64,000 nucleotides of DNA from Nocardioides turkmenicus (GTDB lineage Bacteria > Actinomycetota > Actinomycetes > Propionibacteriales > Nocardioidaceae). Under the pieces are notes generated by a model. That model searched no databases. It was given only the letters and a program-made list of their open reading frames with translations, and had not been told where the DNA came from. The position numbers and the translations under genes are program-made. This document shows, one piece after another, positions 1 to 64,000 of the stretch. Within the stretch, counting starts at the first letter, position 1. Every line of letters begins with the position of its first letter. The stretch lies in the NCBI RefSeq assembly GCF_011045035.1, contig NZ_JAALAA010000004.1, positions 186,001-250,000 on the forward strand. The letters are read 5' to 3'.

Positions 1-1
1 C

Positions 2-375
2 CGGCCTGAGATCGTCGTACGTCCACCACGTCGCTGTCGCGCCGAGACCTATCGAATCCTCAACGACGAGATCACCTTCCAGTGTCGTGCTGGCGTTCCC
101 ACGGGGTTCCGCTACGAACGCGTCCAGGGGCGACTGACCGAGGTCGGGTTCAAGAAGTCTTGGGGGATCAGAGAGAGCGGCGAGTTCAGCCAGATCACGG
201 ACTACACGTTCAACTCCGCAGAAGGACGCAGACTCATCCGGAGAGCCGCCAACTCGCTGGGGCTCAAGGAGAAAATGCCGGCTACCATGGTGATCGGCCC
301 GGTCTTCGCCATCATCGGTGGCCTCGGGCCGTGTCCACGCTGGTCATCCTCGGAACGGTCTTCCTAGCCAGTTAG
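2..375 (+). pseudogene. C-terminal part of a membrane protein, with apparent frameshift
   Basis: The frame is open from the window edge, so the 5' part is missing. It encodes about 105 residues of ordinary soluble sequence that run into a hydrophobic stretch (MVIGPVFAIIGGL). The hydrophobic stretch is cut by a frame change at the G run 326-328. Restoring one G would continue the helix in the neighbouring frame as GAVSTLVILGTVFLAS and stop at 373-375, giving one full transmembrane helix close to the C-terminus. This looks like a one-base homopolymer deletion or sequencing error. I do not recognise the family. It reads on the plus strand, convergent with the ESX-like cassette that follows. Confidence 0.5.
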
Positions 376-433
376 TGCCCTCCCGCCCGCGCGGCCATGA
401 TCCTCGGGGCTGAAGCAGACCTCAACGACGTAG

Positions 434-1333
434 CTAATTCGATGACAAACTAACCGCGATCGGTGATATCCCTGACCCGAAGTCGAAGGTCACCTCGCTT
501 GGCATGTTCGGAGCAACAAACACGAGCCTGCGCACTCCGCCTGACGGACTCGCCAGCTCACGTCCGACCTTCTGTCCGATACGTACGGTCGCCCCGCCAT
601 CGATATCAGCGTCGACCACGACCCACGTCTGACCATCCGGCGCCCAGCCCAACGAAGTGATGTACGGCAGAACATGCACGGCCCGCACGCCGCACTCGTG
701 CGTAAGGGCTGCTTCCTTCGGCTCGAACGCTTTGGCAGGGCATCGCCTGTCGAATGTCGTCGACGCTGCCGCAAGGTCTTTCAACTGCTCACCCTGGTTG
801 CCCTCGACCACACCGGTGTCGAGCTCGACACGTTGCGTCACACCGTCATACTCCACCTGCAGGACCGACGGATCCTTCGCACCCACGACCAATCCCTGAT
901 ACCACTGCGACGGCACCTCTGACGGAAGCGCAATTTCCTCTTCACCATCAAGGAGCGAGAAGGAAGGCTCAGGGAGTGACTCCAGGGTCTGATCTTCTAG
1001 GAGTACGTCCCGGCCCTCTGAACTCGAATGGGGCTGAAGTTTCCAAGCTATGCCAACCATCTTCGTCCCGGCCCGGGGCCTCAGGTCACCCGAGTCGGTG
1101 ACCACGCTGCCTATCGCAGGGCTCACCTTCAACGTCAATACCCCGGTCGGGAGACCCACCTGAGCTTCACGGCCACCGCTGATCTGCTCCGGCGACACCT
1201 CTTCGACCTGACCTTCACCCACTCCTTGACCAGAATCATCCGGGCTTGAGGAGCACGAGGTGAGCACTAGCCCGGCCAGCACAGAGGCAGCAATCGACCA
1301 CGTCGCGATCCATCGAGTCGTCATCGATCTCAT
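434..1333 (-). CDS. Putative lipoprotein, last gene of ESX-like cassette
   Basis: A 299-residue protein with a type II signal peptide: charged start, hydrophobic core and lipobox LTSC near residue 27, followed by a Ser/Asp-rich linker. It is predicted to be anchored to the outer face of the membrane; the rest has no motif I recognise. The start is the ATG at 1333 because GGAGGA lies at a proper distance and the ATG overlaps the TGA of the upstream gene (ATGA, 1330-1333), which implies translational coupling. It is the last of four coupled genes (YbaB-like, EspC-like, WXG-containing, lipoprotein), so it probably works with those secreted proteins, perhaps as a surface partner. Function is unknown. 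Confidence 0.75.
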   Translation of the reverse strand: MRSMTTRWIATWSIAASVLAGLVLTSCSSSPDDSGQGVGEGQVEEVSPEQISGGREAQVGLPTGVLTLKVSPAIGSVVTDSGDLRPRAGTKMVGIAWKLQPHSSSEGRDVLLEDQTLESLPEPSFSLLDGEEEIALPSEVPSQWYQGLVVGAKDPSVLQVEYDGVTQRVELDTGVVEGNQGEQLKDLAAASTTFDRRCPAKAFEPKEAALTHECGVRAVHVLPYITSLGWAPDGQTWVVVDADIDGGATVRIGQKVGRELASPSGGVRRLVFVAPNMPSEVTFDFGSGISPIAVSLSSN

Positions 1334-2286
1334 CGATCAGTGATCCTCCAGTTATCGTCATTCTTATAGACACTGGAAGCAAGACCGTCGGGTTCCGGCC
1401 ACTTGGATTGGTCGAGCGCAACGTCTCCGCCCGTGAGCTCGGTCCACGCCATGAATCCGGAATTACGGCCCTGGATACTCACCTCACGCATCGCAGTGAC
1501 GACGGCGTTGAGGAAATTGACCCCATCAACAATCACACCAACGGGGGCCGTCACCGCGGCGGTCGGAAGCTTTGTAATTTCAATATCACCAACAAGCGTG
1601 TCCGCAACATCAGCAACCAAGGCAACCAGTGCCTGAATCACGTCAGACCAGCACTGCTGAATCATCTCTGCTGCGTCAGCCATCAAGTGCGCCGCTGACC
1701 CCATCTTTGATGCCATCACCTTCATTGCGTCACCCTGTTGACGCGCGACCCCTTTGTAAGCAGTGAAGGCTCGGCCCTCCCAATAGATCTCCAAGGAGTC
1801 GGTCTTCTGCGCAACGTCAAACCCGGCGTCACCCAGTGCGCTTTGACCGGCCTGATAACCGGCACCCAGGCTCATTAGCTTTTCAGGGTTTCCAAAGATT
1901 CCATCGATGCATGCCTGCATGGCTTCCACGAGCTTCTTGTGAGCTGCCCACAATTGCTCAAGTAGGTCGCCAAGTTTTCCGTCGAGCCAGTCTTTGATAA
2001 CATCCACCAGAGCCGCGCCAGCAAGGCCACCTACTATGCTTCCGAGCGGACCTCCGCCGACCACCCCAATTGACCCCCCGATAATGGCCGCCTGAGAAGT
2101 GCTCAGGCCATCAATCTTGGCCCGAATGTCCTTTCCCCAGTCCTCAATCGCTTTCACCAACTGGGCGTTGAGTTCCGCGATTCGGTTGAACCACATGTCC
2201 GGGGTACCGAAAAGGATAAGGTCAGAAAGCTGTCCCTTTAACGGGGGAACTTTGTAGGCCGGGAGCCCTGGCATCCGGTCGCTCAT
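1330..2286 (-). CDS. WXG-motif protein with glycine-zipper segment
   Basis: A 318-residue protein. Residues 66-95 form a Gly-rich hydrophobic segment (IIGGSIGVVGGGPLGSIVGG) resembling a glycine zipper that could insert in a membrane. Residues about 145-240 are helical and contain W169-E-G171, the WXG turn of the ESX/WXG100 superfamily. It starts with an ATG overlapping the TGA of the preceding EspC-like gene and ends overlapping the lipoprotein start (both ATGA), so the three proteins are probably made in fixed ratio. I infer a type VII secretion substrate or partner. No toxin catalytic motif is visible. The base composition is clearly more A/T-rich than in the rest of the window. Confidence 0.65.
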   Translation of the reverse strand: MSDRMPGLPAYKVPPLKGQLSDLILFGTPDMWFNRIAELNAQLVKAIEDWGKDIRAKIDGLSTSQAAIIGGSIGVVGGGPLGSIVGGLAGAALVDVIKDWLDGKLGDLLEQLWAAHKKLVEAMQACIDGIFGNPEKLMSLGAGYQAGQSALGDAGFDVAQKTDSLEIYWEGRAFTAYKGVARQQGDAMKVMASKMGSAAHLMADAAEMIQQCWSDVIQALVALVADVADTLVGDIEITKLPTAAVTAPVGVIVDGVNFLNAVVTAMREVSIQGRNSGFMAWTELTGGDVALDQSKWPEPDGLASSVYKNDDNWRITDR

Positions 2287-2612
2287 CAGATTCCAGCCTC
2301 CGCCTTCTTGAGCATCTCAGCAGTATTTGCGTCAGTCTCTTCAAAATCTTTCGCCGCCCGTTCCACGGCGTCGCCGACCCCCTCTACGGTAGACGCCGCG
2401 GTCGTGAGAACATCCGCTGCCGAGGCAACAAAGTGGTCGTGGGGCTCTTGCAGCGACGCGAGAAGGACGCCAAATAGGTGACCCTGGCCCTCGCCTTGAG
2501 ATGCCTTGTTGCGCGCTTCCTTTATTTTCCCGCAAGCATCCTCGCGCCAGGCATATGCACAGTTGTAAAGTGCCTGAGCTTCAACATAAATGCTATTGGT
2601 AGGACCACTCAC
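2286..2612 (-). CDS. EspC-like small ESX secretion substrate
   Basis: A 108-residue helical protein starting with GTG at 2612, which overlaps the stop of the upstream gene (GTGA, 2609-2612). A longer frame upstream is open but would overlap that gene by about 60 bases, so I chose the coupled GTG. The C-terminal part (ERAAKDFEETDANTAEMLKK) resembles the AA-x-x-[YF]-x-x-T-D signature of EspC/Rv3615c-like type VII substrates, with Phe in place of the usual Tyr. A helix-turn-helix hairpin is expected. Family assignment is from motif resemblance only. Confidence 0.6.
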   Translation of the reverse strand: MSGPTNSIYVEAQALYNCAYAWREDACGKIKEARNKASQGEGQGHLFGVLLASLQEPHDHFVASAADVLTTAASTVEGVGDAVERAAKDFEETDANTAEMLKKAEAGI

Positions 2613-3154
2613 GACTCCAAGGCCTCCTTCAACGCGGCATTGATCCGTTCTAGAGTTGCACTCCACAGCCATTGCTGGTCCGCATCCACAGAAACCAACT
2701 GACCTCGGTCATTCAGAGTTAGCGTTAGGTAGCCGTTTCGAGAGCCCCCCCTGCGACTCCTCGGACCGTCCACATAGTCCAGACCGCCCTGGTCGATATA
2801 TCGCTGCAACTGGTTGGCCTGCTCACCGGGAGAGAGAATTGCTAGCCCAGGAGCCGTTGGACCAGGGAGTTCCGGTCGAGTCGTTGGCGAATCTCCAGAC
2901 GGAAGATCCCCGGATAGCGCTATCTCGCTAATCACTCGCGCCGTTTCAGCCCGATTAGCGGCGTCAAATATTGCGTCAACAAAGCCATCCAGCGACTTGA
3001 TTCGCGGCGTCAACTGCAAGACACTGATATTCGTCACTTCGCCCCTGACGCCAAGGGATAAGCTCACTTCATCGAAACGATCTGTTGCACTCGCCGTAAC
3101 CTCACCAACAAAGTCGGCACTAATCGTTCGGCGTACCGCGTCGCGCATGGACAT
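2609..3154 (-). CDS. YbaB/EbfC-like protein, first gene of ESX-like cassette
   Basis: A 181-residue protein. The N-terminal half (beta-rich stretch DEVSLSLGVRGEVTNISV, then a helical region) resembles the YbaB/EbfC-like proteins often found next to ESX/WXG100 genes in actinomycetes. In those loci the fold is commonly annotated as nucleoid-associated, but its role there is unclear. A Pro/Gly-rich linker at about residues 103-125 separates a second segment ending in a helix. The start ATG at 3154 has GAGGAG six bases upstream, and a strong promoter lies at 3215-3243. It opens the four-gene coupled cassette. Confidence 0.6.
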   Translation of the reverse strand: MSMRDAVRRTISADFVGEVTASATDRFDEVSLSLGVRGEVTNISVLQLTPRIKSLDGFVDAIFDAANRAETARVISEIALSGDLPSGDSPTTRPELPGPTAPGLAILSPGEQANQLQRYIDQGGLDYVDGPRSRRGGSRNGYLTLTLNDRGQLVSVDADQQWLWSATLERINAALKEALES

Positions 3155-3214
3155 GCATTACTCCTCGCCCCAACTCCACCCGGGAATCAGTTGCATTGGT
3201 CTAGGGCAAAATTT

Positions 3215-3243
3215 AACGTAAGCGAGGCCGCACAGCATGTCAA
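3215..3243 (-). promoter_or_regulatory. Sigma70-type promoter of the ESX-like cassette
   Basis: On the minus strand a perfect -35 TTGACA (3238-3243) is followed by a 17-base spacer and TACGTT (3215-3220) as -10. It lies about 60 bases before the ATG at 3154. The rest of the gap up to 3447 shows nothing else I can support. Confidence 0.6.
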
Positions 3244-3447
3244 GAACTTCCATTGACTTCACTTATTTTGTCTCGTCTCCGAACTGTGGACAGGCGCTAC
3301 GGGTTAGCTGCGGAGGTCCTCGGTTCGTGATAGTGAGGCGCAGAGCTAGGAAACGTTCCAGGGGCGCCACATATGACCTCTGCGTTTCGACAGTTAGCGC
3401 GGCGGACGAGCATCGACTTGATCACGATCGGCGCTGAACGATGCGTG

Positions 3448-4860
3448 TTATCCGCGACGGTTCTTGTCCTCGCTCTTGTCGTTGGCCTCCGTGGCATCAG
3501 GGACCCAGCCGCGGGAGGCGTTGGGGTCCAGGACGTCGCTGGCGGTCTCGGTCCAGTCTTCGGTGTAGTCGGCTTCCCACTCTTGGCTCTGGCTGCCGTT
3601 CTGGTCCCGCTTCTTACCTCCACGGCCGGCGGCGGCACCCATCCCACCGCGTCCGGCTGCGGCACCCCGCGCGGCGGCGCCACGTCCCGCACCGGCTCCG
3701 GCGCCTCGTGCGCCCGCACCGGTGGCACGGGCACCAGCTCCGGTGGCCCGTGCGCCCGCTCCGGCAGCACGAGCACCCGCCCCGCGGGCTCCAGCGCCAG
3801 CAGCGCCGGCTCCCGCGCGAGCGCTTGCGGCGCCGGCTCTGGCAGCTGCAGACCTGGCCGCGGCCGACCTGGAGGTCGCTCCCGCGGACCCTGCCTTCGC
3901 GGAGGCACCTGCGGCGAACTTGCTGGCCACCGCCTTGGCGACACCAGCGCCCAGAAGGGCGCCACCGCCGGCGAGTGCGAGGGCCGACATGCCACCCGTG
4001 CCGCCCGCGAGCGGCGCGAGCCCGTCAGCCGTCTCGACCATCGCGTACGACGTCGCCGGTGCAGGGGTGCCGTCGGCGTTGATCCACTGGGTGCCGTCCC
4101 ATTCGGGCGTGTTCTCAGCCTTCGCCGCCTCGATGTTCGCCTTCTCCTGGGCGATCAGCTCGTGGCCCCAGCCCTCGGGGTAGAGCGTGCCGGAGTTGTA
4201 CTTCGCCATGCGCGCCTGCGCGGCCGCGACCTGGCTCGCGGAACCCGGCGAGCCCGAGCTGCCGGCAGGGACTGGGTCCGAACTGCTGCCGTCGTCATAG
4301 AGGGCGCGAACCTTCGGCTCGGCCTCGTCGACGGACGTGTCGACGTCCTGCACGTGCTGGGCGGCGATTCGCTCGGCCTCAGCAATCGCGGCCTCTCGGG
4401 CTGCGTGGGCGGCTCGGTCGGCCTGGAGCGCCTTCTGGTTCTCTGCTGCCTGCGCTCCGTCAACGCCTGTTCCGGACTGGGCGTACTTCGGGTCGGAGGG
4501 ATTCGGTGCGGCACCGTGGGACGCGGGCAGGGTCGCTTCGAGCCTGGCATGCTCACGCATCGCGGTGGTGATCCTGCCTCGTACGTCTTGTAGTGCTGCG
4601 ACAGCGGCTTTGATCACGTCGCTCTTGTCGGCCGTCTTGGTACCCGACGACTCCATACTGCGACGGGCCGCCGGACCTGACATCGACGCCGCGGAGAACC
4701 CATCTTCCGCGGCTTTCCCGCTGCGCTGCAATGCCTCGCCGGCGTCTCGGAACAGACGCTCGCTCGTCTGCCACTTGGTGATGAGAAGGTCAATCGCACC
4801 TGGATCTGCGGTTTTGACATAGTCACCGAGTCTTTGCATCCACGGTCCGCGTACGGTCAT
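3448..4860 (-). CDS. Ala/Gly/Arg-rich protein with WXG-like N-terminal helical domain
   Basis: A 470-residue protein. The start is the ATG at 4860 because GGGGAGGATCGGG directly precedes it; an open frame reaches 4929 without a good ribosome site. Residues 1-110 are helical (KWQTSERLF, RDAGEALQRSGK) like T7SS-secreted substrate domains; residues about 110-230 are Ala/Glu-rich and probably coiled coil. A short W-D-G-T-x-W segment (near residue 260) and a Gly-rich hydrophobic stretch follow, then about 90 residues of Ala-Gly-Arg repeats and an acidic C-terminus. It sits between the coupled ESX-like cassette and a lipoprotein pair. I infer a secreted or surface-associated T7SS substrate. Confidence 0.6.
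   Translation of the reverse strand: MTVRGPWMQRLGDYVKTADPGAIDLLITKWQTSERLFRDAGEALQRSGKAAEDGFSAASMSGPAARRSMESSGTKTADKSDVIKAAVAALQDVRGRITTAMREHARLEATLPASHGAAPNPSDPKYAQSGTGVDGAQAAENQKALQADRAAHAAREAAIAEAERIAAQHVQDVDTSVDEAEPKVRALYDDGSSSDPVPAGSSGSPGSASQVAAAQARMAKYNSGTLYPEGWGHELIAQEKANIEAAKAENTPEWDGTQWINADGTPAPATSYAMVETADGLAPLAGGTGGMSALALAGGGALLGAGVAKAVASKFAAGASAKAGSAGATSRSAAARSAAARAGAASARAGAGAAGAGARGAGARAAGAGARATGAGARATGAGARGAGAGAGRGAAARGAAAGRGGMGAAAGRGGKKRDQNGSQSQEWEADYTEDWTETASDVLDPNASRGWVPDATEANDKSEDKNRRG
3625..3860 (-). repeat. Low-complexity AGARG-type coding repeat
   Basis: Inside the Ala/Gly/Arg-rich gene, degenerate 15-18-base units encode variants of GAGARAT and GARGAGA. The repeat is in frame and could vary in length by slippage. 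Boundaries are approximate. Confidence 0.6.
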
Positions 4861-4979
4861 CCCGATCCTCCCCGAAAGTACTGTTCCTGGGGGACCGGAT
4901 GCCCCCGCTACCCAAAGATTAGACAACACGACGACTGCTCAGGTCACCCTGTGGCAGAACTCCTCTAGAGTTCCGAACC

Positions 4980-5591
4980 ATGTGGACGGATCGGACGATC
5001 AAACTCGGCGCCCTAGCAACAAGCCTGGCATTGACCATGTCAGGTTGCGGTTCGGACGAACCGGAGGCTGACCCGACGAAACCTGCGGCCTCTAGTACAC
5101 CGTCGTCAGCGGACCCCAGCGCGGGCGGTTCGGAAGTTCCCTCCGATTGGCAGGTGGCGTCCGCAGGACCTGTCCAGTTGCAGGTTCCGCCGGACTGGAC
5201 GCTGGACTCGATGGCCGATCAGCAGCAGACGATGCGCGCACCAAAGGACTCCATCGGTCTATCTCCTGGGTCCGGCAACATTCAGGCAGGCCCAAATGCC
5301 GGTGGTGGCGAGGGCGAGAGCGCTGTCGAAGAGTGGGCCAAGCTCAGCGAGAAGACGCTGGCCGACGACGTTCAAAACCTCAAGCGCCTACCCAATGAGA
5401 CGATCAACGGTTCCGTCTTCTACCACTTCCAGGGCGAGGGCGAGGGCTTTTGGCAGGACCACTACGGGACTGTCACACCTAACGGCGACGATCGGGTCAC
5501 CATTACGTGGCACTTTAATCAAACTGACATCGACCGCAAGGGTGCCGAGACGTTGATCGCTCAGATCATGCCAACGTACAAGGTCCTCTGA
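4980..5591 (+). CDS. Secreted lipoprotein, tandem paralogue A
   Basis: A 203-residue lipoprotein with signal peptide and lipobox MSGC, then a Pro/Ser/Thr-rich linker. The globular part begins around SDWQVASAGPVQLQVPPDW. The C-terminal 80 residues (EKTLADDVQNLKRLPNETIN to MPTYKVL) are very close to those of the next gene, so the two arose by tandem duplication. The domain resembles small actinobacterial lipoproteins of unknown function that sit by ESX substrates. It is divergent from the Ala/Gly-rich gene, with a shared promoter region of about 120 bases. Confidence 0.75.
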   Translation: MWTDRTIKLGALATSLALTMSGCGSDEPEADPTKPAASSTPSSADPSAGGSEVPSDWQVASAGPVQLQVPPDWTLDSMADQQQTMRAPKDSIGLSPGSGNIQAGPNAGGGEGESAVEEWAKLSEKTLADDVQNLKRLPNETINGSVFYHFQGEGEGFWQDHYGTVTPNGDDRVTITWHFNQTDIDRKGAETLIAQIMPTYKVL

Positions 5592-5648
5592 TCACCGGAA
5601 GGTGCTTCAGAATTGTCCGGACTCAGAGGAAAGCAGATAGTCCGTCTT

Positions 5649-6257
5649 ATGTCTCGGACGATCGCGATCGCCGCACTGGCCCTGATCACCGTAACTGCGC
5701 TCGCTGGGTGCGGTGACGACGCACCCACCGCAGACCCGACTGCCAGCGCCTCCGCCTCGGGGCCGAATGGAACTGAGTCATCGGAATCGAGCGCACCCGA
5801 CGTTCCGGCCAACTGGCAAGTCGCATCGGTTGAAGTCGCGCAACTGCAGGTTCCGCCTACATGGAGGCTTAGCTCCAGTGGTGACCTTTCGTTGACGGCA
5901 CGCGCGCCCGAGGACGCCATCGGCATCTCACCTGGCGCTGCAACGTTCCAAGGGGGCGTCCATTCCGGCAACGGGGACGACGAAGCAGCAGTTGACGCAC
6001 TGGCGACTCTTGAAGAGAAGACGTTGGCCAACGATGTTCAAGATCTGAAGCGTCTTCCGAATGAGACGATCAACGGGTCCATCTTCTACCACTTTCAGGG
6101 CGACAACGGACGCGAGTGGGAGGACCACTACGGGACGGTTGTACCTGCTGGCGAGCATCGAGTCGCAGTCACATGGCGATTCACCAAGGCGGACATTGAC
6201 CGCAAAGGCGCCGAGGCACTGATCGGTCAGATCATGCCGACGTACCAGGTTCTTTGA
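5649..6257 (+). CDS. Secreted lipoprotein, tandem paralogue B
   Basis: A 202-residue lipoprotein. The start is placed at the ATG 5649, which gives a normal signal peptide (MSRTIAIAALALITVTALAGC); a TTG 36 bases upstream is open but would add an odd charged extension. The lipobox is LAGC. The mature domain matches the preceding gene (ANWQVAS, LPNETINGSIFYHFQG, DIDRKGAEALIGQIMPTYQV), while linker and mid-region have diverged. The gap between the genes is about 57 bases, so they are probably co-transcribed. It converges on the WXG100-like gene 15 bases downstream. Confidence 0.75.
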   Translation: MSRTIAIAALALITVTALAGCGDDAPTADPTASASASGPNGTESSESSAPDVPANWQVASVEVAQLQVPPTWRLSSSGDLSLTARAPEDAIGISPGAATFQGGVHSGNGDDEAAVDALATLEEKTLANDVQDLKRLPNETINGSIFYHFQGDNGREWEDHYGTVVPAGEHRVAVTWRFTKADIDRKGAEALIGQIMPTYQVL

Positions 6258-6272
6258 GCAGACTGAGACCAA

Positions 6273-6653
6273 TCAGATCATCGGGATCTTTCCGCCGAGT
6301 TCCTTCCTGAAGATCACGAGCGGGTTGCTCATCACGGCGAGAGCCTCGGCCATCTTCTTCGCAACGATGGCTGCGCCCTCGTCGGTCGCAGCAATGTCGT
6401 GGATGGCATCGTTGACGGCGCTGGCGTACTTCTCCAGGCCCTCTACGGTCTCTTTCTTCGCCTTGCCGATGTTCTCGTGACCTTTGATCACCGCGTTGGC
6501 GAGCCACTCCCCCTTGGCGGAGCCCCCGAACGCACTTACCGCGGGGGCGTGCCCGAGGTTGAGGCTCTGGACCAGCCCCTTCTGCTCCTCGAGGTCTCTA
6601 TGGACCTTGTTCAGATTGTCGTAGTCAACGGTGAGCTCGTCGCCGTTACCCAT
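6273..6653 (-). CDS. WXG100-like ESX substrate
   Basis: A 126-residue mainly helical protein. Two helices are separated near residues 42-50 by FGGSAKGEW, where WXG100 proteins have their turn. The second helix carries EKYASAVNDAIHDIAATDE, resembling the C-terminal ESX export signature region, followed by a hydrophobic tail (AVMSNPLVIF). I infer a type VII secretion substrate; the canonical W-x-G triplet itself is not present. No ESX ATPase or membrane component is in the window, so export would use a system encoded elsewhere. Confidence 0.6.
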   Translation of the reverse strand: MGNGDELTVDYDNLNKVHRDLEEQKGLVQSLNLGHAPAVSAFGGSAKGEWLANAVIKGHENIGKAKKETVEGLEKYASAVNDAIHDIAATDEGAAIVAKKMAEALAVMSNPLVIFRKELGGKIPMI

Positions 6654-6720
6654 GGTCCGCCTCCCGAGGCTTCCGTACGCACCCCCGGCGGGTGCCTCAG
6701 TAGGAGTAGTACACCACGGG

Positions 6721-8010
6721 TCACAGGGCGACGGGCAGGGATGCGTAGCCGCGGAGGATGCGGGTGGGGCGGCGTACGGCTTCGCCGGAGACCCGCAGAG
6801 ACGGGAAGCGCTCGAAGAGCATGCGGAGGCCTACGCGGGCCTCGAGGCGGGCGAGGCTGGCGCCTAGGCAGAAGTGGGCGCCGGCGGAGAAGGAGAGGTG
6901 CTGGTCGGCGTTGGCCCGGCTGATGTCGTACGTGTCGGGGTCCTCGAACACCGACGGGTCGCGGTTGGCTCCGCCGATGACCACGGCGACAGCGGTGCCT
7001 CGGGAGACGTCCACGCCCGCCACGTTCGTGGCGGCGTAGGCCTCGCGGACGGTGGCCATCACGGGCGGGTCCCAGCGCAGGGTCTCCTCGACGACACCGT
7101 CGACCAGGGAGGGATCGGCGAGAAGCAGAGACCGCTGGGACGGGTGGGCGTCGAGAGCCGCGACGGCGTTGCCGAGCAGGTTGACGGTGGTCTCGAAGCC
7201 GGCCGCCAGCACCAACAGCCCGAGGGCGTGGAGCTCGATGTCGTCGAGGTCGCCGGCGATCACCAGGGCGCTGAGGAGGTCGTCGCCGGGGTCGGAGCGG
7301 AGGCGGCGTACGTGGTCCTCGAACCAGTGGTGCAGGGACCTCATCGCGGTCTCGACCTGGGAGTAGTCCCGCCAGGACAGCCCCGGGTCGAGGATCGCGG
7401 CGGCCTGGTCGCCCCAGCGCAGGATGTCGGCGCGGTCCGCGGCCGGCACTCCGAGCAGTTCGGCGATGACGGTGATCGGGAGCTTCGCGGCGTACTCCTC
7501 GATGATGTCGACCGGCCCCTCGCGCGGGTCGATCTGGTCGAGGAGGTCGCCGGCGACCGCGGTGACCATCTCGGCCATCGAGCCGATCCGGCGGGCGGTG
7601 AACGCCTTCGAGACGTGCTTGCGGTAGCGGGTGTGCAGCGGCGGGTCGACCGCGAGCATCGACGGCGGGTCGACCGGACCCAGGGCGTCGGGGGCGCTCA
7701 CCTTGCCGAGCAGCCAGCGCAGCGGTACCGGCAGCTCACCCTGGCCGTCGCCGACGCCGAAGTCGCTGCTGCGCAGGATCTCATCGGCGGCGGCGTACGA
7801 GACGGTGCCGGCCATGAACGGATTGGTGTGGATCGGCCCGCGCGCCCGCAGCCGGCCATAGTCCGGGACCTCACGCGACCACATCAGCTCGGCGAGCGGG
7901 TCGCCGCGCCTCGACGCGAAGCTGAGGACCGCGCGGTTGATGCCTTGGGAGAGGGCCCATCGCGCGTACGACCTCGCCCCCTCGATCGGCGACAGCTCAG
8001 GCCGAGGCAT
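6721..8010 (-). CDS. Cytochrome P450
   Basis: A 429-residue soluble bacterial P450, normal length. The I-helix oxygen-binding motif reads AGFETT, the K-helix ETLRW supplies the E-x-x-R pair, and the haem loop FSAGAHFCLGA (374-384) provides the axial Cys381. It would hydroxylate a small hydrophobic substrate using electrons from a ferredoxin and reductase; fprA (37.1 kb) is a possible partner but is not linked. The ATG at 8010 lies inside the end of the upstream small gene (14-base overlap), so the two are probably co-translated. The substrate cannot be told from sequence. Confidence 0.93.
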   Translation of the reverse strand: MPRPELSPIEGARSYARWALSQGINRAVLSFASRRGDPLAELMWSREVPDYGRLRARGPIHTNPFMAGTVSYAAADEILRSSDFGVGDGQGELPVPLRWLLGKVSAPDALGPVDPPSMLAVDPPLHTRYRKHVSKAFTARRIGSMAEMVTAVAGDLLDQIDPREGPVDIIEEYAAKLPITVIAELLGVPAADRADILRWGDQAAAILDPGLSWRDYSQVETAMRSLHHWFEDHVRRLRSDPGDDLLSALVIAGDLDDIELHALGLLVLAAGFETTVNLLGNAVAALDAHPSQRSLLLADPSLVDGVVEETLRWDPPVMATVREAYAATNVAGVDVSRGTAVAVVIGGANRDPSVFEDPDTYDISRANADQHLSFSAGAHFCLGASLARLEARVGLRMLFERFPSLRVSGEAVRRPTRILRGYASLPVAL

Positions 8011-8302
8011 CGGCCAGCTCCTCGCGGAACTCGTGGGTGCCGATCCGGCCCATCAGCGGCGCCAGGTCGGCGAGCAGCTCGGCGAAGGCCGCCTCGTAGT
8101 CCTCCTGCGACAGGGCCGGGTCGAGCTGCGCCTGGAACCGGATCCGCCACCGATGACGAAGGGCCTGCGCCAGGCGCTCCGGGGTGCCGAACGCGTCCGC
8201 ATAGGCCGGCGACCACGGCAGCCTGCGCGCGCCGCCGGCGCGCAGCTCCGCCTCTGCCTCGTTCAGCAGCCGGTAGCGCTCATGGGTCTGGTTCCACGTC
8301 AT
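7997..8302 (-). CDS. Small conserved-looking protein upstream of P450
   Basis: About 101 residues, charged and helical (MTWNQTHERYRLLNEAEAEL), without signal or membrane segment. An alternative GTG start lies three codons upstream (8311); both have only weak ribosome sites. It overlaps the P450 start by 14 bases and shares its promoter, so a helper role or common regulation with the P450 is plausible. I do not recognise the family. Confidence 0.6.
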   Translation of the reverse strand: MTWNQTHERYRLLNEAEAELRAGGARRLPWSPAYADAFGTPERLAQALRHRWRIRFQAQLDPALSQEDYEAAFAELLADLAPLMGRIGTHEFREELADASA

Positions 8303-8394
8303 CGTCCTCACCGTCTTCGTTGTCGTTGGGATGATGGTTCGACGCTAGTGATCGGTGGCACCCGGGCACATCGCACGCTGGCAGGCACCTGCGT

Positions 8395-8410
8395 TCCTAC
8401 CCTGGTAGGA
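8395..8410. promoter_or_regulatory. Palindromic operator TCCTACC-N2-GGTAGGA
   Basis: A perfect palindrome (TCCTACC CT GGTAGGA) lies in the gap between the small gene/P450 pair and the divergent two-component genes, about 60 bases before the kinase ATG. Its symmetry and position suggest a binding site for a dimeric regulator, possibly the NarL-type response regulator encoded downstream. Confidence 0.45.
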
Positions 8411-8469
8411 GATCGGCCGCCTGCCACGGTCGGATGCGACCCGGGTCACGCGTTCCTAGACTGGACGGC

Positions 8470-9673
8470 ATGAGTGTCCGGAGTCTCGCTCGCGACGTGC
8501 GTGATTACCTGGACAGGCGCGTACGCAGCAAGGACCTCGACATCCCCTGGTGGGCGCCGCTGCTGTCGGCCGCCGCGCTCCTCGGGGTGGTCACCGTCGC
8601 GGTGCTCCAGCGGGAGGCCACGGGACAGATGGTCCTGGCGGGGCTGGTGATCGTCGTGCCCTCGCTGAGCATCTTCTTCGTCCCGACGTCCCGCGACTGG
8701 CTCAAGCACAACATGTGGGTCGTCGACCTGGTGCCGACGCTCGCCGGGTCCTCGTGGCTGATGTCGGAGCCGGCGACCGCGTTCTGGCCGCAGCACGACT
8801 TCGCCCCGGCGGTGCTGGTCCCGCTCACCCTCGAGATGGTCATCCGCGAGGGCCTCCGCACAGGAAACCCTCTACGGGATCGCCTCGGGGGTGGTGATGT
8901 GGGTCTTCGCCACGGACACGCCCAGCGGCATCGGTGTCCACTTCCTGCTGCTCTTCGTCGGCTGGGTGTGCGGGCTGATGATGCTCGCCCAGATGCGGGC
9001 GCTCCGCGCCGAACGGCTCGCCCGCGCGCAGGAGCACGCCCGCGCGACCGAGGCCGAGCGCACCCGGATCGCCCGCGAGATCCACGACCTCGTCGGGCAC
9101 TCGCTCTCGATCACCCTGCTCCACCTGACCGCGGCGCGGCGCGCCGTCGCCGAGGGGGACGACCCCGACGAGGCGGTCTCCGCACTCACCGAGGCCGAGG
9201 CCGTCGGGCGCCGGGCGATGGCCGAGATCCGCCGTACGATCGGGGGACTGTCGAGCTCCGGCGCCGGGACGGCACCGCTGCCCGGGGCCTCGGACGTGGT
9301 CCGGCTCGTCGAGGAGGGCCGCAGTGCCGGGCAGACGATCACGTTCTCGTCCTCCGGCGACCTCTCCCGCATCGACGCCGGCGTCGGCCTGGGCATCTAC
9401 CGGATCCTGCAGGAGTCCCTCGCCAACGCCATCCGGCATGCCCCCGGCGCACCCGTCTCGGTCTCGTTGGCGGTCGCGGACGGCGTACGTCTCTCCGTGC
9501 AGAACCCGCTCGTCGGCACCCGGCGCGGGGTCGGCGAGGGAACCGGGCTGGCCGGCATGGCCGCCCGCGCCGAACAGCTCCGCGGCCGGTTGTCGGCGGG
9601 GGCCGAGGAGTCGATGTGGAAGGTTGACCTGGTGATCCCGCCACACTGTCTCGTACGCAAGGCCCTCGCATGA
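8470..9673 (+). pseudogene. NarL-family sensor histidine kinase, frameshifted
   Basis: The first part (8470 to about 8860) encodes an N-terminal membrane-sensor region with several hydrophobic helices. The second part, one base out of phase, continues with more membrane helix (GIGVHFLLLFVGWVCGLMML), the dimerisation/phospho-acceptor helix (RIAREIHDLVGHSLSI, His in EIHD) and an ATPase domain ending at 9673. Joining them needs removal of one base between about 8850 and 8870. The C-terminal ATPase has the expected DAGVGLGIYRILQESLANAI and a Gly-rich lid, so the rest looks sound. Either a sequencing error or a recent lesion. Its stop overlaps the response regulator start (ATGA). Confidence 0.8.
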
Positions 9674-10350
9674 CGCCGGTCAACGGCTCCTCGCCGATCC
9701 GGGTCATCGTCGTGGACGACCAGGAGCTCGTACGCAGCGGCCTCCGCCGCATCCTGCGACGGCGCGACGGGATGGAGATCGTCGCCGAGTGCGCCGACGG
9801 GTCGGAGGTGGTCGCAGCTCTCGAGGCCAACCCGGCCGACGTCGTCGTCATGGACCTTCGGATGCGGCAGGTCGACGGGATCGCCGCCACCCGGCTGCTG
9901 CGGGCGCTGCCGGAGGCTCCGCCGGTGCTCGTGCTGACCACCTTCGACGAGGACGAGCTCGTCTCCGGGGCTCTGCGCGCCGGGGCCGCCGGCTTCATAC
10001 TCAAGGACTCGCCCGCCGAGGAGCTGGTCATGGCCGTACGCTCCGTCGCCCTCGGCGACGCCTGGCTCGACCCGGCGATCACCGGCCGGGTCCTGGCCAC
10101 CTACCGCTCCGCCGTCGTGCCACCGGCGTCGAGGGCGGTCGAGGTCTCCGAGCTGACCGACCGCGAGCTCGAGGTGCTCCGTGGCCTCGCCTCCGGCTGG
10201 ACCAACTCCGAGATCGCCGAGCGGCTCGTCATCTCCGAGCTGACCGTGAAGTCCCACATCGGCCGCATCTTCGCCAAGCTCGACCTCCGCGACCGCGCGG
10301 CCGCCATCGTCTTCGCGTACGACCACGGGATCGTCCGGCCGGCGACCTGA
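9670..10350 (+). CDS. NarL/LuxR-family response regulator
   Basis: A 226-residue two-domain regulator. The receiver domain has the acidic pair (VDDQE), the phospho-acceptor Asp in VVVMDLRM (about residue 58), the Thr in VLTTFDED and the Lys in FILKDSP. The LuxR-type HTH (ELTDRELEVLRGLASGWTNS and ELTVKSHIGRIFAKL) binds DNA. It is coupled by ATGA overlap to the kinase. The palindrome at 8395-8410 is a candidate target. It ends 9 bases from the convergent recQ-like gene. Confidence 0.93.
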   Translation: MTPVNGSSPIRVIVVDDQELVRSGLRRILRRRDGMEIVAECADGSEVVAALEANPADVVVMDLRMRQVDGIAATRLLRALPEAPPVLVLTTFDEDELVSGALRAGAAGFILKDSPAEELVMAVRSVALGDAWLDPAITGRVLATYRSAVVPPASRAVEVSELTDRELEVLRGLASGWTNSEIAERLVISELTVKSHIGRIFAKLDLRDRAAAIVFAYDHGIVRPAT

Positions 10351-10359
10351 GGGCGTGTT

Positions 10360-12444
10360 CTACGTCGTCGTCGCCAGCACCAGCGGGCTCACCGACCCGG
10401 CGCCGGCGTCGAGCAGGGCGCGGGCGGCGAGGGTGACGGTCCAGCCGGTCGCGACGCGATCATCGACGAGCAGTACGTCGGCACCCGGTGGCACCTCGGC
10501 GTGGAGCGAGAAGCGGCGACCGACGGCGGCGACGCGCTGGGCCGAGTTGGAGGCGCCCTGGCCCGGGCCGACGTCGGGGTCGACGATGGCCCACGAGCCG
10601 AGCACGGGGACGCGGAGGTAGCGCGAGAGACCGTCGGCGAAGTCGCGGGTCAGGGTCGGGCGGGTCGCCGACTCGACGTAGACGATGCCGGCCACCCGGG
10701 GCTTCCAGTCGCCGAGGACCTCGACGACCGCCTTCACCAGCGGCACCGGGACCGGACCGTCCTGGGCGGGCTCGCGGAAGAGCTCGCGCAGCGCCTGGCC
10801 GTAACCGAGGTCGGTCAGCCTGGCGACCGCGCGGCCTTCGAGCGGCCCCTCCTTGATCTTGCCCTTGAGTGAGATGCCGAGCCGGTCGAGACCGGTGGGC
10901 CACATCTTCTTCGGCTCCACGACCACCCCGGGTCGAGCCAGCCGGGCTGACGCCTCCTCGACCGCCCCCTCGGACACCGTCGAGGTCACCGCGAAGCCGC
11001 CGCAGTTGTCGCACCGCCCGCAGTCGACGGCGCCGGGGTCGTCGAGCTGCTCGCGCAGGAACCGCATCCGGCACTGGTCGGTCGAGATGTAGGCGAGCAT
11101 CGCGTCCTGCTCGCGACGGCGCGCCTCGGCGACCCGGGCATAGCGCTCCGCGTCGTAGTCCCACGGGACTCCGGTCGCCTCCCAGCCGCCGCCGACCCGG
11201 CGGGCGGCGCCGTCGACATCGAGGACCTTGAGCATCTGCTCCAGGCGTGAGCGGGACAGGTCGACGTACGTCTCCAGCGCCTGCGTCGACAGCGCACGCC
11301 CCGCCTCGGACAGGACGCCCAGGGTCTGGCGCACCTGCTCCTCGCGCGGGAACGCCAGCGACGCGAAGTAGGCCCAGATGTCGCGGTCCTCGACACCGGG
11401 GAGCAGCACGACGGAGGCGTCTGAGGTGCCACGGCCGGCGCGGCCGACCTGCTGGTAGTAGGAGACCGGCGAGGAGGGGGCACCCATGTTGACCACGAAC
11501 CCGAGCGTCGCGTCGAAGCCCATCCCGAGCGCCGAGGTGGCCACCAGCGCCTTGATCTTCCCGGCGGCCAGCGACTCCTCGAGCTCGGCCCGCTCGGCCG
11601 CCTCGGTGCGTCCGGAGTAGGCAGCGACGTCGTGGCCTCGGGAGCGGAGGTAGTCGGCGATCTCCTCGGTCGCGGCGACGGTCAGGCAGTAGACGATGCC
11701 CGACCCGGGCTGCTCGGAGAGGTGGTCGGAGAGCCACGCCAGCCGCTGCTCGGGGGTCTTCAGCGAGACCACCGCGAGCCGCAGCGACTCCCGGTCCAGC
11801 GATCCCCGCAGCACCAGAACCCCCGACCCCATCTGCTCGGCGACGTCCGCGGTCACCCGGGAGTTGGCGGTGGCGGTCGTCGCGAGCACCGGGATCCCGT
11901 CGGGGAGGTCGGCCAGGAGCGTACGGATCCGGCGGTAGTCGGGTCGGAAGTCATGCCCCCAGTCGGAGATGCAGTGGGCCTCGTCGACCACCAGCAGGCC
12001 GCACTCGGCGGCCAGCCGCGGCAGCACCGCGTCACGGAACTTCGGGTTGTTGAGCCGCTCGGGGGAGACCAGCAGGACGTCGACCTCACCCGCATGGATG
12101 GCCTCCTCGATCGAGACCCAGTCCTCGGGGTTGGTCGAGTTGATCGTCACCGCCCGGATCCCGGCGCGCTGCGCGGCAGCGATCTGGTTGCGCATCAGCG
12201 CGAGCAGCGGCGAGACGATCACCGTCGGCCCGAGCCCGGCCTCGCGGAGCAGCAGCGTCGCGACGAAGTAGACCGCCGACTTCCCCCACCCGGTCTTCTG
12301 CACCACCAGCGCCCGGCGGCGCTCGACCGCCAGGGCCGAGATCGCCGACCACTGGTCCTCGCGCAGAGCCGCATCCGGGCGCCCCACCAGGGCGCGCAGA
12401 TGCGCCTCGGCACGAGAGCGTACGACGCCAGCGGGATCAGTCAT
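10360..12444 (-). CDS. RecQ-family helicase fused to phosphoribosyltransferase-like domain
   Basis: About 694 residues; I start at the ATG 12444 (MTDPAGVV) after AGGTGG. The helicase core has a Q-motif (REDQWSAI), Walker A (TGWGKS), DEAH box (VVDEAHCISDWGHDFRPDY), ATTAT, and motif VI QQVGRAGRG. A RecQ zinc-binding module follows (CRMRFLREQL then CGRCDNCGG), then a linker. The last about 180 residues look like a phosphoribosyltransferase fold with the PRPP-type loop VLLVDDRVATGWT. RecQ unwinds DNA in repair; the C-terminal domain is not part of standard RecQ and replaces the HRDC domain. It follows the ABC-F gene by 13 bases and is probably co-transcribed with it. Confidence 0.9.
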   Translation of the reverse strand: MTDPAGVVRSRAEAHLRALVGRPDAALREDQWSAISALAVERRRALVVQKTGWGKSAVYFVATLLLREAGLGPTVIVSPLLALMRNQIAAAQRAGIRAVTINSTNPEDWVSIEEAIHAGEVDVLLVSPERLNNPKFRDAVLPRLAAECGLLVVDEAHCISDWGHDFRPDYRRIRTLLADLPDGIPVLATTATANSRVTADVAEQMGSGVLVLRGSLDRESLRLAVVSLKTPEQRLAWLSDHLSEQPGSGIVYCLTVAATEEIADYLRSRGHDVAAYSGRTEAAERAELEESLAAGKIKALVATSALGMGFDATLGFVVNMGAPSSPVSYYQQVGRAGRGTSDASVVLLPGVEDRDIWAYFASLAFPREEQVRQTLGVLSEAGRALSTQALETYVDLSRSRLEQMLKVLDVDGAARRVGGGWEATGVPWDYDAERYARVAEARRREQDAMLAYISTDQCRMRFLREQLDDPGAVDCGRCDNCGGFAVTSTVSEGAVEEASARLARPGVVVEPKKMWPTGLDRLGISLKGKIKEGPLEGRAVARLTDLGYGQALRELFREPAQDGPVPVPLVKAVVEVLGDWKPRVAGIVYVESATRPTLTRDFADGLSRYLRVPVLGSWAIVDPDVGPGQGASNSAQRVAAVGRRFSLHAEVPPGADVLLVDDRVATGWTVTLAARALLDAGAGSVSPLVLATTT

Positions 12445-12457
12445 GACCACCTGTCTA

Positions 12458-14101
12458 TCAGGCACCTCCGACAGAGTGGCCCAGCGCCAACCGCGGCCAG
12501 TCCGAGAGGTCGGCCAGCATCTGCCGATCGTGAGTCGCCACCACCACAGCCGCAGATGTCGTACGCAACGCGACGGTCAGCTCGTCGACCAACCCGGCGG
12601 ACAGATGGTTGGTCGGCTCGTCCAGGATCAGCAGGTGCGGCCGCGAAGCCAGCCGCAGCGCCAGCTCGAGCCGCCGCTGCTGTCCCTGGGACAACCGCTC
12701 CGCGGGCGTACGCCGCGCCTCGGCGTCCATCAGCCCGGTCGATCGAAGCGACGAGGCCGCCCGTTCCGGCACCACCCCGTCGGCGACCAGCCGGCCACAG
12801 TGCTGCGCATAGATCTCGGCCGCGGTCAGCCCCGGCTCCCAGGCCGGCTCCTCCTGCCCGACGAGCGCGACCCGCGCCCCGGGCGAGACCCACACCGATC
12901 CCGTCGACGGAGCGAGCCCGCCGCCGAGCACCTGCAGCAGGGTCGACTTGCCCGCCCCGTTGGGACCGGTGACCAGCAGCCGGTCACCGGCATCGATCCC
13001 CAACGACACCGGCCCCGGCAGGCGGCCGGGAACACCGACGTCCTGACACCGCAGCAGCGTGCCTCCGACATCGGCCGGCAGCGCCGGGAACCGCAGCGTC
13101 ATCGGCGGCTCGGGCACGGTGATGCGGTGCGCCTCGAGCGCCGCGAGGTCACGGTTGAAGGAGCGCACCAGGCCGGGCGCCCGGGTCTGCCGCTGGTGCT
13201 TCCCGGTCCCCTTGGGCGGCCGCCAGCCGGTGCTGAGCCGGTCCTGGGCCGCCGAGACCGAGTCCTGGAGCCGGCGGTGCTCCTCCTGCTGCGCCGCGAA
13301 GTCCTGCTCCCAGCGCTCGCGGTCGCGACGCTTGCCCTCCTGCCAGCCCTGATAGCCGCCCGCGTACGTCCGGGCCCGGCCGTCCTCGCTCGGATCCAGG
13401 TCGAGGAACTCGACGCCGACGTCGCGGAGCAGCCGGCGGTCGTGGGACACCACGACGACCCCGCCGGCGTGCGAGCGGATCCGCTCGGTCAGGAACGCCA
13501 GCCCCGTGGCATCGAGGTGGTTGGTCGGCTCGTCGAGCACGAGGAGGTCGTGGTGCGCCCCGAGCAGACAGGCCAGCCGAACCCGGTAGCGCTGGCCGAC
13601 CGACAGCGTCGCCAGCTCCCGGGTGTGATCGGTGCACGCGCCGAGCGCCTCGAGGGCGATCTGCACCCTGCGGTCGGCGTCCCAGGCATCCAGCGTGGTC
13701 GCCTGCTCCAGCGCCGCGGCGTACGTCCCGGCGGAGTCGTTCGGGTCCTCCGACAGCGCCTGGGCCGCCTCGTCGAGCGCGCGGAGGGCGTCGTGCGACT
13801 CGGCCAGGGCGGCGGAGGTGAGGGTGCCGACGGTGTCCCCTGGACGTACGTCCAGGGCCTGCTGCGCGATCCCGAGGCTGCCGTGCCGCTGAACACGGCC
13901 GGAGTCGGGGACGAGGAGGCCGGCCAGGACATGGAGGAGTGTGGTCTTGCCGCGGCCGTTCTCGCCGACGATGGCCACGCGGGACCGGTTGACGGCGGAG
14001 ACGGTCACGGAGACGTTGCGCAGGACGGGACGGCCGCTACGGGTGACCGAGATGTCCTCGGCGCGCAGGTGGGCAGAGGTGTGGTGGGTCTGTACAGACA
14101 C
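12458..14101 (-). CDS. ABC-F ribosome-protection protein (antibiotic resistance type)
   Basis: A 547-residue protein with two ATPase cassettes and no membrane segments, the ABC-F layout. Walker A motifs are GENGRGKTT and GPNGAGKST; Walker [12 protein letters not shown] and [11 protein letters not shown]; signatures LSVGQ and LSQGQ. The interdomain linker is Arg/Lys-rich ([20 protein letters not shown]), like actinobacterial macrolide/lincosamide resistance ABC-F proteins that dislodge drug from the ribosome. The start is GTG 14101 with GGAAG nine bases upstream. About 100 bases upstream lies a short leader peptide containing MRLR plus hairpins, indicating drug-induced expression. Exact drug range cannot be told. 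Confidence 0.9.
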
Positions 14102-14153
14102 GAAAATGAACTTCCAGCTCGCGTACGGGAGCCGGGAGAGCGAGAGCAGCTAC

Positions 14154-14203
14154 CCGGCTATGGCCGGACAGCGGCGGGAGTATGCCTCGAAGCGCCGCCG
14201 TCA
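14154..14203 (-). promoter_or_regulatory. Leader hairpins between MRLR peptide and ABC-F gene
   Basis: Just after the leader peptide stop, CGGCGG can pair with CCGCCG (plus-strand 14172-14177 with 14195-14200), and a second hairpin is CCGGC-TATG-GCCGG (14154-14167). Such stems behind a stalling leader peptide commonly form alternative structures that expose or hide a terminator or ribosome site. Confidence 0.5.
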
Positions 14204-14245
14204 GGCGACGGAGCGCAGGCGCATGGAAGCGATTCCGAGGTGCAT
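14201..14245 (-). CDS. 14-residue leader peptide with MRLR stalling motif
   Basis: The peptide MHLGIASMRLRSVA starts at ATG 14245 with CTGGAG just upstream and stops at TGA 14201-14203, on the same strand as the ABC-F gene and about 100 bases ahead of it. It contains S-M-R-L-R. ErmD-type leaders carry SMRLR and the MsrA leader carries SMRLK, and Arg-Leu-Arg is the known minimal macrolide-dependent stalling motif. I infer that a macrolide-bound ribosome stalls on this peptide and switches the downstream hairpins so the ABC-F gene is expressed. Confidence 0.65.
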   Translation of the reverse strand: MHLGIASMRLRSVA

Positions 14246-14491
14246 GACTCCAGGATAAGCGGAGCGGAACCGCCCACGCGAACCGTTATTCACCTAGCGC
14301 GAAAACGACGCCGAGCCGGCGCTGTTGGTCCTCCCCCACGGGGACCCGCAGAACCGGCCCGGCGTCTCCAGTATGCGTCCAATCGCCGCACCGGCATAAC
14401 CACACGCCCGAATTCGTACTTTAGTTACCAAATGCGGTCGACGGCGCCGCCTTTGGAAGGACGGCGCCGCCGATTCCGGCATTGCGTCAGG

Positions 14492-16162
14492 TCAGTTCAC
14501 GGACACCGCGGTCCATGCCGCCTCGACGGCCTTGACCTCGGCGCTGGCGGCGCCGTAGAGGTCGGAGGCCGCCTTCACCGTCGCGTCGCGCGCGCCGGCG
14601 TAGTCGGTGGTCGAGGTGAAGTAGGTCGAGTTCGCGCGGAACCAGATCTTCTCGGCCTTGTCGCGACCGATGCCGGTGATCGTCGAGCCGTCGCAGGTCG
14701 TGCTCGAGTGCGTGACGCCACCGATCGTCTTCGTGCCCGAGCCCTCGGAGAGCAGGTAGAAGAAGTGGTTGCCGACGCCGCTGGAGTAGTGGACGTCGAG
14801 GCCACCGGTCGAGGACGACCAGCAGTTGACCGAGTTGCCGTCAGCGGAGGGGTTGTCCATCCGGCGCAGCGGGTCGCCGCCGTCGAGGATGAAGGACTCG
14901 CCGATCAGGTAGTCGCCCTTGTCCTCGGCGTTGTTCGCGTAGAACTCGACCGCCGTCCCGAAGATGTCCGAGGTCGACTCGTTGAGGCCGCCGGACTCAC
15001 CGGAGTACTCCAGGCCCGAGGTGTTCTCGGTGACGCCGTGGGTCATCTCGTGGCCCGCGACGTCGAGCGAGACGAGCGGTCCGTAGCCGACACCGTCGCC
15101 GTCGCCGTACGTCATCTTCTGGCCGTCCCAGAAGGCGTTGACGTAGTTCTTGCCGTAGTGGACGCGGTTGAACGAGCCCGAGCCGTCGCCGAAGATGCCG
15201 TCGCGGCCGTGGACGTTCTTGAAGTAGTCCCAGGTGACGTTGGTGCCGTACTGGGCGTCGGCGGCTGCGGTGTCCCGGTCGGTGTTGGAGCCGTTGCCGA
15301 AGGTCGTGGTCGGGCTGGTGACCACGGTGCCAGCCGAACAGCCGAACCCGAACAGCTGGCACAGCAGGCTGTCCTCGGCGTTGTTCATGTCCGTCGTGTA
15401 GGTGCCGCCACGGGTCTCGTCACGCAGCTCGTACGTCGAGCCGTTCTGCTTCACCTGCAGCGGGACGGTCCCGGAGTAGAGGGTGTTGCCCTCGCCGTCG
15501 ATGGTGTGGATGCCCTCGACCCGGCGCAGCACCTTGCCGGTGGCCGCGTCGACATAGGTCGCGAGGCGGGACGGCGTGCCGTCGGCCTGCTTGCCCTTGG
15601 TGGTCACCCGCCACGCCAGCGTCGGGGAGCCGTCGACCGCGTCGACGACGAGCTCGGGGGCGTACTTCTTGTCGGTCTCGAGACCGCTGATCTTCTTGGT
15701 GACAGCGTCGAGGGTCAGCGCGGCCTTGGTCGCCGCCGCCTCGGTGACGGTCGGCTTCACCGAGAGGTCGAGCACCTCGGTCAGCCCCTGCGAGACGGAG
15801 GTCAGGGCACCGGCCTTGCTCCGGTGGGCGACCAGGTCGCCGCCGACGACCTCGAGGCCCTGGTAGGTCCGGTTCATCCGTACGTGGGTGGCCCCGTTGG
15901 CGTCCTTCAGCGTCACCACCGGCTCGAGCTCCTGGCCCGCGCCGACCTTCCAGGTCGACGGCCTGCTCGTCAGCGCCTTGATGGCGTCGTCCGCGATCGA
16001 CTCGTCGTCGACGATCTTCTGGGCAGCGAGAGTGACTGGCGTGATGCTGGAGGCAGAGCCGGTGGCGGGCGTGGCGCCGGCCGGGCTTCCGAAGGAGGCG
16101 ATGAAGGCAGTTCCTGCAACAGCGGCTGCGGTTGCCGCTCCCGCTACTCGGGCGATACGCAT
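14492..16162 (-). CDS. Secreted M4 (thermolysin-like) metallopeptidase
   Basis: About 556 residues; start at ATG 16162 behind GAGGAGAACC. A signal peptide (MRIARVAGAATAAAVAGTAF) is followed by a long propeptide of the FTP/PepSY kind (about 30-200), then the catalytic domain. The zinc site is H371-E-M-T-H with GGLNESTSD about 20 residues on, supplying the third ligand Glu. Extracellular protein degradation after autoprocessing is the known family role. It lies downstream of the M13 peptidase on the same strand, separated by 165 bases in which I see no clear operator. Confidence 0.95.
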   Translation of the reverse strand: MRIARVAGAATAAAVAGTAFIASFGSPAGATPATGSASSITPVTLAAQKIVDDESIADDAIKALTSRPSTWKVGAGQELEPVVTLKDANGATHVRMNRTYQGLEVVGGDLVAHRSKAGALTSVSQGLTEVLDLSVKPTVTEAAATKAALTLDAVTKKISGLETDKKYAPELVVDAVDGSPTLAWRVTTKGKQADGTPSRLATYVDAATGKVLRRVEGIHTIDGEGNTLYSGTVPLQVKQNGSTYELRDETRGGTYTTDMNNAEDSLLCQLFGFGCSAGTVVTSPTTTFGNGSNTDRDTAAADAQYGTNVTWDYFKNVHGRDGIFGDGSGSFNRVHYGKNYVNAFWDGQKMTYGDGDGVGYGPLVSLDVAGHEMTHGVTENTSGLEYSGESGGLNESTSDIFGTAVEFYANNAEDKGDYLIGESFILDGGDPLRRMDNPSADGNSVNCWSSSTGGLDVHYSSGVGNHFFYLLSEGSGTKTIGGVTHSSTTCDGSTITGIGRDKAEKIWFRANSTYFTSTTDYAGARDATVKAASDLYGAASAEVKAVEAAWTAVSVN

Positions 16163-16327
16163 CGTGGGGTTCTCCTCGATTGTGGGGACCAGGATTGACG
16201 GAATCCTTGCACCAGAATCGAGGCCGCGTTGAAACAAGTTCTTGCAATGCGGCTTTATGAAGAACCTTCCCCGCGTAACTCCTTTACGTTGTTATCGAAT
16301 ATTAACCAATACCCCTACCCGCACGGA

Positions 16328-18280
16328 TCACCAGATCCGTACGCGCTCCTCCGGGTCGAGCCAGAGACCGTCACCCGGAGCGGTGCCGAAGACCTCGTGG
16401 AACTCGTCGAGGTTGCGGGCGATGTTGGCACGGAACTCCGGCGGACTGTGCGGGTCGATCGTGAGGTACTGCTGCGCCTGCTCCTTGCGCCGCACCGTAC
16501 GCCACACGTAGGCCCAGTTGAGGAAGAGCCGCTGCCGGTCGCCGATGCTCGCCGTGCCGTCGGTCGCGAGCATGTAGGCGGTGTGCGCGATGGTCAGGCC
16601 GCCGAGGTCGCCGATGTTCTCGCCGACGGTCAGCGCACCGTTGACGAACTCGCCCGGCAGGTCGCGCGGTGAGAGCTTGGAGTACTGCTCGATCAGCGCC
16701 TTGGTCTTCACCTCGAAGGCCGCCTTGTCCTCCGGCGACCACCAGTCCTGCATGTTGCCGTCGCCGTCGAACTGCGCGCCCTGGTCGTCGAACCCGTGGC
16801 CGACCTCGTGGCCGATCACCGCGCCGATGCCGCCGTAGTTCTCCGCCGGGTGGGCGTCCTTGTCGAAGAAGGGGCGCTGCAGGATGCCGGCGGGGAAGCA
16901 GATCTCGTTGGTGCCGGGGTTGTAGTAGGCGTTGACCGTCTGCGGGAGCATGAACCACTCGTCGCGGTCCACCGGCCCACCGAGCTTGCCGAGCTGCCGA
17001 TCGGTCTCGAAGATCGACGCCGCGGAGACGTTGCCGATCAGATCGTCCTTGCTGATCTGCAGCGCCGAGTAGTCACGCCACTTGTTCGGGTAGCCGATCT
17101 TCGGCGTGAACTTGTCGAGCTTCTCGTACGCCTTCTCCTTGGTCTCCTCACCCATCCAGTCGAGCTCGGAGATCGACTTGCGGTAGGCCTCGAGGAGGTT
17201 GTGGACGAGCTCGTCCATCTGGGCCTTCGCCTCCGGCGGGAAGTGGCGCGCGGCGTACTCCTTGCCGACCGCCTCGCCGATCGCGCCCTCGACCAGCGCG
17301 ACCCCGCGCTTCCAGCGTTCCCGCAGCTCAGGCGTGCCGTTGAGGGTGCGCCCGTAGAAGTCGAAGTTGGTCTGGACGAAGTCGTCGGTGAGGTAGGGCG
17401 CGGCCCAGCGGAGCACGTGGAAGTAGAGCCACAGCTTCCAGTCGTCGATGTCGACCTCGCCGAGCACGGTGGAGAGGTGGGCGAAATAGGACGGCTGCCG
17501 CACGACCACCTCACCGAGCACCGCCTCGGTGGTCAGCTTCGAGCCGGAGAGGTTGCGGATGTAGGCGTCCCAGTTGAAGTTGGGGGCCAGCTCGCGCAGC
17601 TCGGCGAGGGTGAGCAGGTTGTAGGTCTTCTGCTTGTCGCGGGTCTCCTCGCGCGCCCAGTGGCCCTCGGCCAGGCGCGTGTCGATCCGGATGATCGTCT
17701 CCGCGGCCGCACGCGGGTCGGGGTGCTCGGCGAGCGCGTAGAGCCGCTCGAGGTAGCCCTGGTACTTCCCCAGGACCTCGGCGAACTTCTCGTCGAAGTA
17801 GTAGTCCTTGTCGGGCAGGCCGAGGCCGCCCTGGAGCAGGTTGAAGATGTAGCGATCGGACTGCTTGTCGTCGTTGTCGACGTAGGACCCGAACAGCCCG
17901 TGGCCGCCGATCCGCTCGACCTCGCCCAGGAACGCCGCCAGGTCGTCCGCGTCGCGCAGCCCGTCCACGGCGGCCCGCAGACCGTCCAGAGGCCGTACGC
18001 CGCGGGCAGCCACCGCCTCCTCGTCCATGAAGCTCGCGAAGAGGTCGCCGATCTTCTGGGCGTCGCTGCCCGGCTCGCCACCGGACGCCGCGAGCTCCTC
18101 GATGATCGCGCGTACGTCCTTCTCGGCCTGGTCCGCCAGCATCACGAACGGCCCCCAGCTCGACCGGTCGGCCGGGATCTCGACCTCCCGGAGCCAGGTG
18201 CCGTTGACGAACCCGAACAGGTCGTCCTGCGGCCGGATGCTGTCGTCCATGCCCGGGCGGGCGTCATCAAGGATCGTCAC
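16328..18280 (-). CDS. M13 (neprilysin-like) metallopeptidase
   Basis: A 650-residue, full-length M13 peptidase. The zinc motif HEVGHGFDDQG lies near residues 491-501, ENIGDLGGL about 60 residues later provides the third ligand Glu, and the family's NAYYNP and PAGILQ segments precede it; a C-terminal HSPPEFRANI matches the substrate-binding region. No signal peptide is visible, so it is probably cytoplasmic, cleaving oligopeptides. The start is GTG 18280 behind GGGGG; ATG at 18250 is an alternative. Confidence 0.93.
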   Translation of the reverse strand: MTILDDARPGMDDSIRPQDDLFGFVNGTWLREVEIPADRSSWGPFVMLADQAEKDVRAIIEELAASGGEPGSDAQKIGDLFASFMDEEAVAARGVRPLDGLRAAVDGLRDADDLAAFLGEVERIGGHGLFGSYVDNDDKQSDRYIFNLLQGGLGLPDKDYYFDEKFAEVLGKYQGYLERLYALAEHPDPRAAAETIIRIDTRLAEGHWAREETRDKQKTYNLLTLAELRELAPNFNWDAYIRNLSGSKLTTEAVLGEVVVRQPSYFAHLSTVLGEVDIDDWKLWLYFHVLRWAAPYLTDDFVQTNFDFYGRTLNGTPELRERWKRGVALVEGAIGEAVGKEYAARHFPPEAKAQMDELVHNLLEAYRKSISELDWMGEETKEKAYEKLDKFTPKIGYPNKWRDYSALQISKDDLIGNVSAASIFETDRQLGKLGGPVDRDEWFMLPQTVNAYYNPGTNEICFPAGILQRPFFDKDAHPAENYGGIGAVIGHEVGHGFDDQGAQFDGDGNMQDWWSPEDKAAFEVKTKALIEQYSKLSPRDLPGEFVNGALTVGENIGDLGGLTIAHTAYMLATDGTASIGDRQRLFLNWAYVWRTVRRKEQAQQYLTIDPHSPPEFRANIARNLDEFHEVFGTAPGDGLWLDPEERVRIW

Positions 18281-18331
18281 AGCCCCCAGCGTAGAGCGGA
18301 CCCCCCAAGCGGCCGAGCAACAACCCCGGGA

Positions 18332-19567
18332 TCAGCCAGGTTTGACGATCCGGTTCATCTCGAAGTGCATCGGGTCGGTCCACTTCCAGTTGCCGCCCCA
18401 GGTGAAGCCCCAGCGCTCGAAGATGGAGACGACGGTGCGGTCCATCTCGCCGACGGTGCCGCGCTGGTTGCCGGCGGTGTTGAGGTCGACGGCGGTGCCG
18501 AAGGCGTGGTTGGAGAGCTGGGTGGTGTTGGCGATGAAGCGGGGGTAGTAGCAGCCGGCGTACTGCGACGGGTCGATCTTCCGGGCCAGGCCGCGGTCGA
18601 CGACCTCCTGCAGCGCGGCGCGCAGCTGCGGGATCATCACCTTGTTGCAGGTCACCGAGCCGAGGATCGGCACCTGGGCGGTCACGATGTGGGAGCTCAC
18701 CCAGCTCGCGGCGGGGGTGATGGTGCCGTCGCCGTTGGCTCGGTAGGTGTAGTTGCCGACGGCCTCGGCGACGGTGCCGACGACGTACGCCTTCTGGGGA
18801 GCGTTGGGGTCGAGGCCGGCGCGGGCGACGACGTCGAGGCGCTGGACGGAGGCGTCGGAGCCGACGACCTTCTGGATCGGCTGGACGACCCGGTTGGGGG
18901 CGATGGCGGCGGTGGAGACGATGAGCGCGTTGCCCTTCTCCATGCCCATCTCCTCGCCCCACTTGTGGTTGACGACGGCGGCGGCGAGGCCCGGCGGCTG
19001 GGGAGCGTACGCACCGACGTGGACCGCCGCCGCGTCCTTCTTGGACCCCAGCCTCACGAAACCGTCCTTGTCGGCCGGGAGATCGTCCTGACGCTCGGGG
19101 TCGATCGCCATCTCGCCGCCGGCGACGCGCTGCCATACCTCGTCGGAGTCGGCGCTCTGGAAGGGGGCGAAGTTGCGGTAGGTCGACGGGTCGACGGCCA
19201 CCACCTTCACCAGCCGTCCCTCGACGCTGACCTCGGCCATCGAGATCTGCTCGACGCCGGAGACGCCGTCGAGGCCACGGATCTTCTTGACGTCGCCGGA
19301 GGAGAGAGTGTCCTCGGAGAGGATCAGCAGGTCGGTGGAGTGCAGCGTGCCCTCGCGCTTGCCGGGCATCTCCACGGCGTGGGAGGGGTCTGCGACGGGG
19401 CTCTCGTCCTTCGCTGCCTCACCGGCGCTCGGGCTGCCGCTCGGGCTGCCGCTCGGGCTGCCGCTCGGGGCGGAGGCCGGCTTCGACGGCTCACCGGCAC
19501 AGGCCGCCAGGGTCACCACGAGCACCGCCCCGATCGCCGCGGTCGCTCTCAACGAGACCTGTCGCAT
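18332..19567 (-). CDS. Lipoprotein D,D-carboxypeptidase-like (M15, VanY type)
   Basis: About 411 residues, starting at ATG 19567 behind GGGGAGGTAGACGG. The lipobox is LAAC, followed by a tandem SPSG linker encoded by 12-base repeats. The C-terminal domain has M15 signatures: SNHAFGTAVDLN (zinc His and Asp) and DPMHFEM (last zinc His), so it should trim D-Ala-D-Ala or related peptides in the cell wall. The region between residues 60 and 220 is an added extracellular domain I do not recognise. It lies outside the membrane beside the secreted peptidases. Confidence 0.85.
   Translation of the reverse strand: MRQVSLRATAAIGAVLVVTLAACAGEPSKPASAPSGSPSGSPSGSPSAGEAAKDESPVADPSHAVEMPGKREGTLHSTDLLILSEDTLSSGDVKKIRGLDGVSGVEQISMAEVSVEGRLVKVVAVDPSTYRNFAPFQSADSDEVWQRVAGGEMAIDPERQDDLPADKDGFVRLGSKKDAAAVHVGAYAPQPPGLAAAVVNHKWGEEMGMEKGNALIVSTAAIAPNRVVQPIQKVVGSDASVQRLDVVARAGLDPNAPQKAYVVGTVAEAVGNYTYRANGDGTITPAASWVSSHIVTAQVPILGSVTCNKVMIPQLRAALQEVVDRGLARKIDPSQYAGCYYPRFIANTTQLSNHAFGTAVDLNTAGNQRGTVGEMDRTVVSIFERWGFTWGGNWKWTDPMHFEMNRIVKPG
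19426..19472. repeat. 12-base tandem repeat in lipoprotein linker
   Basis: Three to four copies of GCTCGGGCTGCC (plus strand) encode the Ser-Pro-Ser-Gly linker of the M15 lipoprotein. In-frame copy-number change would lengthen or shorten the tether. Confidence 0.7.
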
Positions 19568-19628
19568 CCGTCTACCTCCCCGCAGGAAGGTTAGGCGAGG
19601 GTTGGTGAGCACCCAACTCACGGGTAAC

Positions 19629-20198
19629 TCAGGCAAGGACCCGGGACACCAGCCAGGAGATGTCGTCGGCGGTCTCGTCGGGTGACTTGGTGGGCTGCAT
19701 GACGTGGCTGAGCACGACGCGCACGATCGTCTCGATGGCGACATCCGCCTGGTGGTCGTTGAGCCCGTGGTCGAAGCGGTCGATGTGCTCGTGGATGATC
19801 GCGGTGGCGTAGCCGAGCAGACCCTCGCTGTGGCTGGTCAGATAGGGCAGCAGCTCGGTGTCGGCCCCGTGGGTCGCCGACACCACCGCGTGGAGCAGCT
19901 TGTTGTCCTGGGCACGGTCGAGGACCGCGTACGTCGCCTGGCGGATCGCCAGCAGGAAGTCGTCCTCCTGGTCGAAGGCCGCGCTCACCACGGCGAGGAA
20001 CTGCTCCAGCTCGCGCAGGATCAGCGACTTGGCCAGCGCCGGCTTGGCGCCGATGTCGTTGTAGACGGTCTGCCGGCTGATGCCGCACCGCTCCGCGATA
20101 CGCGACATCGTCACGCTCGCCCACCCGGTCTCGGTCGTCATCTCGACGGCTGCGTCGAGGATCCGCTGACGGGTGGTTTCAGGTACGCCGGCCGCCAT
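19629..20198 (-). CDS. TetR-family regulator next to alkane hydroxylase
   Basis: A 189-residue regulator starting at ATG 20198 (MAAGVPETTRQRILDAAVEM). The HTH is IAERCGISRQTVYND, a standard TetR N-terminus, with a ligand domain afterwards. It lies 26 bases downstream of the AlkB-rubredoxin gene on the same strand, the usual place of the alkU-type regulator. The palindrome at 21657-21683 upstream of alkB is its likely operator, giving feedback control of alkane hydroxylase. Confidence 0.85.
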   Translation of the reverse strand: MAAGVPETTRQRILDAAVEMTTETGWASVTMSRIAERCGISRQTVYNDIGAKPALAKSLILRELEQFLAVVSAAFDQEDDFLLAIRQATYAVLDRAQDNKLLHAVVSATHGADTELLPYLTSHSEGLLGYATAIIHEHIDRFDHGLNDHQADVAIETIVRVVLSHVMQPTKSPDETADDISWLVSRVLA

Positions 20199-20224
20199 GG
20201 GCGAGAGTCTAGTGCGCCCACGGC

Positions 20225-21646
20225 CTACGACTCGACCGAGTCCGAGGCCAGCGGCACGAAGTCGACCTTCTCCCGGACGCCGCAGTCCGGACAGCACCAG
20301 TCGTCGGGGACGTCCGCCCAGGCGGTGCCGGCGGCGAAGCCCTCGGCCTCGTTGCCCTCCTCGACACGGTAGGTGTAGCCGCAGCCGGGGCAGCGCGCGG
20401 CCAGCACCTCGGCGGCGATCACCTGGGCGACGGTGTCGTCGCCGGCCTCGGCGCGGTCGACGGCGGGCGGCGGATACTTCGCCAGGATCTTCTCCCGCTT
20501 GCGCGGCAGGATGTTGGCCCGGGACATGTCACCGTCGAAGTGCGCCAGCACCTTGGGGTCCATCACCCGGCGCCAGACCGGCGGCAGGATGGCGAGCAGG
20601 ATCATCCCTGCGTAGCCGGTCGGCAGCACCGGCGACTCCTTGTAGTCGCGGAGGGTCTGGTAGCGGCGTACAGGGTTGGCGTGGTGGTCGCTGTGGCGCT
20701 GCAGGTGGTAGAGCAGCACGTTGGTGGCGATGTTGTTGGAGTTCCACGAGTGGCTGGGGTCGACGCGCTCGTAGCGGCGGCCGACGCGTTGCCGGAGCAT
20801 CCCGTAGTGCTCCATGTAGTTGATCACCTCGAGCAGGGAGAACCCGACCAACGCCTGGATCAGCAGGAACGGGATCACCGCCGGCCCGAGCCACACGATC
20901 AGCCCGCCCCAGAGCACCGCGGACATCAGCCAGGCGTTGAGCACGTCGTTGCCGATCCGGAACGGGTGCTGGTCGCGACGGGCGTACCTCTTCTTCTCCA
21001 GCCGCCACGCGCTCTTCAGCGACCCCGAGACCGTGCGTGGCCAGAAGGCGTAGAAGGACTCGCCGACCTTCGCGGAGGCCGGGTCCTCGGGGGTCGCGAC
21101 GCGGACGTGGTGGCCACGGTTGTGCTCGATGTAGAAGTGGCCGTAGAAGCTCTGCGCGAGGGCGACCTTGGACAGCCAGCGCTCCACGTCCTCACGCTTG
21201 TGGCCGAGCTCGTGGGCGGTGTTGATGCCGATGCCGCCGACGCAGCCGACCGAGATGGCCAGCCCGATCCGGTCGAGCATGCTCAGGGTGTGGCCGTCGA
21301 GGGCGCCATGGGCGGCGATGGCCATGCCGCCGATGAAGACGGCGTACTGCAGCGGGAGGTAGGAGTAGACGATCCAGCGGTAGTAGCGGTCGTTCTCCAG
21401 CGCCTCGATCATGTCGTCGGGCGGGTTCGACTGGTCGAGCCCGGCGAACAGGTCGATCGCCGGCACGACGATCAGGATGATGATCGGCCCGGTCCACAGG
21501 AACGCGCCGACGTCGGTGAGATGCCAGCCACCGATCGCGACGAAGCCGAGGATCGGGACCACCAGACCCAGCAGCCACAGGTAGCGCTTCCTGTCGCGCC
21601 ACTGCTCGGTCGAGCCGTCGGGCACGGTGCTGTTGGCGATCTCCAT
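20225..21646 (-). CDS. alkB: Alkane 1-monooxygenase fused to rubredoxin
   Basis: About 473 residues, starting at ATG 21646 behind AAGGGGGACGACG. The integral-membrane hydroxylase part has six hydrophobic helices and the diiron histidine boxes HELGHKRE, EHNRGHH and LQRHSDHH. The last about 75 residues form a rubredoxin with two Cys pairs (CPGCGYTYR and CCPDCG), so electron carrier and oxygenase are one polypeptide, a form known in Nocardioides and related genera. It oxidises n-alkanes to 1-alkanols. The next gene is the TetR regulator. Confidence 0.96.
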   Translation of the reverse strand: MEIANSTVPDGSTEQWRDRKRYLWLLGLVVPILGFVAIGGWHLTDVGAFLWTGPIIILIVVPAIDLFAGLDQSNPPDDMIEALENDRYYRWIVYSYLPLQYAVFIGGMAIAAHGALDGHTLSMLDRIGLAISVGCVGGIGINTAHELGHKREDVERWLSKVALAQSFYGHFYIEHNRGHHVRVATPEDPASAKVGESFYAFWPRTVSGSLKSAWRLEKKRYARRDQHPFRIGNDVLNAWLMSAVLWGGLIVWLGPAVIPFLLIQALVGFSLLEVINYMEHYGMLRQRVGRRYERVDPSHSWNSNNIATNVLLYHLQRHSDHHANPVRRYQTLRDYKESPVLPTGYAGMILLAILPPVWRRVMDPKVLAHFDGDMSRANILPRKREKILAKYPPPAVDRAEAGDDTVAQVIAAEVLAARCPGCGYTYRVEEGNEAEGFAAGTAWADVPDDWCCPDCGVREKVDFVPLASDSVES

Positions 21647-21656
21647 CGTCGTCCCC

Positions 21657-21683
21657 CTTGACAAATCAGGATGATCTGTCAAG
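21657..21683. promoter_or_regulatory. 27-bp imperfect palindrome, likely TetR operator of alkB
   Basis: Arms CTTGACA (21657-21663) and TGTCAAG (21677-21683) surround inner arms ATCA/TGAT, giving a near-perfect dyad of 27 bases. It begins about 10 bases upstream of the alkB ATG and precedes the divergent ppgK by about 40 bases. Each outer arm contains TTGACA, which could also serve as a -35 element, so repressor binding would block both directions. Confidence 0.65.
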
Positions 21684-21724
21684 TGTCGTACGTCACGTCG
21701 GTGCTTGTAAATAGGATGGGTCGC

Positions 21725-22480
21725 ATGACGACGAGCCTGCCCTTCGGCATCGACTTCGGCGGCACGGGCATCAAGGGTGCCCCGATCGACCTCGCGACCG
21801 GCGAGTTCGCCGAGGAACGCGTACGCATCCCGACCCCCGAGCGCTCCACCCCGGCGGCCATCGCCGAGATCTTCGTCGAGCTGCTCTCACATTTCCCTGA
21901 CTACGACGGCAAGGTCGGCGTGACCGTCCCCGGCGTCGTACGCCACGGGGTCGTCCACTCGGCGGCAAACATCGACAAGTCGTGGATCGGCGCCGACGCG
22001 GACGCGATCTTCACCGAGGCCACCGGCCGCGACGTGCACGTGGTCAACGACGCGGACGCGGCCGGGCTGGCCGAGGTCCGCTTCGGAGCCGCCAAGGGTC
22101 GCCGCGGGCTGGTCATCATGACCACCCTCGGCACCGGGATCGGCACGGCGCTGCTCTACGACGGCGTGCTCGTGCCCAACTCCGAGCTCGGCCACCTCGA
22201 GCTCGACGGCCACGACGCCGAGACCCGCGCCTCCAACGTCGCCCGCAAGCGCGAGGACCTCTCCTGGAAGCACTGGGCCAAGCGGCTGCAGAAGTACTAC
22301 CGCCACCTGGAGATGCTCTTCTCCCCCGACCTATTCCTTGTCGGCGGAGGGGTCTCGAAGGAAGCGGCGGAGTTCCTCCCGCTGCTCGACCTGGACACCG
22401 AGATCATCCCGGCGAAACTGCTCAACACCGCCGGGGCCGTCGGGGCCGCGCTGTACGCCGAAGAGCTCGCCACCGACTGA
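21725..22480 (+). CDS. ppgK: Polyphosphate glucokinase
   Basis: A 251-residue ROK-type kinase with the ATP/polyP loop GIDFGGTGIKGA, the second phosphate motif TTLGTGIGTALL, the catalytic VVNDADAAGLAE and the SELGHLELDGHDAE segment typical of actinobacterial polyphosphate glucokinase (no ROK zinc Cys motif). It phosphorylates glucose to glucose-6-phosphate with polyphosphate or ATP in the cytoplasm. The start is ATG 21725; ATG 21716 is possible. Its last 150 bases overlap the convergent peptidase-like gene. Confidence 0.93.
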   Translation: MTTSLPFGIDFGGTGIKGAPIDLATGEFAEERVRIPTPERSTPAAIAEIFVELLSHFPDYDGKVGVTVPGVVRHGVVHSAANIDKSWIGADADAIFTEATGRDVHVVNDADAAGLAEVRFGAAKGRRGLVIMTTLGTGIGTALLYDGVLVPNSELGHLELDGHDAETRASNVARKREDLSWKHWAKRLQKYYRHLEMLFSPDLFLVGGGVSKEAAEFLPLLDLDTEIIPAKLLNTAGAVGAALYAEELATD

Positions 22481-24541
22481 CGGCGGCGGCGCCTGCGGAG
22501 GCATCTGCGGAGGCATCGGAGGGGGCAGGGCCTGGCGGTTCTCCCAGGGAGCCCCGGCCTTCCTGGTCTGCTTCGCCTGGGCGAGGAAGGCCCGGCGCTC
22601 TGCCCGCCGACGCCGCGCCCGCGGGTTCCAGAACACCCGGAACACCACGTACGCCACACCCGCGAGCACGAGCAGCGCGAGCAGTCCGGTGACCAGTGCC
22701 CAGTCGGCCCGGGCGCGGACGCCGGCCGCGGTGGACGAGGCGTCCTCCAGATAGCCGTTGTCCAGGTCGGCTCGTGCGCTGGCCGCCCCCACGTCGAGGA
22801 ACAGGACCAGCTCGCCGATCTCGGTGAGCGGGTTCTGCATCCCCTCGACGTCGGCCGACGCCTCACCGACCTCGGTGATCACCTCGGCGGTGCGGGGAAG
22901 CGTGGTGGCGAGGTCACGGTAGAGGGCCTCCTCGTTGGCCCCCTCGTAGGCCTCCCGCGCCGCGTCCGGCACCGGCAGGTCGGCCTTCTCCGCTGCTTCC
23001 TGGACCGCGGCGGCGTCGGCGTTCGCCTCGCCGATCTGGCCCACGACGTCGTCCACGTCTGCGAAGGTCCACTCGGCCATGACCTCACGCAGCCCCTGCG
23101 GGGGCATCCACTCGCCGTTGACGCGGTCGATCTCGGCGTACGTCTTGCGGGCGTCGGCCCTGGGCTTCAGCTGCTTGGCCTCGGCGCGGGTGAGCACCCA
23201 GTTCTTCAGCGGCTTCTCCGCGGAGGCGTCGGTGTCGTACCTCTGCACGATGTCGAGGAAGAGGCGCCAGTCGACCGGGCCCCGGGTGATCTCGTCGCCG
23301 GCGGCGTCGTAGCCGCTGCGGCCGCCGTAGACGTCGTCGATCACGTGGGTCAGCTGCTCGTCCGAGAGGTCGGCGAGCATGGCCGAGACAGCGGTGTAGG
23401 CGGCCGGATAGCCGTACGCGTCCTTCTCCTGACTCCACCCGTCGGCGTCCCAGGCGAGGAGGGGGAACGCGTCCTTGCCGCCACGCTTGACCTTGTCGTA
23501 CTTCTGCCCCTTGGCGCCGACCTTCTCGGTCGCATGCTGGGCGACGAACTCGGTCAGGCCCTCGCTCAGCCAGCGGCCGTCGACGATGTCGGGGTTGATC
23601 CAGGCGTGGGTCATCTCGTGGTAGAGGATCGCGGTGTCCAGGTCCTCGGAGACGACGATCTCGTCGGCGTCGGAGTCGAACCACGCGTAGCCGACCGCCT
23701 CCGCGGAGCCGTCCTCGCGGATCGTCTCCAGGCCCCCGGGCCACTCGTTGCCGGTCAGCTCCTCGAGCACCGGCATGCCCTCGGTGACCCGCTTCTCGAC
23801 GAAGTCGAGCCACTTCTCGTCCTCGGGGAAGCTCTGCAGCGACAGCTTCGTGTCGCCGATCTTGATCTTCTTCTCGTCGAAGGCCTTCGGGTCGCGGGCG
23901 GAGACGCCGGCGTCGATGAAGTCACCTTCGGAGTGCCAGGTCGTCGTCGTGCCCTTGGTCCGCTTGGTGAAGTCGCCCGAGGAGGCCGTGAACGTCATCG
24001 ACTTCGGCAGCACGACGTCGACGGTCACCTGCCCGTCGTCACCGAGGCCGATCACCGGGAAGACGGCGTAGCCGTCACCGATCCGGATGCGGTTCTTCTT
24101 CGCCCGGATCGGAGCGCCCTTCAGCTCGTACGTCCAGGTGATCGTGCGCGACTTTCCGTAGTAGAGGTTCGGGAAGGACACCGTCACCACCTGGAGGCCG
24201 GTGCCCTTGACCTTCTCGGTGCTCACCGGCAGCTTCGCCCCGTTGCTGGTCGCCCTGACCTTCGTCGCGCCGGCCGGGATCGGGATCGCGTGACCGGTCA
24301 GGAAGTAGTAGGTCGTGGCCGTGCTCGGCTGCTGGTTGGTGACCGTGACCTCGGCCTTCACCTTGACGGTCCGGGCCTTCTCGTCGAGCACGTAGCGCGT
24401 GCGGGAGGACTCGCCGACGCCGTCATTGGGCGCCGCGACGGCTGCCGGGGCGGTGGTCGCCAGCCCAGCGCCCAGCACCCCCAGCGCGAGCAGACCTGCT
24501 GCCATACGCCGGAGCCGACCTGCTCCCTGACCGTTCTTCAC
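22331..24541 (-). CDS. Secreted M1-like peptidase with C-terminal membrane anchor
   Basis: A 736-residue protein. A signal peptide ends near AVAAP (residue 37). A beta-rich domain of about 220 residues precedes the gluzincin site HEMTHAWINPDIVDG followed by LSEGLTEF, giving H-E-x-x-H and the third ligand Glu at the usual spacing. A helix-rich region follows, then a transmembrane helix (WALVTGLLALLVLAGVAYVV) with a basic, Pro-rich cytoplasmic tail. It should be a membrane-tethered extracellular peptidase. The last about 50 residues are antisense to ppgK codons, an unusually long convergent overlap that may be mere read-through of a lost stop. Confidence 0.85.
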   Translation of the reverse strand: MKNGQGAGRLRRMAAGLLALGVLGAGLATTAPAAVAAPNDGVGESSRTRYVLDEKARTVKVKAEVTVTNQQPSTATTYYFLTGHAIPIPAGATKVRATSNGAKLPVSTEKVKGTGLQVVTVSFPNLYYGKSRTITWTYELKGAPIRAKKNRIRIGDGYAVFPVIGLGDDGQVTVDVVLPKSMTFTASSGDFTKRTKGTTTTWHSEGDFIDAGVSARDPKAFDEKKIKIGDTKLSLQSFPEDEKWLDFVEKRVTEGMPVLEELTGNEWPGGLETIREDGSAEAVGYAWFDSDADEIVVSEDLDTAILYHEMTHAWINPDIVDGRWLSEGLTEFVAQHATEKVGAKGQKYDKVKRGGKDAFPLLAWDADGWSQEKDAYGYPAAYTAVSAMLADLSDEQLTHVIDDVYGGRSGYDAAGDEITRGPVDWRLFLDIVQRYDTDASAEKPLKNWVLTRAEAKQLKPRADARKTYAEIDRVNGEWMPPQGLREVMAEWTFADVDDVVGQIGEANADAAAVQEAAEKADLPVPDAAREAYEGANEEALYRDLATTLPRTAEVITEVGEASADVEGMQNPLTEIGELVLFLDVGAASARADLDNGYLEDASSTAAGVRARADWALVTGLLALLVLAGVAYVVFRVFWNPRARRRRAERRAFLAQAKQTRKAGAPWENRQALPPPMPPQMPPQAPPPSVGGELFGVQRGPDGPGGVEQFRRDDLGVQVEQREELRRFLRDPSADKE

Positions 24542-24615
24542 CCGGGAACCTTAGACCGATGCCCTGCTGGGTACGACCTTTTTGGACCGCTCACCGGACG
24601 GGCCACGCGCGCCGG

Positions 24616-25230
24616 TCACGACCAGGGCGTGCCCCACTTGTCGGCGTACGCGATCTCCTCGAGCGGCCGCCGGACGCGCTCGCGCTCCTCGCGCTCGGCG
24701 TCGCGCGGGTCGACCTGGGAGGGGTCGCCGTGGCGCCCGACCGCGATCCCGGTCATGACCTTCCACCAGTCCGGTACGCCGAACGCCGCCGCCACGGCGT
24801 CGTGGTCGAACCCGGCGAACTGGTGGGAGGAGAGGCCGAGGGAAGCGGCCTGGACGGTCAGGTGTGCGGCCGCCTGGCCGAGGTCGTAGTGGGAGTAGTC
24901 CGACCACTTCGGGCCGTTGCCGTCGGGCCCGACGCCGACCTGCGCGATCGCGACGAAGACGGCCGAGGCTCGCGGCACCCAGCCGGAGTTGCCGCGGGAC
25001 AGGTGGGACACGAAGGTCTGGTGCCCGGCCGACCCGCGGGGCACGACCAGGAACGACCACGGCTGGCTGTTGCCCGCGCTCGGCGCCCACCGGGCCGCCT
25101 CCAGGAGGAGCCTGATCTCCTCGTCGGCGAGTTCGTGCGAGGGGTCGAAGACGCTCACCGACCAGCGGTCACGCAGGTGCTCAGTCAGATCCTCGGCGCC
25201 GGGCTGGGGGGCTCGCTTGGCGGCAGTCAT
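24616..25230 (-). CDS. Nitroreductase-family protein
   Basis: About 204 residues starting at ATG 25230 (MTAAKRAPQPG). The FMN-binding N-terminus reads RWSVSVFDPSHELADEE and RWAPSAGNSQPW, typical of nitroreductases; DLGQAAAHLTVQAASLGL is the second conserved block and VGRHGDP the C-terminal one. It reduces nitro groups, quinones or related compounds with NAD(P)H. It stands alone between the M1-like peptidase and the YitT-like gene. Confidence 0.9.
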   Translation of the reverse strand: MTAAKRAPQPGAEDLTEHLRDRWSVSVFDPSHELADEEIRLLLEAARWAPSAGNSQPWSFLVVPRGSAGHQTFVSHLSRGNSGWVPRASAVFVAIAQVGVGPDGNGPKWSDYSHYDLGQAAAHLTVQAASLGLSSHQFAGFDHDAVAAAFGVPDWWKVMTGIAVGRHGDPSQVDPRDAEREERERVRRPLEEIAYADKWGTPWS

Positions 25231-25283
25231 GCGTCCATTCTGCAATGTCTACTGACTTGGACGACAAACTGTCTCAGCGGGCG

Positions 25284-25919
25284 TCAGGCGAGGTAGCGGC
25301 CGGGGCGGTGGTTGAAGGCCAGGATGATGTTGAGGATGACGGCACCGAGCGCCGAGAGCAGGACGGTCGCGGGAGAGACGACAGCGAGCGCGAGCAGGAT
25401 GACGCTGAGGTCGAGGCCCATCTGGACGTACCCGGCGCGCAGGTCGAGCCGCTCCTGGAGGACCAGGGCGAGCACGTTGAACCCGCCCAGCGAGGCGCCG
25501 TGCCGGAAGATCACCAGGAGGCCGAGACCGACGAGCAGGTTGCCGGCGATGACGCCGTAGATCGTGTCGAGGCCGTCGAGCGGGAGCAGGTCGGCGTGGA
25601 CCCGGGTCATCACCGAGACCGCGATGACGCAGCCCAGCGACCGGACTGTGAACCAGACGCCCTTCTTGGAGAGCGCGAGGCCGAAGAACGGCAGGTTGAC
25701 CAGCACGAAGAGCACCTCGAACGGCAGGCCCGTCCAGTAGCTCACCAGCAGGCTCAGGCCGGCGGTGCCGCCGGTCACCGAGCCGACCGACTGGATCAGG
25801 TAGAGGCCCAGGGAGGTCACCACGATGCTGGTCACGTAGCCGAGCGCGTCCTCCAGCACGGTGTGGGGGACGCGAATCGACTCGAGGGAGTCTGCATACG
25901 GCTCGGACACGACATTCAT
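25284..25919 (-). CDS. YitT-family membrane protein
   Basis: A 211-residue polytopic membrane protein with about five hydrophobic helices. SVGSVTGGTAGLSLLVSYWTG and HGASLGGFNVLALVLQE are the two G-rich repeats typical of YitT-like proteins. The transported substrate of this family is not established. The ATG at 25919 has no clear ribosome site; GTG 25910 is an alternative. Confidence 0.8.
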   Translation of the reverse strand: MNVVSEPYADSLESIRVPHTVLEDALGYVTSIVVTSLGLYLIQSVGSVTGGTAGLSLLVSYWTGLPFEVLFVLVNLPFFGLALSKKGVWFTVRSLGCVIAVSVMTRVHADLLPLDGLDTIYGVIAGNLLVGLGLLVIFRHGASLGGFNVLALVLQERLDLRAGYVQMGLDLSVILLALAVVSPATVLLSALGAVILNIILAFNHRPGRYLA

Positions 25920-25994
25920 TCTGAGTGCCGTGCCCGAGCCCCCGGGAATTCAGAAGGACGAGATCTGCACCACTCCCGGCAGCCTCACCGCTGG

Positions 25995-26332
25995 CCTGTC
26001 GGACGGTGGCCGGGCTGCGGATGGCGCACGGCGAGGATCCCACCGAGCCGCGGATCAACGAGGTCGTCGACATGATGCTCGCCCGGAGCCCCGACTTCGC
26101 CCGCCTGTGGGAGCGTCACGAGGCCCGCCGCAAGCGGATGGAGTCCAAGCGGTTCCGCCACCCCGAGGTCGGCGAGATGACTCTGTGGATGAACGCCTTC
26201 GACGTGAAGTCGTCGCCCGGCCAGGAGCTCATCGTCTACCACGCCGAGCCGGCCACGCAGAGCGCCGACGCCCTCAGGCTGCTCGGCACGCTCGCCGCCA
26301 CACGCAGAACGGCCGAGGAGTCACGATCGTGA
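25995..26332 (+). pseudogene. Relic of an MmyB-type XRE regulator (ligand domain only)
   Basis: The frame encodes only the C-terminal part of an MmyB-like regulator: VAGLRMAHGEDPTEP, then SPDFARLWERHEARRK, FRHPEVGEMTLWMNAFDV, GQELIVYHAEP and SADALRLLG. Comparison with the intact regulator at 32.85 kb shows that the HTH domain and the first half of the ligand domain are missing. The sequence before about 25995 is unrelated. No good start or ribosome site is seen, so it is a truncated remnant. Confidence 0.75.
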
Positions 26333-26344
26333 CCACTCGGCCGT
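26309..26344. terminator. Hairpin at end of MmyB relic
   Basis: ACGGCCGAG pairs with CTCGGCCGT, and inside it TCACGATCGTGA forms a second perfect dyad, making a long stem overlapping the relic's stop codon. It could end transcription in both directions; pntB ends at 26372 on the other strand. Confidence 0.55.
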
Positions 26345-26371
26345 CCTGAGCGACGTCTCGCCGCGGGTTCC

Positions 26372-27772
26372 TCAGGCAGGCACCCGGGCGAGGGCGCCGA
26401 CGATCTCGTCGACCTTGGTCTTGGCGTCGCCGAAGAGCATCTGCGAGTTCTCGCGGAAGAAGAGCGGGTTCTGCACACCGGCATAGCCCGCTGCCATCGA
26501 CCGCTTGAAGACGATCACGTTCTTGGCCTCCCAGACCCGCAGGACGGGCATGCCGGCGATCGGCGAGCCGGGGTCCTCGGCGGCGGCCGGGTTCACGGTG
26601 TCGTTGGCACCGATGACCAGGACGACGTCGGTCTCGGCGAGGTCGTCGTTGATCTCGTCCATCTCCAGGACGATGTCGTAGGGCACCTTGGCCTCGGCCA
26701 GCAGGACGTTCATGTGGCCGGGCAGGCGGCCGGCGACCGGGTGGATGCCGAACCGTACGTCGACGCCCTTGTCCCGCAGGATGCGGGTGAGCTCGGCGAC
26801 CGGGTACTGCGCCTGGGCGACGGCCATGCCGTAGCCCGGGGTGATCACGACGGAGGAGGCGCCGGCGAGCAGCTCGGCGGTGTCCTCGGCGTTGATCTCG
26901 CGGTGCTCGCCGTAGTCGACGTCACCGGACGGACCGGCCTCGATGCCGAACCCGCCGGCGATGACCGAGATGAACGAGCGGTTCATCGCCTTGCACATGA
27001 TGTAGGAGAGGTACGCACCGCTCGACCCGACGAGGGCACCGGTGACGATCAGCAGGTCGTTGCCGAGCAGGAAGCCCGAGGCGGCCGCGGCCCAGCCGGA
27101 GTAGCTGTTGAGCATCGAGACCACGACCGGCATGTCACCGCCGCCGATGGAGGCGACCAGGTGCCAGCCGAGCGCCAGCGCCACGACCGTGACGGCGATC
27201 AGCAGGGGGAGCGTCGGGTTGATGACGTACACGACCGTGAGGATCACGAAGACGATCAGCGCGCCGATGTTGATGACGTTCTTGCCGGGCAGCATCAGCG
27301 GCGCTGACTTCATCCGCGCCGAGAGCTTGAGGAACGCGACGATCGATCCGGTGAAGGTCACCGCACCGATGAAGACGCCGATGAAGACCTCGGCGGAGTG
27401 GATGGCGCCACCGTGGATGTGACCCGCAGCGGCCTCGAGGTGGCCGTTCCAGCCGATCAGGACGGCGGCCAGACCCACGAAGGAGTGGAGCAGCGCGATC
27501 AGCTCGGGCATGCCGGTCATCTCGACGACCTTGGCGCGCCACAGGCCGATGACCGCGCCGACGGCGACCGCGCCGACCAGGACGAGGATCGCGGTCGTGG
27601 TGCCGGAGTCGGCGACCTGGATGACGGTCGCGATGAGCGCCAGCGCCATGCCGGCGACGCCGTAGAGCCAGCCCTGCGAGGCGGTCTCGTGCTTGGACAG
27701 ACCTGCCAGCGACAGGATGAAGAGGAGGGCGGCGACGAGGTACGCCGCACCGGCGATCGAGAAGATATCCAT
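26372..27772 (-). CDS. pntB: NAD(P) transhydrogenase subunit beta
   Basis: A 466-residue membrane protein: eight to nine helices in the N-terminal 260 residues, then the NADP-binding domain III ([41 protein letters not shown] and [14 protein letters not shown]), all family-typical. With PntA it moves hydride from NADH to NADP+ using the proton gradient. It follows pntA by 11 bases, in the usual order pntA-pntB. Confidence 0.96.
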
Positions 27773-27783
27773 GGTTTCGTCCC

Positions 27784-29313
27784 TCAGGCCTTCCGGAACA
27801 TCGAGAGCATGCGACGGGTCACGGCGAAGCCACCGAAGATGTTGATGCTCGCCAGCAGCGTGGCGACACCTGCGAGCACCAGCACCACGTTGTCGGAGAC
27901 GGTCAGCTGCAGCAGCGCACCGACCACGACGATGCCGGAGATCGCGTTGGTCACCGACATCAGCGGGGTGTGGAGCGCGTGGTGCACGTGGCCGATCACG
28001 TAGAACCCGATCACCACCGAGAGCGTCAGCACCGTGAAGTGCCGGGTGATCTCGGCCGGGGCGACCGCGTTGAGCAGGAAGAGCGCGAGCGCACCGGTGC
28101 CGACGAGCGCGAGCTTCGCCCCCGCGGAGAGCGGCTTCTTCTCCTCCTTGACGGCGACCTCAGCCGGGGCGGCGGTCGCAGGGGCCGCCGAGACCTGCAC
28201 CGGCGGAGGCGGCCAGAGCACACCACCGTCGTGCACGACGGTCAGGCCGCGCTGGACCTGGTCCTCGAGATCGAGGGCGAGCACGCCGTCCTTCTCGGGC
28301 GTCACCAGCTTCATCAGGTTCACCAGGTTGGTGCCGTAGAGCTGGCTGGACTGCGCGGGCAGGCGCGCGGGCAGGTCGGTGTAGCCGATGATCGTGACGC
28401 CGTTGGGCGTGGTGACGACCTCGTCCTTGACGGTGCCTTCGACGTTGCCGCCCATCGCGGCGGCCATGTCGACGATGACCGAGCCGGGCTTCATGCTCGC
28501 CACGTCGGCGGCGGTGATCAGCTTCGGCGCCGGGCGGCCCGGGATCAGCGCGGTGGTGACGATGATGTCGACGTCCTTCGCCTGCTCGGAGTAGATCTCC
28601 GCGGCGCGCTGGTCGTAGGCCTCCGAGGTCGCCTTGGCGTAGCCGTCGGTCGACTTCTCGACCTCGACCTCGACCTTCAGGTATTCACCGCCGAGCGACT
28701 TCACCTGGTCGGCGACCTCCGGTCGGGGGTCAGTGGCGCGCACGATCGCGCCCAGCGAGCTCGCCGCGCCGATCGCGGCCAGGCCGGCCACACCGGCACC
28801 GGCGACGAGCACCTTCGCCGGCGGCACCTTGCCCGCCGCGGTCACCTGGCCGGTGAAGAAGCGGCCGAAGTGGTGGGCGGCCTCGACGACGGCGCGGTAG
28901 CCGGCGATGTTGGCCTGGCTGGAGAGGATGTCCATCGACTGGGCCCGCGAGATACGCGGCACCGCGTCCATCGCGAACGCGTCGACCTTGCGGGCGGCCA
29001 AGGCGTCGAGGAGCTCGCCGTTCTGCGCGGGCGCCAGCGGGGCGACCAGCGTGGCGCCGCTCTTCAGCAGCTCGACCTCGCCGATGGCGGGGGCGTTGAC
29101 GCGGAAGACCAGGTCGGCGCCCCACGCGTCGGCGGCCGTGCCGATGCGGGCGCCGGCCTCGGCGTACGCCTCGTCCTTGAAGCTGGACGCCTCCCCGGCG
29201 CCACCCTCGATGACGACGTCATAGCCCAGACCGGTCAGCTGTTTGACGGTCGCGGGGGTGGCCGCGACCCGGGTCTCCCCGGGCTTCGTCTCTCGGGTCA
29301 CTCCGATGAGCAT
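27784..29313 (-). CDS. pntA: NAD(P) transhydrogenase subunit alpha
   Basis: A 509-residue protein starting [20 protein letters not shown]. It combines the soluble NAD-binding domain I (alanine-dehydrogenase-like, [19 protein letters not shown] near residue 170) with a C-terminal membrane part of about four helices ([19 protein letters not shown] onward). The E. coli-like fused form is present rather than split pntAA/pntAB. A perfect palindrome at 29435-29450 lies about 120 bases upstream. Confidence 0.96.
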
Positions 29314-29434
29314 CCTCGACTCCTTGGGTCTAGCTGCGCAGTGTCTTCAGTCTCCAGCATGGCGGGATCCCGGTCAGCCGATCTGCGTGTGACCGAAGGG
29401 ATGACCGGCACCGGACCGGAACCCCACCGTGCTG

Positions 29435-29450
29435 GTTACCGGCCGGTAAC
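29435..29450. promoter_or_regulatory. Perfect 16-bp palindrome upstream of pntA
   Basis: GTTACCGGCCGGTAAC is perfectly symmetric and lies in the 232-base gap between pntA and the DUF2332 gene, about 120 bases before the pntA ATG. Its form suits a dimeric repressor site; the regulator is unknown. Confidence 0.45.
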
Positions 29451-29545
29451 GGTAGGGCAGATCAGCAGGTGGACACCAGGGTTGGCCGTTTGTATCGGTC
29501 CAAGACCTGTGGCCTTCCTCACGACTCAGCCTCACGGTCTCACGG

Positions 29546-30529
29546 CTACCTCCAGCGGAGTGCCGCGCCGTGACCCTGGAACCAGCCGACTCCTCGACCG
29601 TCGACCGCGAGACGGAAGTGGTGGTCCGGGTCGGGCGGGTTCGACGCCCCGGTCGCGAGGGACGGGATCACCCGCGGGCCCTCGAGACTGATCCAGTGGC
29701 AGCGGCCGGCCGTAACGAGCGTACGCATGCGGTGCTCGAGCTCGACGCGATCATGCTCGTCGAGGTAGGCCGCGGACGCGCTGTGGTGGACCACCGGCGT
29801 CCCGCCCGAGGCGGCGGCGATCTCGAGCGCCTCGTCCAGCCGATCGAGCATGTCGCCGGCGAGGAGGTGCGGCGGGTCGGCCCGGGTCACCTCGATCGCC
29901 GCGGCCAGACGGTCACGGCGCTCGTCGTGGCCGGGCCAGATCAAGGTGAGCAGCCAGCCCATGTCGTCCTCGTCGGTGACGTCGAGCGGGTTGAGGTCGA
30001 TCCCGACGCGAGCGGTGATCTGCGGTCGCGCAGCGGGGACAGGGACCGGCCCGAGCGCCGGGATCCGCAGGGAAGGCCCGCCGGAGCCGCGGAGCTCGCC
30101 CGCGCCGTCCCAGAGGTAGTCGTAGCGGTCCGGGTAGAGGCACAGCCCGGCGCTGGCACCGAGCTCGACGAGCGCGAGCGGCCTGTCATCGAGCATCCCG
30201 AGGGCCGCGACCAGCGCGGTCAGCCGGGCGACCTCGTTGGTCTGCGTACGCCGGGCCAGGATCGTCGCGCGCACCGCCGGCCACTCGGGGCCGAGGAGCA
30301 TGGCCCGCAGGCCGTCGTAGGGACCGGGCTCCAGACCGTGCCAGCGGGCGGCGGCGAAGACCAGGTTGGCCTGCTGCTTCAGCGTGGGCAGGTCGCTCAG
30401 CACCCGGAGCACCTCCGCGTCGTCGGCGACGGCGCTCGCCCAGGCGTGGTAGCAGGGCGAGGTGGACATCTCGACGGCGTGGAGCCGATAGCTCGCTCGG
30501 ATGTCGGTCAGGTCGTTCAGCGGCAGCAT
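29546..30529 (-). CDS. DUF2332 family protein
   Basis: A 327-residue cytoplasmic protein of the DUF2332 family. The start is ATG 30529 behind GAGGAGGAGACGCC; upstream sequence in the same frame is antisense to the neighbouring gene and discarded. Recognisable blocks are LVELGASAGLCLYPDRYDY, a glycine-rich motif like a SAM-binding loop, GIDLNPLDVTDEDD and VVHHSASAAYLDE. The function is unknown; the fold may be methyltransferase-like. It is divergent from the HTH-citrate synthase gene. Confidence 0.8.
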   Translation of the reverse strand: MLPLNDLTDIRASYRLHAVEMSTSPCYHAWASAVADDAEVLRVLSDLPTLKQQANLVFAAARWHGLEPGPYDGLRAMLLGPEWPAVRATILARRTQTNEVARLTALVAALGMLDDRPLALVELGASAGLCLYPDRYDYLWDGAGELRGSGGPSLRIPALGPVPVPAARPQITARVGIDLNPLDVTDEDDMGWLLTLIWPGHDERRDRLAAAIEVTRADPPHLLAGDMLDRLDEALEIAAASGGTPVVHHSASAAYLDEHDRVELEHRMRTLVTAGRCHWISLEGPRVIPSLATGASNPPDPDHHFRLAVDGRGVGWFQGHGAALRWR

Positions 30530-30643
30530 GGCGTCTCCTCCTCGGACGGGTCGGGAGCTCACCGTGCCGCCGCAGGACCGTGCCGCGCGACGTCGATCGA
30601 GTCGACATGGCGCCGGAGCCGGTCGGTGGGCGAGAGTGTCGTC

Positions 30644-31726
30644 GTGACGGAGTGGATCACGACCCGGGAGGCGGCGCAGCGCCTCGGGGTGAAGCGCACG
30701 ACGCTCTACACCTATGTCAGCCGGAGCCTGCTCACCCGGCGCCGCAGCGGTGGCGAGAGCCTGTTCGACCGCGCCGAGATCGACGCGCTGGCCAGCACCC
30801 GCCACCATCCCGGCTCCCCGCTCGGCGTGCTGCCGATGCGTTCGGTCCGCTCGAACGTCAGCGAGGTACGCGAGGGAGAGCTGTTCCTGCGCGGCGTGCC
30901 CCTCGCCGACCTGGCCGACGAGCCGCTGGACGAGGTGGTCGATCTGGTCCTGGGACCGGCTCCCGCGGTGGCGGTCGAGGTGCCGGACCACCTGGCCGAG
31001 CTGCCGCTCGTCCGCCGGCTTCCCGCGCTGGCGCTGTGGGCGGGGTCTCGCGGTGACTGGGTCGAGCCCGGCGCCGCCGCCGGCGCCGCCAAGGGGCTGC
31101 TCGGCGCCGCGCCCCGCGCGCTCGGCGGCGCCGCACCCGCACCAGACCAGCCTGTCGTCGACACGATCTTCGCCGCCGTCGCCGGACGTCGGGGCAGCCC
31201 GCGGGAGGTGGCCACGCTCAACACCGCGCTGGTCGCGCTCCTCGACCACGGCCTGGCCGCCTCGGTGGTCGCGGCCCGGGTCGCGGCCTCGGCTCGGGCT
31301 TCGGCGTACGACTGCCTGGTCGCGGGATACGCCGCGCTCTCCGGGCGGCTGCACGGTGCCATCGGGCCGTCGGCGCTCGCCGTGCTCCGGGACGGCCCGC
31401 CGGCCGACCCGAGCCGGCCGGTGCCCGGGTTCGGGCACTGGCGCCACCCCGAGGGTGACCCGCGGGCCGACGCGATCCTCGCCCGGCTCGCCCTCGTCAA
31501 CGGCTCCGCACCGGCCCTGGCACGCCTGGACGAGATCGCCTCCCGGACCGATCGCCGGCCCAACGTCGACGGGGCGCTCGCGGCGCTCGTCCTCACCTGC
31601 GAGCTGCCCGAGACCGCCGCCGAGGTCTTCTTCCAGGTGGGGCGTACGGTCGGCCTCGCGGCCCACGTCGTCGAGGAGTCGGAGGAGGATCCGCTGCGCT
31701 GGCGCGCGACGGATCCCACCACCTGA
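30644..31726 (+). CDS. HTH domain fused to citrate synthase-like protein
   Basis: A 360-residue protein starting with GTG 30644. The first 60 residues are a MerR/excisionase-type HTH (TTREAAQRLGVKRTTLYTYV, then SRSLLTRRRSGGESLFDRAE). The rest is citrate-synthase-like, with the expected catalytic residues apparently kept: His in LLDHGLAAS, His in GFGHWRHPEGDPRADA and Asp in RPNVDGALA. The middle is Ala/Gly-rich. It may condense an acyl-CoA with an oxoacid, or act as a metabolite-sensing DNA-binding protein. The known actinobacterial annotation is citrate synthase family protein, without clear function. Confidence 0.8.
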   Translation: MTEWITTREAAQRLGVKRTTLYTYVSRSLLTRRRSGGESLFDRAEIDALASTRHHPGSPLGVLPMRSVRSNVSEVREGELFLRGVPLADLADEPLDEVVDLVLGPAPAVAVEVPDHLAELPLVRRLPALALWAGSRGDWVEPGAAAGAAKGLLGAAPRALGGAAPAPDQPVVDTIFAAVAGRRGSPREVATLNTALVALLDHGLAASVVAARVAASARASAYDCLVAGYAALSGRLHGAIGPSALAVLRDGPPADPSRPVPGFGHWRHPEGDPRADAILARLALVNGSAPALARLDEIASRTDRRPNVDGALAALVLTCELPETAAEVFFQVGRTVGLAAHVVEESEEDPLRWRATDPTT

Positions 31727-31734
31727 CCCGCGCA

Positions 31735-32748
31735 TCAACCCGCGGACCGCTCGCTGTCGAGCTGGTCCATGAACTGGGTGGGATAGCGGTCACCACGGGC
31801 GGCACCGACGGGGACGGCCGCGTCGATGCGGGCGAGGTCGGCCTCGTCGAGCTCGACCGCGTTCGCCCCGGCCATGGACTCCACCTGGCTCACCCGACGG
31901 GAGCCGATGACCGGCACGATGTGCTCGCCCTGGGCCGCGACCCAGGCGATCGCCAGCTGCGCCAGGGTGACGCCCTTGTCCTCGGCGATCTGCTCCAGCG
32001 CCGTGACCAGCGCCCGGTTGTGGTCGAGGTTGTCGCCCTGGAAACGCGGCATGATCGCCTGCGCTCCGCCGATGCGTCCGCTGCCACCGATCAACCCGCG
32101 CCCGAGGACGCTGTACGCCGTGATCCCGATCCCCAGCTCGCGACACGTGTCGAGGATTCCGTTGGTCTCGATCCCCCTGCTGAGCAGGGAGTACTCGATC
32201 TGCAGATCGGCGATCTGAGCCACAGCGGCAGCCCGACGGATGGTCTCGGCGCTGACCTCGCTGAGCCCGATGTGGCGTACGTAGCCGGCGTCGACCATCT
32301 CCTGGACCGCACCCACGGTCTCCTCGATCGGCACCTGCGGGTCCACGCGCGCGGGGCGGTAGATGTCGATGTGGTCGGTGCCCAGCCGCTGCAGCGAGTA
32401 CGCCACGAACGACTTGGCCGCCTCCGGCCGCCCGTCGAACCCCACCGGCATCCCGCCGACGGGATCGAGCAGCGCGCCGAACTTGACCGAGAGCACGACG
32501 TCGTCGCGGTTCCGGTCGCGCAGGGCCTGGCCGATGAGCATCTCGTTGTGACCGGCACCGTAGAAGTCGCCGGTGTCGATGAGGGTGCCGCCGGCGTCGA
32601 GATAGGCGTGGATCACGGCGACGCCGTCGGCGTCGTCCACAGCACCGTACGCACCGGACAGGCTCATCCCGCCGAGCGCGGGCGAGGTCACCATGGGCCC
32701 GGTCGCGCCGAGCCGTCTGTTGCTGAACATGAGGTTGGAGGTCGTCAT
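31735..32748 (-). CDS. Aldo/keto reductase
   Basis: A 337-residue NADPH-dependent oxidoreductase starting at ATG 32748 (MTTSNLMFSNRRLG). The TIM-barrel signatures include GGTLIDTGDFYGAGHNE (catalytic Asp and Tyr), LSVKFGALLD with the catalytic Lys, HIGLSEVSAETI and PVIGSRRVSQVES for the cofactor. The usual catalytic His has no clear equivalent: YRPARVDPQVPIEET stands where many members have R-x-D. It is divergent from the MmyB regulator across a short region holding a CCAGGGA dyad, which suggests repression by it. The substrate is unknown. Confidence 0.93.
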   Translation of the reverse strand: MTTSNLMFSNRRLGATGPMVTSPALGGMSLSGAYGAVDDADGVAVIHAYLDAGGTLIDTGDFYGAGHNEMLIGQALRDRNRDDVVLSVKFGALLDPVGGMPVGFDGRPEAAKSFVAYSLQRLGTDHIDIYRPARVDPQVPIEETVGAVQEMVDAGYVRHIGLSEVSAETIRRAAAVAQIADLQIEYSLLSRGIETNGILDTCRELGIGITAYSVLGRGLIGGSGRIGGAQAIMPRFQGDNLDHNRALVTALEQIAEDKGVTLAQLAIAWVAAQGEHIVPVIGSRRVSQVESMAGANAVELDEADLARIDAAVPVGAARGDRYPTQFMDQLDSERSAG

Positions 32749-32795
32749 GTCTCCAGCGTGCGGGCGGATCGGGGCGGGCGGCAGGCCGGGCACAT

Positions 32796-32816
32796 CCAGG
32801 GACGCACTCTCCCTGG
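32796..32816. promoter_or_regulatory. CCAGGGA-N7-TCCCTGG dyad between AKR and MmyB regulator
   Basis: Perfect 7-base arms CCAGGGA (32796-32802) and TCCCTGG (32810-32816) lie between the two divergent starts. This arrangement is usual for MmyB-type repressors controlling their divergently transcribed oxidoreductase. Confidence 0.6.
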
Positions 32817-32849
32817 TTGCGGCTCGACCGCCCCCGGATACTGGGAGAT

Positions 32850-33677
32850 GTGATCGACCGCGACGGCCTCGCCGACTTCCTCCGCCGGCGCCGGGCGCTC
32901 GTCCGCCCGGCCGATGTCGGCCTGCCCGACGGAGTGCGGCGGCGTACGCCCGGCCTCCGGCGGGAGGAGGTCGCCCTTCTCGCCGGCGTCTCCACCGACC
33001 ACTACACCCGGCTCGAGCAGGCCCGGGGCTCGGCGCCGTCGGCGCAGGTGGTGAAGGCGATCGCCCGCGCGCTGCAGTGCGACGAGGACCAGCGCGACCA
33101 CCTCTACTACCTGGCCGGGATGACTCCGCCCCCGCGTCGAGGCCACGTACGTCCCGGGCTGATCGCGCTCGCCAACCGGCTGACCGACCTGCCTGTCGTG
33201 ATCTGCACCGACCTCGGCGAGGTCGTCTTCTTCAACCCGCTCGCCGAGCTGCTCCTGGCTCATCTGGTCGGGGAGGGCGAGCGCGGGAGCAACATGGTCT
33301 GGCGCTGGTTCACCGACCCGGCGTTCCGCGCCATGCCGGAGGAGGACTGGCCACGCATCTCCGCGGCCCACGTGAGCGACCTGCGCGCGACGTACGCCCG
33401 TCGCTCCGGCGACTCCGACGTCACCTCCCTCGTCGAGGATCTGCTGGCCGCCAGCGAGGAGTTCCGGGGGCTCTGGGAGCAGCACGAGGTGGGCGTACGC
33501 CGCGCCGACCGGAAGACGTTCCTGCATCCTCGGGTCGGCGCGGTGACGGTCCGCTGCGAGGTGCTCGTGACCGAGGGTCACGAGGTCCAGCTGCTCGCCT
33601 ACTTCCCCGCTGAGGGCACCGATGCCGCGGAGAAGCTCGAGCTGCTCGGCGTCATCGGGACCCAGGCGTTCAGCTGA
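32850..33677 (+). CDS. MmyB-type XRE regulator
   Basis: A 275-residue regulator starting at GTG 32850 (ATCGACCGCGACGGC follows) with GGGAG just upstream. The N-terminal HTH is RRTPGLRREEVALLAGVSTDHYTRLEQ-like, and the C-terminal MmyB ligand domain has VFFNPLAELLLAHL, RSGDSDVTSLVEDLLAASEEF, LWEQHEV and FLHPRVGAVTVRCE. It likely controls the aldo/keto reductase across the dyad at 32796-32816. It converges on the glycosyltransferase gene 6 bases downstream. Confidence 0.92.
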   Translation: MIDRDGLADFLRRRRALVRPADVGLPDGVRRRTPGLRREEVALLAGVSTDHYTRLEQARGSAPSAQVVKAIARALQCDEDQRDHLYYLAGMTPPPRRGHVRPGLIALANRLTDLPVVICTDLGEVVFFNPLAELLLAHLVGEGERGSNMVWRWFTDPAFRAMPEEDWPRISAAHVSDLRATYARRSGDSDVTSLVEDLLAASEEFRGLWEQHEVGVRRADRKTFLHPRVGAVTVRCEVLVTEGHEVQLLAYFPAEGTDAAEKLELLGVIGTQAFS

Positions 33678-33683
33678 TCGTGC

Positions 33684-34901
33684 CTATCCGCGGATGTGCA
33701 TCACCCACCTCAGGATGACGAACCTCAGCAACGTGGCGGTCGCGTTGGCCACGAAGAGGGCGACCAGCTCGGTCGTGTGAGCAGCGCCCGGCGCCGCCGC
33801 GTGCAGGACGGCGAGCGAACCGGAGGTCAGCCCGAGGCCGAGCCCGAAGGCGATCAGGCCGGCGGCGTGGTGCTTGACCATGCCCTGGCGTCTGGAGATC
33901 CCGAAGGTGAGCCGGCGGTTGGCGGCGGTGTTGGCGACCGCGGTGACCAGCAGCGCGACCAGGTTGGCGACCTGGGCGCCGACCGAGACGCGGAGCAGGA
34001 GATAGAGCACCAGATAGGCGAGCGTGCTCATCACGCCGATCGCCGCGAACGTCACCAGCTGCTCCGGCAGACCCTTCTTCCGGGCCGCCGGCACTGCCGT
34101 CGGCGAGCCGGTCGAGACCACCTCGCGCAGGTCGATCCGCCCGGAGACGAGTCCCCCGAGGAGCCGAGCGACGCCGCGTACGTCCTCCTTGACGGTCTTC
34201 GCGATGTCGACCCTGGAGTCCGGGTCGTCGACCCAGTCCACCGGCACCTCGTGGATGCGCAGACCGGCCTCGGAAGCGAGCACGAGGAGCTCGGTGTCGA
34301 AGAACCAGCTGTCGTCCTCGACGAGCGGGAGCAGCTGCTCGGCGACGTCGCGGCGGATCGCCTTGAAGCCGCACTGGGCGTCGGTGAACTGCGCCGACAG
34401 CACCGTGTGCAGGAGCAGGTTGTAACCCTTGGACAGGATGTCCCGCTTCGGGCCGCGCTGGATCCGGCTGCCGTGGGCGAGACGGGTGCCGATCGCCAGG
34501 TCGGAGTGGCCCGACAGCAGCGGCGCCAGCAGCGGGGCCAGGGCGCGCAGGTCGGTGGAGAGGTCGACGTCCATGTAGCCGACCACCTCTGCCCGCGACG
34601 TGGACCAAGCAGCCTTGAGCGCTCTTCCCCGGCCCTTCTCGTCCAGATGGATCGCCCGGACCCGGGTGAGCTCGGTCGCGAGCCGCTCCGCGATCTCCCA
34701 GGTGCCGTCGGTGCTCGCGTTGTCGGCGATCGTGATCGTCGTCGAGTAGGGCAGGGTGCGCAGGTAGCCGTCGAGGTGGCGGACCGACGCCTCCAGGCTC
34801 TTCTCTTCGTTGTGGACCGGGATCACCAGGTCGATCGCGGTCAGCAGCCTCTTCTCGTCGACCACCCACAACCCGTTGGAGAATGCCGTTCCCGCCGTCA
34901 C
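33684..34901 (-). CDS. GT2 glycosyltransferase with C-terminal GtrA-like membrane domain
   Basis: A 405-residue protein starting at GTG 34901, which overlaps the stop of the upstream gene (GTGA). The GT2 domain has VIPVHNEEKSLEASVRHL, ADNASTDGTWE, the D-x-D site YMDVDLSTD and SWFFDTELLVLA, like dolichyl-phosphate glucose/mannose synthases. The last about 130 residues form four helices with NTAANRRLTFGI, a GtrA-like signature. It probably transfers a sugar to polyprenyl phosphate on the cytoplasmic side for use by the adjacent GT39-type enzyme. Confidence 0.92.
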   Translation of the reverse strand: MTAGTAFSNGLWVVDEKRLLTAIDLVIPVHNEEKSLEASVRHLDGYLRTLPYSTTITIADNASTDGTWEIAERLATELTRVRAIHLDEKGRGRALKAAWSTSRAEVVGYMDVDLSTDLRALAPLLAPLLSGHSDLAIGTRLAHGSRIQRGPKRDILSKGYNLLLHTVLSAQFTDAQCGFKAIRRDVAEQLLPLVEDDSWFFDTELLVLASEAGLRIHEVPVDWVDDPDSRVDIAKTVKEDVRGVARLLGGLVSGRIDLREVVSTGSPTAVPAARKKGLPEQLVTFAAIGVMSTLAYLVLYLLLRVSVGAQVANLVALLVTAVANTAANRRLTFGISRRQGMVKHHAAGLIAFGLGLGLTSGSLAVLHAAAPGAAHTTELVALFVANATATLLRFVILRWVMHIRG

Positions 34902-36886
34902 GAGGCGCCCTCCGTCAGGTCGTAGACGGTGGTGTCGCCGATGGTGGTCTCGGTGAAGTTCTCCGTCACCCAGGCGGTGATCTCGGAGGCACTGGAGGTC
35001 TCGTCGCCGCCACGCATGCCGCCCATGCCGCCCATCCCGCCGCCGGCGATGAAGTAGTGGATCTCGCCCTCGGCGACGTACTCCTGGAACTGCTCGAGCG
35101 CGATGCTGTTCGACGTGCCGTTGAAGCCGCCGATCGCCATCACGGCCTCGCCGGTCTCGAGCTGGAGTCCGGCCGCGGTCTGGGAGCCGATGGACGCCGC
35201 CACCCAGGTGTAGTTGCCGGCGTTGGTGCTGACGGCGTCGGCCAGCTCCTCGTCGACCTGGCCGCCGCCCATCATGCCGCCGCCGCGTATGCCGCCGTCT
35301 CCGCCGGGCATCTGCTGCGGCTGGCCGTTCGGCGGGGTGCCGGTCGGCGGAGTCCCGTTGAACTGGCCGCCGGGCCCACCGCCCGGCATGGCCCGGCCTC
35401 CACCACCCGGGCCGCCCATCCCGCTCTGGTACGGCCCGGCGGTCACGATCGAGCCGGTGTGAGGAGAGCCGATCGTCTGGAGGGCGTACGCAGCAGGCCC
35501 GATGCCCAGGGCCACTGCCGCCGCCGCGAGAACCGCCGCCGACGCCCGCCGGGTGAACCGGTCCGCGAAGACGAACGCGGCGGCGACCCCGAGACCGATG
35601 ATCAGGACGTGCCAGCGCAGCGCGTCGTACGGCTGCTGTCCCGACTGCCCGAGCAGCATCCAGCCCCACACCGAGCTGCCGGCCATGGCGACCGTCAGGG
35701 TGATCCGGGCGAGGAGGCTGTCCCGGTCGCGCAACAGGATGACGGTGCCGACGACGACGGTGATCGCGATCCATGGAGCCAGCGCGACCACGTAGTAGTC
35801 GTGGTAGATGCCCTCCATGAAGGAGAAGACCAGGCCGGTGACGAGCATCGTCGTGCCGCTGAGCATCAGCGCGGCACGCGTCAGATCCGTCCGCGGCGTC
35901 TTGCGCAGCGCGACCAGTCCGGTGACGAGGAGGAGCAGGGCAGCGGGCAGCAGCCAGGAGACCATGCCACCGGAGACGCCCTGGAAGAGACGCAGTGCAC
36001 CGGCCGCGCTGGAGAAGCCGGCGTTGCCGAGCCCGCCGTAGTCACCGCCGTTGAGCCGGCCCACGCCGTTGTAGCCGAGCGTCAGCTCGAGGAGCGAGTT
36101 GCCGGTCGAGCCGTCGATGTAGGGCCGCCAGGACTCGGGGACGAGCTCGACGATCGCGATGTACCAGCCGGCGCTGACGACCATCGCCACGAAGCAGGCG
36201 ACGCCGTGCGCCATCCTCCGCCCGAGCGAGCCCTTGCCCGCGATCAGGTAGACGACCGCGATCGCCGGGATGATCAGGAACGCCTGCAGCATCTTGGCCA
36301 GGAACGCGAAGCCGAGCAGCACACCGGCCAGCACCATCCACCGGCCCTTCCCCGTCTCGATCGCCTTCAACGTCGAGAACCCGGCGCCGACCAGCAGCAG
36401 GAGCAGCAGCGCGTCGGGGTTGTTGAACCGGAACATCAGCGCCGCCGCCGGCGTCAGCGCGGTGAACGCGCCTGCCGCGATCCCGGCCTGCCACGGCGCG
36501 ACCTTCTTGACGAGGCCGTGGACCAGCCCGACCGTCGCCACGCCCATCAGCGCCTGCGGGACCAGGATGCTCCAGGAGGACAGCCCGAAGATGCGTACGG
36601 ACAGGCCCGTCACCCACAGCGAAGCCGGCGGCTTGTCGACGGTGATCGAGCTGCTCGCGTCGAGTGCCCCGAAGAACCACGCCTTCCAGCTCTCGCCGCC
36701 GGCCTGGGCGGCGGCGGAGTAGTACTGGTTGGCATACCCCGACTCGGCGAGCGTCCACAGGTACGCGACTGCTGTCAGGGCGAGCAGGATCATCAGGGAC
36801 GCGCGCTCGGGGGTCGGGCGCCATCGTGTCGTCGGTGTCGGCTCGGGCGCCGATCGTGCTGTCTGTGGGTCCAGGAGCTGGGTCAT
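34898..36886 (-). CDS. GT39/ArnT-like membrane glycosyltransferase (YkcB type)
   Basis: A 662-residue membrane protein starting at ATG 36886. The first extracytoplasmic loop has AQAGGESWKAWFFGALDASS and the dolichyl-P-mannose transferase-like SSITVDKPPASLWV. About 12 helices follow, then an external Gly/Met/Pro-rich region (GMGGPGGGGRAMPGGGPGG, GGMGGMGGMRGG) and a small soluble domain. The family moves a sugar from polyprenyl phosphate to an envelope acceptor. It is coupled by GTGA to the GT2-GtrA gene, the normal donor partner. Confidence 0.9.
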   Translation of the reverse strand: MTQLLDPQTARSAPEPTPTTRWRPTPERASLMILLALTAVAYLWTLAESGYANQYYSAAAQAGGESWKAWFFGALDASSSITVDKPPASLWVTGLSVRIFGLSSWSILVPQALMGVATVGLVHGLVKKVAPWQAGIAAGAFTALTPAAALMFRFNNPDALLLLLLVGAGFSTLKAIETGKGRWMVLAGVLLGFAFLAKMLQAFLIIPAIAVVYLIAGKGSLGRRMAHGVACFVAMVVSAGWYIAIVELVPESWRPYIDGSTGNSLLELTLGYNGVGRLNGGDYGGLGNAGFSSAAGALRLFQGVSGGMVSWLLPAALLLLVTGLVALRKTPRTDLTRAALMLSGTTMLVTGLVFSFMEGIYHDYYVVALAPWIAITVVVGTVILLRDRDSLLARITLTVAMAGSSVWGWMLLGQSGQQPYDALRWHVLIIGLGVAAAFVFADRFTRRASAAVLAAAAVALGIGPAAYALQTIGSPHTGSIVTAGPYQSGMGGPGGGGRAMPGGGPGGQFNGTPPTGTPPNGQPQQMPGGDGGIRGGGMMGGGQVDEELADAVSTNAGNYTWVAASIGSQTAAGLQLETGEAVMAIGGFNGTSNSIALEQFQEYVAEGEIHYFIAGGGMGGMGGMRGGDETSSASEITAWVTENFTETTIGDTTVYDLTEGAS

Positions 36887-37060
36887 GGTGACCACGCTCG
36901 ATCGTCGGCCTGTGGTCGTCGTACGGTGTGGCTGTGAGCGGCTTATGTGCTGTGGCTCACCGATGTGTCCAAAGGTCCGCGACGCGCCGTACGTGTCGGA
37001 GATCACGTCCCCGTGCCTAACCACCTGGTGGAACGGATTCGGAGGGTTACCCGACCCCCT

Positions 37061-37079
37061 TTAGGCTTGCCTTAGTACA
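37061..37079. promoter_or_regulatory. Candidate IdeR/DtxR iron box upstream of fprA
   Basis: TTAGGCTTGCCTTAGTACA matches about 12 of 19 positions of the iron box TTAGGTTAGCCTAACCTAA and lies about 25 bases before the fprA ATG. It would place fprA under iron-dependent repression. The match is partial and needs comparison. Confidence 0.45.
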
Positions 37080-37102
37080 TCCACGGAAGGTTGAACTCCC
37101 TT

Positions 37103-38446
37103 ATGCGTGACATCCGCGTTGCGATCGTCGGTGCTGGCCCGGCGGGCATCTACGCTGCCGACATCCTCACCAAGGAGCACCCTGGTGCGCGCGTCGACGT
37201 CATCGAGCGCCTGCCTGCTCCCTACGGCCTGGTTCGCTACGGCGTGGCTCCTGACCACCCGCGAATCAAGGAGATCATCAAGGCCCTGAAGCGCGTGCTC
37301 AACCAGGACGCCATCCGCTTCATCGGCAACGTCGACTTCGGCACCGACCTCAAGCTCGACGACCTGCACCGGTTCTACGACGCCGTCATCTTCGCCACCG
37401 GCGCTATGGCCGACCGCGAGCTCGACATCCCGGGGATCGACCTGCCGCAGTCCTACGGCGCGGCCGACTTCGTCAGCTGGTACGCCGGACACCCCGACGT
37501 CTCCCGCGACTGGCCGCTCGAGGCCGAGGAGGTCGCCGTCCTCGGCGCCGGTAACGTCGCGCTCGACGTCGCCCGGATGCTGGCCAAGCCCGCCGACGAG
37601 CAGCTGGTCACCGAGGTCTCCGACAACGTCTACCAGGGCCTGAGGAAGAACCCGGCCAAGACGATCCACGTCTTCGCCCGCCGCGGCCCGGCCCACATCA
37701 AGTTCAGCCCGATGGAGCTGCGCGAGCTCTCCCACTCCCCGTCGGTCGAGGTCGTCGTCGAGGAGGAGGGCTTCGAGATCGACGAGGCCGGCGAGAAGGC
37801 GATCCAGAGCCACAAGGCGACCAAGCTCGTCGCCGACATCCTCCTGAAGTACATGGAGGCCCCGTCGGCCGGCAAGCCCCACAAGATCGTCATCCACATG
37901 ATGCAGAACCCCGTCGAGATCCTCGGCGAGGACGGTCAGGTGGTCGCGCTGCGCACCGAGAAGACCGAATACAACGGCGACGGCACCGTCTCCGGCACCG
38001 GCGAGTTCACCGACACCCCGGTCCAGGCCGTCTACCGCGCCGTCGGCTACCTCTCCGAGGCGCTCCCCGACGTGCCCTTCGACGGCGAGAACGGCGTCAT
38101 CCCCAACGACGGCGGCCGGGTCCTCGACCTCAACGGCGAGCACATCAACGGGACGTACGTCACCGGGTGGATCAAGCGCGGACCGGTCGGCCTCATCGGC
38201 CACACCAAGTCCGACGCGAAGGAGACCATCGACAACCTCCTCCACGACCTCGACAAGCTCAAGCCCGCCGAGCACGGCTCGCCCGCCGCGGTCCTCGAGC
38301 ACCTGTCCGGCAAGGGCGTCGAGTTCACCACCATCGAGGGCTGGGAGAAGCTCGACAACCACGAGCGCGCCCTCGGCGAGGCCCAGGGCCGCGAGCGGAT
38401 CAAGGTCGTCCCGCGCGACGAGATGATCCAGATCTCCAACGCCTGA
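37103..38446 (+). CDS. fprA: Ferredoxin-NADP+ reductase
   Basis: A 447-residue flavoprotein starting at ATG 37103. FAD binding is VAIVGAGPAGIYAADIL, followed by PAPYGLVRYGVAPDHP, the NADP loop VAVLGAGNVALDVARML and RRGPAHIKFSPMELREL; YVTGWIKRGPVGLIGHTKSD is the C-terminal FAD contact. All are hallmarks of the actinobacterial FprA family, which reduces ferredoxin from NADPH for P450s and other redox enzymes. Upstream is a candidate iron box; downstream a strong hairpin terminator. Confidence 0.97.
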   Translation: MRDIRVAIVGAGPAGIYAADILTKEHPGARVDVIERLPAPYGLVRYGVAPDHPRIKEIIKALKRVLNQDAIRFIGNVDFGTDLKLDDLHRFYDAVIFATGAMADRELDIPGIDLPQSYGAADFVSWYAGHPDVSRDWPLEAEEVAVLGAGNVALDVARMLAKPADEQLVTEVSDNVYQGLRKNPAKTIHVFARRGPAHIKFSPMELRELSHSPSVEVVVEEEGFEIDEAGEKAIQSHKATKLVADILLKYMEAPSAGKPHKIVIHMMQNPVEILGEDGQVVALRTEKTEYNGDGTVSGTGEFTDTPVQAVYRAVGYLSEALPDVPFDGENGVIPNDGGRVLDLNGEHINGTYVTGWIKRGPVGLIGHTKSDAKETIDNLLHDLDKLKPAEHGSPAAVLEHLSGKGVEFTTIEGWEKLDNHERALGEAQGRERIKVVPRDEMIQISNA

Positions 38447-38462
38447 CCAAAGCGCGTACGCA

Positions 38463-38496
38463 GCGGGCCGGTCATCCACACGGATGGCCGGCCCGC
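38463..38496 (+). terminator. fprA terminator hairpin
   Basis: GCGGGCCGGTCATCC pairs with GGATGGCCGGCCCGC around an ACAC loop, leaving a single U-G wobble in 15 pairs. It begins 17 bases after the fprA stop. Confidence 0.75.
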
Positions 38497-38595
38497 CGTG
38501 TATGTCGAGCAGGTAGTTCAGATCAGCTCGTCCAGGTCCATCTCACGACAGAGTAGACAGATTTCCTGGCCGAAGTTCGGATCGCCCCTCCCTGC

Positions 38596-38640
38596 GTCAA
38601 CTTTTGGTTGACGAACACCGATCGTCAACCTAGAGTTGAC
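38596..38640. promoter_or_regulatory. Paired GTCAAC-N5-GTTGAC operators
   Basis: Two identical palindromes, GTCAAC-TTTTG-GTTGAC (38596-38612) and GTCAAC-CTAGA-GTTGAC (38624-38640), lie 28 bases centre to centre. The second ends 2 bases before the ATG of the Clp-N/HTH gene and so would occlude its ribosome site. They are probably targets of autoregulation by that protein, which carries an HTH-like segment. Confidence 0.65.
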
Positions 38641-38642
38641 GC

Positions 38643-39404
38643 ATGACGACTCCCCGCGATGCAGACCCTGCCCTCAAGTCCGTACGCCTCGACACCCTGA
38701 TCGACTCGATCAAGAAGGCTCGGTCCGAGCCTCTGGACCAGCTGGCCGATGCGATGGTGGTCGGCGAGCACCTGGGCGAGGTGGCCGATCACCTGATCGG
38801 GCACTTCGTCGACCAGGCTCGCCGCTCCGGCGCGTCCTGGACCGAGATCGGGACCCGGATGGGGGTCACGAAGCAGGCGGCGCAGAAGAAGTACGTCCCC
38901 AAGGCCGGCGACCAGCCGCTCGACCCGAACGCCGGGTTCGCGAAGTTCACCCCGCGTGCCCGCACGGTGGTGGTCGCGGCCCAGGCGGAGGCACGGAAGG
39001 CCGCGAACGCCGAGACCGGCGTACCTCACCTCGTGCTCGGTCTCCTCTCCGAGCCGGAGGGCGTCGCGGGGCACGCGATCCGGGCGCAGGGTGTGACGCT
39101 GGAGGCGGTCCGCGAGGTGGCGACCGCGGCCACGCCGGAGCCCTACGGCGAGGTCGGCGAGATGATCCCGTTCACCGCCGATGCCAAGAAGGTGCTCGAG
39201 CTGACCTTCCGCGAGGCCCTCCGCCTGGAGCACTCCTACGTCGGCACCGAGCACATCCTGCTCGCCCTCCTCGAGCACGAGGACGGTGCCGGGATCCTGC
39301 ACGACGCCGGCATCGAGAAGGAGGCGACCGAGCAGAGCATCACCTCGATCCTCGACTCGCTGAAGGTCGACTTCGACGCGGCCGAGACGGCCGCCCAGGA
39401 GTAG
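38643..39404 (+). CDS. HTH-like plus Clp N-domain protein
   Basis: A 253-residue protein. Residues 58-86 (RRSGASWTEIGTRMGVTKQA) form a probable HTH. Residues about 95-240 hold the two repeats of a ClpA/C N-domain: FTPRARTVVVAAQAEA with GVPHLVLGLLSEPEG, and FTADAKKVLELTFREA with GTEHILLALLEHEDG. No AAA+ ATPase follows, so it is not a chaperone itself; it may bind Clp substrates or adaptors and regulate transcription. The start abuts the paired palindromes, and no clear ribosome site is seen. Confidence 0.85.
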   Translation: MTTPRDADPALKSVRLDTLIDSIKKARSEPLDQLADAMVVGEHLGEVADHLIGHFVDQARRSGASWTEIGTRMGVTKQAAQKKYVPKAGDQPLDPNAGFAKFTPRARTVVVAAQAEARKAANAETGVPHLVLGLLSEPEGVAGHAIRAQGVTLEAVREVATAATPEPYGEVGEMIPFTADAKKVLELTFREALRLEHSYVGTEHILLALLEHEDGAGILHDAGIEKEATEQSITSILDSLKVDFDAAETAAQE

Positions 39405-39433
39405 CAGCGCAGAAGGGCTACCTGATCTGAGGG

Positions 39434-39468
39434 ACCGTCGGCACGAGCGAACAGCACGTGCCGACGGT
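39434..39468 (+). terminator. Terminator after Clp-N/HTH gene
   Basis: Perfect 12-base arms ACCGTCGGCACG and CGTGCCGACGGT are separated by an 11-base loop and followed by a short T run. It lies 29 bases after the stop codon. Confidence 0.8.
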
Positions 39469-39485
39469 TTCGCTACGTTCCGAGA

Positions 39486-40484
39486 ATGCCTCGCAGTCTC
39501 GCCCGACTCGTCCTCGGCATGGTCCTGGCCACCGCGGTCGTCACCGTGCCTGCCTCGGTGACCGTGCCGTCGGCCGAGGCGGCCTGCCGGCCGGCGCTGC
39601 AGTCGCTGACGCTCGCGAGAGGCACCGTGGCCGGCGGCACCTCGACCACCGCCACGGTCAGGCTGACCTGCCGGGCCCCGAGGCGCACCCCGGTGCAGCT
39701 GTGGGCCAGCACCGGCATCCGGGTCCCGGCGTACGTCTATGTCGCTCGCGGCCGGAGCACGACCACGGTCACCGTCCGGACCTCACCGACGACGGTCCGC
39801 AGCAGCGGCCGGGTCAAGGCGGTCCACCGGCAGGTCGTACGTCGCGCGACACTGGTCCGCACGGTCACGCCGTGCTACCCCACGCCGGTGCCGACCTCCG
39901 TGGCGCTGCCCGCGTACGTCCACGCCGGCCAGACCGCCACCGGCATGGTGACGCTCGACTGCGTCGCCAAGACCTCGCTGGCGGTGAGCCTCACCTCGAG
40001 CTCGTCCTGGGTCAGCGTGCCGGGCACGCTCACGATCGTGGCCGGGCGGCGTACGGCGTCGTTCCGGGCCGTGACGAAGGCTCCGTCGACCGGGTCGCTG
40101 CCGGCGTTCGACGTGACGATCCGGGCGACGCGCGGCCGGAAGAGCGCGGCCCGGGTGATGCAGGTGCGGCCCGAGATCCGGCCGTTCCGGGCCGGGGACC
40201 GGTTCACCGTCAACGAGCCGGTGCTGACTCCCGAGGGCACCGACGGCTGGGTGCGGGGCACCCTCCGGATCACCCTGGACCATCCGGCCGGGCCGGGCGG
40301 GCTCGACGTGAACGGCTCGGTCATCCCCGAGGGCGGGACCTGGACCGAGGCGACGATCTATCACCACGCCTATCCGCCGGACTCCCGCGTGACCGACCAT
40401 CTCACCATCGTCGACTCGACCGGCAACGTCCTGGTTCACGAGGACTTCACCTATGTCGTCCATCGCGCCCCCGAGGGCCCCTGA
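39486..40484 (+). CDS. Secreted protein of unknown function
   Basis: A 332-residue protein with a signal peptide (MPRSLARLVLGMVLATAVVT, cleavage near AEAA). The rest is Thr/Ser/Val/Arg-rich beta-type sequence in repeats of about 90 residues (ATVRLTCRAP and GMVTLDCVAK), each with a single Cys in a T-C or D-C context, resembling Ig-like or BACON-like beta sandwiches. The C-terminal third (TLRITLDHPAGPGGLDVNGS) may be a third beta domain. I infer an extracellular or cell-surface beta-sandwich protein. Confidence 0.7.
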   Translation: MPRSLARLVLGMVLATAVVTVPASVTVPSAEAACRPALQSLTLARGTVAGGTSTTATVRLTCRAPRRTPVQLWASTGIRVPAYVYVARGRSTTTVTVRTSPTTVRSSGRVKAVHRQVVRRATLVRTVTPCYPTPVPTSVALPAYVHAGQTATGMVTLDCVAKTSLAVSLTSSSSWVSVPGTLTIVAGRRTASFRAVTKAPSTGSLPAFDVTIRATRGRKSAARVMQVRPEIRPFRAGDRFTVNEPVLTPEGTDGWVRGTLRITLDHPAGPGGLDVNGSVIPEGGTWTEATIYHHAYPPDSRVTDHLTIVDSTGNVLVHEDFTYVVHRAPEGP

Positions 40485-40531
40485 CGTGCCGCGGGGCAAC
40501 ACCCCTGTGCCCGAAGCACGCCAGGGACGTC

Positions 40532-41425
40532 TCAGACCCCGGCGGGCGCGAGCACGATGTCGAACCGCACCGTGGACCAGGTGCCGTCGACGGCTCGCCC
40601 GTCCGGCGTCGGCGTCCCGGCGGCCTGCCGCTCGAACTTCTTGATCAGCGACTCCTTGACCCCGAAGACGGTGTCCTTCCAGCCGACCGGGTCGCCCTCC
40701 GGGAAGATGTGGGTGACCAGCGTGCGACAGCCCTCGTGGGTGACCATGAAGTGCAGGTGGGAGGCCCTCAGCGGCGAGCGCCCGACCGCGGCCAGCATCT
40801 TGCCGACCGGGCCGTCGTCGGGGATCGGGTACGGCGTGGGCGTCAGCCCCCAGAACCGGTAGCCGCCCTCCTCGTCGGTGAACAGGTGCGCCCGGGCAGC
40901 CCGGGCACCCGCGTCGCGCTGGACGTCGTAGAGCCCGTCCTCGTCCGCCTCCCAGACCTCGATCCTGGCTCCGACCAGCGGTTTCCCGTCGGTGTCGGTG
41001 ACGGTCCCGGTGACCCAGCAGGGCTCGCCCGGGGCTCCGAAGGCCATGTCCCCGCCGAGCTCGATCGCCGGGGAGTCCTCCACGAAGAACGGCCCGAAGA
41101 CGGTGGCCTCGGTCGCGTCGGCGTACGCGGCGTTGTTGATGTTGATCGTCTGCATCGAGGCACCGAGGGTGTCGGAGAGGAGGATGAACTCCTGGCGTAC
41201 GTCGTCGGTGATGTGGCCGGCCTTGGTCAGGAACTCGATGGCCGCACCCCACTCCTCCTCGGTGAGGCGTACGTCGCGGATGAAGGCGTGCAGGTGACGC
41301 GTCAGCGAGACCATGACCTCCTTCAGGCGCGGGTCCTCGCACGCGTCGAAGGACGCGACCACGGCGTCGACCAGGGTCTGCTCGACCGCCTGCTGCTCCG
41401 GCGATACGTCGGCTCCGTCGCTCAT
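40532..41425 (-). CDS. Hydroxyquinol 1,2-dioxygenase
   Basis: A 297-residue intradiol dioxygenase. The N-terminal helical linker domain ([20 protein letters not shown]) precedes the beta-sandwich with the Fe(III) ligands: Tyr in DEDGLYDVQ, Tyr in EEGGYRFWG, and His-x-His in [18 protein letters not shown] is the typical early block. It cleaves 1,2,4-trihydroxybenzene to maleylacetate. The start ATG 41425 overlaps the TGA of the maleylacetate reductase gene (ATGA), so the two successive enzymes are made together. Confidence 0.94.
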
Positions 41426-42477
41426 CAGCTCTCCTCTCCCGCCCACGCCGCGGTCAGCAGCGCGGTCAGGTTCTCCTCGGTGACCGGGGTGGGGTTGTTG
41501 TCGGGGATGGCGGCCATGATCGGGGCGACCGCCTTGGCGATGCCGTCCTCGGGCATGCCGTAGTCCTGGAGCGCCTTCGGCGCATCGAGCGTCGTACGCA
41601 GCTCCGCCAGCCCCGCCACGGCACTCGGTGCACCGAACGCGGCCGCCATCCGCGCCTCCGCCTCGGGGGCGTTCGGGGCGTTGAAGGCGAGCACGTGCGG
41701 GAGCACGACCGCGTGGGTCTGGGCGTGGGGCAGGTTGAACATGCCGCCGAGCACGTGGCAGATCTTGTGGTGCATGCCCGACCCGGCGGAGGTGAACGAG
41801 ACCGCGGCCAGGTAGGCGCCGTAGAGGGTCTGCTCGATCCCCTCTACGCTCGCGCCGTCCGCCGCGACCAACGGCAGCCCACCGGCGAGCCCGCGGATCC
41901 CCTCGGCGGCGTTGACCTGGTCGATGGGGTCGACCCGCGGCCCCCACATCGCGTCGACGCAGTGGGCGAGCGCGTTCAGCCCGCTGGCGACGGTCATCTC
42001 GCCGGGCAGGGTGGTCAGCAGCGTCGCGTCGTAGACGACCGAGCGCGGCAGGACCCGGGCGTCGATGCCGGTCGTCTTGGTCTCGCCCGAGGTCAGCCCC
42101 CAGACGTTGGTCGCTTCCGACCCGGCGTACGTCGTCGGGACCGCCACGATCGGCAGCCCCGTGGTGAGCGCGACCGCCTTGGCGAGCCCGGTGGTCGAGC
42201 CGCCGCCGACGCACACCAGCGCGTCGACAGCGGCCTCGGCCGCCCGCTCGCGAGCCCGTTCGGCGACCTCGACCGGGACGTGCATCACGACCTCGTCGTG
42301 GCGCAGCGCTACCGGTACGTCGGCGGTCACCCGGGCGGCGATCTCGGCCTCGCGCTCGCCGGCGATGACCATCACCCGCCGCGCGCCGAGCTCGTCGATC
42401 TCCGCCGCCACCGCGGCGGGCGCCTCGCCGGTGGCGAAGCGGACCCGCTGCGGCAGCGACTCATGCGTGAACTTCAT
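41425..42477 (-). CDS. Maleylacetate reductase
   Basis: A 350-residue iron-type alcohol dehydrogenase family enzyme. [16 protein letters not shown] is the NAD(P)-binding motif and [15 protein letters not shown] is specific to maleylacetate reductases; the metal-site helices include [13 protein letters not shown] and [20 protein letters not shown]. It reduces maleylacetate to 3-oxoadipate, the step after hydroxyquinol cleavage. It is placed between the monooxygenase and the dioxygenase in the same operon. Confidence 0.94.
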
Positions 42478-42504
42478 GTGCTCCCCCCGCTCGGACCGGA
42501 TCGA

Positions 42505-44295
42505 TCAGGCCTTGCCCAGCAGCGTCGCGACCGCGTCGCCCAGCGCGGTGCCGGGGTCCTCGGGCAGCGACATGGCGCGCCAGGCGATGTGCTTGTCGGG
42601 GCGGACCAGGATGGCGCCGGACTCCTCGACCTCGCGGAGCTTGGCCCAGTCGAAGTAGAGGTCGGTGACCGGGCGGCCGGGGCCGATCACGACGGTCTCG
42701 AGAGGGATCCCGAACTTCGTCCGCGCCGCCTCCGCCGCCTCCGACCATGCCTCGCCGGCGATGCCGGTGATCAGGGTCCACTGGGTATAGGGCGCCAGGT
42801 CGAGCATCGCGTGCTTCTCGACGTTGTCGCCGATCCAGGCGTGCGGCAGGTGCGCACCGGGGCAGGTCGACATCCGGTGGTAGAGGTCATCGTCGTCGGT
42901 CGGCGCCGGGCGGGTGCCGTCGGAGAGGATCGCGTTGGACTCGTAGAACTGGCCGAGCTCGACGCCGTGGGCGTTGAACTCGTAGTTCTTGCGCTCCATC
43001 GCGGTGACCAGCGCGGCCCGCTTGGCGGCGCCCTCGGGGGTGTTGGCCTTGCGCTCCTCGATGGCCTTGGCCATCTCCTCGCCCTCGAGGCCGACGACAC
43101 CGAGCGCCTCGAAGAGCTCGCCGAACTCGCGCGCGGACTGGTTGGCCCGGGTCACGATGCGCTTGGCGACCGGCGCGCGCTCGGCGGAGTAGGACTCCAG
43201 GAGCGACGGCTCGGCGTAGCCCTGGAGCACCGCGGCCAGCTTCCAGGCCAGGTTGTAGGAGTCCTGGATCGAGGTGTTGGAGCCGAGGCCGTTCGACGGC
43301 GGGTGCCGGTGGATGGCGTCGCCGGCACAGAAGACGCGGCCCTTCTGGGCGTGGGTCGCGTACATCTCGTTCACGCCCCACAGCGAGTAGCCGGTCACCT
43401 CCGGCTCCAGGTCGGGCATGCCGAGCAGGTCGCGGATGACCTTGACCGCGTACTCCTCGGTGAGCTCCGGCGGCGGCTGGCTGATGTCGTAGCCCCACAC
43501 GATCAGCCACTCGTCCCACGGGCGGACCATGCGGACCAGGCCGGTGCCGATGCCGCCGACGTTCGAGCCCGGCTGGATGACCCAGTAGAGGACCGAGGGG
43601 CGGTGGTCGACGAGCTCGGAGAGGTCGGCCTTGAAGGTGATGTTCATCGACCCGGCGATGTCCATCGCACCCTCCATCGGGAGGTCGATGTCGGCGCCGA
43701 CCTGGGTGCGGGCACCGTCGGCACCGATGAGGAACTTCGACCGGATCTTGTACTCGTGGCCGGTCAGCCGGTCGCGGGCGATCGTGGTGACGCCGTCCTC
43801 GTCCTGGACGTGCGAGACGTACTCGGTGGAGAACCGGGTCTGGGTGCCGCGCTCGGTGGCGTTGCGGACCAGGATCGGCTCCAGGTAGGTCTGCGGGATG
43901 TCGACGGTCAGGCACGGGCTCGCCAGCTGGTAGTCGGCCTCGCGGTCGGGGCGCGTGCCCCAGGTGCGGATGCGGCCGATCTCCTCGCCGGCGATGCTCG
44001 TGCAGAAGACGGTGTCACCGACCAGCTCGTGCGGGGTCGCGTCGGCGAGCACCTGCTCCTCGATGCCCAGGTCGCGGAAGATCTCCATCGCGCGCTGGTT
44101 GGTGATGTGCGCCCGCGGGGTGTTCGCGGTCCAGCGGTACTTCGTGATCATGATGTTGTCGACACCGAGCTCGCTCAGGAAGAGCGCGGCGGACGCACCG
44201 GCCGGGCCGGATCCCACGACGAGGACGTCGGTGGTCACGACGTCCTCGGTCTCCGGGATCTCGGTCTCTTTCTGGCCGTCGTCGAAGACTGGCAT
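42505..44295 (-). CDS. FAD-dependent phenol-type monooxygenase
   Basis: A 596-residue group A flavoprotein hydroxylase. VLVVGSGPAGASAALFLSEL is the FAD dinucleotide motif, and the GDAIHRHPPSNGLGSNTSIQ block is the second FAD contact typical of phenol/dichlorophenol hydroxylases (TfdB-like). The C-terminal thioredoxin-like part is present. Being in an operon with hydroxyquinol dioxygenase and maleylacetate reductase, it should hydroxylate resorcinol, hydroxybenzoquinol-type or chlorophenolic substrates to hydroxyquinol. Exact substrate unknown. Confidence 0.93.
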   Translation of the reverse strand: MPVFDDGQKETEIPETEDVVTTDVLVVGSGPAGASAALFLSELGVDNIMITKYRWTANTPRAHITNQRAMEIFRDLGIEEQVLADATPHELVGDTVFCTSIAGEEIGRIRTWGTRPDREADYQLASPCLTVDIPQTYLEPILVRNATERGTQTRFSTEYVSHVQDEDGVTTIARDRLTGHEYKIRSKFLIGADGARTQVGADIDLPMEGAMDIAGSMNITFKADLSELVDHRPSVLYWVIQPGSNVGGIGTGLVRMVRPWDEWLIVWGYDISQPPPELTEEYAVKVIRDLLGMPDLEPEVTGYSLWGVNEMYATHAQKGRVFCAGDAIHRHPPSNGLGSNTSIQDSYNLAWKLAAVLQGYAEPSLLESYSAERAPVAKRIVTRANQSAREFGELFEALGVVGLEGEEMAKAIEERKANTPEGAAKRAALVTAMERKNYEFNAHGVELGQFYESNAILSDGTRPAPTDDDDLYHRMSTCPGAHLPHAWIGDNVEKHAMLDLAPYTQWTLITGIAGEAWSEAAEAARTKFGIPLETVVIGPGRPVTDLYFDWAKLREVEESGAILVRPDKHIAWRAMSLPEDPGTALGDAVATLLGKA

Positions 44296-44307
44296 TTCCT
44301 CACCTTT

Positions 44308-44343
44308 CTGAGACCGCGGTGGGGTGTGTGATCGCAGTCTCAG
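44308..44343. promoter_or_regulatory. CTGAGAC inverted repeat upstream of catabolic operon
   Basis: Perfect arms CTGAGAC (44308-44314) and GTCTCAG (44337-44343) surround a 22-base spacer in the gap between the monooxygenase ATG and the alpha/beta hydrolase gene. The wide spacing suits a LysR/IclR-type activator or a tandem site. Confidence 0.4.
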
Positions 44344-44413
44344 GGCGAGTCTTACCGCCCCGCTCGGGCGGCATCAAAGGTGGGCTCGCGGGTTGGCGGA
44401 AATGCGTACGCAA

Positions 44414-45265
44414 CTAGCGGGCGAGCCACTCCGAGATCGCCGCGATCGTCGAGTCGGGCTTCCGGGCCCACTTGAAGTGGTCGATTCCGGGCTCGTCCAG
44501 GTGGACCCGCTCGACCTCGAGCCCGGGCATCCGCCGGTGGATCTCGTCGACGGTCGCGCTGGGCGCCAGCCAGTCGCCCTCGATGGAGACGATCAGCGCG
44601 GGCTTGGCCAGGGCTCGCATGTCCGTGGTGACGTCGCGCGCCGGGCTGCCGAGGCGGAGGCGGCCGGTGCGGGCGTACCGGGCCCATTCCTTCATCAGCG
44701 TGCGCGCCTCGCGTCCGGCGAACTTGAGCTGCTTGCCGGGGAAGTGCCCGACGACCCGGCCGATCAGGCCCATCGCCTGGCTGGCGACCAGGAAGCCCGG
44801 GCCGTAGTTGCGCCAGTAGGGCGTCTGCGACGCGACGTAGATCAGCCCGGCGACGCGGTCGGGGTGGAGCGCCGCGTAGGCGCTGGCGGCCTGACCGCCG
44901 AGGCTGTGCCCGAGGACGTACGTCGCGCCGGCCGATGCCGGGACCAGCTCGCCGAGACGGTCGACCGCGGCGGCGATGTCGTCGACCAGGTCGGCGTAGC
45001 CGAAGTCGTAGCCCCAGCCGGCGACGCGCCCACCGAGCTCCTCGTGACCCCGCTGCTCCATCCGCCCGACGTTGATCCCCGCCTCCGCGAAGGCGATGAT
45101 CAGCTTGTCGTAGTAGCCCGCGGGCATGCCCATCGCGGGCACGACGAGCACTGTCGGCGCCTCGGGGTCGGCTGCACGGACCACGGTCAGCGTGAAGCTG
45201 GTGCCTTCGGCACGCTCGATCGGGTGCGCCTCGGGGGTGGTCGTGGGGGTCGAAGTCTCGGTCAC
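44414..45265 (-). CDS. Alpha/beta hydrolase
   Basis: A 283-residue serine hydrolase fold. The nucleophile elbow is VLGHSLGGQAA (Ser near residue 125); MEQRGHEELGG and the late GIDHFKWARKP provide the probable catalytic His region. It contains no signal peptide. It lies upstream of the hydroxyquinol operon on the same strand and divergent from the SnoaL-epoxide hydrolase pair, sharing a region with TetR-type operators. It may hydrolyse an ester or lactone of the imported aromatic. Confidence 0.88.
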   Translation of the reverse strand: MTETSTPTTTPEAHPIERAEGTSFTLTVVRAADPEAPTVLVVPAMGMPAGYYDKLIIAFAEAGINVGRMEQRGHEELGGRVAGWGYDFGYADLVDDIAAAVDRLGELVPASAGATYVLGHSLGGQAASAYAALHPDRVAGLIYVASQTPYWRNYGPGFLVASQAMGLIGRVVGHFPGKQLKFAGREARTLMKEWARYARTGRLRLGSPARDVTTDMRALAKPALIVSIEGDWLAPSATVDEIHRRMPGLEVERVHLDEPGIDHFKWARKPDSTIAAISEWLAR

Positions 45266-45316
45266 GCGGCAATGTTACCCGCCAGTAAGACGAGTGGTTG
45301 ACTCAGCCGAGATTCT

Positions 45317-45367
45317 GGACTTGTGGGTCCAAATTTCGCAGAGCATCCTGTTTGGACCAAGTAGTCC
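45317..45367. promoter_or_regulatory. Two TetR-type operator sites (GGAC-N6-GTCC class)
   Basis: GGACCAAGTAGTCC (45354-45367) differs in two positions from the GGACCAACTGGTCC palindrome in front of the TetR gene at 47740-47753, and GGACTTGTGGGTCC (45317-45330) is a weaker copy. They lie between the divergent alpha/beta hydrolase and SnoaL/epoxide hydrolase genes, so the TetR protein probably controls both. Confidence 0.65.
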
Positions 45368-45384
45368 ACACAGGAAGGAATGCC

Positions 45385-45843
45385 GTGGAGACCCTCGAGC
45401 GACTCAGCATCATCGAGGACGTACGTCGCCTGATGGCGCGCTACGTCCGCTACGCCGACCACCAACGCTGGGACGATCTGGCCGGCCTCTTCACCGAGGA
45501 CGGCACGTTCACCCCGCACAAGCCGGACGGATCGGTCTGGCTGCGCATGAACGGGCGCGACGAGATCAGCGCAACCGTCGGCGCCAGCGGCGGCCCCGGC
45601 GTCACCCTGGTCCATCACCTGTTCTCCGACGAGATCGACGTCGACTCGGCGGAGACCGCGCGCGGCGTCTTCGCGATGGAGGACATCGTCACCCGGCCGG
45701 AGGACGCCGAGGTGTCCGAGACCATCCCCTTCCGCCGCATGCACGGGTTCGGCCACTACCACGCCCGGTTCGTCAGGACCGACGGCTCCTGGCGGATCGC
45801 CGAGCTGACCCAGACCCGCATCCGACTCGACTTCACCCACTGA
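45385..45843 (+). CDS. SnoaL/NTF2-like protein
   Basis: A 152-residue protein starting at GTG 45385 with GGAAGGA upstream. RRLMARYVRYADHQRWDDLA and GLFTEDGTFTPH are the usual start of the NTF2/SnoaL-like fold, and HYHARFVRTDGSWRIAEL its end. Members act as polyketide cyclases, isomerases or small-ring hydratases. It is 26 bases upstream of the epoxide hydrolase and starts 17 bases after a TetR-type operator, so the pair is likely one regulated unit. Confidence 0.85.
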   Translation: METLERLSIIEDVRRLMARYVRYADHQRWDDLAGLFTEDGTFTPHKPDGSVWLRMNGRDEISATVGASGGPGVTLVHHLFSDEIDVDSAETARGVFAMEDIVTRPEDAEVSETIPFRRMHGFGHYHARFVRTDGSWRIAELTQTRIRLDFTH

Positions 45844-45869
45844 CCTTCACCCGGAAAGCAGCACTCACC

Positions 45870-47099
45870 ATGGACAAGACCACCGAGCTCGCCCCCTTCA
45901 AGATCGACATCCCTCAGGACGCCCTGGACGATCTCCAGGACCGCCTGCGGAAGACCCGCTACTTCGACGACCTCGACAACGAGGAGGGCTACTACGGCAT
46001 CAGCACCGCCTACCTGAAGCCCCTGGTCGAGTACTGGGCCGACGGCTTCGACTGGCGGGCACAGGAGGAGCGGCTCAACACCTACGAACGGCATCAGCTC
46101 GACATCGGCGGCACGCCCGTGCAGTTCGTGCACGCGCGCGGCAAGGGTGAGAACCCGATCCCGCTGATCGTCCTGCACGGCTGGCCGTGGCCCGGCGAGT
46201 TCAGCTACCAGCTCATCGGCCCGCTGACCGATCCAGGAGCCCACGGGGGCGACCCGTCGTTGTCGTTCGACGTGATCATCCCCGACCTTCCCGGGTTCGG
46301 CTTCTCGACGCCCGTCGGCCGGGGCGATCTGAACTACTGGAAGATCGCCGACATCATCCACGAGCTCATGACCGAGGTCCTGGGCCACGAGAAGTACGCC
46401 GTGGCCGGCTCCGACTACGGCGCACTCGTCACGAGCGCCCTGGGCCACAAGTATGCCGACAGCATCATCGGCCTGCACTTCGGCCATGACCTCCCGCCGG
46501 GGATGTTCGAGAACGAGCGGTTCTGGGACCTGACCGACGGGGCGAAGACCCCGGACGACGCCTCGGAGGAGTGGCGAGCCGGCTGGAAGAGCTTCGTCGA
46601 CACGTACGCCTCACACGTCGCTGCGCACATGCTCGACGGTTCGACGCTGACGCACGGTCTCAACGACTCTCCCATCGGCATGCTGGCCTGGCTGCTGAAG
46701 CGCTGGAAGTCGTGGAGCGACAAGCGGGGTGACTTCGAGGCGGCGTTCCCGCGTGACTTCATCCTCACCCAGGCGACCATCTTCTGGGTGACGCAGTCGA
46801 TCGGCACCTCGATCCGGATGTATCGCAACGCGGAGCGCTACCGGTTCGTGCCCTCCCACGACCGACAGCCCGTCGTGGAGGCGCCGGCCGGTTTCACGTT
46901 CCTCCTCGGCGATGCGTACCCGCCTGCCATCGACACCGTCGAGGACCGCATCGCTCACTTCGAGAACGGCCCGACACGGGGCCTGTTCAACGTGGTCAAC
47001 GTGAACGCCCACGAGAAGGGCGGCCACTTCGTCCACTACGAGAACCCCGAGGCCTTCGCGGCCGACCTGCAGGAGACCTTCCGCAGGATCCTCGGCTGA
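45870..47099 (+). CDS. Epoxide hydrolase
   Basis: A 409-residue alpha/beta hydrolase with the N-terminal EHN domain (APFKIDIPQDALDDLQDRLR). The oxyanion-hole motif HGWPWPGE is at residues 103-110, the nucleophile Asp182 sits in AGSDYGA, and His386 is in EKGGHFVHYE. It opens epoxides to diols. GSDWG is commoner in the family; here it is GSDYG. A rare Tyr/Ser-rich cap follows. It is the second gene of the SnoaL operon in the catabolic island. Confidence 0.93.
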   Translation: MDKTTELAPFKIDIPQDALDDLQDRLRKTRYFDDLDNEEGYYGISTAYLKPLVEYWADGFDWRAQEERLNTYERHQLDIGGTPVQFVHARGKGENPIPLIVLHGWPWPGEFSYQLIGPLTDPGAHGGDPSLSFDVIIPDLPGFGFSTPVGRGDLNYWKIADIIHELMTEVLGHEKYAVAGSDYGALVTSALGHKYADSIIGLHFGHDLPPGMFENERFWDLTDGAKTPDDASEEWRAGWKSFVDTYASHVAAHMLDGSTLTHGLNDSPIGMLAWLLKRWKSWSDKRGDFEAAFPRDFILTQATIFWVTQSIGTSIRMYRNAERYRFVPSHDRQPVVEAPAGFTFLLGDAYPPAIDTVEDRIAHFENGPTRGLFNVVNVNAHEKGGHFVHYENPEAFAADLQETFRRILG

Positions 47100-47106
47100 C
47101 CTCTCC

Positions 47107-47135
47107 GACGGGCTGTGGCTAGGCCGCAGCCCGTC
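47107..47135. terminator. Bidirectional hairpin between epoxide hydrolase and TetR
   Basis: GACGGGCTG (47107-47115) pairs with CAGCCCGTC (47127-47135). It lies between the two convergent genes and overlaps the TetR C-terminal codons, so it can serve both directions. Confidence 0.6.
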
Positions 47136-47718
47136 CGGAGTCGCGCAGGTGGCTGATCAGCAGCGCCAGGATCGCTTCGAGGTGGTCGGTCCGGCCGGTC
47201 ACCATGAGCACCGAGACTCCGCCCTGGATGCCGGCGATCATCGCGGCCGACGTACGCCGGGCGTCGATCTCGGCGCTCACCGAACCGTTCGCCTGCATCG
47301 TCTCGATGCCGCGCCGGAGATGGTCCTGCCACTGGCCGATCAGCGTCGTCGAGACCTCTGCAGCCCCGGGAACGCTGCCCACCTGGTTCATCAGCGACGC
47401 CAGCGGACAGTGGGCACCCTGGGCCTGGTAGCGGGCGAGGACCGCCTTGCGCCAACGGTCCCAGGCGGCCCAGGAGTCGAGCTCGCTGATGTGCGGCTGC
47501 TGGTCGTCGATGACCCGAGCGGCCTCGAGGCGGGCGACCTCGAGGAACAGCTCCTCCTTGCCACCCGGGAAGTAGTGGAAGATCTGGCTCTTGCTCGTCT
47601 GGGTGGCCGCGCGGATGTCGTCCAGCGTCGCAGCTCCGGGGTCGGTGCTGCGGAGGTAGGCCGCCGCACCCTCGAGCAGACGCTGGCGCGTGGCCATGCC
47701 CTTGGTGGTGAACGCCAT
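47119..47718 (-). CDS. TetR/AcrR-family regulator of the epoxide hydrolase region
   Basis: A 199-residue regulator. The HTH is TLDDIRAATQTSKSQIFHYF, a standard TetR N-terminus with SKSQIFHYFPGGKEEL; CPLASLMNQVG in the middle resembles the ligand domain of TetR proteins with Cys/Pro pockets. It converges on the epoxide hydrolase gene. The palindrome 47740-47753 lies just upstream of its start (autoregulation), and close copies lie at 45317-45367. Confidence 0.9.
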   Translation of the reverse strand: MAFTTKGMATRQRLLEGAAAYLRSTDPGAATLDDIRAATQTSKSQIFHYFPGGKEELFLEVARLEAARVIDDQQPHISELDSWAAWDRWRKAVLARYQAQGAHCPLASLMNQVGSVPGAAEVSTTLIGQWQDHLRRGIETMQANGSVSAEIDARRTSAAMIAGIQGGVSVLMVTGRTDHLEAILALLISHLRDSGRAAA

Positions 47719-47739
47719 GCGACGAGCCTATCGATTATC

Positions 47740-47753
47740 GGACCAACTGGTCC
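47740..47753. promoter_or_regulatory. TetR autoregulatory operator GGACCA-AC-TGGTCC
   Basis: The perfect dyad GGACCA/TGGTCC lies 21 bases upstream of the TetR ATG and 4 bases past the livM stop codon. The TTTTGG flank is shared with the site at 45354-45367 (TTTGG), supporting a common binding protein. Confidence 0.7.
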
Positions 47754-47757
47754 AAAA

Positions 47758-48804
47758 TCAATCGAAATCCACAGACTGGGCCCGTTGTGGAGAAGCCTGT
47801 GGATAAACCTGGTGACCGACCGGGAAGACCTCGTAGCGTCCCCGCGCCACCAGCCCCCACAGGCCGCGCGGTGCCAGCAGCACGACGGCGATCGCGACCG
47901 CTCCGAGCGCGATGAGGTACCAGGTGCCGTAGGAGTCCAGGAGCTGCTGCAGCGCGAAGAAGATCACCGCTCCCAGGATCGGGCCCTCGATCGTCCCCAG
48001 CCCGCCGATCACGACGATGAAGATCATGAAGGCCGTGTACTGCACCGAGAACATCGAGTCCGGCGAGACCCGCAGACCGTTGACCGCGATCAGCGCACCG
48101 GCCAGGCCTGCGCCACCGGACGCGGCGACATAGACCAGCCGCTGCGAGCGCCGCACCGCGACACCGAGCGACGCCGCCGCCACCGCGTCGTCGCGGATCG
48201 CGGTCAGGCCGAGGCCGACGCGCGAGCGCATCAGGACGTACGTCGCGAGCACGACGAGCACGGCCAGCACGAGCGCCAGGTAGTAGACGGTCGCGATCCG
48301 GGTCACCCGGTCGACACCCTGGAAGGCGGTGAGCGAGAGACCGGAGCCGCCGCCGAAGCCCGGCAGCTCCTGGGTGACCAGCTTGAACACCTCCGCCACC
48401 ACCCAGGTGCCGATCGCGAAATAGCCTCCGACCAGGCGGAACAGCAGGAACGAGGTCGGGACGGCGAGCGCCGCGCAGACCAGGCCGGCCGCCACCACCG
48501 CCACCGGGATCGGCAGCCCGACCACATCGGCGAGCTTGATCACGCCGTAGCCGCCCGCACCGATGAACGCCTGCTGCCCGATCGAGACCAGCCCGCCGTA
48601 GCCGGCCATCAGGTTCCAGGTCGTGCCGAGGATGATCAACGCGAAGAGCGTGACCAGGTTCGTCACGTCACCTGGGCTGAACACGAACCAGGGCGCCGCA
48701 GCCAGGAACACCACGATCGCGGTCAGGACACCGCCGCCGGCCAGTGACGGCCAGCCGCCGCGTACGACCTTCAGGTCTTGTGGAGCGAGGGTTGAGGTGC
48801 TCAT
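47758..48804 (-). CDS. livM: LIV-type ABC transporter permease (LivM-like)
   Basis: A 348-residue permease with about ten hydrophobic helices. NLMAGYGGLVSIGQQAFIGA and the conserved GGLGTIEGPILGAVIF block are typical of LivM. A long C-terminal tail (GRYEVFPVGHQVYPQA) is unusual. The ATG at 48804 overlaps the livH stop (ATGA). It is the last gene of the livKGFHM operon, which by position and context probably imports an aromatic or related carboxylate rather than branched amino acids. Confidence 0.93.
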   Translation of the reverse strand: MSTSTLAPQDLKVVRGGWPSLAGGGVLTAIVVFLAAAPWFVFSPGDVTNLVTLFALIILGTTWNLMAGYGGLVSIGQQAFIGAGGYGVIKLADVVGLPIPVAVVAAGLVCAALAVPTSFLLFRLVGGYFAIGTWVVAEVFKLVTQELPGFGGGSGLSLTAFQGVDRVTRIATVYYLALVLAVLVVLATYVLMRSRVGLGLTAIRDDAVAAASLGVAVRRSQRLVYVAASGGAGLAGALIAVNGLRVSPDSMFSVQYTAFMIFIVVIGGLGTIEGPILGAVIFFALQQLLDSYGTWYLIALGAVAIAVVLLAPRGLWGLVARGRYEVFPVGHQVYPQASPQRAQSVDFD

Positions 48805-49667
48805 GCGACCACCGCCTTCGGGAGCAGACCCTGGGGCCGGAACAGGAGGACGACCAGGAAGACCAGGTGGCCGGCGAGGACGCCGTAGGCCGGGTCGATC
48901 TGGGCGCCGACGGTCTGCGCGACGCCGAGCACGAGCCCGCCGAGGAGCGTGCCCCACAGCGAGCCGAGACCGCCGATGATGACCGCCTCGAAGGCGAAGA
49001 TGAGGACCAGGTCCCCGTACGTCGGGCTGAACTGCGTCGACATGCCGAGGAAGACGCCGGCCAGTGCGACGGTGCCGATCGCGATGGCGGTGGCGAGGGC
49101 GTACATGTGCCTCTCGTCGATCCCCATGAGCGTGGCCGCCTCGGGGTCGTCCTTGGTCGCGCGCATGGCGCGGCCGATGCGGGTGTGGGAGAGGTAGAGC
49201 TGCAGGCCGACGATGACCGCGACCGCCACCACGAGCGTGATCAGCGAGAAGACGCCGAGCCTGAGCTGCCCGAGCTCGACCGAGGCCGTGGACAGGTCGC
49301 CGATCGAGATCTTGCGGGAGTCGGCGGTGAAGATCTCCTGGAGCAGGTTGGCGCCGATGACGGCGAGGCCGAAGGAGACCAGCAGCGGCGACAGCTCACC
49401 ATGGCGCAGGGCGGCGTTGAACAGGCCGCGCTGGATCGCGTAGCCGACCGTGGCGAGCACCGGGATGACGACGACGAGGGTGAGGAACGACGGCATTCCG
49501 GTCTGCTGGGCGAGCCAGAGCGCGAGGTAGGCCGCGGCGACGGCGAGGATGCCGTGGGCGAGGTTGACGATCCGCATCACCCCGAAGATGAGGCTCAGGC
49601 CGCAGGCGAGGAGTGCGTACTGCCCGCCGAGCAGGAGTCCCTGCAGGACCGCGTTGATCCAGTCCAT
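48801..49667 (-). CDS. livH: LIV-type ABC transporter permease (LivH-like)
   Basis: A 288-residue permease starting at ATG 49667 (MDWINAVLQGLLLGGQYALLA), overlapping the livF stop by ATGA. LIFGVMRIVNLAHGILAVAA and GGLGSLWGTLLGGLVLGVA are LivH signatures, with eight to nine helices. It pairs with LivM to form the membrane channel. Confidence 0.93.
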   Translation of the reverse strand: MDWINAVLQGLLLGGQYALLACGLSLIFGVMRIVNLAHGILAVAAAYLALWLAQQTGMPSFLTLVVVIPVLATVGYAIQRGLFNAALRHGELSPLLVSFGLAVIGANLLQEIFTADSRKISIGDLSTASVELGQLRLGVFSLITLVVAVAVIVGLQLYLSHTRIGRAMRATKDDPEAATLMGIDERHMYALATAIAIGTVALAGVFLGMSTQFSPTYGDLVLIFAFEAVIIGGLGSLWGTLLGGLVLGVAQTVGAQIDPAYGVLAGHLVFLVVLLFRPQGLLPKAVVA

Positions 49668-50392
49668 CAGCCGACCTCCCTTCCGTCGGTGTCGTCGACC
49701 CCGAAGTACGCCGCCTGGATCTGCTCCCGGGTGACCTCGGCCGCTGCTCCTTCGAGGACCGTGCGGCCCTCGAGAAGGCACTGCACCCGGTCAGCGACGG
49801 CGAGTGCCTGAGTGAGGTCCTGCTCGACCACGAGCACGGTCGTCCCCTTCTCGGCGATCGCGGGGAGCGCCTGGTAGATGTCGGCGATCACGACCGGGGC
49901 GAGCCCGAGCGAGACCTCGTCGAGCAGGAGCAGCTTCGGGTTGGACATCAGCGCCCGGCCGATCGCGGTGGCCTGCTGCTCGCCGCCGGACAGGTGCGCG
50001 CCGCGGCGTCCCCGCTTCTCGGCGAGGAGCGGGAAGGCGTCGTAGACGGTCCGCAGATTCCAGGGGCCCGGGCAGCGGCCGTGCGCGCCGACCTTGAGGT
50101 TCTCCTCGACGGTGAGCGAGCCGAAGATCCGGCGGCCCTCCGGGGTCAGCGCGATGCCCTCGCGGACCCGCCGGTGAGCGGGGGTGTGGGAGACGTTGTG
50201 GCCGTCGAAGCGGATCTGGCCGGCGCTCGGGCGGAGCAGACCGGCGATCGTCTTCAGGAGCGTGGACTTGCCCGCACCGTTGGCGCCGATCACGGCCAGC
50301 GTCTCGCCCTCGGCGACCGTGAGGGTGATGCCGTGCAGGGCGCGGAAGTCGCCGTAGGCGACGTCGATCGCGTCGACTTCGAGCAGGGTCAT
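49667..50392 (-). CDS. livF: LIV-type ABC transporter ATPase (LivF-like)
   Basis: A 241-residue ATPase with Walker [25 protein letters not shown] and LLLLDEVSLGLAP, of the LivF subtype (LTPEGRRIFGSLTVEENL). The ATG 50392 follows GAGGG; that ribosome site sits right beside the arm of the 96-bp inverted-repeat element. It is coupled to livH. Confidence 0.93.
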   Translation of the reverse strand: MTLLEVDAIDVAYGDFRALHGITLTVAEGETLAVIGANGAGKSTLLKTIAGLLRPSAGQIRFDGHNVSHTPAHRRVREGIALTPEGRRIFGSLTVEENLKVGAHGRCPGPWNLRTVYDAFPLLAEKRGRRGAHLSGGEQQATAIGRALMSNPKLLLLDEVSLGLAPVVIADIYQALPAIAEKGTTVLVVEQDLTQALAVADRVQCLLEGRTVLEGAAAEVTREQIQAAYFGVDDTDGREVG

Positions 50393-50402
50393 CGGTTTCC
50401 CT

Positions 50403-50498
50403 CGAATGCTGACCGAGGTAACTCGGTGAATGGGTACTGGCTTCGTGGAACTCCGCGAGGGGAGTGGGCGTCCACCGAGTTACCTCGGTGAGCATTCG
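50403..50498. repeat. 96-bp inverted-repeat element between livF and livG
   Basis: A 26-base arm beginning CGAATGCT and containing ACCGAGGTAACTCGGT (50403-50428) is repeated inverted at 50473-50498 with one mismatch. Each arm is itself nearly palindromic (ACCGAG-N4-CTCGGT), and the 44-base middle has ACTCC/GGAGT, so the RNA could fold as a branched stem. It fills the only gap in an otherwise overlapping operon. It may be a REP/MITE-like element or a structured intercistronic element. Confidence 0.8.
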
Positions 50499-50504
50499 CC
50501 GGGC

Positions 50505-51236
50505 TCACGCGCCCTCCAGATCAGGCGAGCCGAGGTAGACGGCGGCGACGGCGTCGCTCGCCATCACCTCGCGGGGGTCGCCCGTGGCGACGACGTCGCC
50601 CTGGGCCAGGCACATCAACCGGTCCACGACCTGCAGCAACGCGTGCACGATGTGCTCGATCCAGACGACACCGGTGCCGCTGTCGCGGATCGCCGAGATG
50701 GTCTCGATCAGGGCCGGGAGCTCGTGCTCGGTGAGACCGCCGGCGATCTCGTCGAGGAGCAGCAGCCGCGGTTGGGTGGCCAGCGCACGGGCGAGCTCGA
50801 GCCGCTTGCGGTCGAGCAGCCGCAGCGAGCCGGCGGGGGTGTTGGCGAGGTGGGTGAGCGACGCGGTCTCCAGCGCCTGCCAGGCCTGCTCGTTCGCCTC
50901 GCGGCGGCGCGTACCCGCGCCGAAGGTGGAGCCGACCAGCACGTTCTCGAAGACGGTGAGGCCCTCGAAGGGGCGGGGGACCTGGAACGTACGTCCGATC
51001 CCGAGAGCGGTACGCCGCGCCGCCGGCATCCGGGTGACGTCGGCGCCGTCGAACCGGATGGTGCCGGCGTCGACCGGAAGGGTGCCGGTGACCAGGTTGA
51101 GCAGCGTGGACTTGCCGGCGCCGTTGGGCCCGACGATGCCGAGCGCCTCGCCCGCGGCGACGTGGAAGGAGACCGAGCGGGCCGTGACGACCTGGCCAAA
51201 GGACTTGGCCAGGCCGTCAGCGTGCAACAACGTCAC
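50505..51236 (-). CDS. livG: LIV-type ABC transporter ATPase (LivG-like)
   Basis: A 243-residue ATPase starting at GTG 51236, overlapping the livK stop (GTGA). Walker [10 protein letters not shown], Walker B LLLLDEIAGGLTEHE, and ALGIGRTFQVPRPFEGLTVFENV are the LivG type. The usual LSGGQ signature is replaced by RLLDRKRLELARALA, as is common in this subfamily. Confidence 0.92.
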   Translation of the reverse strand: MTLLHADGLAKSFGQVVTARSVSFHVAAGEALGIVGPNGAGKSTLLNLVTGTLPVDAGTIRFDGADVTRMPAARRTALGIGRTFQVPRPFEGLTVFENVLVGSTFGAGTRRREANEQAWQALETASLTHLANTPAGSLRLLDRKRLELARALATQPRLLLLDEIAGGLTEHELPALIETISAIRDSGTGVVWIEHIVHALLQVVDRLMCLAQGDVVATGDPREVMASDAVAAVYLGSPDLEGA

Positions 51237-52525
51237 TTGAGCGCCTCGGGCTCGCCCCCGAGCGGTACGTCGGGAGCCAGCGAGTTCTGCACGACGACCA
51301 GCTCGAACGGGTGCTCCCCGCCCTCGACCTGGCGCCACTGACCGCCCGCGAGGGAGGTCTTGGCGACGTACGGCGGGACGTTCTCGTCCTTGCCCCAGGC
51401 GACGTCACCGACGACCGTGGAGACCTCGAGCCCGGCCAGCGCCTTGGTGATCGCGTCGGCGTCGGTCGAGCCCGCCTCGGTCACCGCCGCGGTCGCGACC
51501 TCGAACAGGGCGTGGGCGAAGCCCAGCGGCTGGGTCCACTGCTTGCCGGTCTTCTCCTCGTACGCGTCCGCCAGCTCCTGCGCGGACTCGCCGGTCAGCG
51601 AGGACTTGTAGGGCGCGGTCGGGGTCCACCAGACCTCGGTCGAGAGGTTGTGGGCGATCGGGCCCAGCGCCTCGACGCTGCTCGGGAAGAGGAGGGCCTT
51701 GCCGATGGTGGCGACCTTCGGGTTGTAGCCCTGCTGCTTCGCCTGCTGCCAGAAGGTGGTGAAGTCCGGCGGGATCGGGACGCCGACGAGCACGTCGTGA
51801 CCCTTGTAGGCGCTGATCTGGGCGGAGAAGTCCTTGGTGCCGTTGGGGTAGTTGCCCGGGTTGTCGATCTTCACGCCGGACGCCTCGGTGAGCGCGGGGA
51901 AGTTGGCGCCCCAGGCCTCGCCGTCGGGGTCCTTCGGGAACAGGCCGCCGGCCTTCTTGTTGTTCGCGACCTTGCCCCAGATGTCGGCGTAGACCGTCGA
52001 GACGTCCTCGAGGCCCCAGAAGAAGTGGTAGCTGTACTTCAGCTCGGCCGGCTTGTCGCCGCTGCGGATCGCGAACGGCTGCCACGGGGCGACCGTGGTG
52101 ATGCACGGGATCGAGTTGGCCTCGCACTGCTCCGAGACCGGGTTGACGATGTCGGGCGTCGAGGAGGCGACGATGATGTCGGCGCCGTCCTTGTTGATCA
52201 GGTCGCCGGCCACCGCCCCGGCCTTCGTGGTGTCGCTCTGCGCGTCGCGCACCACGATCTCGACGTCGAGCTCCTTGTCGCCCGCCTTGACCGGGTTGTC
52301 CTTGAAGTACGTCTCCAGCTCGTCGACGACGAAGCTGTTCGCCTCGCCGAACGGCGCCGAGGAGCCCGTCTCCGTCGAGACGAACCCGATGGTGAGCGTG
52401 TCCTCGCCGCCACCGCCTTCGTCGTCGATGCCGCCCGATCCGCAGGCCGTCAAGGTCAGCGCCATCGCTGCGACACCAGCGGCGGCCAGGCTCAGGCCGC
52501 GTCCGGTGGTGAGTCCGTTGCGCAC
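51233..52525 (-). CDS. livK: LIV-type substrate-binding lipoprotein
   Basis: A 430-residue lipoprotein: signal peptide to lipobox LTAC, Gly/Glu-rich linker, then a periplasmic-binding-type I fold (TLTIGFVSTETGSSAPFGEA; VVRDAQSDTTKAGAVAGDLI; ADIIVASSTPDIVNPVSEQC). The start is GTG 52525 behind AAGGAGACGTAC. It lacks obvious branched-amino-acid pocket residues, and the neighbouring catabolic enzymes suggest an aromatic or carboxylate substrate. It is the first gene of the operon, read away from the repeats at 52659-52734. Confidence 0.9.
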   Translation of the reverse strand: MRNGLTTGRGLSLAAAGVAAMALTLTACGSGGIDDEGGGGEDTLTIGFVSTETGSSAPFGEANSFVVDELETYFKDNPVKAGDKELDVEIVVRDAQSDTTKAGAVAGDLINKDGADIIVASSTPDIVNPVSEQCEANSIPCITTVAPWQPFAIRSGDKPAELKYSYHFFWGLEDVSTVYADIWGKVANNKKAGGLFPKDPDGEAWGANFPALTEASGVKIDNPGNYPNGTKDFSAQISAYKGHDVLVGVPIPPDFTTFWQQAKQQGYNPKVATIGKALLFPSSVEALGPIAHNLSTEVWWTPTAPYKSSLTGESAQELADAYEEKTGKQWTQPLGFAHALFEVATAAVTEAGSTDADAITKALAGLEVSTVVGDVAWGKDENVPPYVAKTSLAGGQWRQVEGGEHPFELVVVQNSLAPDVPLGGEPEALK

Positions 52526-52658
52526 GTACGTCTCCTTAGAGAGTGTGGGGTGAACGAGAGTGTCGTCCGCCAGCGCCCCTACGGGTGGGAAGCAGGGTCT
52601 TGATGGCGGAAAATCGCATGGAAGACCTATCGGACTTTGGTGGACTTGTCACTCTTTC

Positions 52659-52734
52659 GCGCCGAGAAGTGAGTTCTGGGCGCCGAGAAGTCAGTTGTGG
52701 CGTACGAAACTCGACTTTCGTACGCCACAACTGA
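52659..52734. repeat. Tandem 21-base repeats and 19-base inverted repeat
   Basis: Two adjacent 21-base units starting GCGCCGAGAAGT (52659-52679 and 52680-52700) differ at two positions. The second runs into a perfect 19-base inverted repeat, TCAGTTGTGGCGTACGAAA (52691-52709) with its complement at 52716-52734 around a 6-base loop. It lies downstream of the AraC gene and upstream of livK. It can act as a terminator stem for araC, but the flanking repeats suggest a REP-like element. Confidence 0.75.
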
Positions 52735-52770
52735 GGATTCGGCCCGCCACAAGTGCGGACTCGGGCTGGG

Positions 52771-53730
52771 TCAGGCGCGGGCGGCGCGGCGTACGTCTCC
52801 GGCGGCGACGCCGAAACGCTTGCGGAAGGCCTGGGAGAAGTGCGAGGCGGAGGTGAAGCCGCACCTCTCGGCGACGTCGACGGTGCGGATGGTCGGGTCC
52901 GAGCCGGTGGCGAGCATGGCGTAGGCGAGCTCGAGGCGGCGGCCGAGGATGTGGCGGGGGACGCTGGTGCCGGCGTCGGCGAAGAGCCGGGAGAGGTGGC
53001 GCTCGGAGATGCCGGCGCCCGCGGCGATCGCCGTGGCGGAGAGGGTGGGGTCGGCGAGGTGGTCCTCGATGAACGCCTTCGCAGCGGCCCGGTGGGCGGT
53101 GGCCAGGGAGACCTTGCCCTCGGTGGCGATCACCGAGATCAGGTCGAGCACGGCGCCCTCGTCGGCCGGAACCGGGTCGTGGGGCCGGAGCGCACGACCG
53201 ACCATCTGCACCAGGGCCCGGCCGTGCGGGTCGTGGTCGCGGCCCACGTCGAGTACGAGGGGCGACGGCATCGACGCCATCCCGGTGCGGGCCGCGAAGG
53301 CGTCGACCGGCACCTTGACCGCGAGCTCCTCGAGACCGTGCCCGAAGCCGCGCAGGAAAGGCGCGTCGACGTCGCACACGATCAGCTGGCCGGGGCGGAT
53401 GACCTTGCGTCGGCCGGCGTACTCCAGGATCGCCTCGCCACGGAGGCTGGCGTAGACGGCGATCGATCGGGCCGGGATCTCCTTGACCAGGCTGGCCGGG
53501 CGCTCGACGACGTGGCGGGTGGCTCGGACCCGGGCGAGATGGACCTCGTCGAGCTGCAGGTTGACCTCCTGCGCGTCGAACCCGTGCCCCTCGATCGGCC
53601 GGCACGCGAGCGCGACCAGGGCACAGGCGTTGTGGCGCTCCCAGGCCTCGACCTGTGCATCGGCACTCAGCCGACTGGTCTCGAAGACCTCCGGGCGACG
53701 TACCCGCTCGACGAGAGGAGATTGCGGCAC
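52771..53730 (-). CDS. AraC-family regulator
   Basis: A 319-residue regulator with an N-terminal AraC-binding-like domain (RSIAVYASLRGEAILEYAGR, GQLIVCDVDAPFLRGF) and two C-terminal HTHs (LSATAIAAGAGISERHLSRL and RTVDVAERCGFTSASHFSQA). It resembles activators of aromatic catabolism (XylS/OxyR-like AraC type). It is divergent from dps and upstream of the liv importer on the same strand, so it probably activates the importer and/or the catabolic genes. Confidence 0.9.
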   Translation of the reverse strand: MPQSPLVERVRRPEVFETSRLSADAQVEAWERHNACALVALACRPIEGHGFDAQEVNLQLDEVHLARVRATRHVVERPASLVKEIPARSIAVYASLRGEAILEYAGRRKVIRPGQLIVCDVDAPFLRGFGHGLEELAVKVPVDAFAARTGMASMPSPLVLDVGRDHDPHGRALVQMVGRALRPHDPVPADEGAVLDLISVIATEGKVSLATAHRAAAKAFIEDHLADPTLSATAIAAGAGISERHLSRLFADAGTSVPRHILGRRLELAYAMLATGSDPTIRTVDVAERCGFTSASHFSQAFRKRFGVAAGDVRRAARA

Positions 53731-53770
53731 GCAACGACTCTACGGCGTGCCGAGAGCCCGAGGCGATGAC

Positions 53771-53789
53771 TTAGGGAAGACTTACCTTT
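53771..53789. promoter_or_regulatory. Candidate iron box upstream of dps
   Basis: TTAGGGAAGACTTACCTTT matches about 13 of 19 positions of the IdeR/DtxR iron box and lies about 80 bases before the dps ATG, in a clearly A/T-rich patch likely to hold the promoter. It would make dps iron-responsive. Confidence 0.5.
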
Positions 53790-53868
53790 CTGGAATCGTT
53801 CAAGAAAAGATGGCACAGTGGGTGTCACCAGGAAAGACCGACACTTCGATCTGGGGGACCCACCGAAC

Positions 53869-54399
53869 ATGGCAACGAAGACCGACACGAGCAGCGCCAC
53901 GCACACCTCGCACCCCGCGTTCATCCCGAGCCCGGCGTTCGCGACGCAGATGCAGCGCCTGCTCGTCGATCTGACCGAGCTCAGCCTGCAGGGCAAGCAG
54001 CTGCACTGGAACGTCGTGGGCAAGAACTTCCGCGACATGCACCTCGTCCTCGACGAGGTCGTCGACGCCGCCCGCGACTTCACCGACGAGGTCGCCGAGC
54101 GGATGCGTGCGCTCTACATCCTCCCCGACGGCCGCACCGGCACCGTCGCCGAGGACACCAGCCTCGCGCCGCTCCCGTCGACCGAGGTCGACACCGCGAC
54201 CGCCGCCGACCTGGCCGCCGCCGCGCTCTACGCCACCTCGAAGACCGCTCGCGAGATCCACGACGACATCGACGCCGAGGACCCGACGACCGCCGACCTG
54301 CTCCACGCGATCATCACCCGCCTCGAGCAGCTGGCCTGGTTCATCGACGCCGAGAACCGCGTCGCCAACCAGTCCGAGCCGGCTCAGCTGACCGTCTGA
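53869..54399 (+). CDS. dps: Dps family DNA-binding ferritin
   Basis: A 176-residue protein starting at ATG 53869 behind GGGGGA. The ferroxidase centre signature is QLHWNVVGKNFRDMHLVLDEVVDA, followed by DEVAERMRALYILPDG. The N-terminal tail is short and not Lys-rich, so DNA binding may be weak. It stores iron and detoxifies peroxide. A strong hairpin terminator follows. Confidence 0.95.
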   Translation: MATKTDTSSATHTSHPAFIPSPAFATQMQRLLVDLTELSLQGKQLHWNVVGKNFRDMHLVLDEVVDAARDFTDEVAERMRALYILPDGRTGTVAEDTSLAPLPSTEVDTATAADLAAAALYATSKTAREIHDDIDAEDPTTADLLHAIITRLEQLAWFIDAENRVANQSEPAQLTV

Positions 54400-54410
54400 T
54401 CTTTCCCTGA

Positions 54411-54442
54411 GGACGGCGTCCCGCGATCGCGGGGCGCCGTCC
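54411..54442 (+). terminator. dps terminator
   Basis: GGACGGCG pairs with CGCCGTCC, and inside it the CCCGCGATCGCGGG dyad continues the stem, giving an almost perfect 16-pair hairpin 11 bases after the dps stop. The reductase gene ends at 54456 on the other strand. Confidence 0.8.
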
Positions 54443-54455
54443 TTCGTCGTCCCGG

Positions 54456-55715
54456 CTAACCCCGCAGCAGACTGCGCAGGTTCTTGGCGGGATCGGCGAG
54501 ATCGGAAGCCCGTACGTCGACCCCTCGGTCGATCATCCGCCGCGCCGCGCGCACGGCGTTGGGGTCGTCCACCGCGACCGCGCCGATGACGCGCTCACCG
54601 CGGAGAGTGAAGACGGAGAAGGGCGGCTCGCCGACCACGCCGCGTACGACTGTCTGGTGGTCGCCGTCAGGCGAGCGCATCTCGCCGACGACCTCGACAT
54701 GCAGGCCGTAGCGGTCGGTCCAGAACCAGTGGACGGTCTCCGCCGGAGGGTCGATGCCGAGGATCGTCCTCGCCGCCCGCTGGCCGTCGTGCACCGCCGC
54801 CTCCCAGTGCTCGGCGCGGCGGTGGCCGCGGCGCCGGGAGCAGTCGCCGACGGCGAGCACCTTCGGGTGGGTCGTGACCTGGTGGTCGTCGACGACGACG
54901 CCGTTGTCGACCTCCAGCCCAGCGGCCTTCGCCACGGCCGTGTCCGGCGCCATCCCGACGGCGAGGAGAACGGCGTCGAACGTACGCGGCTCCGTCTCGC
55001 CCGCGATGTGTGCGACGACGCCGGCACGCGTCGACTCGAGCTTCTCGACGGTGGCGGTCACCGCCTCCACACCGTGGACCGCATGCAAGGAGTGCAGCCA
55101 CGCAGCGACCTGGGTGCCGACCGCAGCCGCGATCGGCGGGTCGGCCGGATCGACCAGAACGACCTCGCTGCCCAGCTTCCGAGCGGTCGAGGCGACCTCG
55201 GCCCCGATCAGCCCCGCCCCGACCACCAGCAACCGAGCGCCTGGGAGCAGCACGTGCCGCAGGGCATCGGCGTCCTCGGCACTTCGCAGTGTGTGGATCC
55301 CCGTGGTCGAGCGCGGGATCCCGAGACCGGCCGGTGGACGGTCGAGCCGCTCCGTGACGACGCGTTCGACGTCCGGCCACAGCGAGTGTCCGCCCGTCGC
55401 CAGCACGATCCTGTCGGCGGAGAGCTCCAGGCCGTCAGACAGCGTGACCGTGCCAGCAGCCGGATCCAGCGCCACCACCAATCCAGGCACAAGGTCGATC
55501 CGCTGCTCGGAGTACCACTCCGGAGCCTGCAGCGCGATCGACTCGAGGTCCTTGGCGCCCAAGAGGTAGTCCTTGGACAGGGGCGGGCGGTCGTACGGGA
55601 ACGGGTCGATGGTGAGGAGCGTCAGCTCGCCGGCGTACCCGTTCTTCCGCAGCTCCGCGACGGTCGAGACACCTGCGATGCCGCCACCGACGACGACGAC
55701 GGACGAGACCGTCAC
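54456..55715 (-). CDS. Ferredoxin reductase (FAD/NAD(P) type)
   Basis: A 419-residue flavoprotein. VVVVGGGIAGVSTVAELRK is the FAD motif, LLVVGAGLIGAEVASTARKL the NAD(P) motif, and VLAVGDCSRRRGHRRAEHW the second FAD contact. It belongs to the reductases of three-component Rieske oxygenases and P450 systems. The GTG start at 55715 overlaps the stop of the Rieske ferredoxin (GTGA), so they form an electron-transfer pair from NAD(P)H to the ferredoxin. No oxygenase is adjacent. Confidence 0.93.
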   Translation of the reverse strand: MTVSSVVVVGGGIAGVSTVAELRKNGYAGELTLLTIDPFPYDRPPLSKDYLLGAKDLESIALQAPEWYSEQRIDLVPGLVVALDPAAGTVTLSDGLELSADRIVLATGGHSLWPDVERVVTERLDRPPAGLGIPRSTTGIHTLRSAEDADALRHVLLPGARLLVVGAGLIGAEVASTARKLGSEVVLVDPADPPIAAAVGTQVAAWLHSLHAVHGVEAVTATVEKLESTRAGVVAHIAGETEPRTFDAVLLAVGMAPDTAVAKAAGLEVDNGVVVDDHQVTTHPKVLAVGDCSRRRGHRRAEHWEAAVHDGQRAARTILGIDPPAETVHWFWTDRYGLHVEVVGEMRSPDGDHQTVVRGVVGEPPFSVFTLRGERVIGAVAVDDPNAVRAARRMIDRGVDVRASDLADPAKNLRSLLRG

Positions 55716-56074
55716 GGCCTCTCGCCGGGGAAGAGGTAGATCTCCCCGTCACGCACCTCGACGCGGTGCGGCACGGTGTCGACCGTGGCCGGGAGGCCGT
55801 CGACCTTGCCGGTCTTGAGGTTGAACCGCGAGGAGTGCAGCGGGCACTCGACGTCGCCGTCCTCGACCCAGCCCTCGGCCAGCGAGGCGGTCTCGTGGGT
55901 GCAGGTGTCGTTGAGGGCCCAGCAGGTGCCGTCGTCGTCGCGGAGGATCGCGATGTCGTCCTCGGTGCCGGTGATCTTCGAGGAGATCGCGATGCCCTCG
56001 CCCTCGGGGATGTCGTCGAGGGAGGCGACGCGGATGCCTGAGCTGTTTCCGCCGTTTCCACTGTTTCCGGTCAT
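55712..56074 (-). CDS. Rieske-type [2Fe-2S] ferredoxin
   Basis: A 120-residue small Rieske protein starting at ATG 56074. The cluster ligands are C-T-H in NDTCTHETASLAEGW and C-P-L-H in VECPLHSSRFNLKTGKVDG, like BphF/NirD-type ferredoxins. It passes electrons from the adjacent reductase to an oxygenase that must be encoded elsewhere, possibly a P450 or ring-hydroxylating enzyme. The Asn/Gly-rich N-terminus is unusual. Confidence 0.93.
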   Translation of the reverse strand: MTGNSGNGGNSSGIRVASLDDIPEGEGIAISSKITGTEDDIAILRDDDGTCWALNDTCTHETASLAEGWVEDGDVECPLHSSRFNLKTGKVDGLPATVDTVPHRVEVRDGEIYLFPGERP

Positions 56075-56101
56075 GCCCCCATCTTCCAACGTGGACCACG
56101 A

Positions 56102-56135
56102 AGAACCGGCCACCTCCCCCGGGGTGGCCGGTTCT
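56102..56135. terminator. Terminator after the polyester hydrolase gene
   Basis: AGAACCGGCCACC (56102-56114) pairs perfectly with GGTGGCCGGTTCT (56123-56135). It lies just past the polyester hydrolase stop at 56154 on the minus strand, ahead of the Rieske ferredoxin promoter. Confidence 0.75.
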
Positions 56136-56153
56136 CGCGTCCGGACCGAGGGG

Positions 56154-57017
56154 TCAGTCCGGGCAGGTGTTGCGGTAGTCGGACAGGTAGATCGAGGACG
56201 GTGCCGGGCAGAGGAACTGCGAGTAGCGCGTGTCCTCGTCGACGTACCTCTTCAGCCAGGTGACGAAGAGCCGCCCCTGCCAGTCGTCGTCGGTGTTGGC
56301 GATGAAGTGGTCGCCGTTGTTGATCTCGCCGTACGCCTTCTCCCGAGCCCCGGTGGCCGAGGTGTAGAAGGGGATCGAGTGCGAGGCGACCGGCGCGACC
56401 GAGTCGTTCTCCGCGCCGATGATCATGGTCGGGATCTGGATGCCGGGCCAGGTCTTGTCGGTGTGCCAGGGCTGGAGTGCGACCGCGGCCTTGATCGAGG
56501 AGTCCTGGTTGGCGGCCTCCAGGGTGCCACCGCCGCCCATCGAGTGGCCGGAGACGGCGATCCGCGACTCGTCGAGACGGGTGGCGACCGCGGAGGACGC
56601 GCTCGACTTCAGGTAGCGCACGGCGGCGAGGATCTGCGTCCCGCGGCTCTCCGGCTGGTCGTAGCGCGAGTTGGTGTCGATCGCGAAGACCACGAACCCG
56701 TGCGACGCGACGCGGCGGGCGACCGAGGCGTAGGAGGTGGACGACGCCGTGAAGCCCGGCGCGAGGACGACACCGCCGAACGTCCCCGCCGTCGTCGTGG
56801 TGGGGTAGTAGATCGTCCCGCCGCCGAAGCCGGTCACCAGCGAGGAGACCGACGTCGAGGAGAGGGAGAACGTGCCGTTGTCCAGGACGCTGGCGGACGT
56901 CGGGTCCGGCCCGCGCTCGTAGGGGCTCTCCGCGTCGGCCGGCGCGACCAGGCCGAAGAGGGGGAGAGTGACGGCCGCGGCGACCGCGGCGATTCGGAGA
57001 GAGAGTGATCTGAGCAC
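56154..57017 (-). CDS. Secreted polyester hydrolase (cutinase/PETase family)
   Basis: A 287-residue secreted enzyme starting at GTG 57017, with GAAGGAG eight bases upstream; signal peptide to about residue 29. It is homologous to Thermobifida cutinases and IsPETase: nucleophile Ser159 in GHSMGG, Asp205 in ENDSVAP, His237 in GDHF. The spacings of 46 and 32 equal those of TfCut2. The clamp residues are Phe89 in APGFT (Tyr/Phe there normally), Met160 and Trp184 in QPWH. IDTNSRYDQPESR matches the family block, and Cys270/Cys285 form the C-terminal disulfide. It should cleave ester bonds in cutin and synthetic polyesters. Real PET activity is not shown by sequence. Confidence 0.92.
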   Translation of the reverse strand: MLRSLSLRIAAVAAAVTLPLFGLVAPADAESPYERGPDPTSASVLDNGTFSLSSTSVSSLVTGFGGGTIYYPTTTTAGTFGGVVLAPGFTASSTSYASVARRVASHGFVVFAIDTNSRYDQPESRGTQILAAVRYLKSSASSAVATRLDESRIAVSGHSMGGGGTLEAANQDSSIKAAVALQPWHTDKTWPGIQIPTMIIGAENDSVAPVASHSIPFYTSATGAREKAYGEINNGDHFIANTDDDWQGRLFVTWLKRYVDEDTRYSQFLCPAPSSIYLSDYRNTCPD

Positions 57018-57154
57018 CGAGCATGCTCCTTCGTCCATCCGGCCCCGGGCTGTCCGGGGTTCCGGTTGCTACTCGAAGGTAGGGGCGTCGGCGGGCGCCG
57101 GGCACCGGCACGGAGGCAGAACCTGTTTGTGCGCCTGTCACAAAACAGAAACAA

Positions 57155-57186
57155 GCGGCGTACGCAGGTGGGGCTGCGTACGCCGC
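57155..57186 (-). terminator. Chitinase terminator
   Basis: GCGGCGTACGCAG and CTGCGTACGCCGC pair around a 6-base loop, extended by CAGAAAC/GTTTCTG outside a two-base mismatch. On the minus strand it ends in a T-rich run, 50-85 bases after the chitinase stop. Confidence 0.8.
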
Positions 57187-57239
57187 CGGTTTCTGTGCGG
57201 GGTGTGGCGTCAGCAGTGCTTATCGCTTCGGGCTCCGCT

Positions 57240-58409
57240 TCAGCAGTACAGATTCCCGCCCGGGTCGACCCCGAGCAGCGAGGTGACCTCGCGGTAGTTG
57301 TCGACGCGGCTCTGGACCTGCGCCGGGTTGCCGCCGTTGCACTCGATGGCGCCGTTGATGGCCCGGATGGTCTCGCCGAAGCCGGCGCCGTTGACCATGG
57401 CCGCGTGCGGGGTCATGGTGCCGGGGCCGCTCTGCGTGTTCCAGTACCAGAGCCCGGTCTTCCAGGCGACCGCCGGATCGGTGGCGGCCAGGTTCGGGTT
57501 GTTCAGCAGGTCGATCCCGAGCGCGTCGCCGGCGGCCTTGTAGTTGAAGTTCCAGCTCAGCTGGACCGGGCCGCGGCCGTAGTACTGGTCGTTGCCTGCG
57601 GGGCAGCCGTAGGGCTGGGACGTGTCGCAGTAGTGCGGGTAGTTGGCTTCGTTCTGCTCCACGACGTACTGCAGGTCACCGGTCTCGTGGGCGACGTTCG
57701 CGATGAACGCGGCGGCCTCGCGCTTCTGGGTCGCCTCGTCACCGGAATTGGTGAACTCCGGATAGGCGCTCAGGGCCTCGACGAGGCCGCTGTACGTGTA
57801 GAAGGGGTTGCGGTTGGGGAAGAGCTGGTTGAACTGCGCCTCGCTGACCGGGAACTCTCCAGCGACCGGCTCCGGGGACTCCGGGTCGGTGGCGGTGCCG
57901 CCGATGTTCACGTCGATGCAGGCGTAGAAGGCGTTCGCGGTGTCGGCGACGTTCCAGACCGCGAGCACCTTCTGCCGGCCGGTGAAGGAGCCGAAGTCGA
58001 CCTGGTGCTCGACGGTGGCCGGCGGCTGCGCACCGCCGTCGTCGAACTCGGCGATCTTGGTGCCACCGATGAAGTACTGCCAGGTGCTGGTGCTGTGCCG
58101 GGCGGTCAGCGACCAGGTGAAGGTCTGGGTCTTGCCCACGGGCGTGGCCTGCCAGTTCTTCGAGTCGTCGTCGAGCTCGGCGAACCGGGAGTTGCCCCCG
58201 GAGCAGCTGGTCAGGCCCTTCGGGCCCTCGACGCTCTGTGGTTCGTACTTGATGTCCCCGCACTCCACGGTGCCGGCAGCGCACTGCGCCTGTCGGCTCG
58301 GGGGGTTCGAGATGTAGCCGTGCGCACTTGCGGGGCTCGTCGGCAGCATTGCCAGGACGGGCGCCAGCAAGATCCCGCCGAGAACGGCGATCTTCGTTGT
58401 CGTACGCAT
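57240..58409 (-). CDS. AA10 lytic polysaccharide monooxygenase fused to GH19 chitinase
   Basis: A 389-residue secreted protein starting at ATG 58409 behind AAGGAG. After a signal peptide (ends ASA) the mature N-terminal His30 (HGYISNPPSRQ) and His105 form the copper brace of an AA10 LPMO; DTANAFYACIDVNIGG closes that domain (to about residue 175). A very short linker leads to a GH19 chitinase: AFIANVAHETGDLQYVVEQN contains the catalytic Glu, followed by YYGRGPVQLSWNFNY. Separate LPMO and GH19 proteins are commoner; the fusion lets oxidative and hydrolytic cleavage act at one spot. ROK repressor and operator are divergent. Confidence 0.92.
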   Translation of the reverse strand: MRTTTKIAVLGGILLAPVLAMLPTSPASAHGYISNPPSRQAQCAAGTVECGDIKYEPQSVEGPKGLTSCSGGNSRFAELDDDSKNWQATPVGKTQTFTWSLTARHSTSTWQYFIGGTKIAEFDDGGAQPPATVEHQVDFGSFTGRQKVLAVWNVADTANAFYACIDVNIGGTATDPESPEPVAGEFPVSEAQFNQLFPNRNPFYTYSGLVEALSAYPEFTNSGDEATQKREAAAFIANVAHETGDLQYVVEQNEANYPHYCDTSQPYGCPAGNDQYYGRGPVQLSWNFNYKAAGDALGIDLLNNPNLAATDPAVAWKTGLWYWNTQSGPGTMTPHAAMVNGAGFGETIRAINGAIECNGGNPAQVQSRVDNYREVTSLLGVDPGGNLYC

Positions 58410-58454
58410 TCCAAGCTCCTTGAGGGGGTTGAGATGGATGGCGATCGAAGCCCT

Positions 58455-58475
58455 ACTGTAAGGTTCCTTTACAGT
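58455..58475. promoter_or_regulatory. ROK-type operator between chitinase and repressor
   Basis: Arms ACTGTAA (58455-58461) and TTACAGT (58469-58475) with a partly symmetric centre give a 21-base dyad in the divergent region. Its place 46 bases upstream of the chitinase start suggests a repressor site for the ROK protein, released by a chitin-derived sugar. Confidence 0.65.
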
Positions 58476-58574
58476 TACCGTCCAGCCCCCATGCGGACAA
58501 TCACCGGCGCGACGCCCGGAATTGTTAGGTTGGTTTTCCGTACGCCACCCTCCCCCTCGAAAGGAGCGCCGCCG

Positions 58575-59735
58575 ATGTCGAGAGCACCCAAGACACACCT
58601 GATCCGCGACACCAACGACCGCGCGGCGCTCGACCTGATGCTCTCCGACGGGCCGGTGACGAAGACCCGGCTCGGCGAGCTCGTCGGCCTCTCGAAGGTG
58701 ACCGCCGGACAGCTGCTGACCCGGCTCGGCGACCGCGGCCTCGTCCAGGTCGTCGGCACCCAGCAGGGCGGCCGCGGCCCCAACGCCGCACTCTACGGCG
58801 TGGTCCCGTCGGCCGGCTACGTCGCCGCCCTCCACATCGGACCCGACCAGATCACCGCGTCGGTCGCCGACATCACCGGCACCGAGCTGGCCACCGGCGA
58901 GCTCGACCCCCACGAGGCCTCCGACCCGGTCGAGGCGGTGCGGGCCACCGTCGCCAACGCCACCGAGCGCGCCGGCATCACCATCGAGCAGCTCCGCTGT
59001 CTCTCGATCGGCACCCCCGGCATGATCGACCCGCGCACCGGCGACATCCGCTTCGCCAACGACCTGCCCGACTGGCGCGCCGGCGTGCTCGAGGACCTCC
59101 GCCGCAGCTTCCAGCGGCCGATACTGATCGAGAACGACGTCAACCTGGCCGGGCTCGCCGAGCAGTCCGCGGGCGCGACCCACGGCGTCAAGGACTCGGT
59201 GCTCGCCTGGATCGACCGCGGCCTGGGGCTCGCGGTGATCGTCGACGGCCGCCTCCACCGCGGCGCCGGTGGCGGTGCGGGCGAGATCGGCTACCTGGCG
59301 GTCCCCGGCGCCTCCACGCCCCACGGCACCGACAGCCCGCAGCACGCCGCCTTCCAGTCACTGGTCAGCGTCGAGGCCATGGACACCCTCGCCCGTGCGT
59401 TCGGGCTGAGCGGTGACGGTGTGGGCTGCGTACGCTCCGCGGTCGAGGGCGACCCCGACGCCGAGCCGTTCCTCGACGAGCTGGCCCGCAGGCTCGCCCT
59501 CGGCCTGGCGGGCATCTGCGTGGTGCTCGACCCCGAGCTGTGCGTGCTCGCCGGCGAGGTCGGGCGCGCCGGCGGCGAGGTCCTGGCCGCGCGGGTGCAG
59601 AAGGCGATCGCCTCCCTCGGCCCCAACGTCCCCACGGTCGTCCCGACCGCGATCTCCGGCGACCCGGTGCTCCGCGGCGCCCTGCAGATCGGCCTCGACA
59701 CGGCTCGCGACGAGGTCTTCTCGAACCAGGGCTGA
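58575..59735 (+). CDS. ROK-family transcriptional repressor
   Basis: A 386-residue regulator with a winged HTH (TKTRLGELVGLSKVTAGQLL) and a C-terminal sugar-kinase-like ROK domain (SIGTPGMIDPRTGDIR; ENDVNLAGLAEQSAGA; IDRGLGLAVIVDGRLHRGAG; GAGEIGYL). It resembles NagC/XylR-type repressors. The ROK zinc Cys cluster is not obvious. The start is ATG 58575 behind AAGGAG. Divergent from the LPMO-chitinase, it probably represses it until chito-oligosaccharides or GlcNAc bind. Confidence 0.92.
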   Translation: MSRAPKTHLIRDTNDRAALDLMLSDGPVTKTRLGELVGLSKVTAGQLLTRLGDRGLVQVVGTQQGGRGPNAALYGVVPSAGYVAALHIGPDQITASVADITGTELATGELDPHEASDPVEAVRATVANATERAGITIEQLRCLSIGTPGMIDPRTGDIRFANDLPDWRAGVLEDLRRSFQRPILIENDVNLAGLAEQSAGATHGVKDSVLAWIDRGLGLAVIVDGRLHRGAGGGAGEIGYLAVPGASTPHGTDSPQHAAFQSLVSVEAMDTLARAFGLSGDGVGCVRSAVEGDPDAEPFLDELARRLALGLAGICVVLDPELCVLAGEVGRAGGEVLAARVQKAIASLGPNVPTVVPTAISGDPVLRGALQIGLDTARDEVFSNQG

Positions 59736-59784
59736 CCCCGACGACCCCGCTTCGGCGATCAGGGGAACGCCCGATGCCATACGT

Positions 59785-59808
59785 ATCTCGACTACATATC
59801 GTCGAGAT
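59785..59808. promoter_or_regulatory. ATCTCGAC/GTCGAGAT operator at start of multicopper oxidase operon
   Basis: Perfect 8-base arms ATCTCGAC and GTCGAGAT are spaced by 8 bases and end one base before the GTG start at 59809. ACGTATCT/AGATACGT (59781-59788 and 59819-59826) form an outer interleaved dyad. Together they would allow a repressor to cover the start codon. Confidence 0.55.
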
Positions 59809-60219
59809 GTGACCACAGAGATACGTCAGCGTCGACCACGCATCAGCCTCTTCTGCTTCCGAGCAGTGGCGGTCGTGACCGCGCTCTTCGCGATCGGGCA
59901 ACCGATCTTCATCGGCTCCTACTTCTCCGGCACCTTCGAGGCGCTGGGACTCCACTCCGCCGGCGCGGCGGCACTGCAGGCGCTCGGCCTGCTGCTGCCG
60001 ATCGCCGCAGGCGCCGTCGTCGCGATGCGCGGCCGCTGGTGGTTCCTGATCTGGTCGGTCGCCCTCTTCTTCCTCATCCACGTGCAGGCGATCCTCGGCT
60101 ACACCCGGGTCCTCCAGCTGCACGTCCCGGTCGGCGTCCTCACCGTCGGGATCGCGGTGGCCCTCGCCCTCGCCTCGCTGCGCCGCGGCGCCGGCAACCC
60201 GCGGGAGGTGCGGCGATGA
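59809..60219 (+). CDS. Small membrane protein upstream of multicopper oxidase
   Basis: A 136-residue protein starting at GTG 59809, with four hydrophobic helices (for example FRAVAVVTALFAIGQPIFIG and WFLIWSVALFFLIHVQAIL) and charged ends. It overlaps the multicopper oxidase start (ATGA), so the two are coupled. It might be a membrane partner for electron or metal handling; I do not recognise the family. Confidence 0.75.
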   Translation: MTTEIRQRRPRISLFCFRAVAVVTALFAIGQPIFIGSYFSGTFEALGLHSAGAAALQALGLLLPIAAGAVVAMRGRWWFLIWSVALFFLIHVQAILGYTRVLQLHVPVGVLTVGIAVALALASLRRGAGNPREVRR

Positions 60220-61799
60220 AGCTCAGCCGACGCACCCTCCTCGGCGCCGGGCTGGCCGCTCCGGTCGCCGGATCGCTGGTCTCCTGCGGCGACGCCCCCG
60301 GTCAGACCGGACGGATCCTGCGCAGCGCGGCACGACTGCCGAAGGCGTACACGACGCCGTTGCCGTTGCCGCCCGTCAAGCGCCCTGCGAGCGGCCTGAT
60401 CTCGATCGAGCAGCGCAGTGCCTCGGTGGAGATCCTGCCCGGGCTGCGGACCGAGATGATGACGTACGACGGGGTCTTCCCCGGGCCGACGCTGGAGACC
60501 CGTCGCGGCGAGACCGTGACCGTACGCCACACCAACTCCCTCACCCTGCCGACAGCGACGCACCTCCACGGCGGGCACACCCCGGCGGAGAGCGACGGCT
60601 GGCCGACGGATCTGCTGGTGCCGCCCGGGTTCGAGGCGCGTCACGCCGGCCACGGAGCCGGCCACACAGGCGGCCACGGCGGAGGTCATGGCGGCGACCA
60701 CGAGACCATGGACGACCCGAAGGCGCAGGTCAGGACCGGAAAGCGGGACTACCGCTATCCGCTCGACCAGCCCGCGACGACGCTCTGGTACCACGACCAC
60801 CGGATGGACTTCACCGCCCCGCAGGTGTGGCGCGGCCTGGCCGGGTTCCACATCGTCCGTGACGACGAGGAGGACGCGCTCTCGCTGCCGCGCGGCGAGC
60901 GGGAGATCCCGCTGATGATCGCCGACCGAGCGTTCGACGAGGACGGCGCGCTGCGCTATCCCGCACTCGACCCGGAGCTGCTCGGCCAGCCGGGCGTCGA
61001 GGACCGCTACATGGCCGGCGTGCTCGGCGACGTCATCCTGGTCAACGGCGCCCCCTGGCCGGAGGCGGAGATCGAGGCTGCGCAGTATCGCTTGCGGCTG
61101 CTCAACGCCTCCAACGCGCGCCGCTACACGCTCCGCCTGCGCACCGACTCCGGCACGCCTGTGCGGTTCACGCAGATCGGCTCCGACGGCGGGCTCCTTG
61201 CCGCCCCCGTCGAGCACGACGAGATCACGATGGCGTCGGGTGAGCGGTTCGACGTCGTCGTCGACTTCCGTTCGCTGCCACCCGGGACGACCGTCGAGAT
61301 GCGCAACGGTCTCGGCACCGGCCGGACCGCTCAGGTGATGCGGTTCCGGATCACCCGCCGAGCGACCGACGACGTCCGGCTCCCGGAGAGGCTGGCCGAC
61401 GTACCCGAGCCCGAGAAGCCCGACGGCGCGGTCGTCCGCAGGTGGCACTTCCGCAAGGCGAGCGTCCACGGCCGCCGCGGCTGGGGCATCAACGGCAAGC
61501 CGTTCGACCCGGCCGTCCCCCAGGCCCAGGTGCCGCTGGGCTCCACGGAGATCTGGGAGTTCTTCACCGACGCGCACCACCCGGTCCACGTCCACCTCTC
61601 GCCCTTCCAGGTCCTCCGCCGCGGCAACCACGGCCCCGGTCCGATGGACCTCGGCTGGAAGGACACCGTCGACGTCCGTCCCTACGAGGCCGTCCGGGTC
61701 CGGGTCAGGTTCGAGAAGTACGCCGGCCGGTTCCTGATCCACTGCCACAACCTCGAGCACGAGGACATGGCGATGATGGCCGGCTTCGAGACCGTGTGA
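60216..61799 (+). CDS. Multicopper oxidase
   Basis: A 527-residue oxidase. The start SRRTLLGAGLAAPVAGSLVSCG looks like a Tat-type signal with a lipobox (VSCG). Copper motifs: THLHGG, WYHDHR, HHPVHVHLS and HCHNLEHEDMAMM (type 1 Cys in HCHNLEH). Between the first two is a loop with six His spaced by Gly (ARHAGHGAGHTGGHGGGHGG, about residues 140-160). It would oxidise copper, iron or phenolics on the outer surface. The ATG overlaps the preceding gene's stop. Confidence 0.94.
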   Translation: MKLSRRTLLGAGLAAPVAGSLVSCGDAPGQTGRILRSAARLPKAYTTPLPLPPVKRPASGLISIEQRSASVEILPGLRTEMMTYDGVFPGPTLETRRGETVTVRHTNSLTLPTATHLHGGHTPAESDGWPTDLLVPPGFEARHAGHGAGHTGGHGGGHGGDHETMDDPKAQVRTGKRDYRYPLDQPATTLWYHDHRMDFTAPQVWRGLAGFHIVRDDEEDALSLPRGEREIPLMIADRAFDEDGALRYPALDPELLGQPGVEDRYMAGVLGDVILVNGAPWPEAEIEAAQYRLRLLNASNARRYTLRLRTDSGTPVRFTQIGSDGGLLAAPVEHDEITMASGERFDVVVDFRSLPPGTTVEMRNGLGTGRTAQVMRFRITRRATDDVRLPERLADVPEPEKPDGAVVRRWHFRKASVHGRRGWGINGKPFDPAVPQAQVPLGSTEIWEFFTDAHHPVHVHLSPFQVLRRGNHGPGPMDLGWKDTVDVRPYEAVRVRVRFEKYAGRFLIHCHNLEHEDMAMMAGFETV

Positions 61800-61829
61800 C
61801 TCGGCGCCGGCCAGGCCCCTTCCGGGAGT

Positions 61830-62325
61830 CGGATTGGTCAGCCGGCGAGAAGGTGCCCATGCGAAGCGGCCGATCGCCACGGAAGCGGCCAGGGCCAGGT
61901 AGATCGCGTCCAGCAGCGCGAGATTGGTCTCGCCACGGCGGATCCGCAGGATCACGGCACCAATCATGACCAGCGACACGCCGCTGGCCGCCAGCGCCGA
62001 GGATCTCGAGTCCTCCGATCGCCTTGAGGGAACCGGGTCGGAAGTCGAGGACCCACCGCGAGGCGTCACCCATCGCGGCCATCTTCTCCCTGGGGACGAA
62101 CAGCTTCCCGAACCCGGAGAGCAGGTAGACGGCGGTCAACAACCCCTGCGTTGGACGACCCACCACGGTCGTCAGCCAACCGACCAGGCTGTCGATCGTG
62201 GCCTCGTCCTGCCGCGCCAGCCGGATCCACACCTCCCGCACCGCGTCCTCGGCGTCAGCCCGCGATCCGAGCATCCGATAGGCGATCGCCACCAGGCGCT
62301 CACGCTGTTGCTCGAATGACTCCGC
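61830..62325 (-). pseudogene. Fused remnants of an ECF sigma factor and a DoxX-like gene
   Basis: The minus strand from about 62325 reads the start of an ECF (SigJ/ECF41-like) sigma factor region 2 (ESFEQQRERLVAIAYRMLGS; EDAVREVWIRLARQ). It then jumps at about 62152 in the same frame to a DoxX-family sequence (GLLTAVYLLSGFGKLFVPRE, WVLDFRPGSLKAIGGLEILG). The frame breaks near 61995, and the next frame continues ASGVSLVMIGAVILRIRRGE and LALAASVAIGRF. Such sigma factors commonly lie beside DoxX genes, so a deletion has merged the two, with a second small deletion in DoxX. The remaining 570-base gap around it holds nothing else I can support. Confidence 0.7.
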
Positions 62326-62369
62326 CAGTCGTCACGACAGCAAGGTTCCTCCGACCGACTCGCATCGGC

Positions 62370-64000
62370 TCAGCTCACGTCGAGCCGCTTCTCCATGTCA
62401 TCGAGGATGGACTCGACCCTCGCGTACGTGTGGGAACTGTAGGCGCCGATGCTGCGTTCGGCGGCGAGCGCCTCGCGCATCGCGTCGAGGTAGCGCATCT
62501 GCAGGATCATCGTCTGCTCCATCACCGCCGGCCGGACTCTCGGCGCCTCCCGCACACCCGCGAGCACGCGCGGGAGGATGCGGTCCTTGAGCTTGGTCAC
62601 CAGCTTCGGGTCGATCGGCTCGCCGTCGATGGTCTGCGCCTCCAGCGGTCCGAGGGTGTCGACGGCCGACTCACCGACCTGGCGGAGCAGGGCGCGGAAC
62701 GCGTCGTGCTTGTCCTTGGCGCTCTCGGGGGAGAAGCGCATCCGGCGGATCAGGGCCGGAAGGGTGAGCCCGAAGAGCACGAGGGTGATGAGCGCGACCA
62801 GGAAGGCGGCGAGCACGACGGTCGCCCGGTGGGAGGTGCCGACCGGGATGGTCTGGGCGGCAGCGACCGTGACGACGCCGCGCATCCCGGCCCAGCCGAT
62901 CGTCAGGAAGCCGCGCCTCGTGATCGGCTCGCGCTCCTCGAAGTCGATGTCCGCCCGGCCCCGCGCCAGCCGCCGCCTGGCCGCGGTGATCCGGGCGTCC
63001 TCCCGGTCGTCGGCAGGGGTCAGCGAGTCGAGCTTCTCCTCGAACTGGTCCAGGCGGTTGCGTACGTCGTCCGGGCTGTCCTTCCGACCCCGGAGAGCCG
63101 GCCCGGCGAGGCCGGCGAACCGGAGCGCGACCAGCAGGCCGACGACGACCAGGACGAGCCCGGTCATCTCTCCTGGCGTTGTCTCGCCCTGCGCGGCGTC
63201 GACGAAGTCGGGCAGCTGGTAGCCCATCGCCAGGAAGACGCCGCTCTCCAGGATGAAGTTGAACGTGGTCCAGGTCGTGGCCTGGGTCTGCCGGTCGCGG
63301 GCGCTGAACCGGCGGCTGCCGAGCCCGCCGGTCACCAGGCCGGCGACGACCACGGCGAGCACGCCGGACGCGTCCAGCTCCTCGGCTGGGAAGTACGCGA
63401 TGAACGGCACCGCGAACGAGATCGTCGTGTTGAGCACCGGGTCGTCGAGCCGCTGCCGGAGCACTACGGTGAGCCACCCGACGACACCACCGATCACGAG
63501 CGCGCCGAGCACCGCCCACCCGAACTCCAGCACCGTACGTCCCAGCGAGAACGAGCTGGTCGCCGCGATCCCGGCGACGGCCGTGCGGAGCACGACGAGG
63601 GCGGACGCGTCGTTGACCAGGCTCTCCCCCTCCAGCACCGTCATCACCCGCGGCGGCAGCCCGACCCGGCGCCCGATCGCCGTCGCCGCCACCGCGTCGG
63701 TGGGGCTGACGACCGCGCCGAGCGCGACCGCGAGCGGGAACGAGATGTCCGGGAACAGCCAGTGCACGACCGCCCCGATCACCAGCGCCGAGACGATCAC
63801 CATCACGACCGAGAGCCAGCTGATCAGCCGGAGGTTCCGTCGGAAGTCGATCACCGGCAGGTTGACCGCGGAGGAGTAGAGCAGCGGCGGCAGTACGCCG
63901 GCCAGGACCAGCTCCGGATCGAGCTCGATCTCCGGCGCGCCGGGCAGATAGCTCGCCCCGATCCCGAGCCCCACGAGAAGCAGCGGCGCCGCCACCCCCG
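62370..64000 (-). CDS. CPA1-type Na+/H+ antiporter (5' end outside window)
   Basis: At least 541 residues and open at the window edge, so the N-terminal helix or two are missing. GVLPPLLYSSAVNLP, AVALGAVVSPTDAVAATAIG and LEGESLVNDASALVV are the ion-binding helices of the CPA1 antiporter family; GWAGMRGVVTVAAAQTIP is another family block. A charged cytoplasmic region (about 310-380) interrupts the helices, and the last about 140 residues form a helical soluble tail. It exports Na+ for H+ across the membrane. Confidence 0.92.
   Translation of the reverse strand, partial: GVAAPLLLVGLGIGASYLPGAPEIELDPELVLAGVLPPLLYSSAVNLPVIDFRRNLRLISWLSVVMVIVSALVIGAVVHWLFPDISFPLAVALGAVVSPTDAVAATAIGRRVGLPPRVMTVLEGESLVNDASALVVLRTAVAGIAATSSFSLGRTVLEFGWAVLGALVIGGVVGWLTVVLRQRLDDPVLNTTISFAVPFIAYFPAEELDASGVLAVVVAGLVTGGLGSRRFSARDRQTQATTWTTFNFILESGVFLAMGYQLPDFVDAAQGETTPGEMTGLVLVVVGLLVALRFAGLAGPALRGRKDSPDDVRNRLDQFEEKLDSLTPADDREDARITAARRRLARGRADIDFEEREPITRRGFLTIGWAGMRGVVTVAAAQTIPVGTSHRATVVLAAFLVALITLVLFGLTLPALIRRMRFSPESAKDKHDAFRALLRQVGESAVDTLGPLEAQTIDGEPIDPKLVTKLKDRILPRVLAGVREAPRVRPAVMEQTMILQMRYLDAMREALAAERSIGAYSSHTYARVESILDDMEKRLDVS

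Follow-up and report, generated by a model that had tools for sequence, protein, structure and literature searches.

The ABC-F locus and its leader

The window, by which we mean the whole stretch of 64,000 nucleotides of Nocardioides turkmenicus DNA analysed here, contains an ABC-F gene on the minus strand. Its product scores best against the NCBIfam family TlrC/CarA/OleB/SrmB (ARE4), although with 328 bits it stays below the family cut-off of 800. For this reason the gene is only a predicted ribosome-protection gene, whose resistance function is derived from the family. Judging from the translations, the gene that follows the ABC-F gene codes for a RecQ-like helicase, and upstream of the locus there is a gene for an M4-type protease.

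Ahead of the ABC-F gene we found a 14-codon ORF, MHLGIASMRLRSVA, on the same strand. Its ATG occupies 14245-14243 and its TGA stop codon 14203-14201 (DNA ATGCACCTCGGAATCGCTTCCATGCGCCTGCGCTCCGTCGCCTGA, minus strand, 14245 to 14201), leaving 99 nt to the GTG of the ABC-F gene. The initial annotation had placed such an ORF about 100 bases before the gene, with the stems CGGCGG/CCGCCG and CCGGC/GCCGG in between, and all of these are present. The locus thus has the layout of RLR-type leaders: a short ORF with an M-R/K-L-R/K motif upstream of a macrolide-resistance gene (here predicted from the family) and alternative RNA folds between the two. Rfam yielded nothing above its gathering score in 14500 down to 13900. 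The features are as follows, in the direction of transcription:

14252-14257, minus strand: TANNNT -10 hexamer TATCCT, with the A of the leader ATG as predicted transcription start (from the sequence and the geometry in relatives)
14246-14251, minus strand: 6-nt spacer GGAGTC, containing the GGAG (14251-14248) once read as a ribosome site (from the sequence)
14201-14245, minus strand: leader ORF with stop TGA (sequence, motif conservation, leaderless-ORF scan)
14213-14221, minus strand: Arg-Leu-Arg codons, predicted arrest site, exactly 3 codons 5' of the stop (offset kept in relatives; ErmDL precedent)
14204-14210, minus strand: element 0, the final leader codons, pairing with element 1 around the stop codon (covariation, stop hairpin)
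14193-14200, minus strand: element 1, CGGCGGCG (covariation of both folds)
14162-14177, minus strand: element 2, CCGCCGCTGTCCGGCC, partner of 1 (ON) or 3 (OFF) (covariation of both folds)
14153-14159, minus strand: element 3, AGCCGGG, partner of 2 (OFF) or 4 (ON) (covariation of both folds)
14129-14136, minus strand: element 4, CCCGGCTC, partner of 3 (ON) or 5 (OFF) (covariation, terminator scan)
14111-14120, minus strand: element 5, GAGCTGGAAG, including the ABC-F ribosome site; a T-rich stretch comes after the 4:5 hairpin (covariation, terminator scan)
12458-14101, minus strand: ABC-F gene, 547 aa, GTG start at 14101 (ORF, NCBIfam)

The leader peptide and its start in related genomes

Homologues were collected from genome contigs with six peptide patterns of the query, which biases the sample to close relatives. 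The search gave 79 loci, 75 of them with a homologue in the full-length range (L032-L106), and orthologues among the family genomes were additional. A partial gene (L007), paralogues of about 40% identity (L010-L031) and weak or partial hits (L107-L110) were left out of the counts. Leader peptides with G-I/T-A-S-M-R-L-R endings and near variants occur in Nocardioides, Brevibacterium, Microbacterium, Kribbia and Paractinoplanes, and K-L-R, K-L-W or K-P-W forms in Nigerium, Austwickia, Nocardia, Kocuria, Rothia, Dietzia, Mobilicoccus and others. A search for the same small ORF upstream of ABC-F homologues in Nocardioidaceae had been proposed as a check, and the ORF does recur in several actinobacterial families.

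A strict motif near the stop codon, I/T-A-x-M/L-R/K-L/I/P-R/W, was found in 21 of 75 upstream regions compared to a mean of 0.025 and a maximum of 1 in 40 rounds of shuffling and none on the reverse strand; this pattern had been widened post hoc, with the data already seen. The plain [ML]RLR motif is present in 10 of the 75 regions (shuffles: mean 0.25, maximum 2; reverse strand: 1). Across 16 leaders RLR is spelled with 10 different nucleotide triplets, which shows selection on the peptide. In all 47 leaders of the window's class [R/K]-x-[R/W] is followed by exactly 3 codons and then the stop codon. The motif itself varies: KPW is found 17 times, RLR 16 times, KLW seven times and KLR twice, while RIR, RPR, KVR, RTR and RPW occur once each.

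Short aromatic leaders ending at the stop codon, such as MHLYFL, MQYLFFL and MQYYFFI, were assigned to 32 other loci, initially by eye; the aromatic leaders of L008 and L047 deviate at the end. No leader of either class was found in three of the 75 loci (L066, L096, L097). We placed 78 ABC-F proteins on a quick maximum-likelihood tree, the product of a short search and with some long branches. On it the ABC-Fs with aromatic leaders make up one side of a branch (31 rows, SH-aLRT 93). The aromatic leaders belong to a sister ABC-F clade and not to the window's class. They resemble MsrDL (MYLIFM), which precedes streptococcal msrD and arrests at its stop codon (PMC10314930), in being short and ending at the stop, while few residues are alike and the actinobacterial leaders show leaderless geometry. 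The window leader is not of this MsrDL type, having 3 codons after RLR. Arg-type and Trp-type leaders are interleaved on the same tree: parsimony gives 7 changes of the third motif residue, and the well-supported branches alone force at least 4 (Trp group) or at least 5 (Arg group).

Two resistance genes preceded by comparable leaders, msr(A) and msr(C), are ABC-F genes. In Firmicutes MRLR/K leaders are known before msr(A), msr(C), mef and erm genes, with the ErmD/ErmK, Mef(E), Msr(A) and Msr(C) leader peptides reading MTHSMRLR.., MTASMRLR, MTASMRLK and MTASMKLR.. (PMC4335068). The M-R/K-L-R/K arrest motif is common to these and the window leader, whereas no discernible RNA is shared, mef(E)L differs in using AGGAGG as its ribosome site, and the peptides listed in that paper show no fixed 3-codon tail (PMC4335068). 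The stretch MHLGIAS had been taken as an extension peculiar to this case. This does not hold, since relatives conserve G-I/T-A-S/F, GTAF stands in the ermX leader, and the Mef(E) and Msr(A) leaders read MTASMRLR/K.

The start of the leader shows a second conserved property. The hexamer TATCCT ends 6 nt before the leader ATG. By a simple start rule, 61 of 69 distinct leaders have a TANNNT with a spacing of exactly 6 or 7 nt to the start codon. Once in-frame upstream starts are allowed this rises to 77 of 79; at spacers of 0-5, 8 and 9 nt there are none, at 10 four and at 12 three. As a control, only 10 of 775 other ATG/GTG codons in the same regions have TANNNT at that spacing. Concerning the two exceptions, L081 fits with the next in-frame ATG, and L105 is missing one base at the conserved start, which is out of frame there. 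We also scanned for leaderless ORFs without regard to the peptide, requiring RTG, TANNNT at 6-7 nt and a short ORF. Such an ORF was present in 71 of 75 upstream regions (100 shuffles: mean 2.09, maximum 5; reverse strand 2; inside the gene 1), and in 70 of these 71 regions, aromatic leaders included, it is the one that had been assigned. The 79 leaders start with ATG (54) or GTG (25) and never with TTG, which matches the rule for mycobacterial leaderless starts, where RTG at +1 suffices (PMC4633059); TANNNT motifs have been described in mycobacterial transcription initiation (PMC4128351).

The leader had been credited with a ribosome site of its own. The only candidate is GGAG, 2 nt from the ATG, a spacing not common to the relatives: GGAG this near to the start is present in five of 79 leaders (the window, L032, L033, L060 and L062). 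These are also all the leaders with any Shine-Dalgarno-like tetramer within 14 nt of the start (5/79), and in none does one end at least 4 nt before it. As the TANNNT geometry is common and such tetramers are rare and too close, GGAG is most likely not a ribosome site and we rejected it as such. In view of the frequency of the leaderless arrangement relative to shuffles, a leaderless mRNA probably begins with the leader ORF, as far as geometry (RTG start, -10 box ending 6-7 nt upstream) can indicate.

The predicted RNA attenuator and its possible action

Five alternating segments 3' of the stop codon are common to Arg-type and Trp-type loci. We compared the two folds they allow in 44 distinct sequences. 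In the OFF fold (0:1, 2:3, 4:5) 87.8% of cells are paired with a covariation of 0.197 vs 0.142 in shuffled alignments; in the ON fold (1:2, 3:4) 93.9% are paired with a covariation of 0.199 vs 0.126. For neither fold did any of 500 shuffles reach the score, and sliding the partners by 1-3 columns lowered pairing from 88-94% to at most 52%. Pairs changed on both sides number 9 in the OFF fold (6.1 in shuffles, 19 of 500 as high) and 7 in the ON fold (3.7, 5 of 500). For further pair types there is no excess over shuffles (OFF 22 vs 22.7; ON 15 vs 13.6). Many of the double changes stem from five near-identical Rothia loci; a G-C/A-U exchange at columns 92-124 is also seen in Brevibacterium and Dietzia. 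By comparison of relatives, covariation thus supports two mutually exclusive folds of the predicted attenuator.

Helix 0:1, which carries the stop codon in its loop, has a mean length of 6.47 bp in 36 distinct loci vs 3.96 in shuffles. In the aromatic class the same test gave 3.6, slightly above the shuffled mean of 2.86 and maximum of 3.48. Upstream of the 32 aromatic-class genes the attenuator model found no match at E 1 or better, which accords with arrest at the stop codon as expected for these leaders. We also calculated equilibrium folding with the leader covered or not for 40 of the 47 loci, leaving out L064 and six Rothia loci in which element 4 was not matched. Accessibility of the ribosome site went up in 14 and down in 10, showing no consistent trend. 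For the window itself the unpaired fraction of the ribosome site changes from 0.00 to 0.39 when the leader is removed or covered.

We consider it likely that the leader senses drugs, forms the very 5' end of a leaderless mRNA, and controls the ABC-F gene by attenuation. Comparison of sequences shows the peptide to be conserved and its stop distance to be exact at ABC-F loci, and it reveals the leaderless geometry of the promoter as well as the two mutually exclusive folds; the drug that induces, the arrest, the sequence of folding events and the action of helix 4:5 on translation or as a terminator are our deductions. Transcription would begin at the leader ATG or within one base of it, and 70S ribosomes would load there. 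If no drug is present, the ribosome would reach the stop codon and cover element 1, allowing helix 2:3 to form; element 4 would then pair with element 5 and hide the ABC-F ribosome site. Afterwards helix 0:1, whose loop holds the stop codon, would keep element 1 off element 2. When a macrolide occupies the exit tunnel, translation would arrest 15 nt upstream of the stop codon, the Leu of R-L-R being in the P site. The ribosome would then cover element 0 and leave element 1 free, so that helices 1:2 and 3:4 form; this would release element 5 and allow synthesis of the ABC-F protein. Arrest with the Leu of RLR in the P site has been described for ErmDL (PMC8298421). The 3-codon tail fits such a mechanism: arrest at the motif places the ribosome over segment 0, leaving segment 1 free, while a ribosome at the stop codon covers segment 1.

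Because of the T-rich tail of the window's 4:5 hairpin, transcription attenuation could apply as well. One would then have a classical leader in the style of ErmK or Mef(E), with GGAG as its own Shine-Dalgarno sequence and the 4:5 hairpin as an intrinsic terminator. A terminator-like site does lie at 14135-14114, followed by AAGTTCATTT (1 in the window vs a mean of 0.3 in shuffles), and the known mef(E) MRLR leaders act by transcription attenuation (PMC4335068). A T-rich stretch (at least 5 T in 8 bases) follows element 4 in 10 of 41 relatives examined, the window included and six loci without a recognised element 4 excluded, but is absent from the other 31. The 2-nt distance of GGAG and the nearly invariant TANNNT spacing in leaders that share no common Shine-Dalgarno sequence likewise speak against a classical leader, which we regard as improbable.

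Far less credible still is the explanation that promoter and RNA fold are what is conserved, the peptide being incidental and control being exerted by a WhiB7-type activator and RNA structure alone. In 72 predicted promoters we observed an AT-rich peak upstream of the -35 area (0.64-0.65 at the top, 0.17-0.47 at most other upstream positions), and an AT-rich element just upstream of -35 is characteristic of WhiB7 sites; three WhiB proteins with RGRP AT-hooks are encoded in the window's genome. An incidental peptide is, however, at odds with the maintenance of RLR through its varied spellings, the fixed stop distance, the absence of TTG starts and the matching peptide in the ermX leader. Finally, a lone 14-codon ORF with RLR would be unremarkable in a G+C-rich genome, but a chance ORF is refuted by the conservation seen in the motif, the stop distance, the stop hairpin and the leaderless-ORF scan, and we give it practically no weight.

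Returning to a drug-sensing leader as the preferred reading, the proposal of the initial annotation that the same type of sensor precedes an actinomycete ABC-F gene appears right in kind, given the comparative evidence of peptide, RLR spellings and alternating stems. It is wrong in two details, the ribosome site and the supposed extension.

Similar cassettes before erm and exporter genes

The peptide of the ErmX leader served as a further query with its first 15 residues. These are present on 13 plasmids of Corynebacterium, Trueperella, Glutamicibacter and other hosts, identical in 11 and with one difference in two; one plasmid annotates the ErmX-type peptide as erythromycin resistance leader peptide. 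The ErmX leader (MLISGTAFLRLR[S/T]NR-stop) contains G-T-A-F-L-R-L-R and then exactly 3 codons to the stop, and the window leader conforms to the same G-[I/T]-A-x-[M/L]-R-L-R form. In two ermX loci (L113 and L114) a TATAAT, which is a TANNNT, ends 7 nt before the ATG, the same geometry as in ABC-F leaders. The ermX stop codon lies within a CCGC/GCGG hairpin like the ABC-F stop hairpin, and the downstream segments CCGGTCC, GCCGGGCGG and ATGCCCGGCTCC and the ribosome site parallel the ABC-F attenuator; the CCGGGCGG / ATGCCCGGCTCC segments are shared with this attenuator type. A covariance model built from ABC-F loci alone matches both ermX leader regions (E 1.6e-5 in L113 and 0.0066 in L114), so the ErmX-type cassette apparently has the same RNA architecture. 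The ermX cassette is plasmid-borne and controls a 23S rRNA methyltransferase, whereas the window's is chromosomal and precedes an ABC-F gene.

A leader-first search of 394 class genomes with a degenerate DNA pattern for G-I/T-A-S/F-M-R-L-R matched only two, the window's own genome and L112, the latter antisense to an S1-domain-like reading frame and taken as chance. This pattern was too rigid and we therefore used the RNA model, which gave 35 matches in 33 of the 394 genomes. Thirty match loci were classed by their downstream genes, 10 of whose proteins were compared to NCBIfam and the others named by reading the sequence. Six precede an ABC-F gene, seven an Erm gene and eight an MFS exporter gene. 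The remaining nine (L127, L130, L134, L135, L138, L141-L144) have no such gene after them and were taken as chance matches. Three of the six ABC-F matches are training loci, namely L118 (the window), L120 (the L003 locus) and L116 (identical to L034); L115, L117 and L119 are new. One of the five matches outside the 30, in genome G353, lies just before an erm gene found later (L170). Among the 10 proteins, five Erm proteins exceed the broad Erm cut-off, two ABC-Fs, one LmrA-like and one EmrB-like exporter stay below cut-offs, and L124 has no family at E 1e-30. Leaderless geometry is seen in 18 of the 21 ABC-F, Erm and MFS loci, the exceptions being L125, L126 and L131.

Starting from the best-scoring 30 erm loci of the class, we found a leaderless short ORF in 13 (shuffled mean 0.39, maximum 3) and none in the other 17. 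Their leader peptides include MCCFACFTRIRRS, MGSGAFFVAFFVRLRRA and MTASMRLRTA. Eleven of the 13 match the model at E 0.0013 or better, several of them being loci already found. One erm gene belongs to the window's own genome (G000:C3:101915-102634); its leader is MGNCCMTMFVRIRRR, with TAGCGT 7 nt before the ATG and a model match at E 0.0012. In the erm leaders compared, R-x-R is followed by 2 codons in 12 cases, by 3 in L126 and ermX and by 1 in L121. In the seven of eight exporter loci with a clear leader (L131 has none) the motif never stands 3 codons before the stop, and R/K-x-R/K/W is absent in six. The 3-codon distance is therefore no general rule for the cassette. Leaders of erm and exporter genes, as compared here, share the promoter geometry and much of the RNA, but not the exact peptide rule. 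RNAalifold applied to 17 erm, MFS and ermX attenuators showed hardly any covariation (term +0.4; double changes in a single pair), and in an alignment-free helix count 9 to 12 of these 17 loci, depending on the helix, exceed their own shuffles by more than 1 bp, a modest excess. The five-helix model, which appears well supported for the ABC-F set, is for this reason only suggestive here.

Other known leaders differ from that of the window. Streptomyces ARE5 genes (lmrC; are5sc with the leader MLV; tiaA with MVGDDDISG) are likewise ABC-F genes controlled by an upstream ORF, but the accounts available describe a response to drugs acting at the peptidyl transferase center and not to erythromycin. 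The are5sc and tiaA leaders, which are other peptides, arrest at the start codon with a lincosamide, streptogramin A or pleuromutilin (PMC12421871, PMC8546547). Leaders have further been described for CplR and VmlR, while for Ard1 no conserved upstream ORF was predictable according to the same report (PMC10201436). Mycobacterial leaderless cysteine-rich short ORFs are attenuators too, yet they sense an amino acid and not a drug (PMC4633059). Within the open-access literature that was searched and read, we found no account of actinobacterial ABC-F genes preceded by an MRLR leader, nor of leaderless macrolide leaders or a shared leader-attenuator cassette. What our comparisons add to a known kind of predicted drug-sensing leader is the leaderless start, the stop-codon hairpin and the repeatedly exchanged arrest residue.

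The site of this Arg/Trp exchange corresponds to Arg8 of ErmDL, where a change to Trp relieves arrest by telithromycin, while single Ala changes of the motif arginines matter little for erythromycin (PMC8298421). By analogy, natural Trp leaders may differ in drug selectivity, and the effect of Arg8-to-Trp makes them a ready test of it. A wider proposal, which we put forward tentatively and with some doubt, is that of a leaderless, interchangeable drug-sensor cassette common to Actinobacteria. It would control no fewer than three unrelated types of resistance gene, those for ABC-F proteins, Erm and MFS exporters. In its ABC-F branch, recurrent swaps between Arg and Trp at the A-site residue might tune the motif: leaders with R-L-R would read ketolides and macrolides, and K-L/P-W would be a new, ketolide-blind arrest class selective for cladinose-bearing (or other) drugs.

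Macrolide-sensing leaders are known in detail from few Firmicute examples. The 47 natural variants keep gene family, RNA switch and stop distance constant while the arrest motif varies, with Arg/Trp flips at the very residue tied to telithromycin arrest in ErmDL (PMC8298421), which makes the relation between motif and drug directly testable. A similar predicted sensor cassette stands before other kinds of resistance gene in related bacteria, including one elsewhere in the window's genome. These observations suggest that leaderless mRNAs may host antibiotic-responsive attenuators, and that the plasmid-borne ermX switch is tied to the chromosomal cassette.

Features around the ABC-F locus and variant leaders

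Two further features were noted near the ABC-F gene and its upstream M4-type protease gene:
14443-14468: inverted repeat directly 3' of the protease gene
12443-16198, + strand: open frame of 1251 aa, on the strand opposite the ABC-F gene and the protease gene

The inverted repeat is perhaps the terminator of the protease gene; a weak Rfam match at the same position scored below the gathering score and was taken as spurious. The long antisense frame was taken to be an artefact of high G+C content. Among the ABC-F homologues, one base is absent after the conserved leader start in Brevibacterium aurantiacum (L105), placing the RLR peptide out of frame, which reflects either leader loss or a sequencing error. 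Leaders from Lentzea (L086, L087, L089-L091) end C-terminally in GYGVFYL; within the MsrDL-like class of the sister ABC-F clade they are a longer aromatic variant.

Paralogues, WhiB proteins and exporters

Other short uORFs precede two ABC-F paralogues of the window's genome (G000):
L152 (G000:C1): MITKR, TANNNT box upstream, spacer 9 nt
L153 (G000:C11): MGTLK, TANNNT box upstream, spacer 8 nt

Three WhiB proteins of this genome (L148, L149, L150) carry the RGRP AT-hook, which is also borne by WhiB7. Leaderless leaders of a different kind, with AAVTRT[L/P/S]R or AAVTRALR as their last residues before the stop, were found before LmrA-like MFS exporters (L122, L123, L128, L133 and L140; family tested for L128 only), each with a similar attenuator behind it. 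These AAVTR-type leaders possibly act as a lincosamide sensor.

Related leaders at erm genes

The leader of L155, an erm gene from the same class as the window's genome, is MTASMRLRTA and matches the Mef(E) leader of streptococci identically over 8 residues, but this locus gives no match to the attenuator model, which was derived from ABC-F loci only. In the window's own genome an erm gene (L184, G000:C3:101915-102634) is preceded by a leaderless leader, MGNCCMTMFVRIRRR, and an attenuator, both of the same kind as those of the ABC-F gene. Two resistance genes of this genome, ABC-F and erm, therefore appear to be under parallel sensors.
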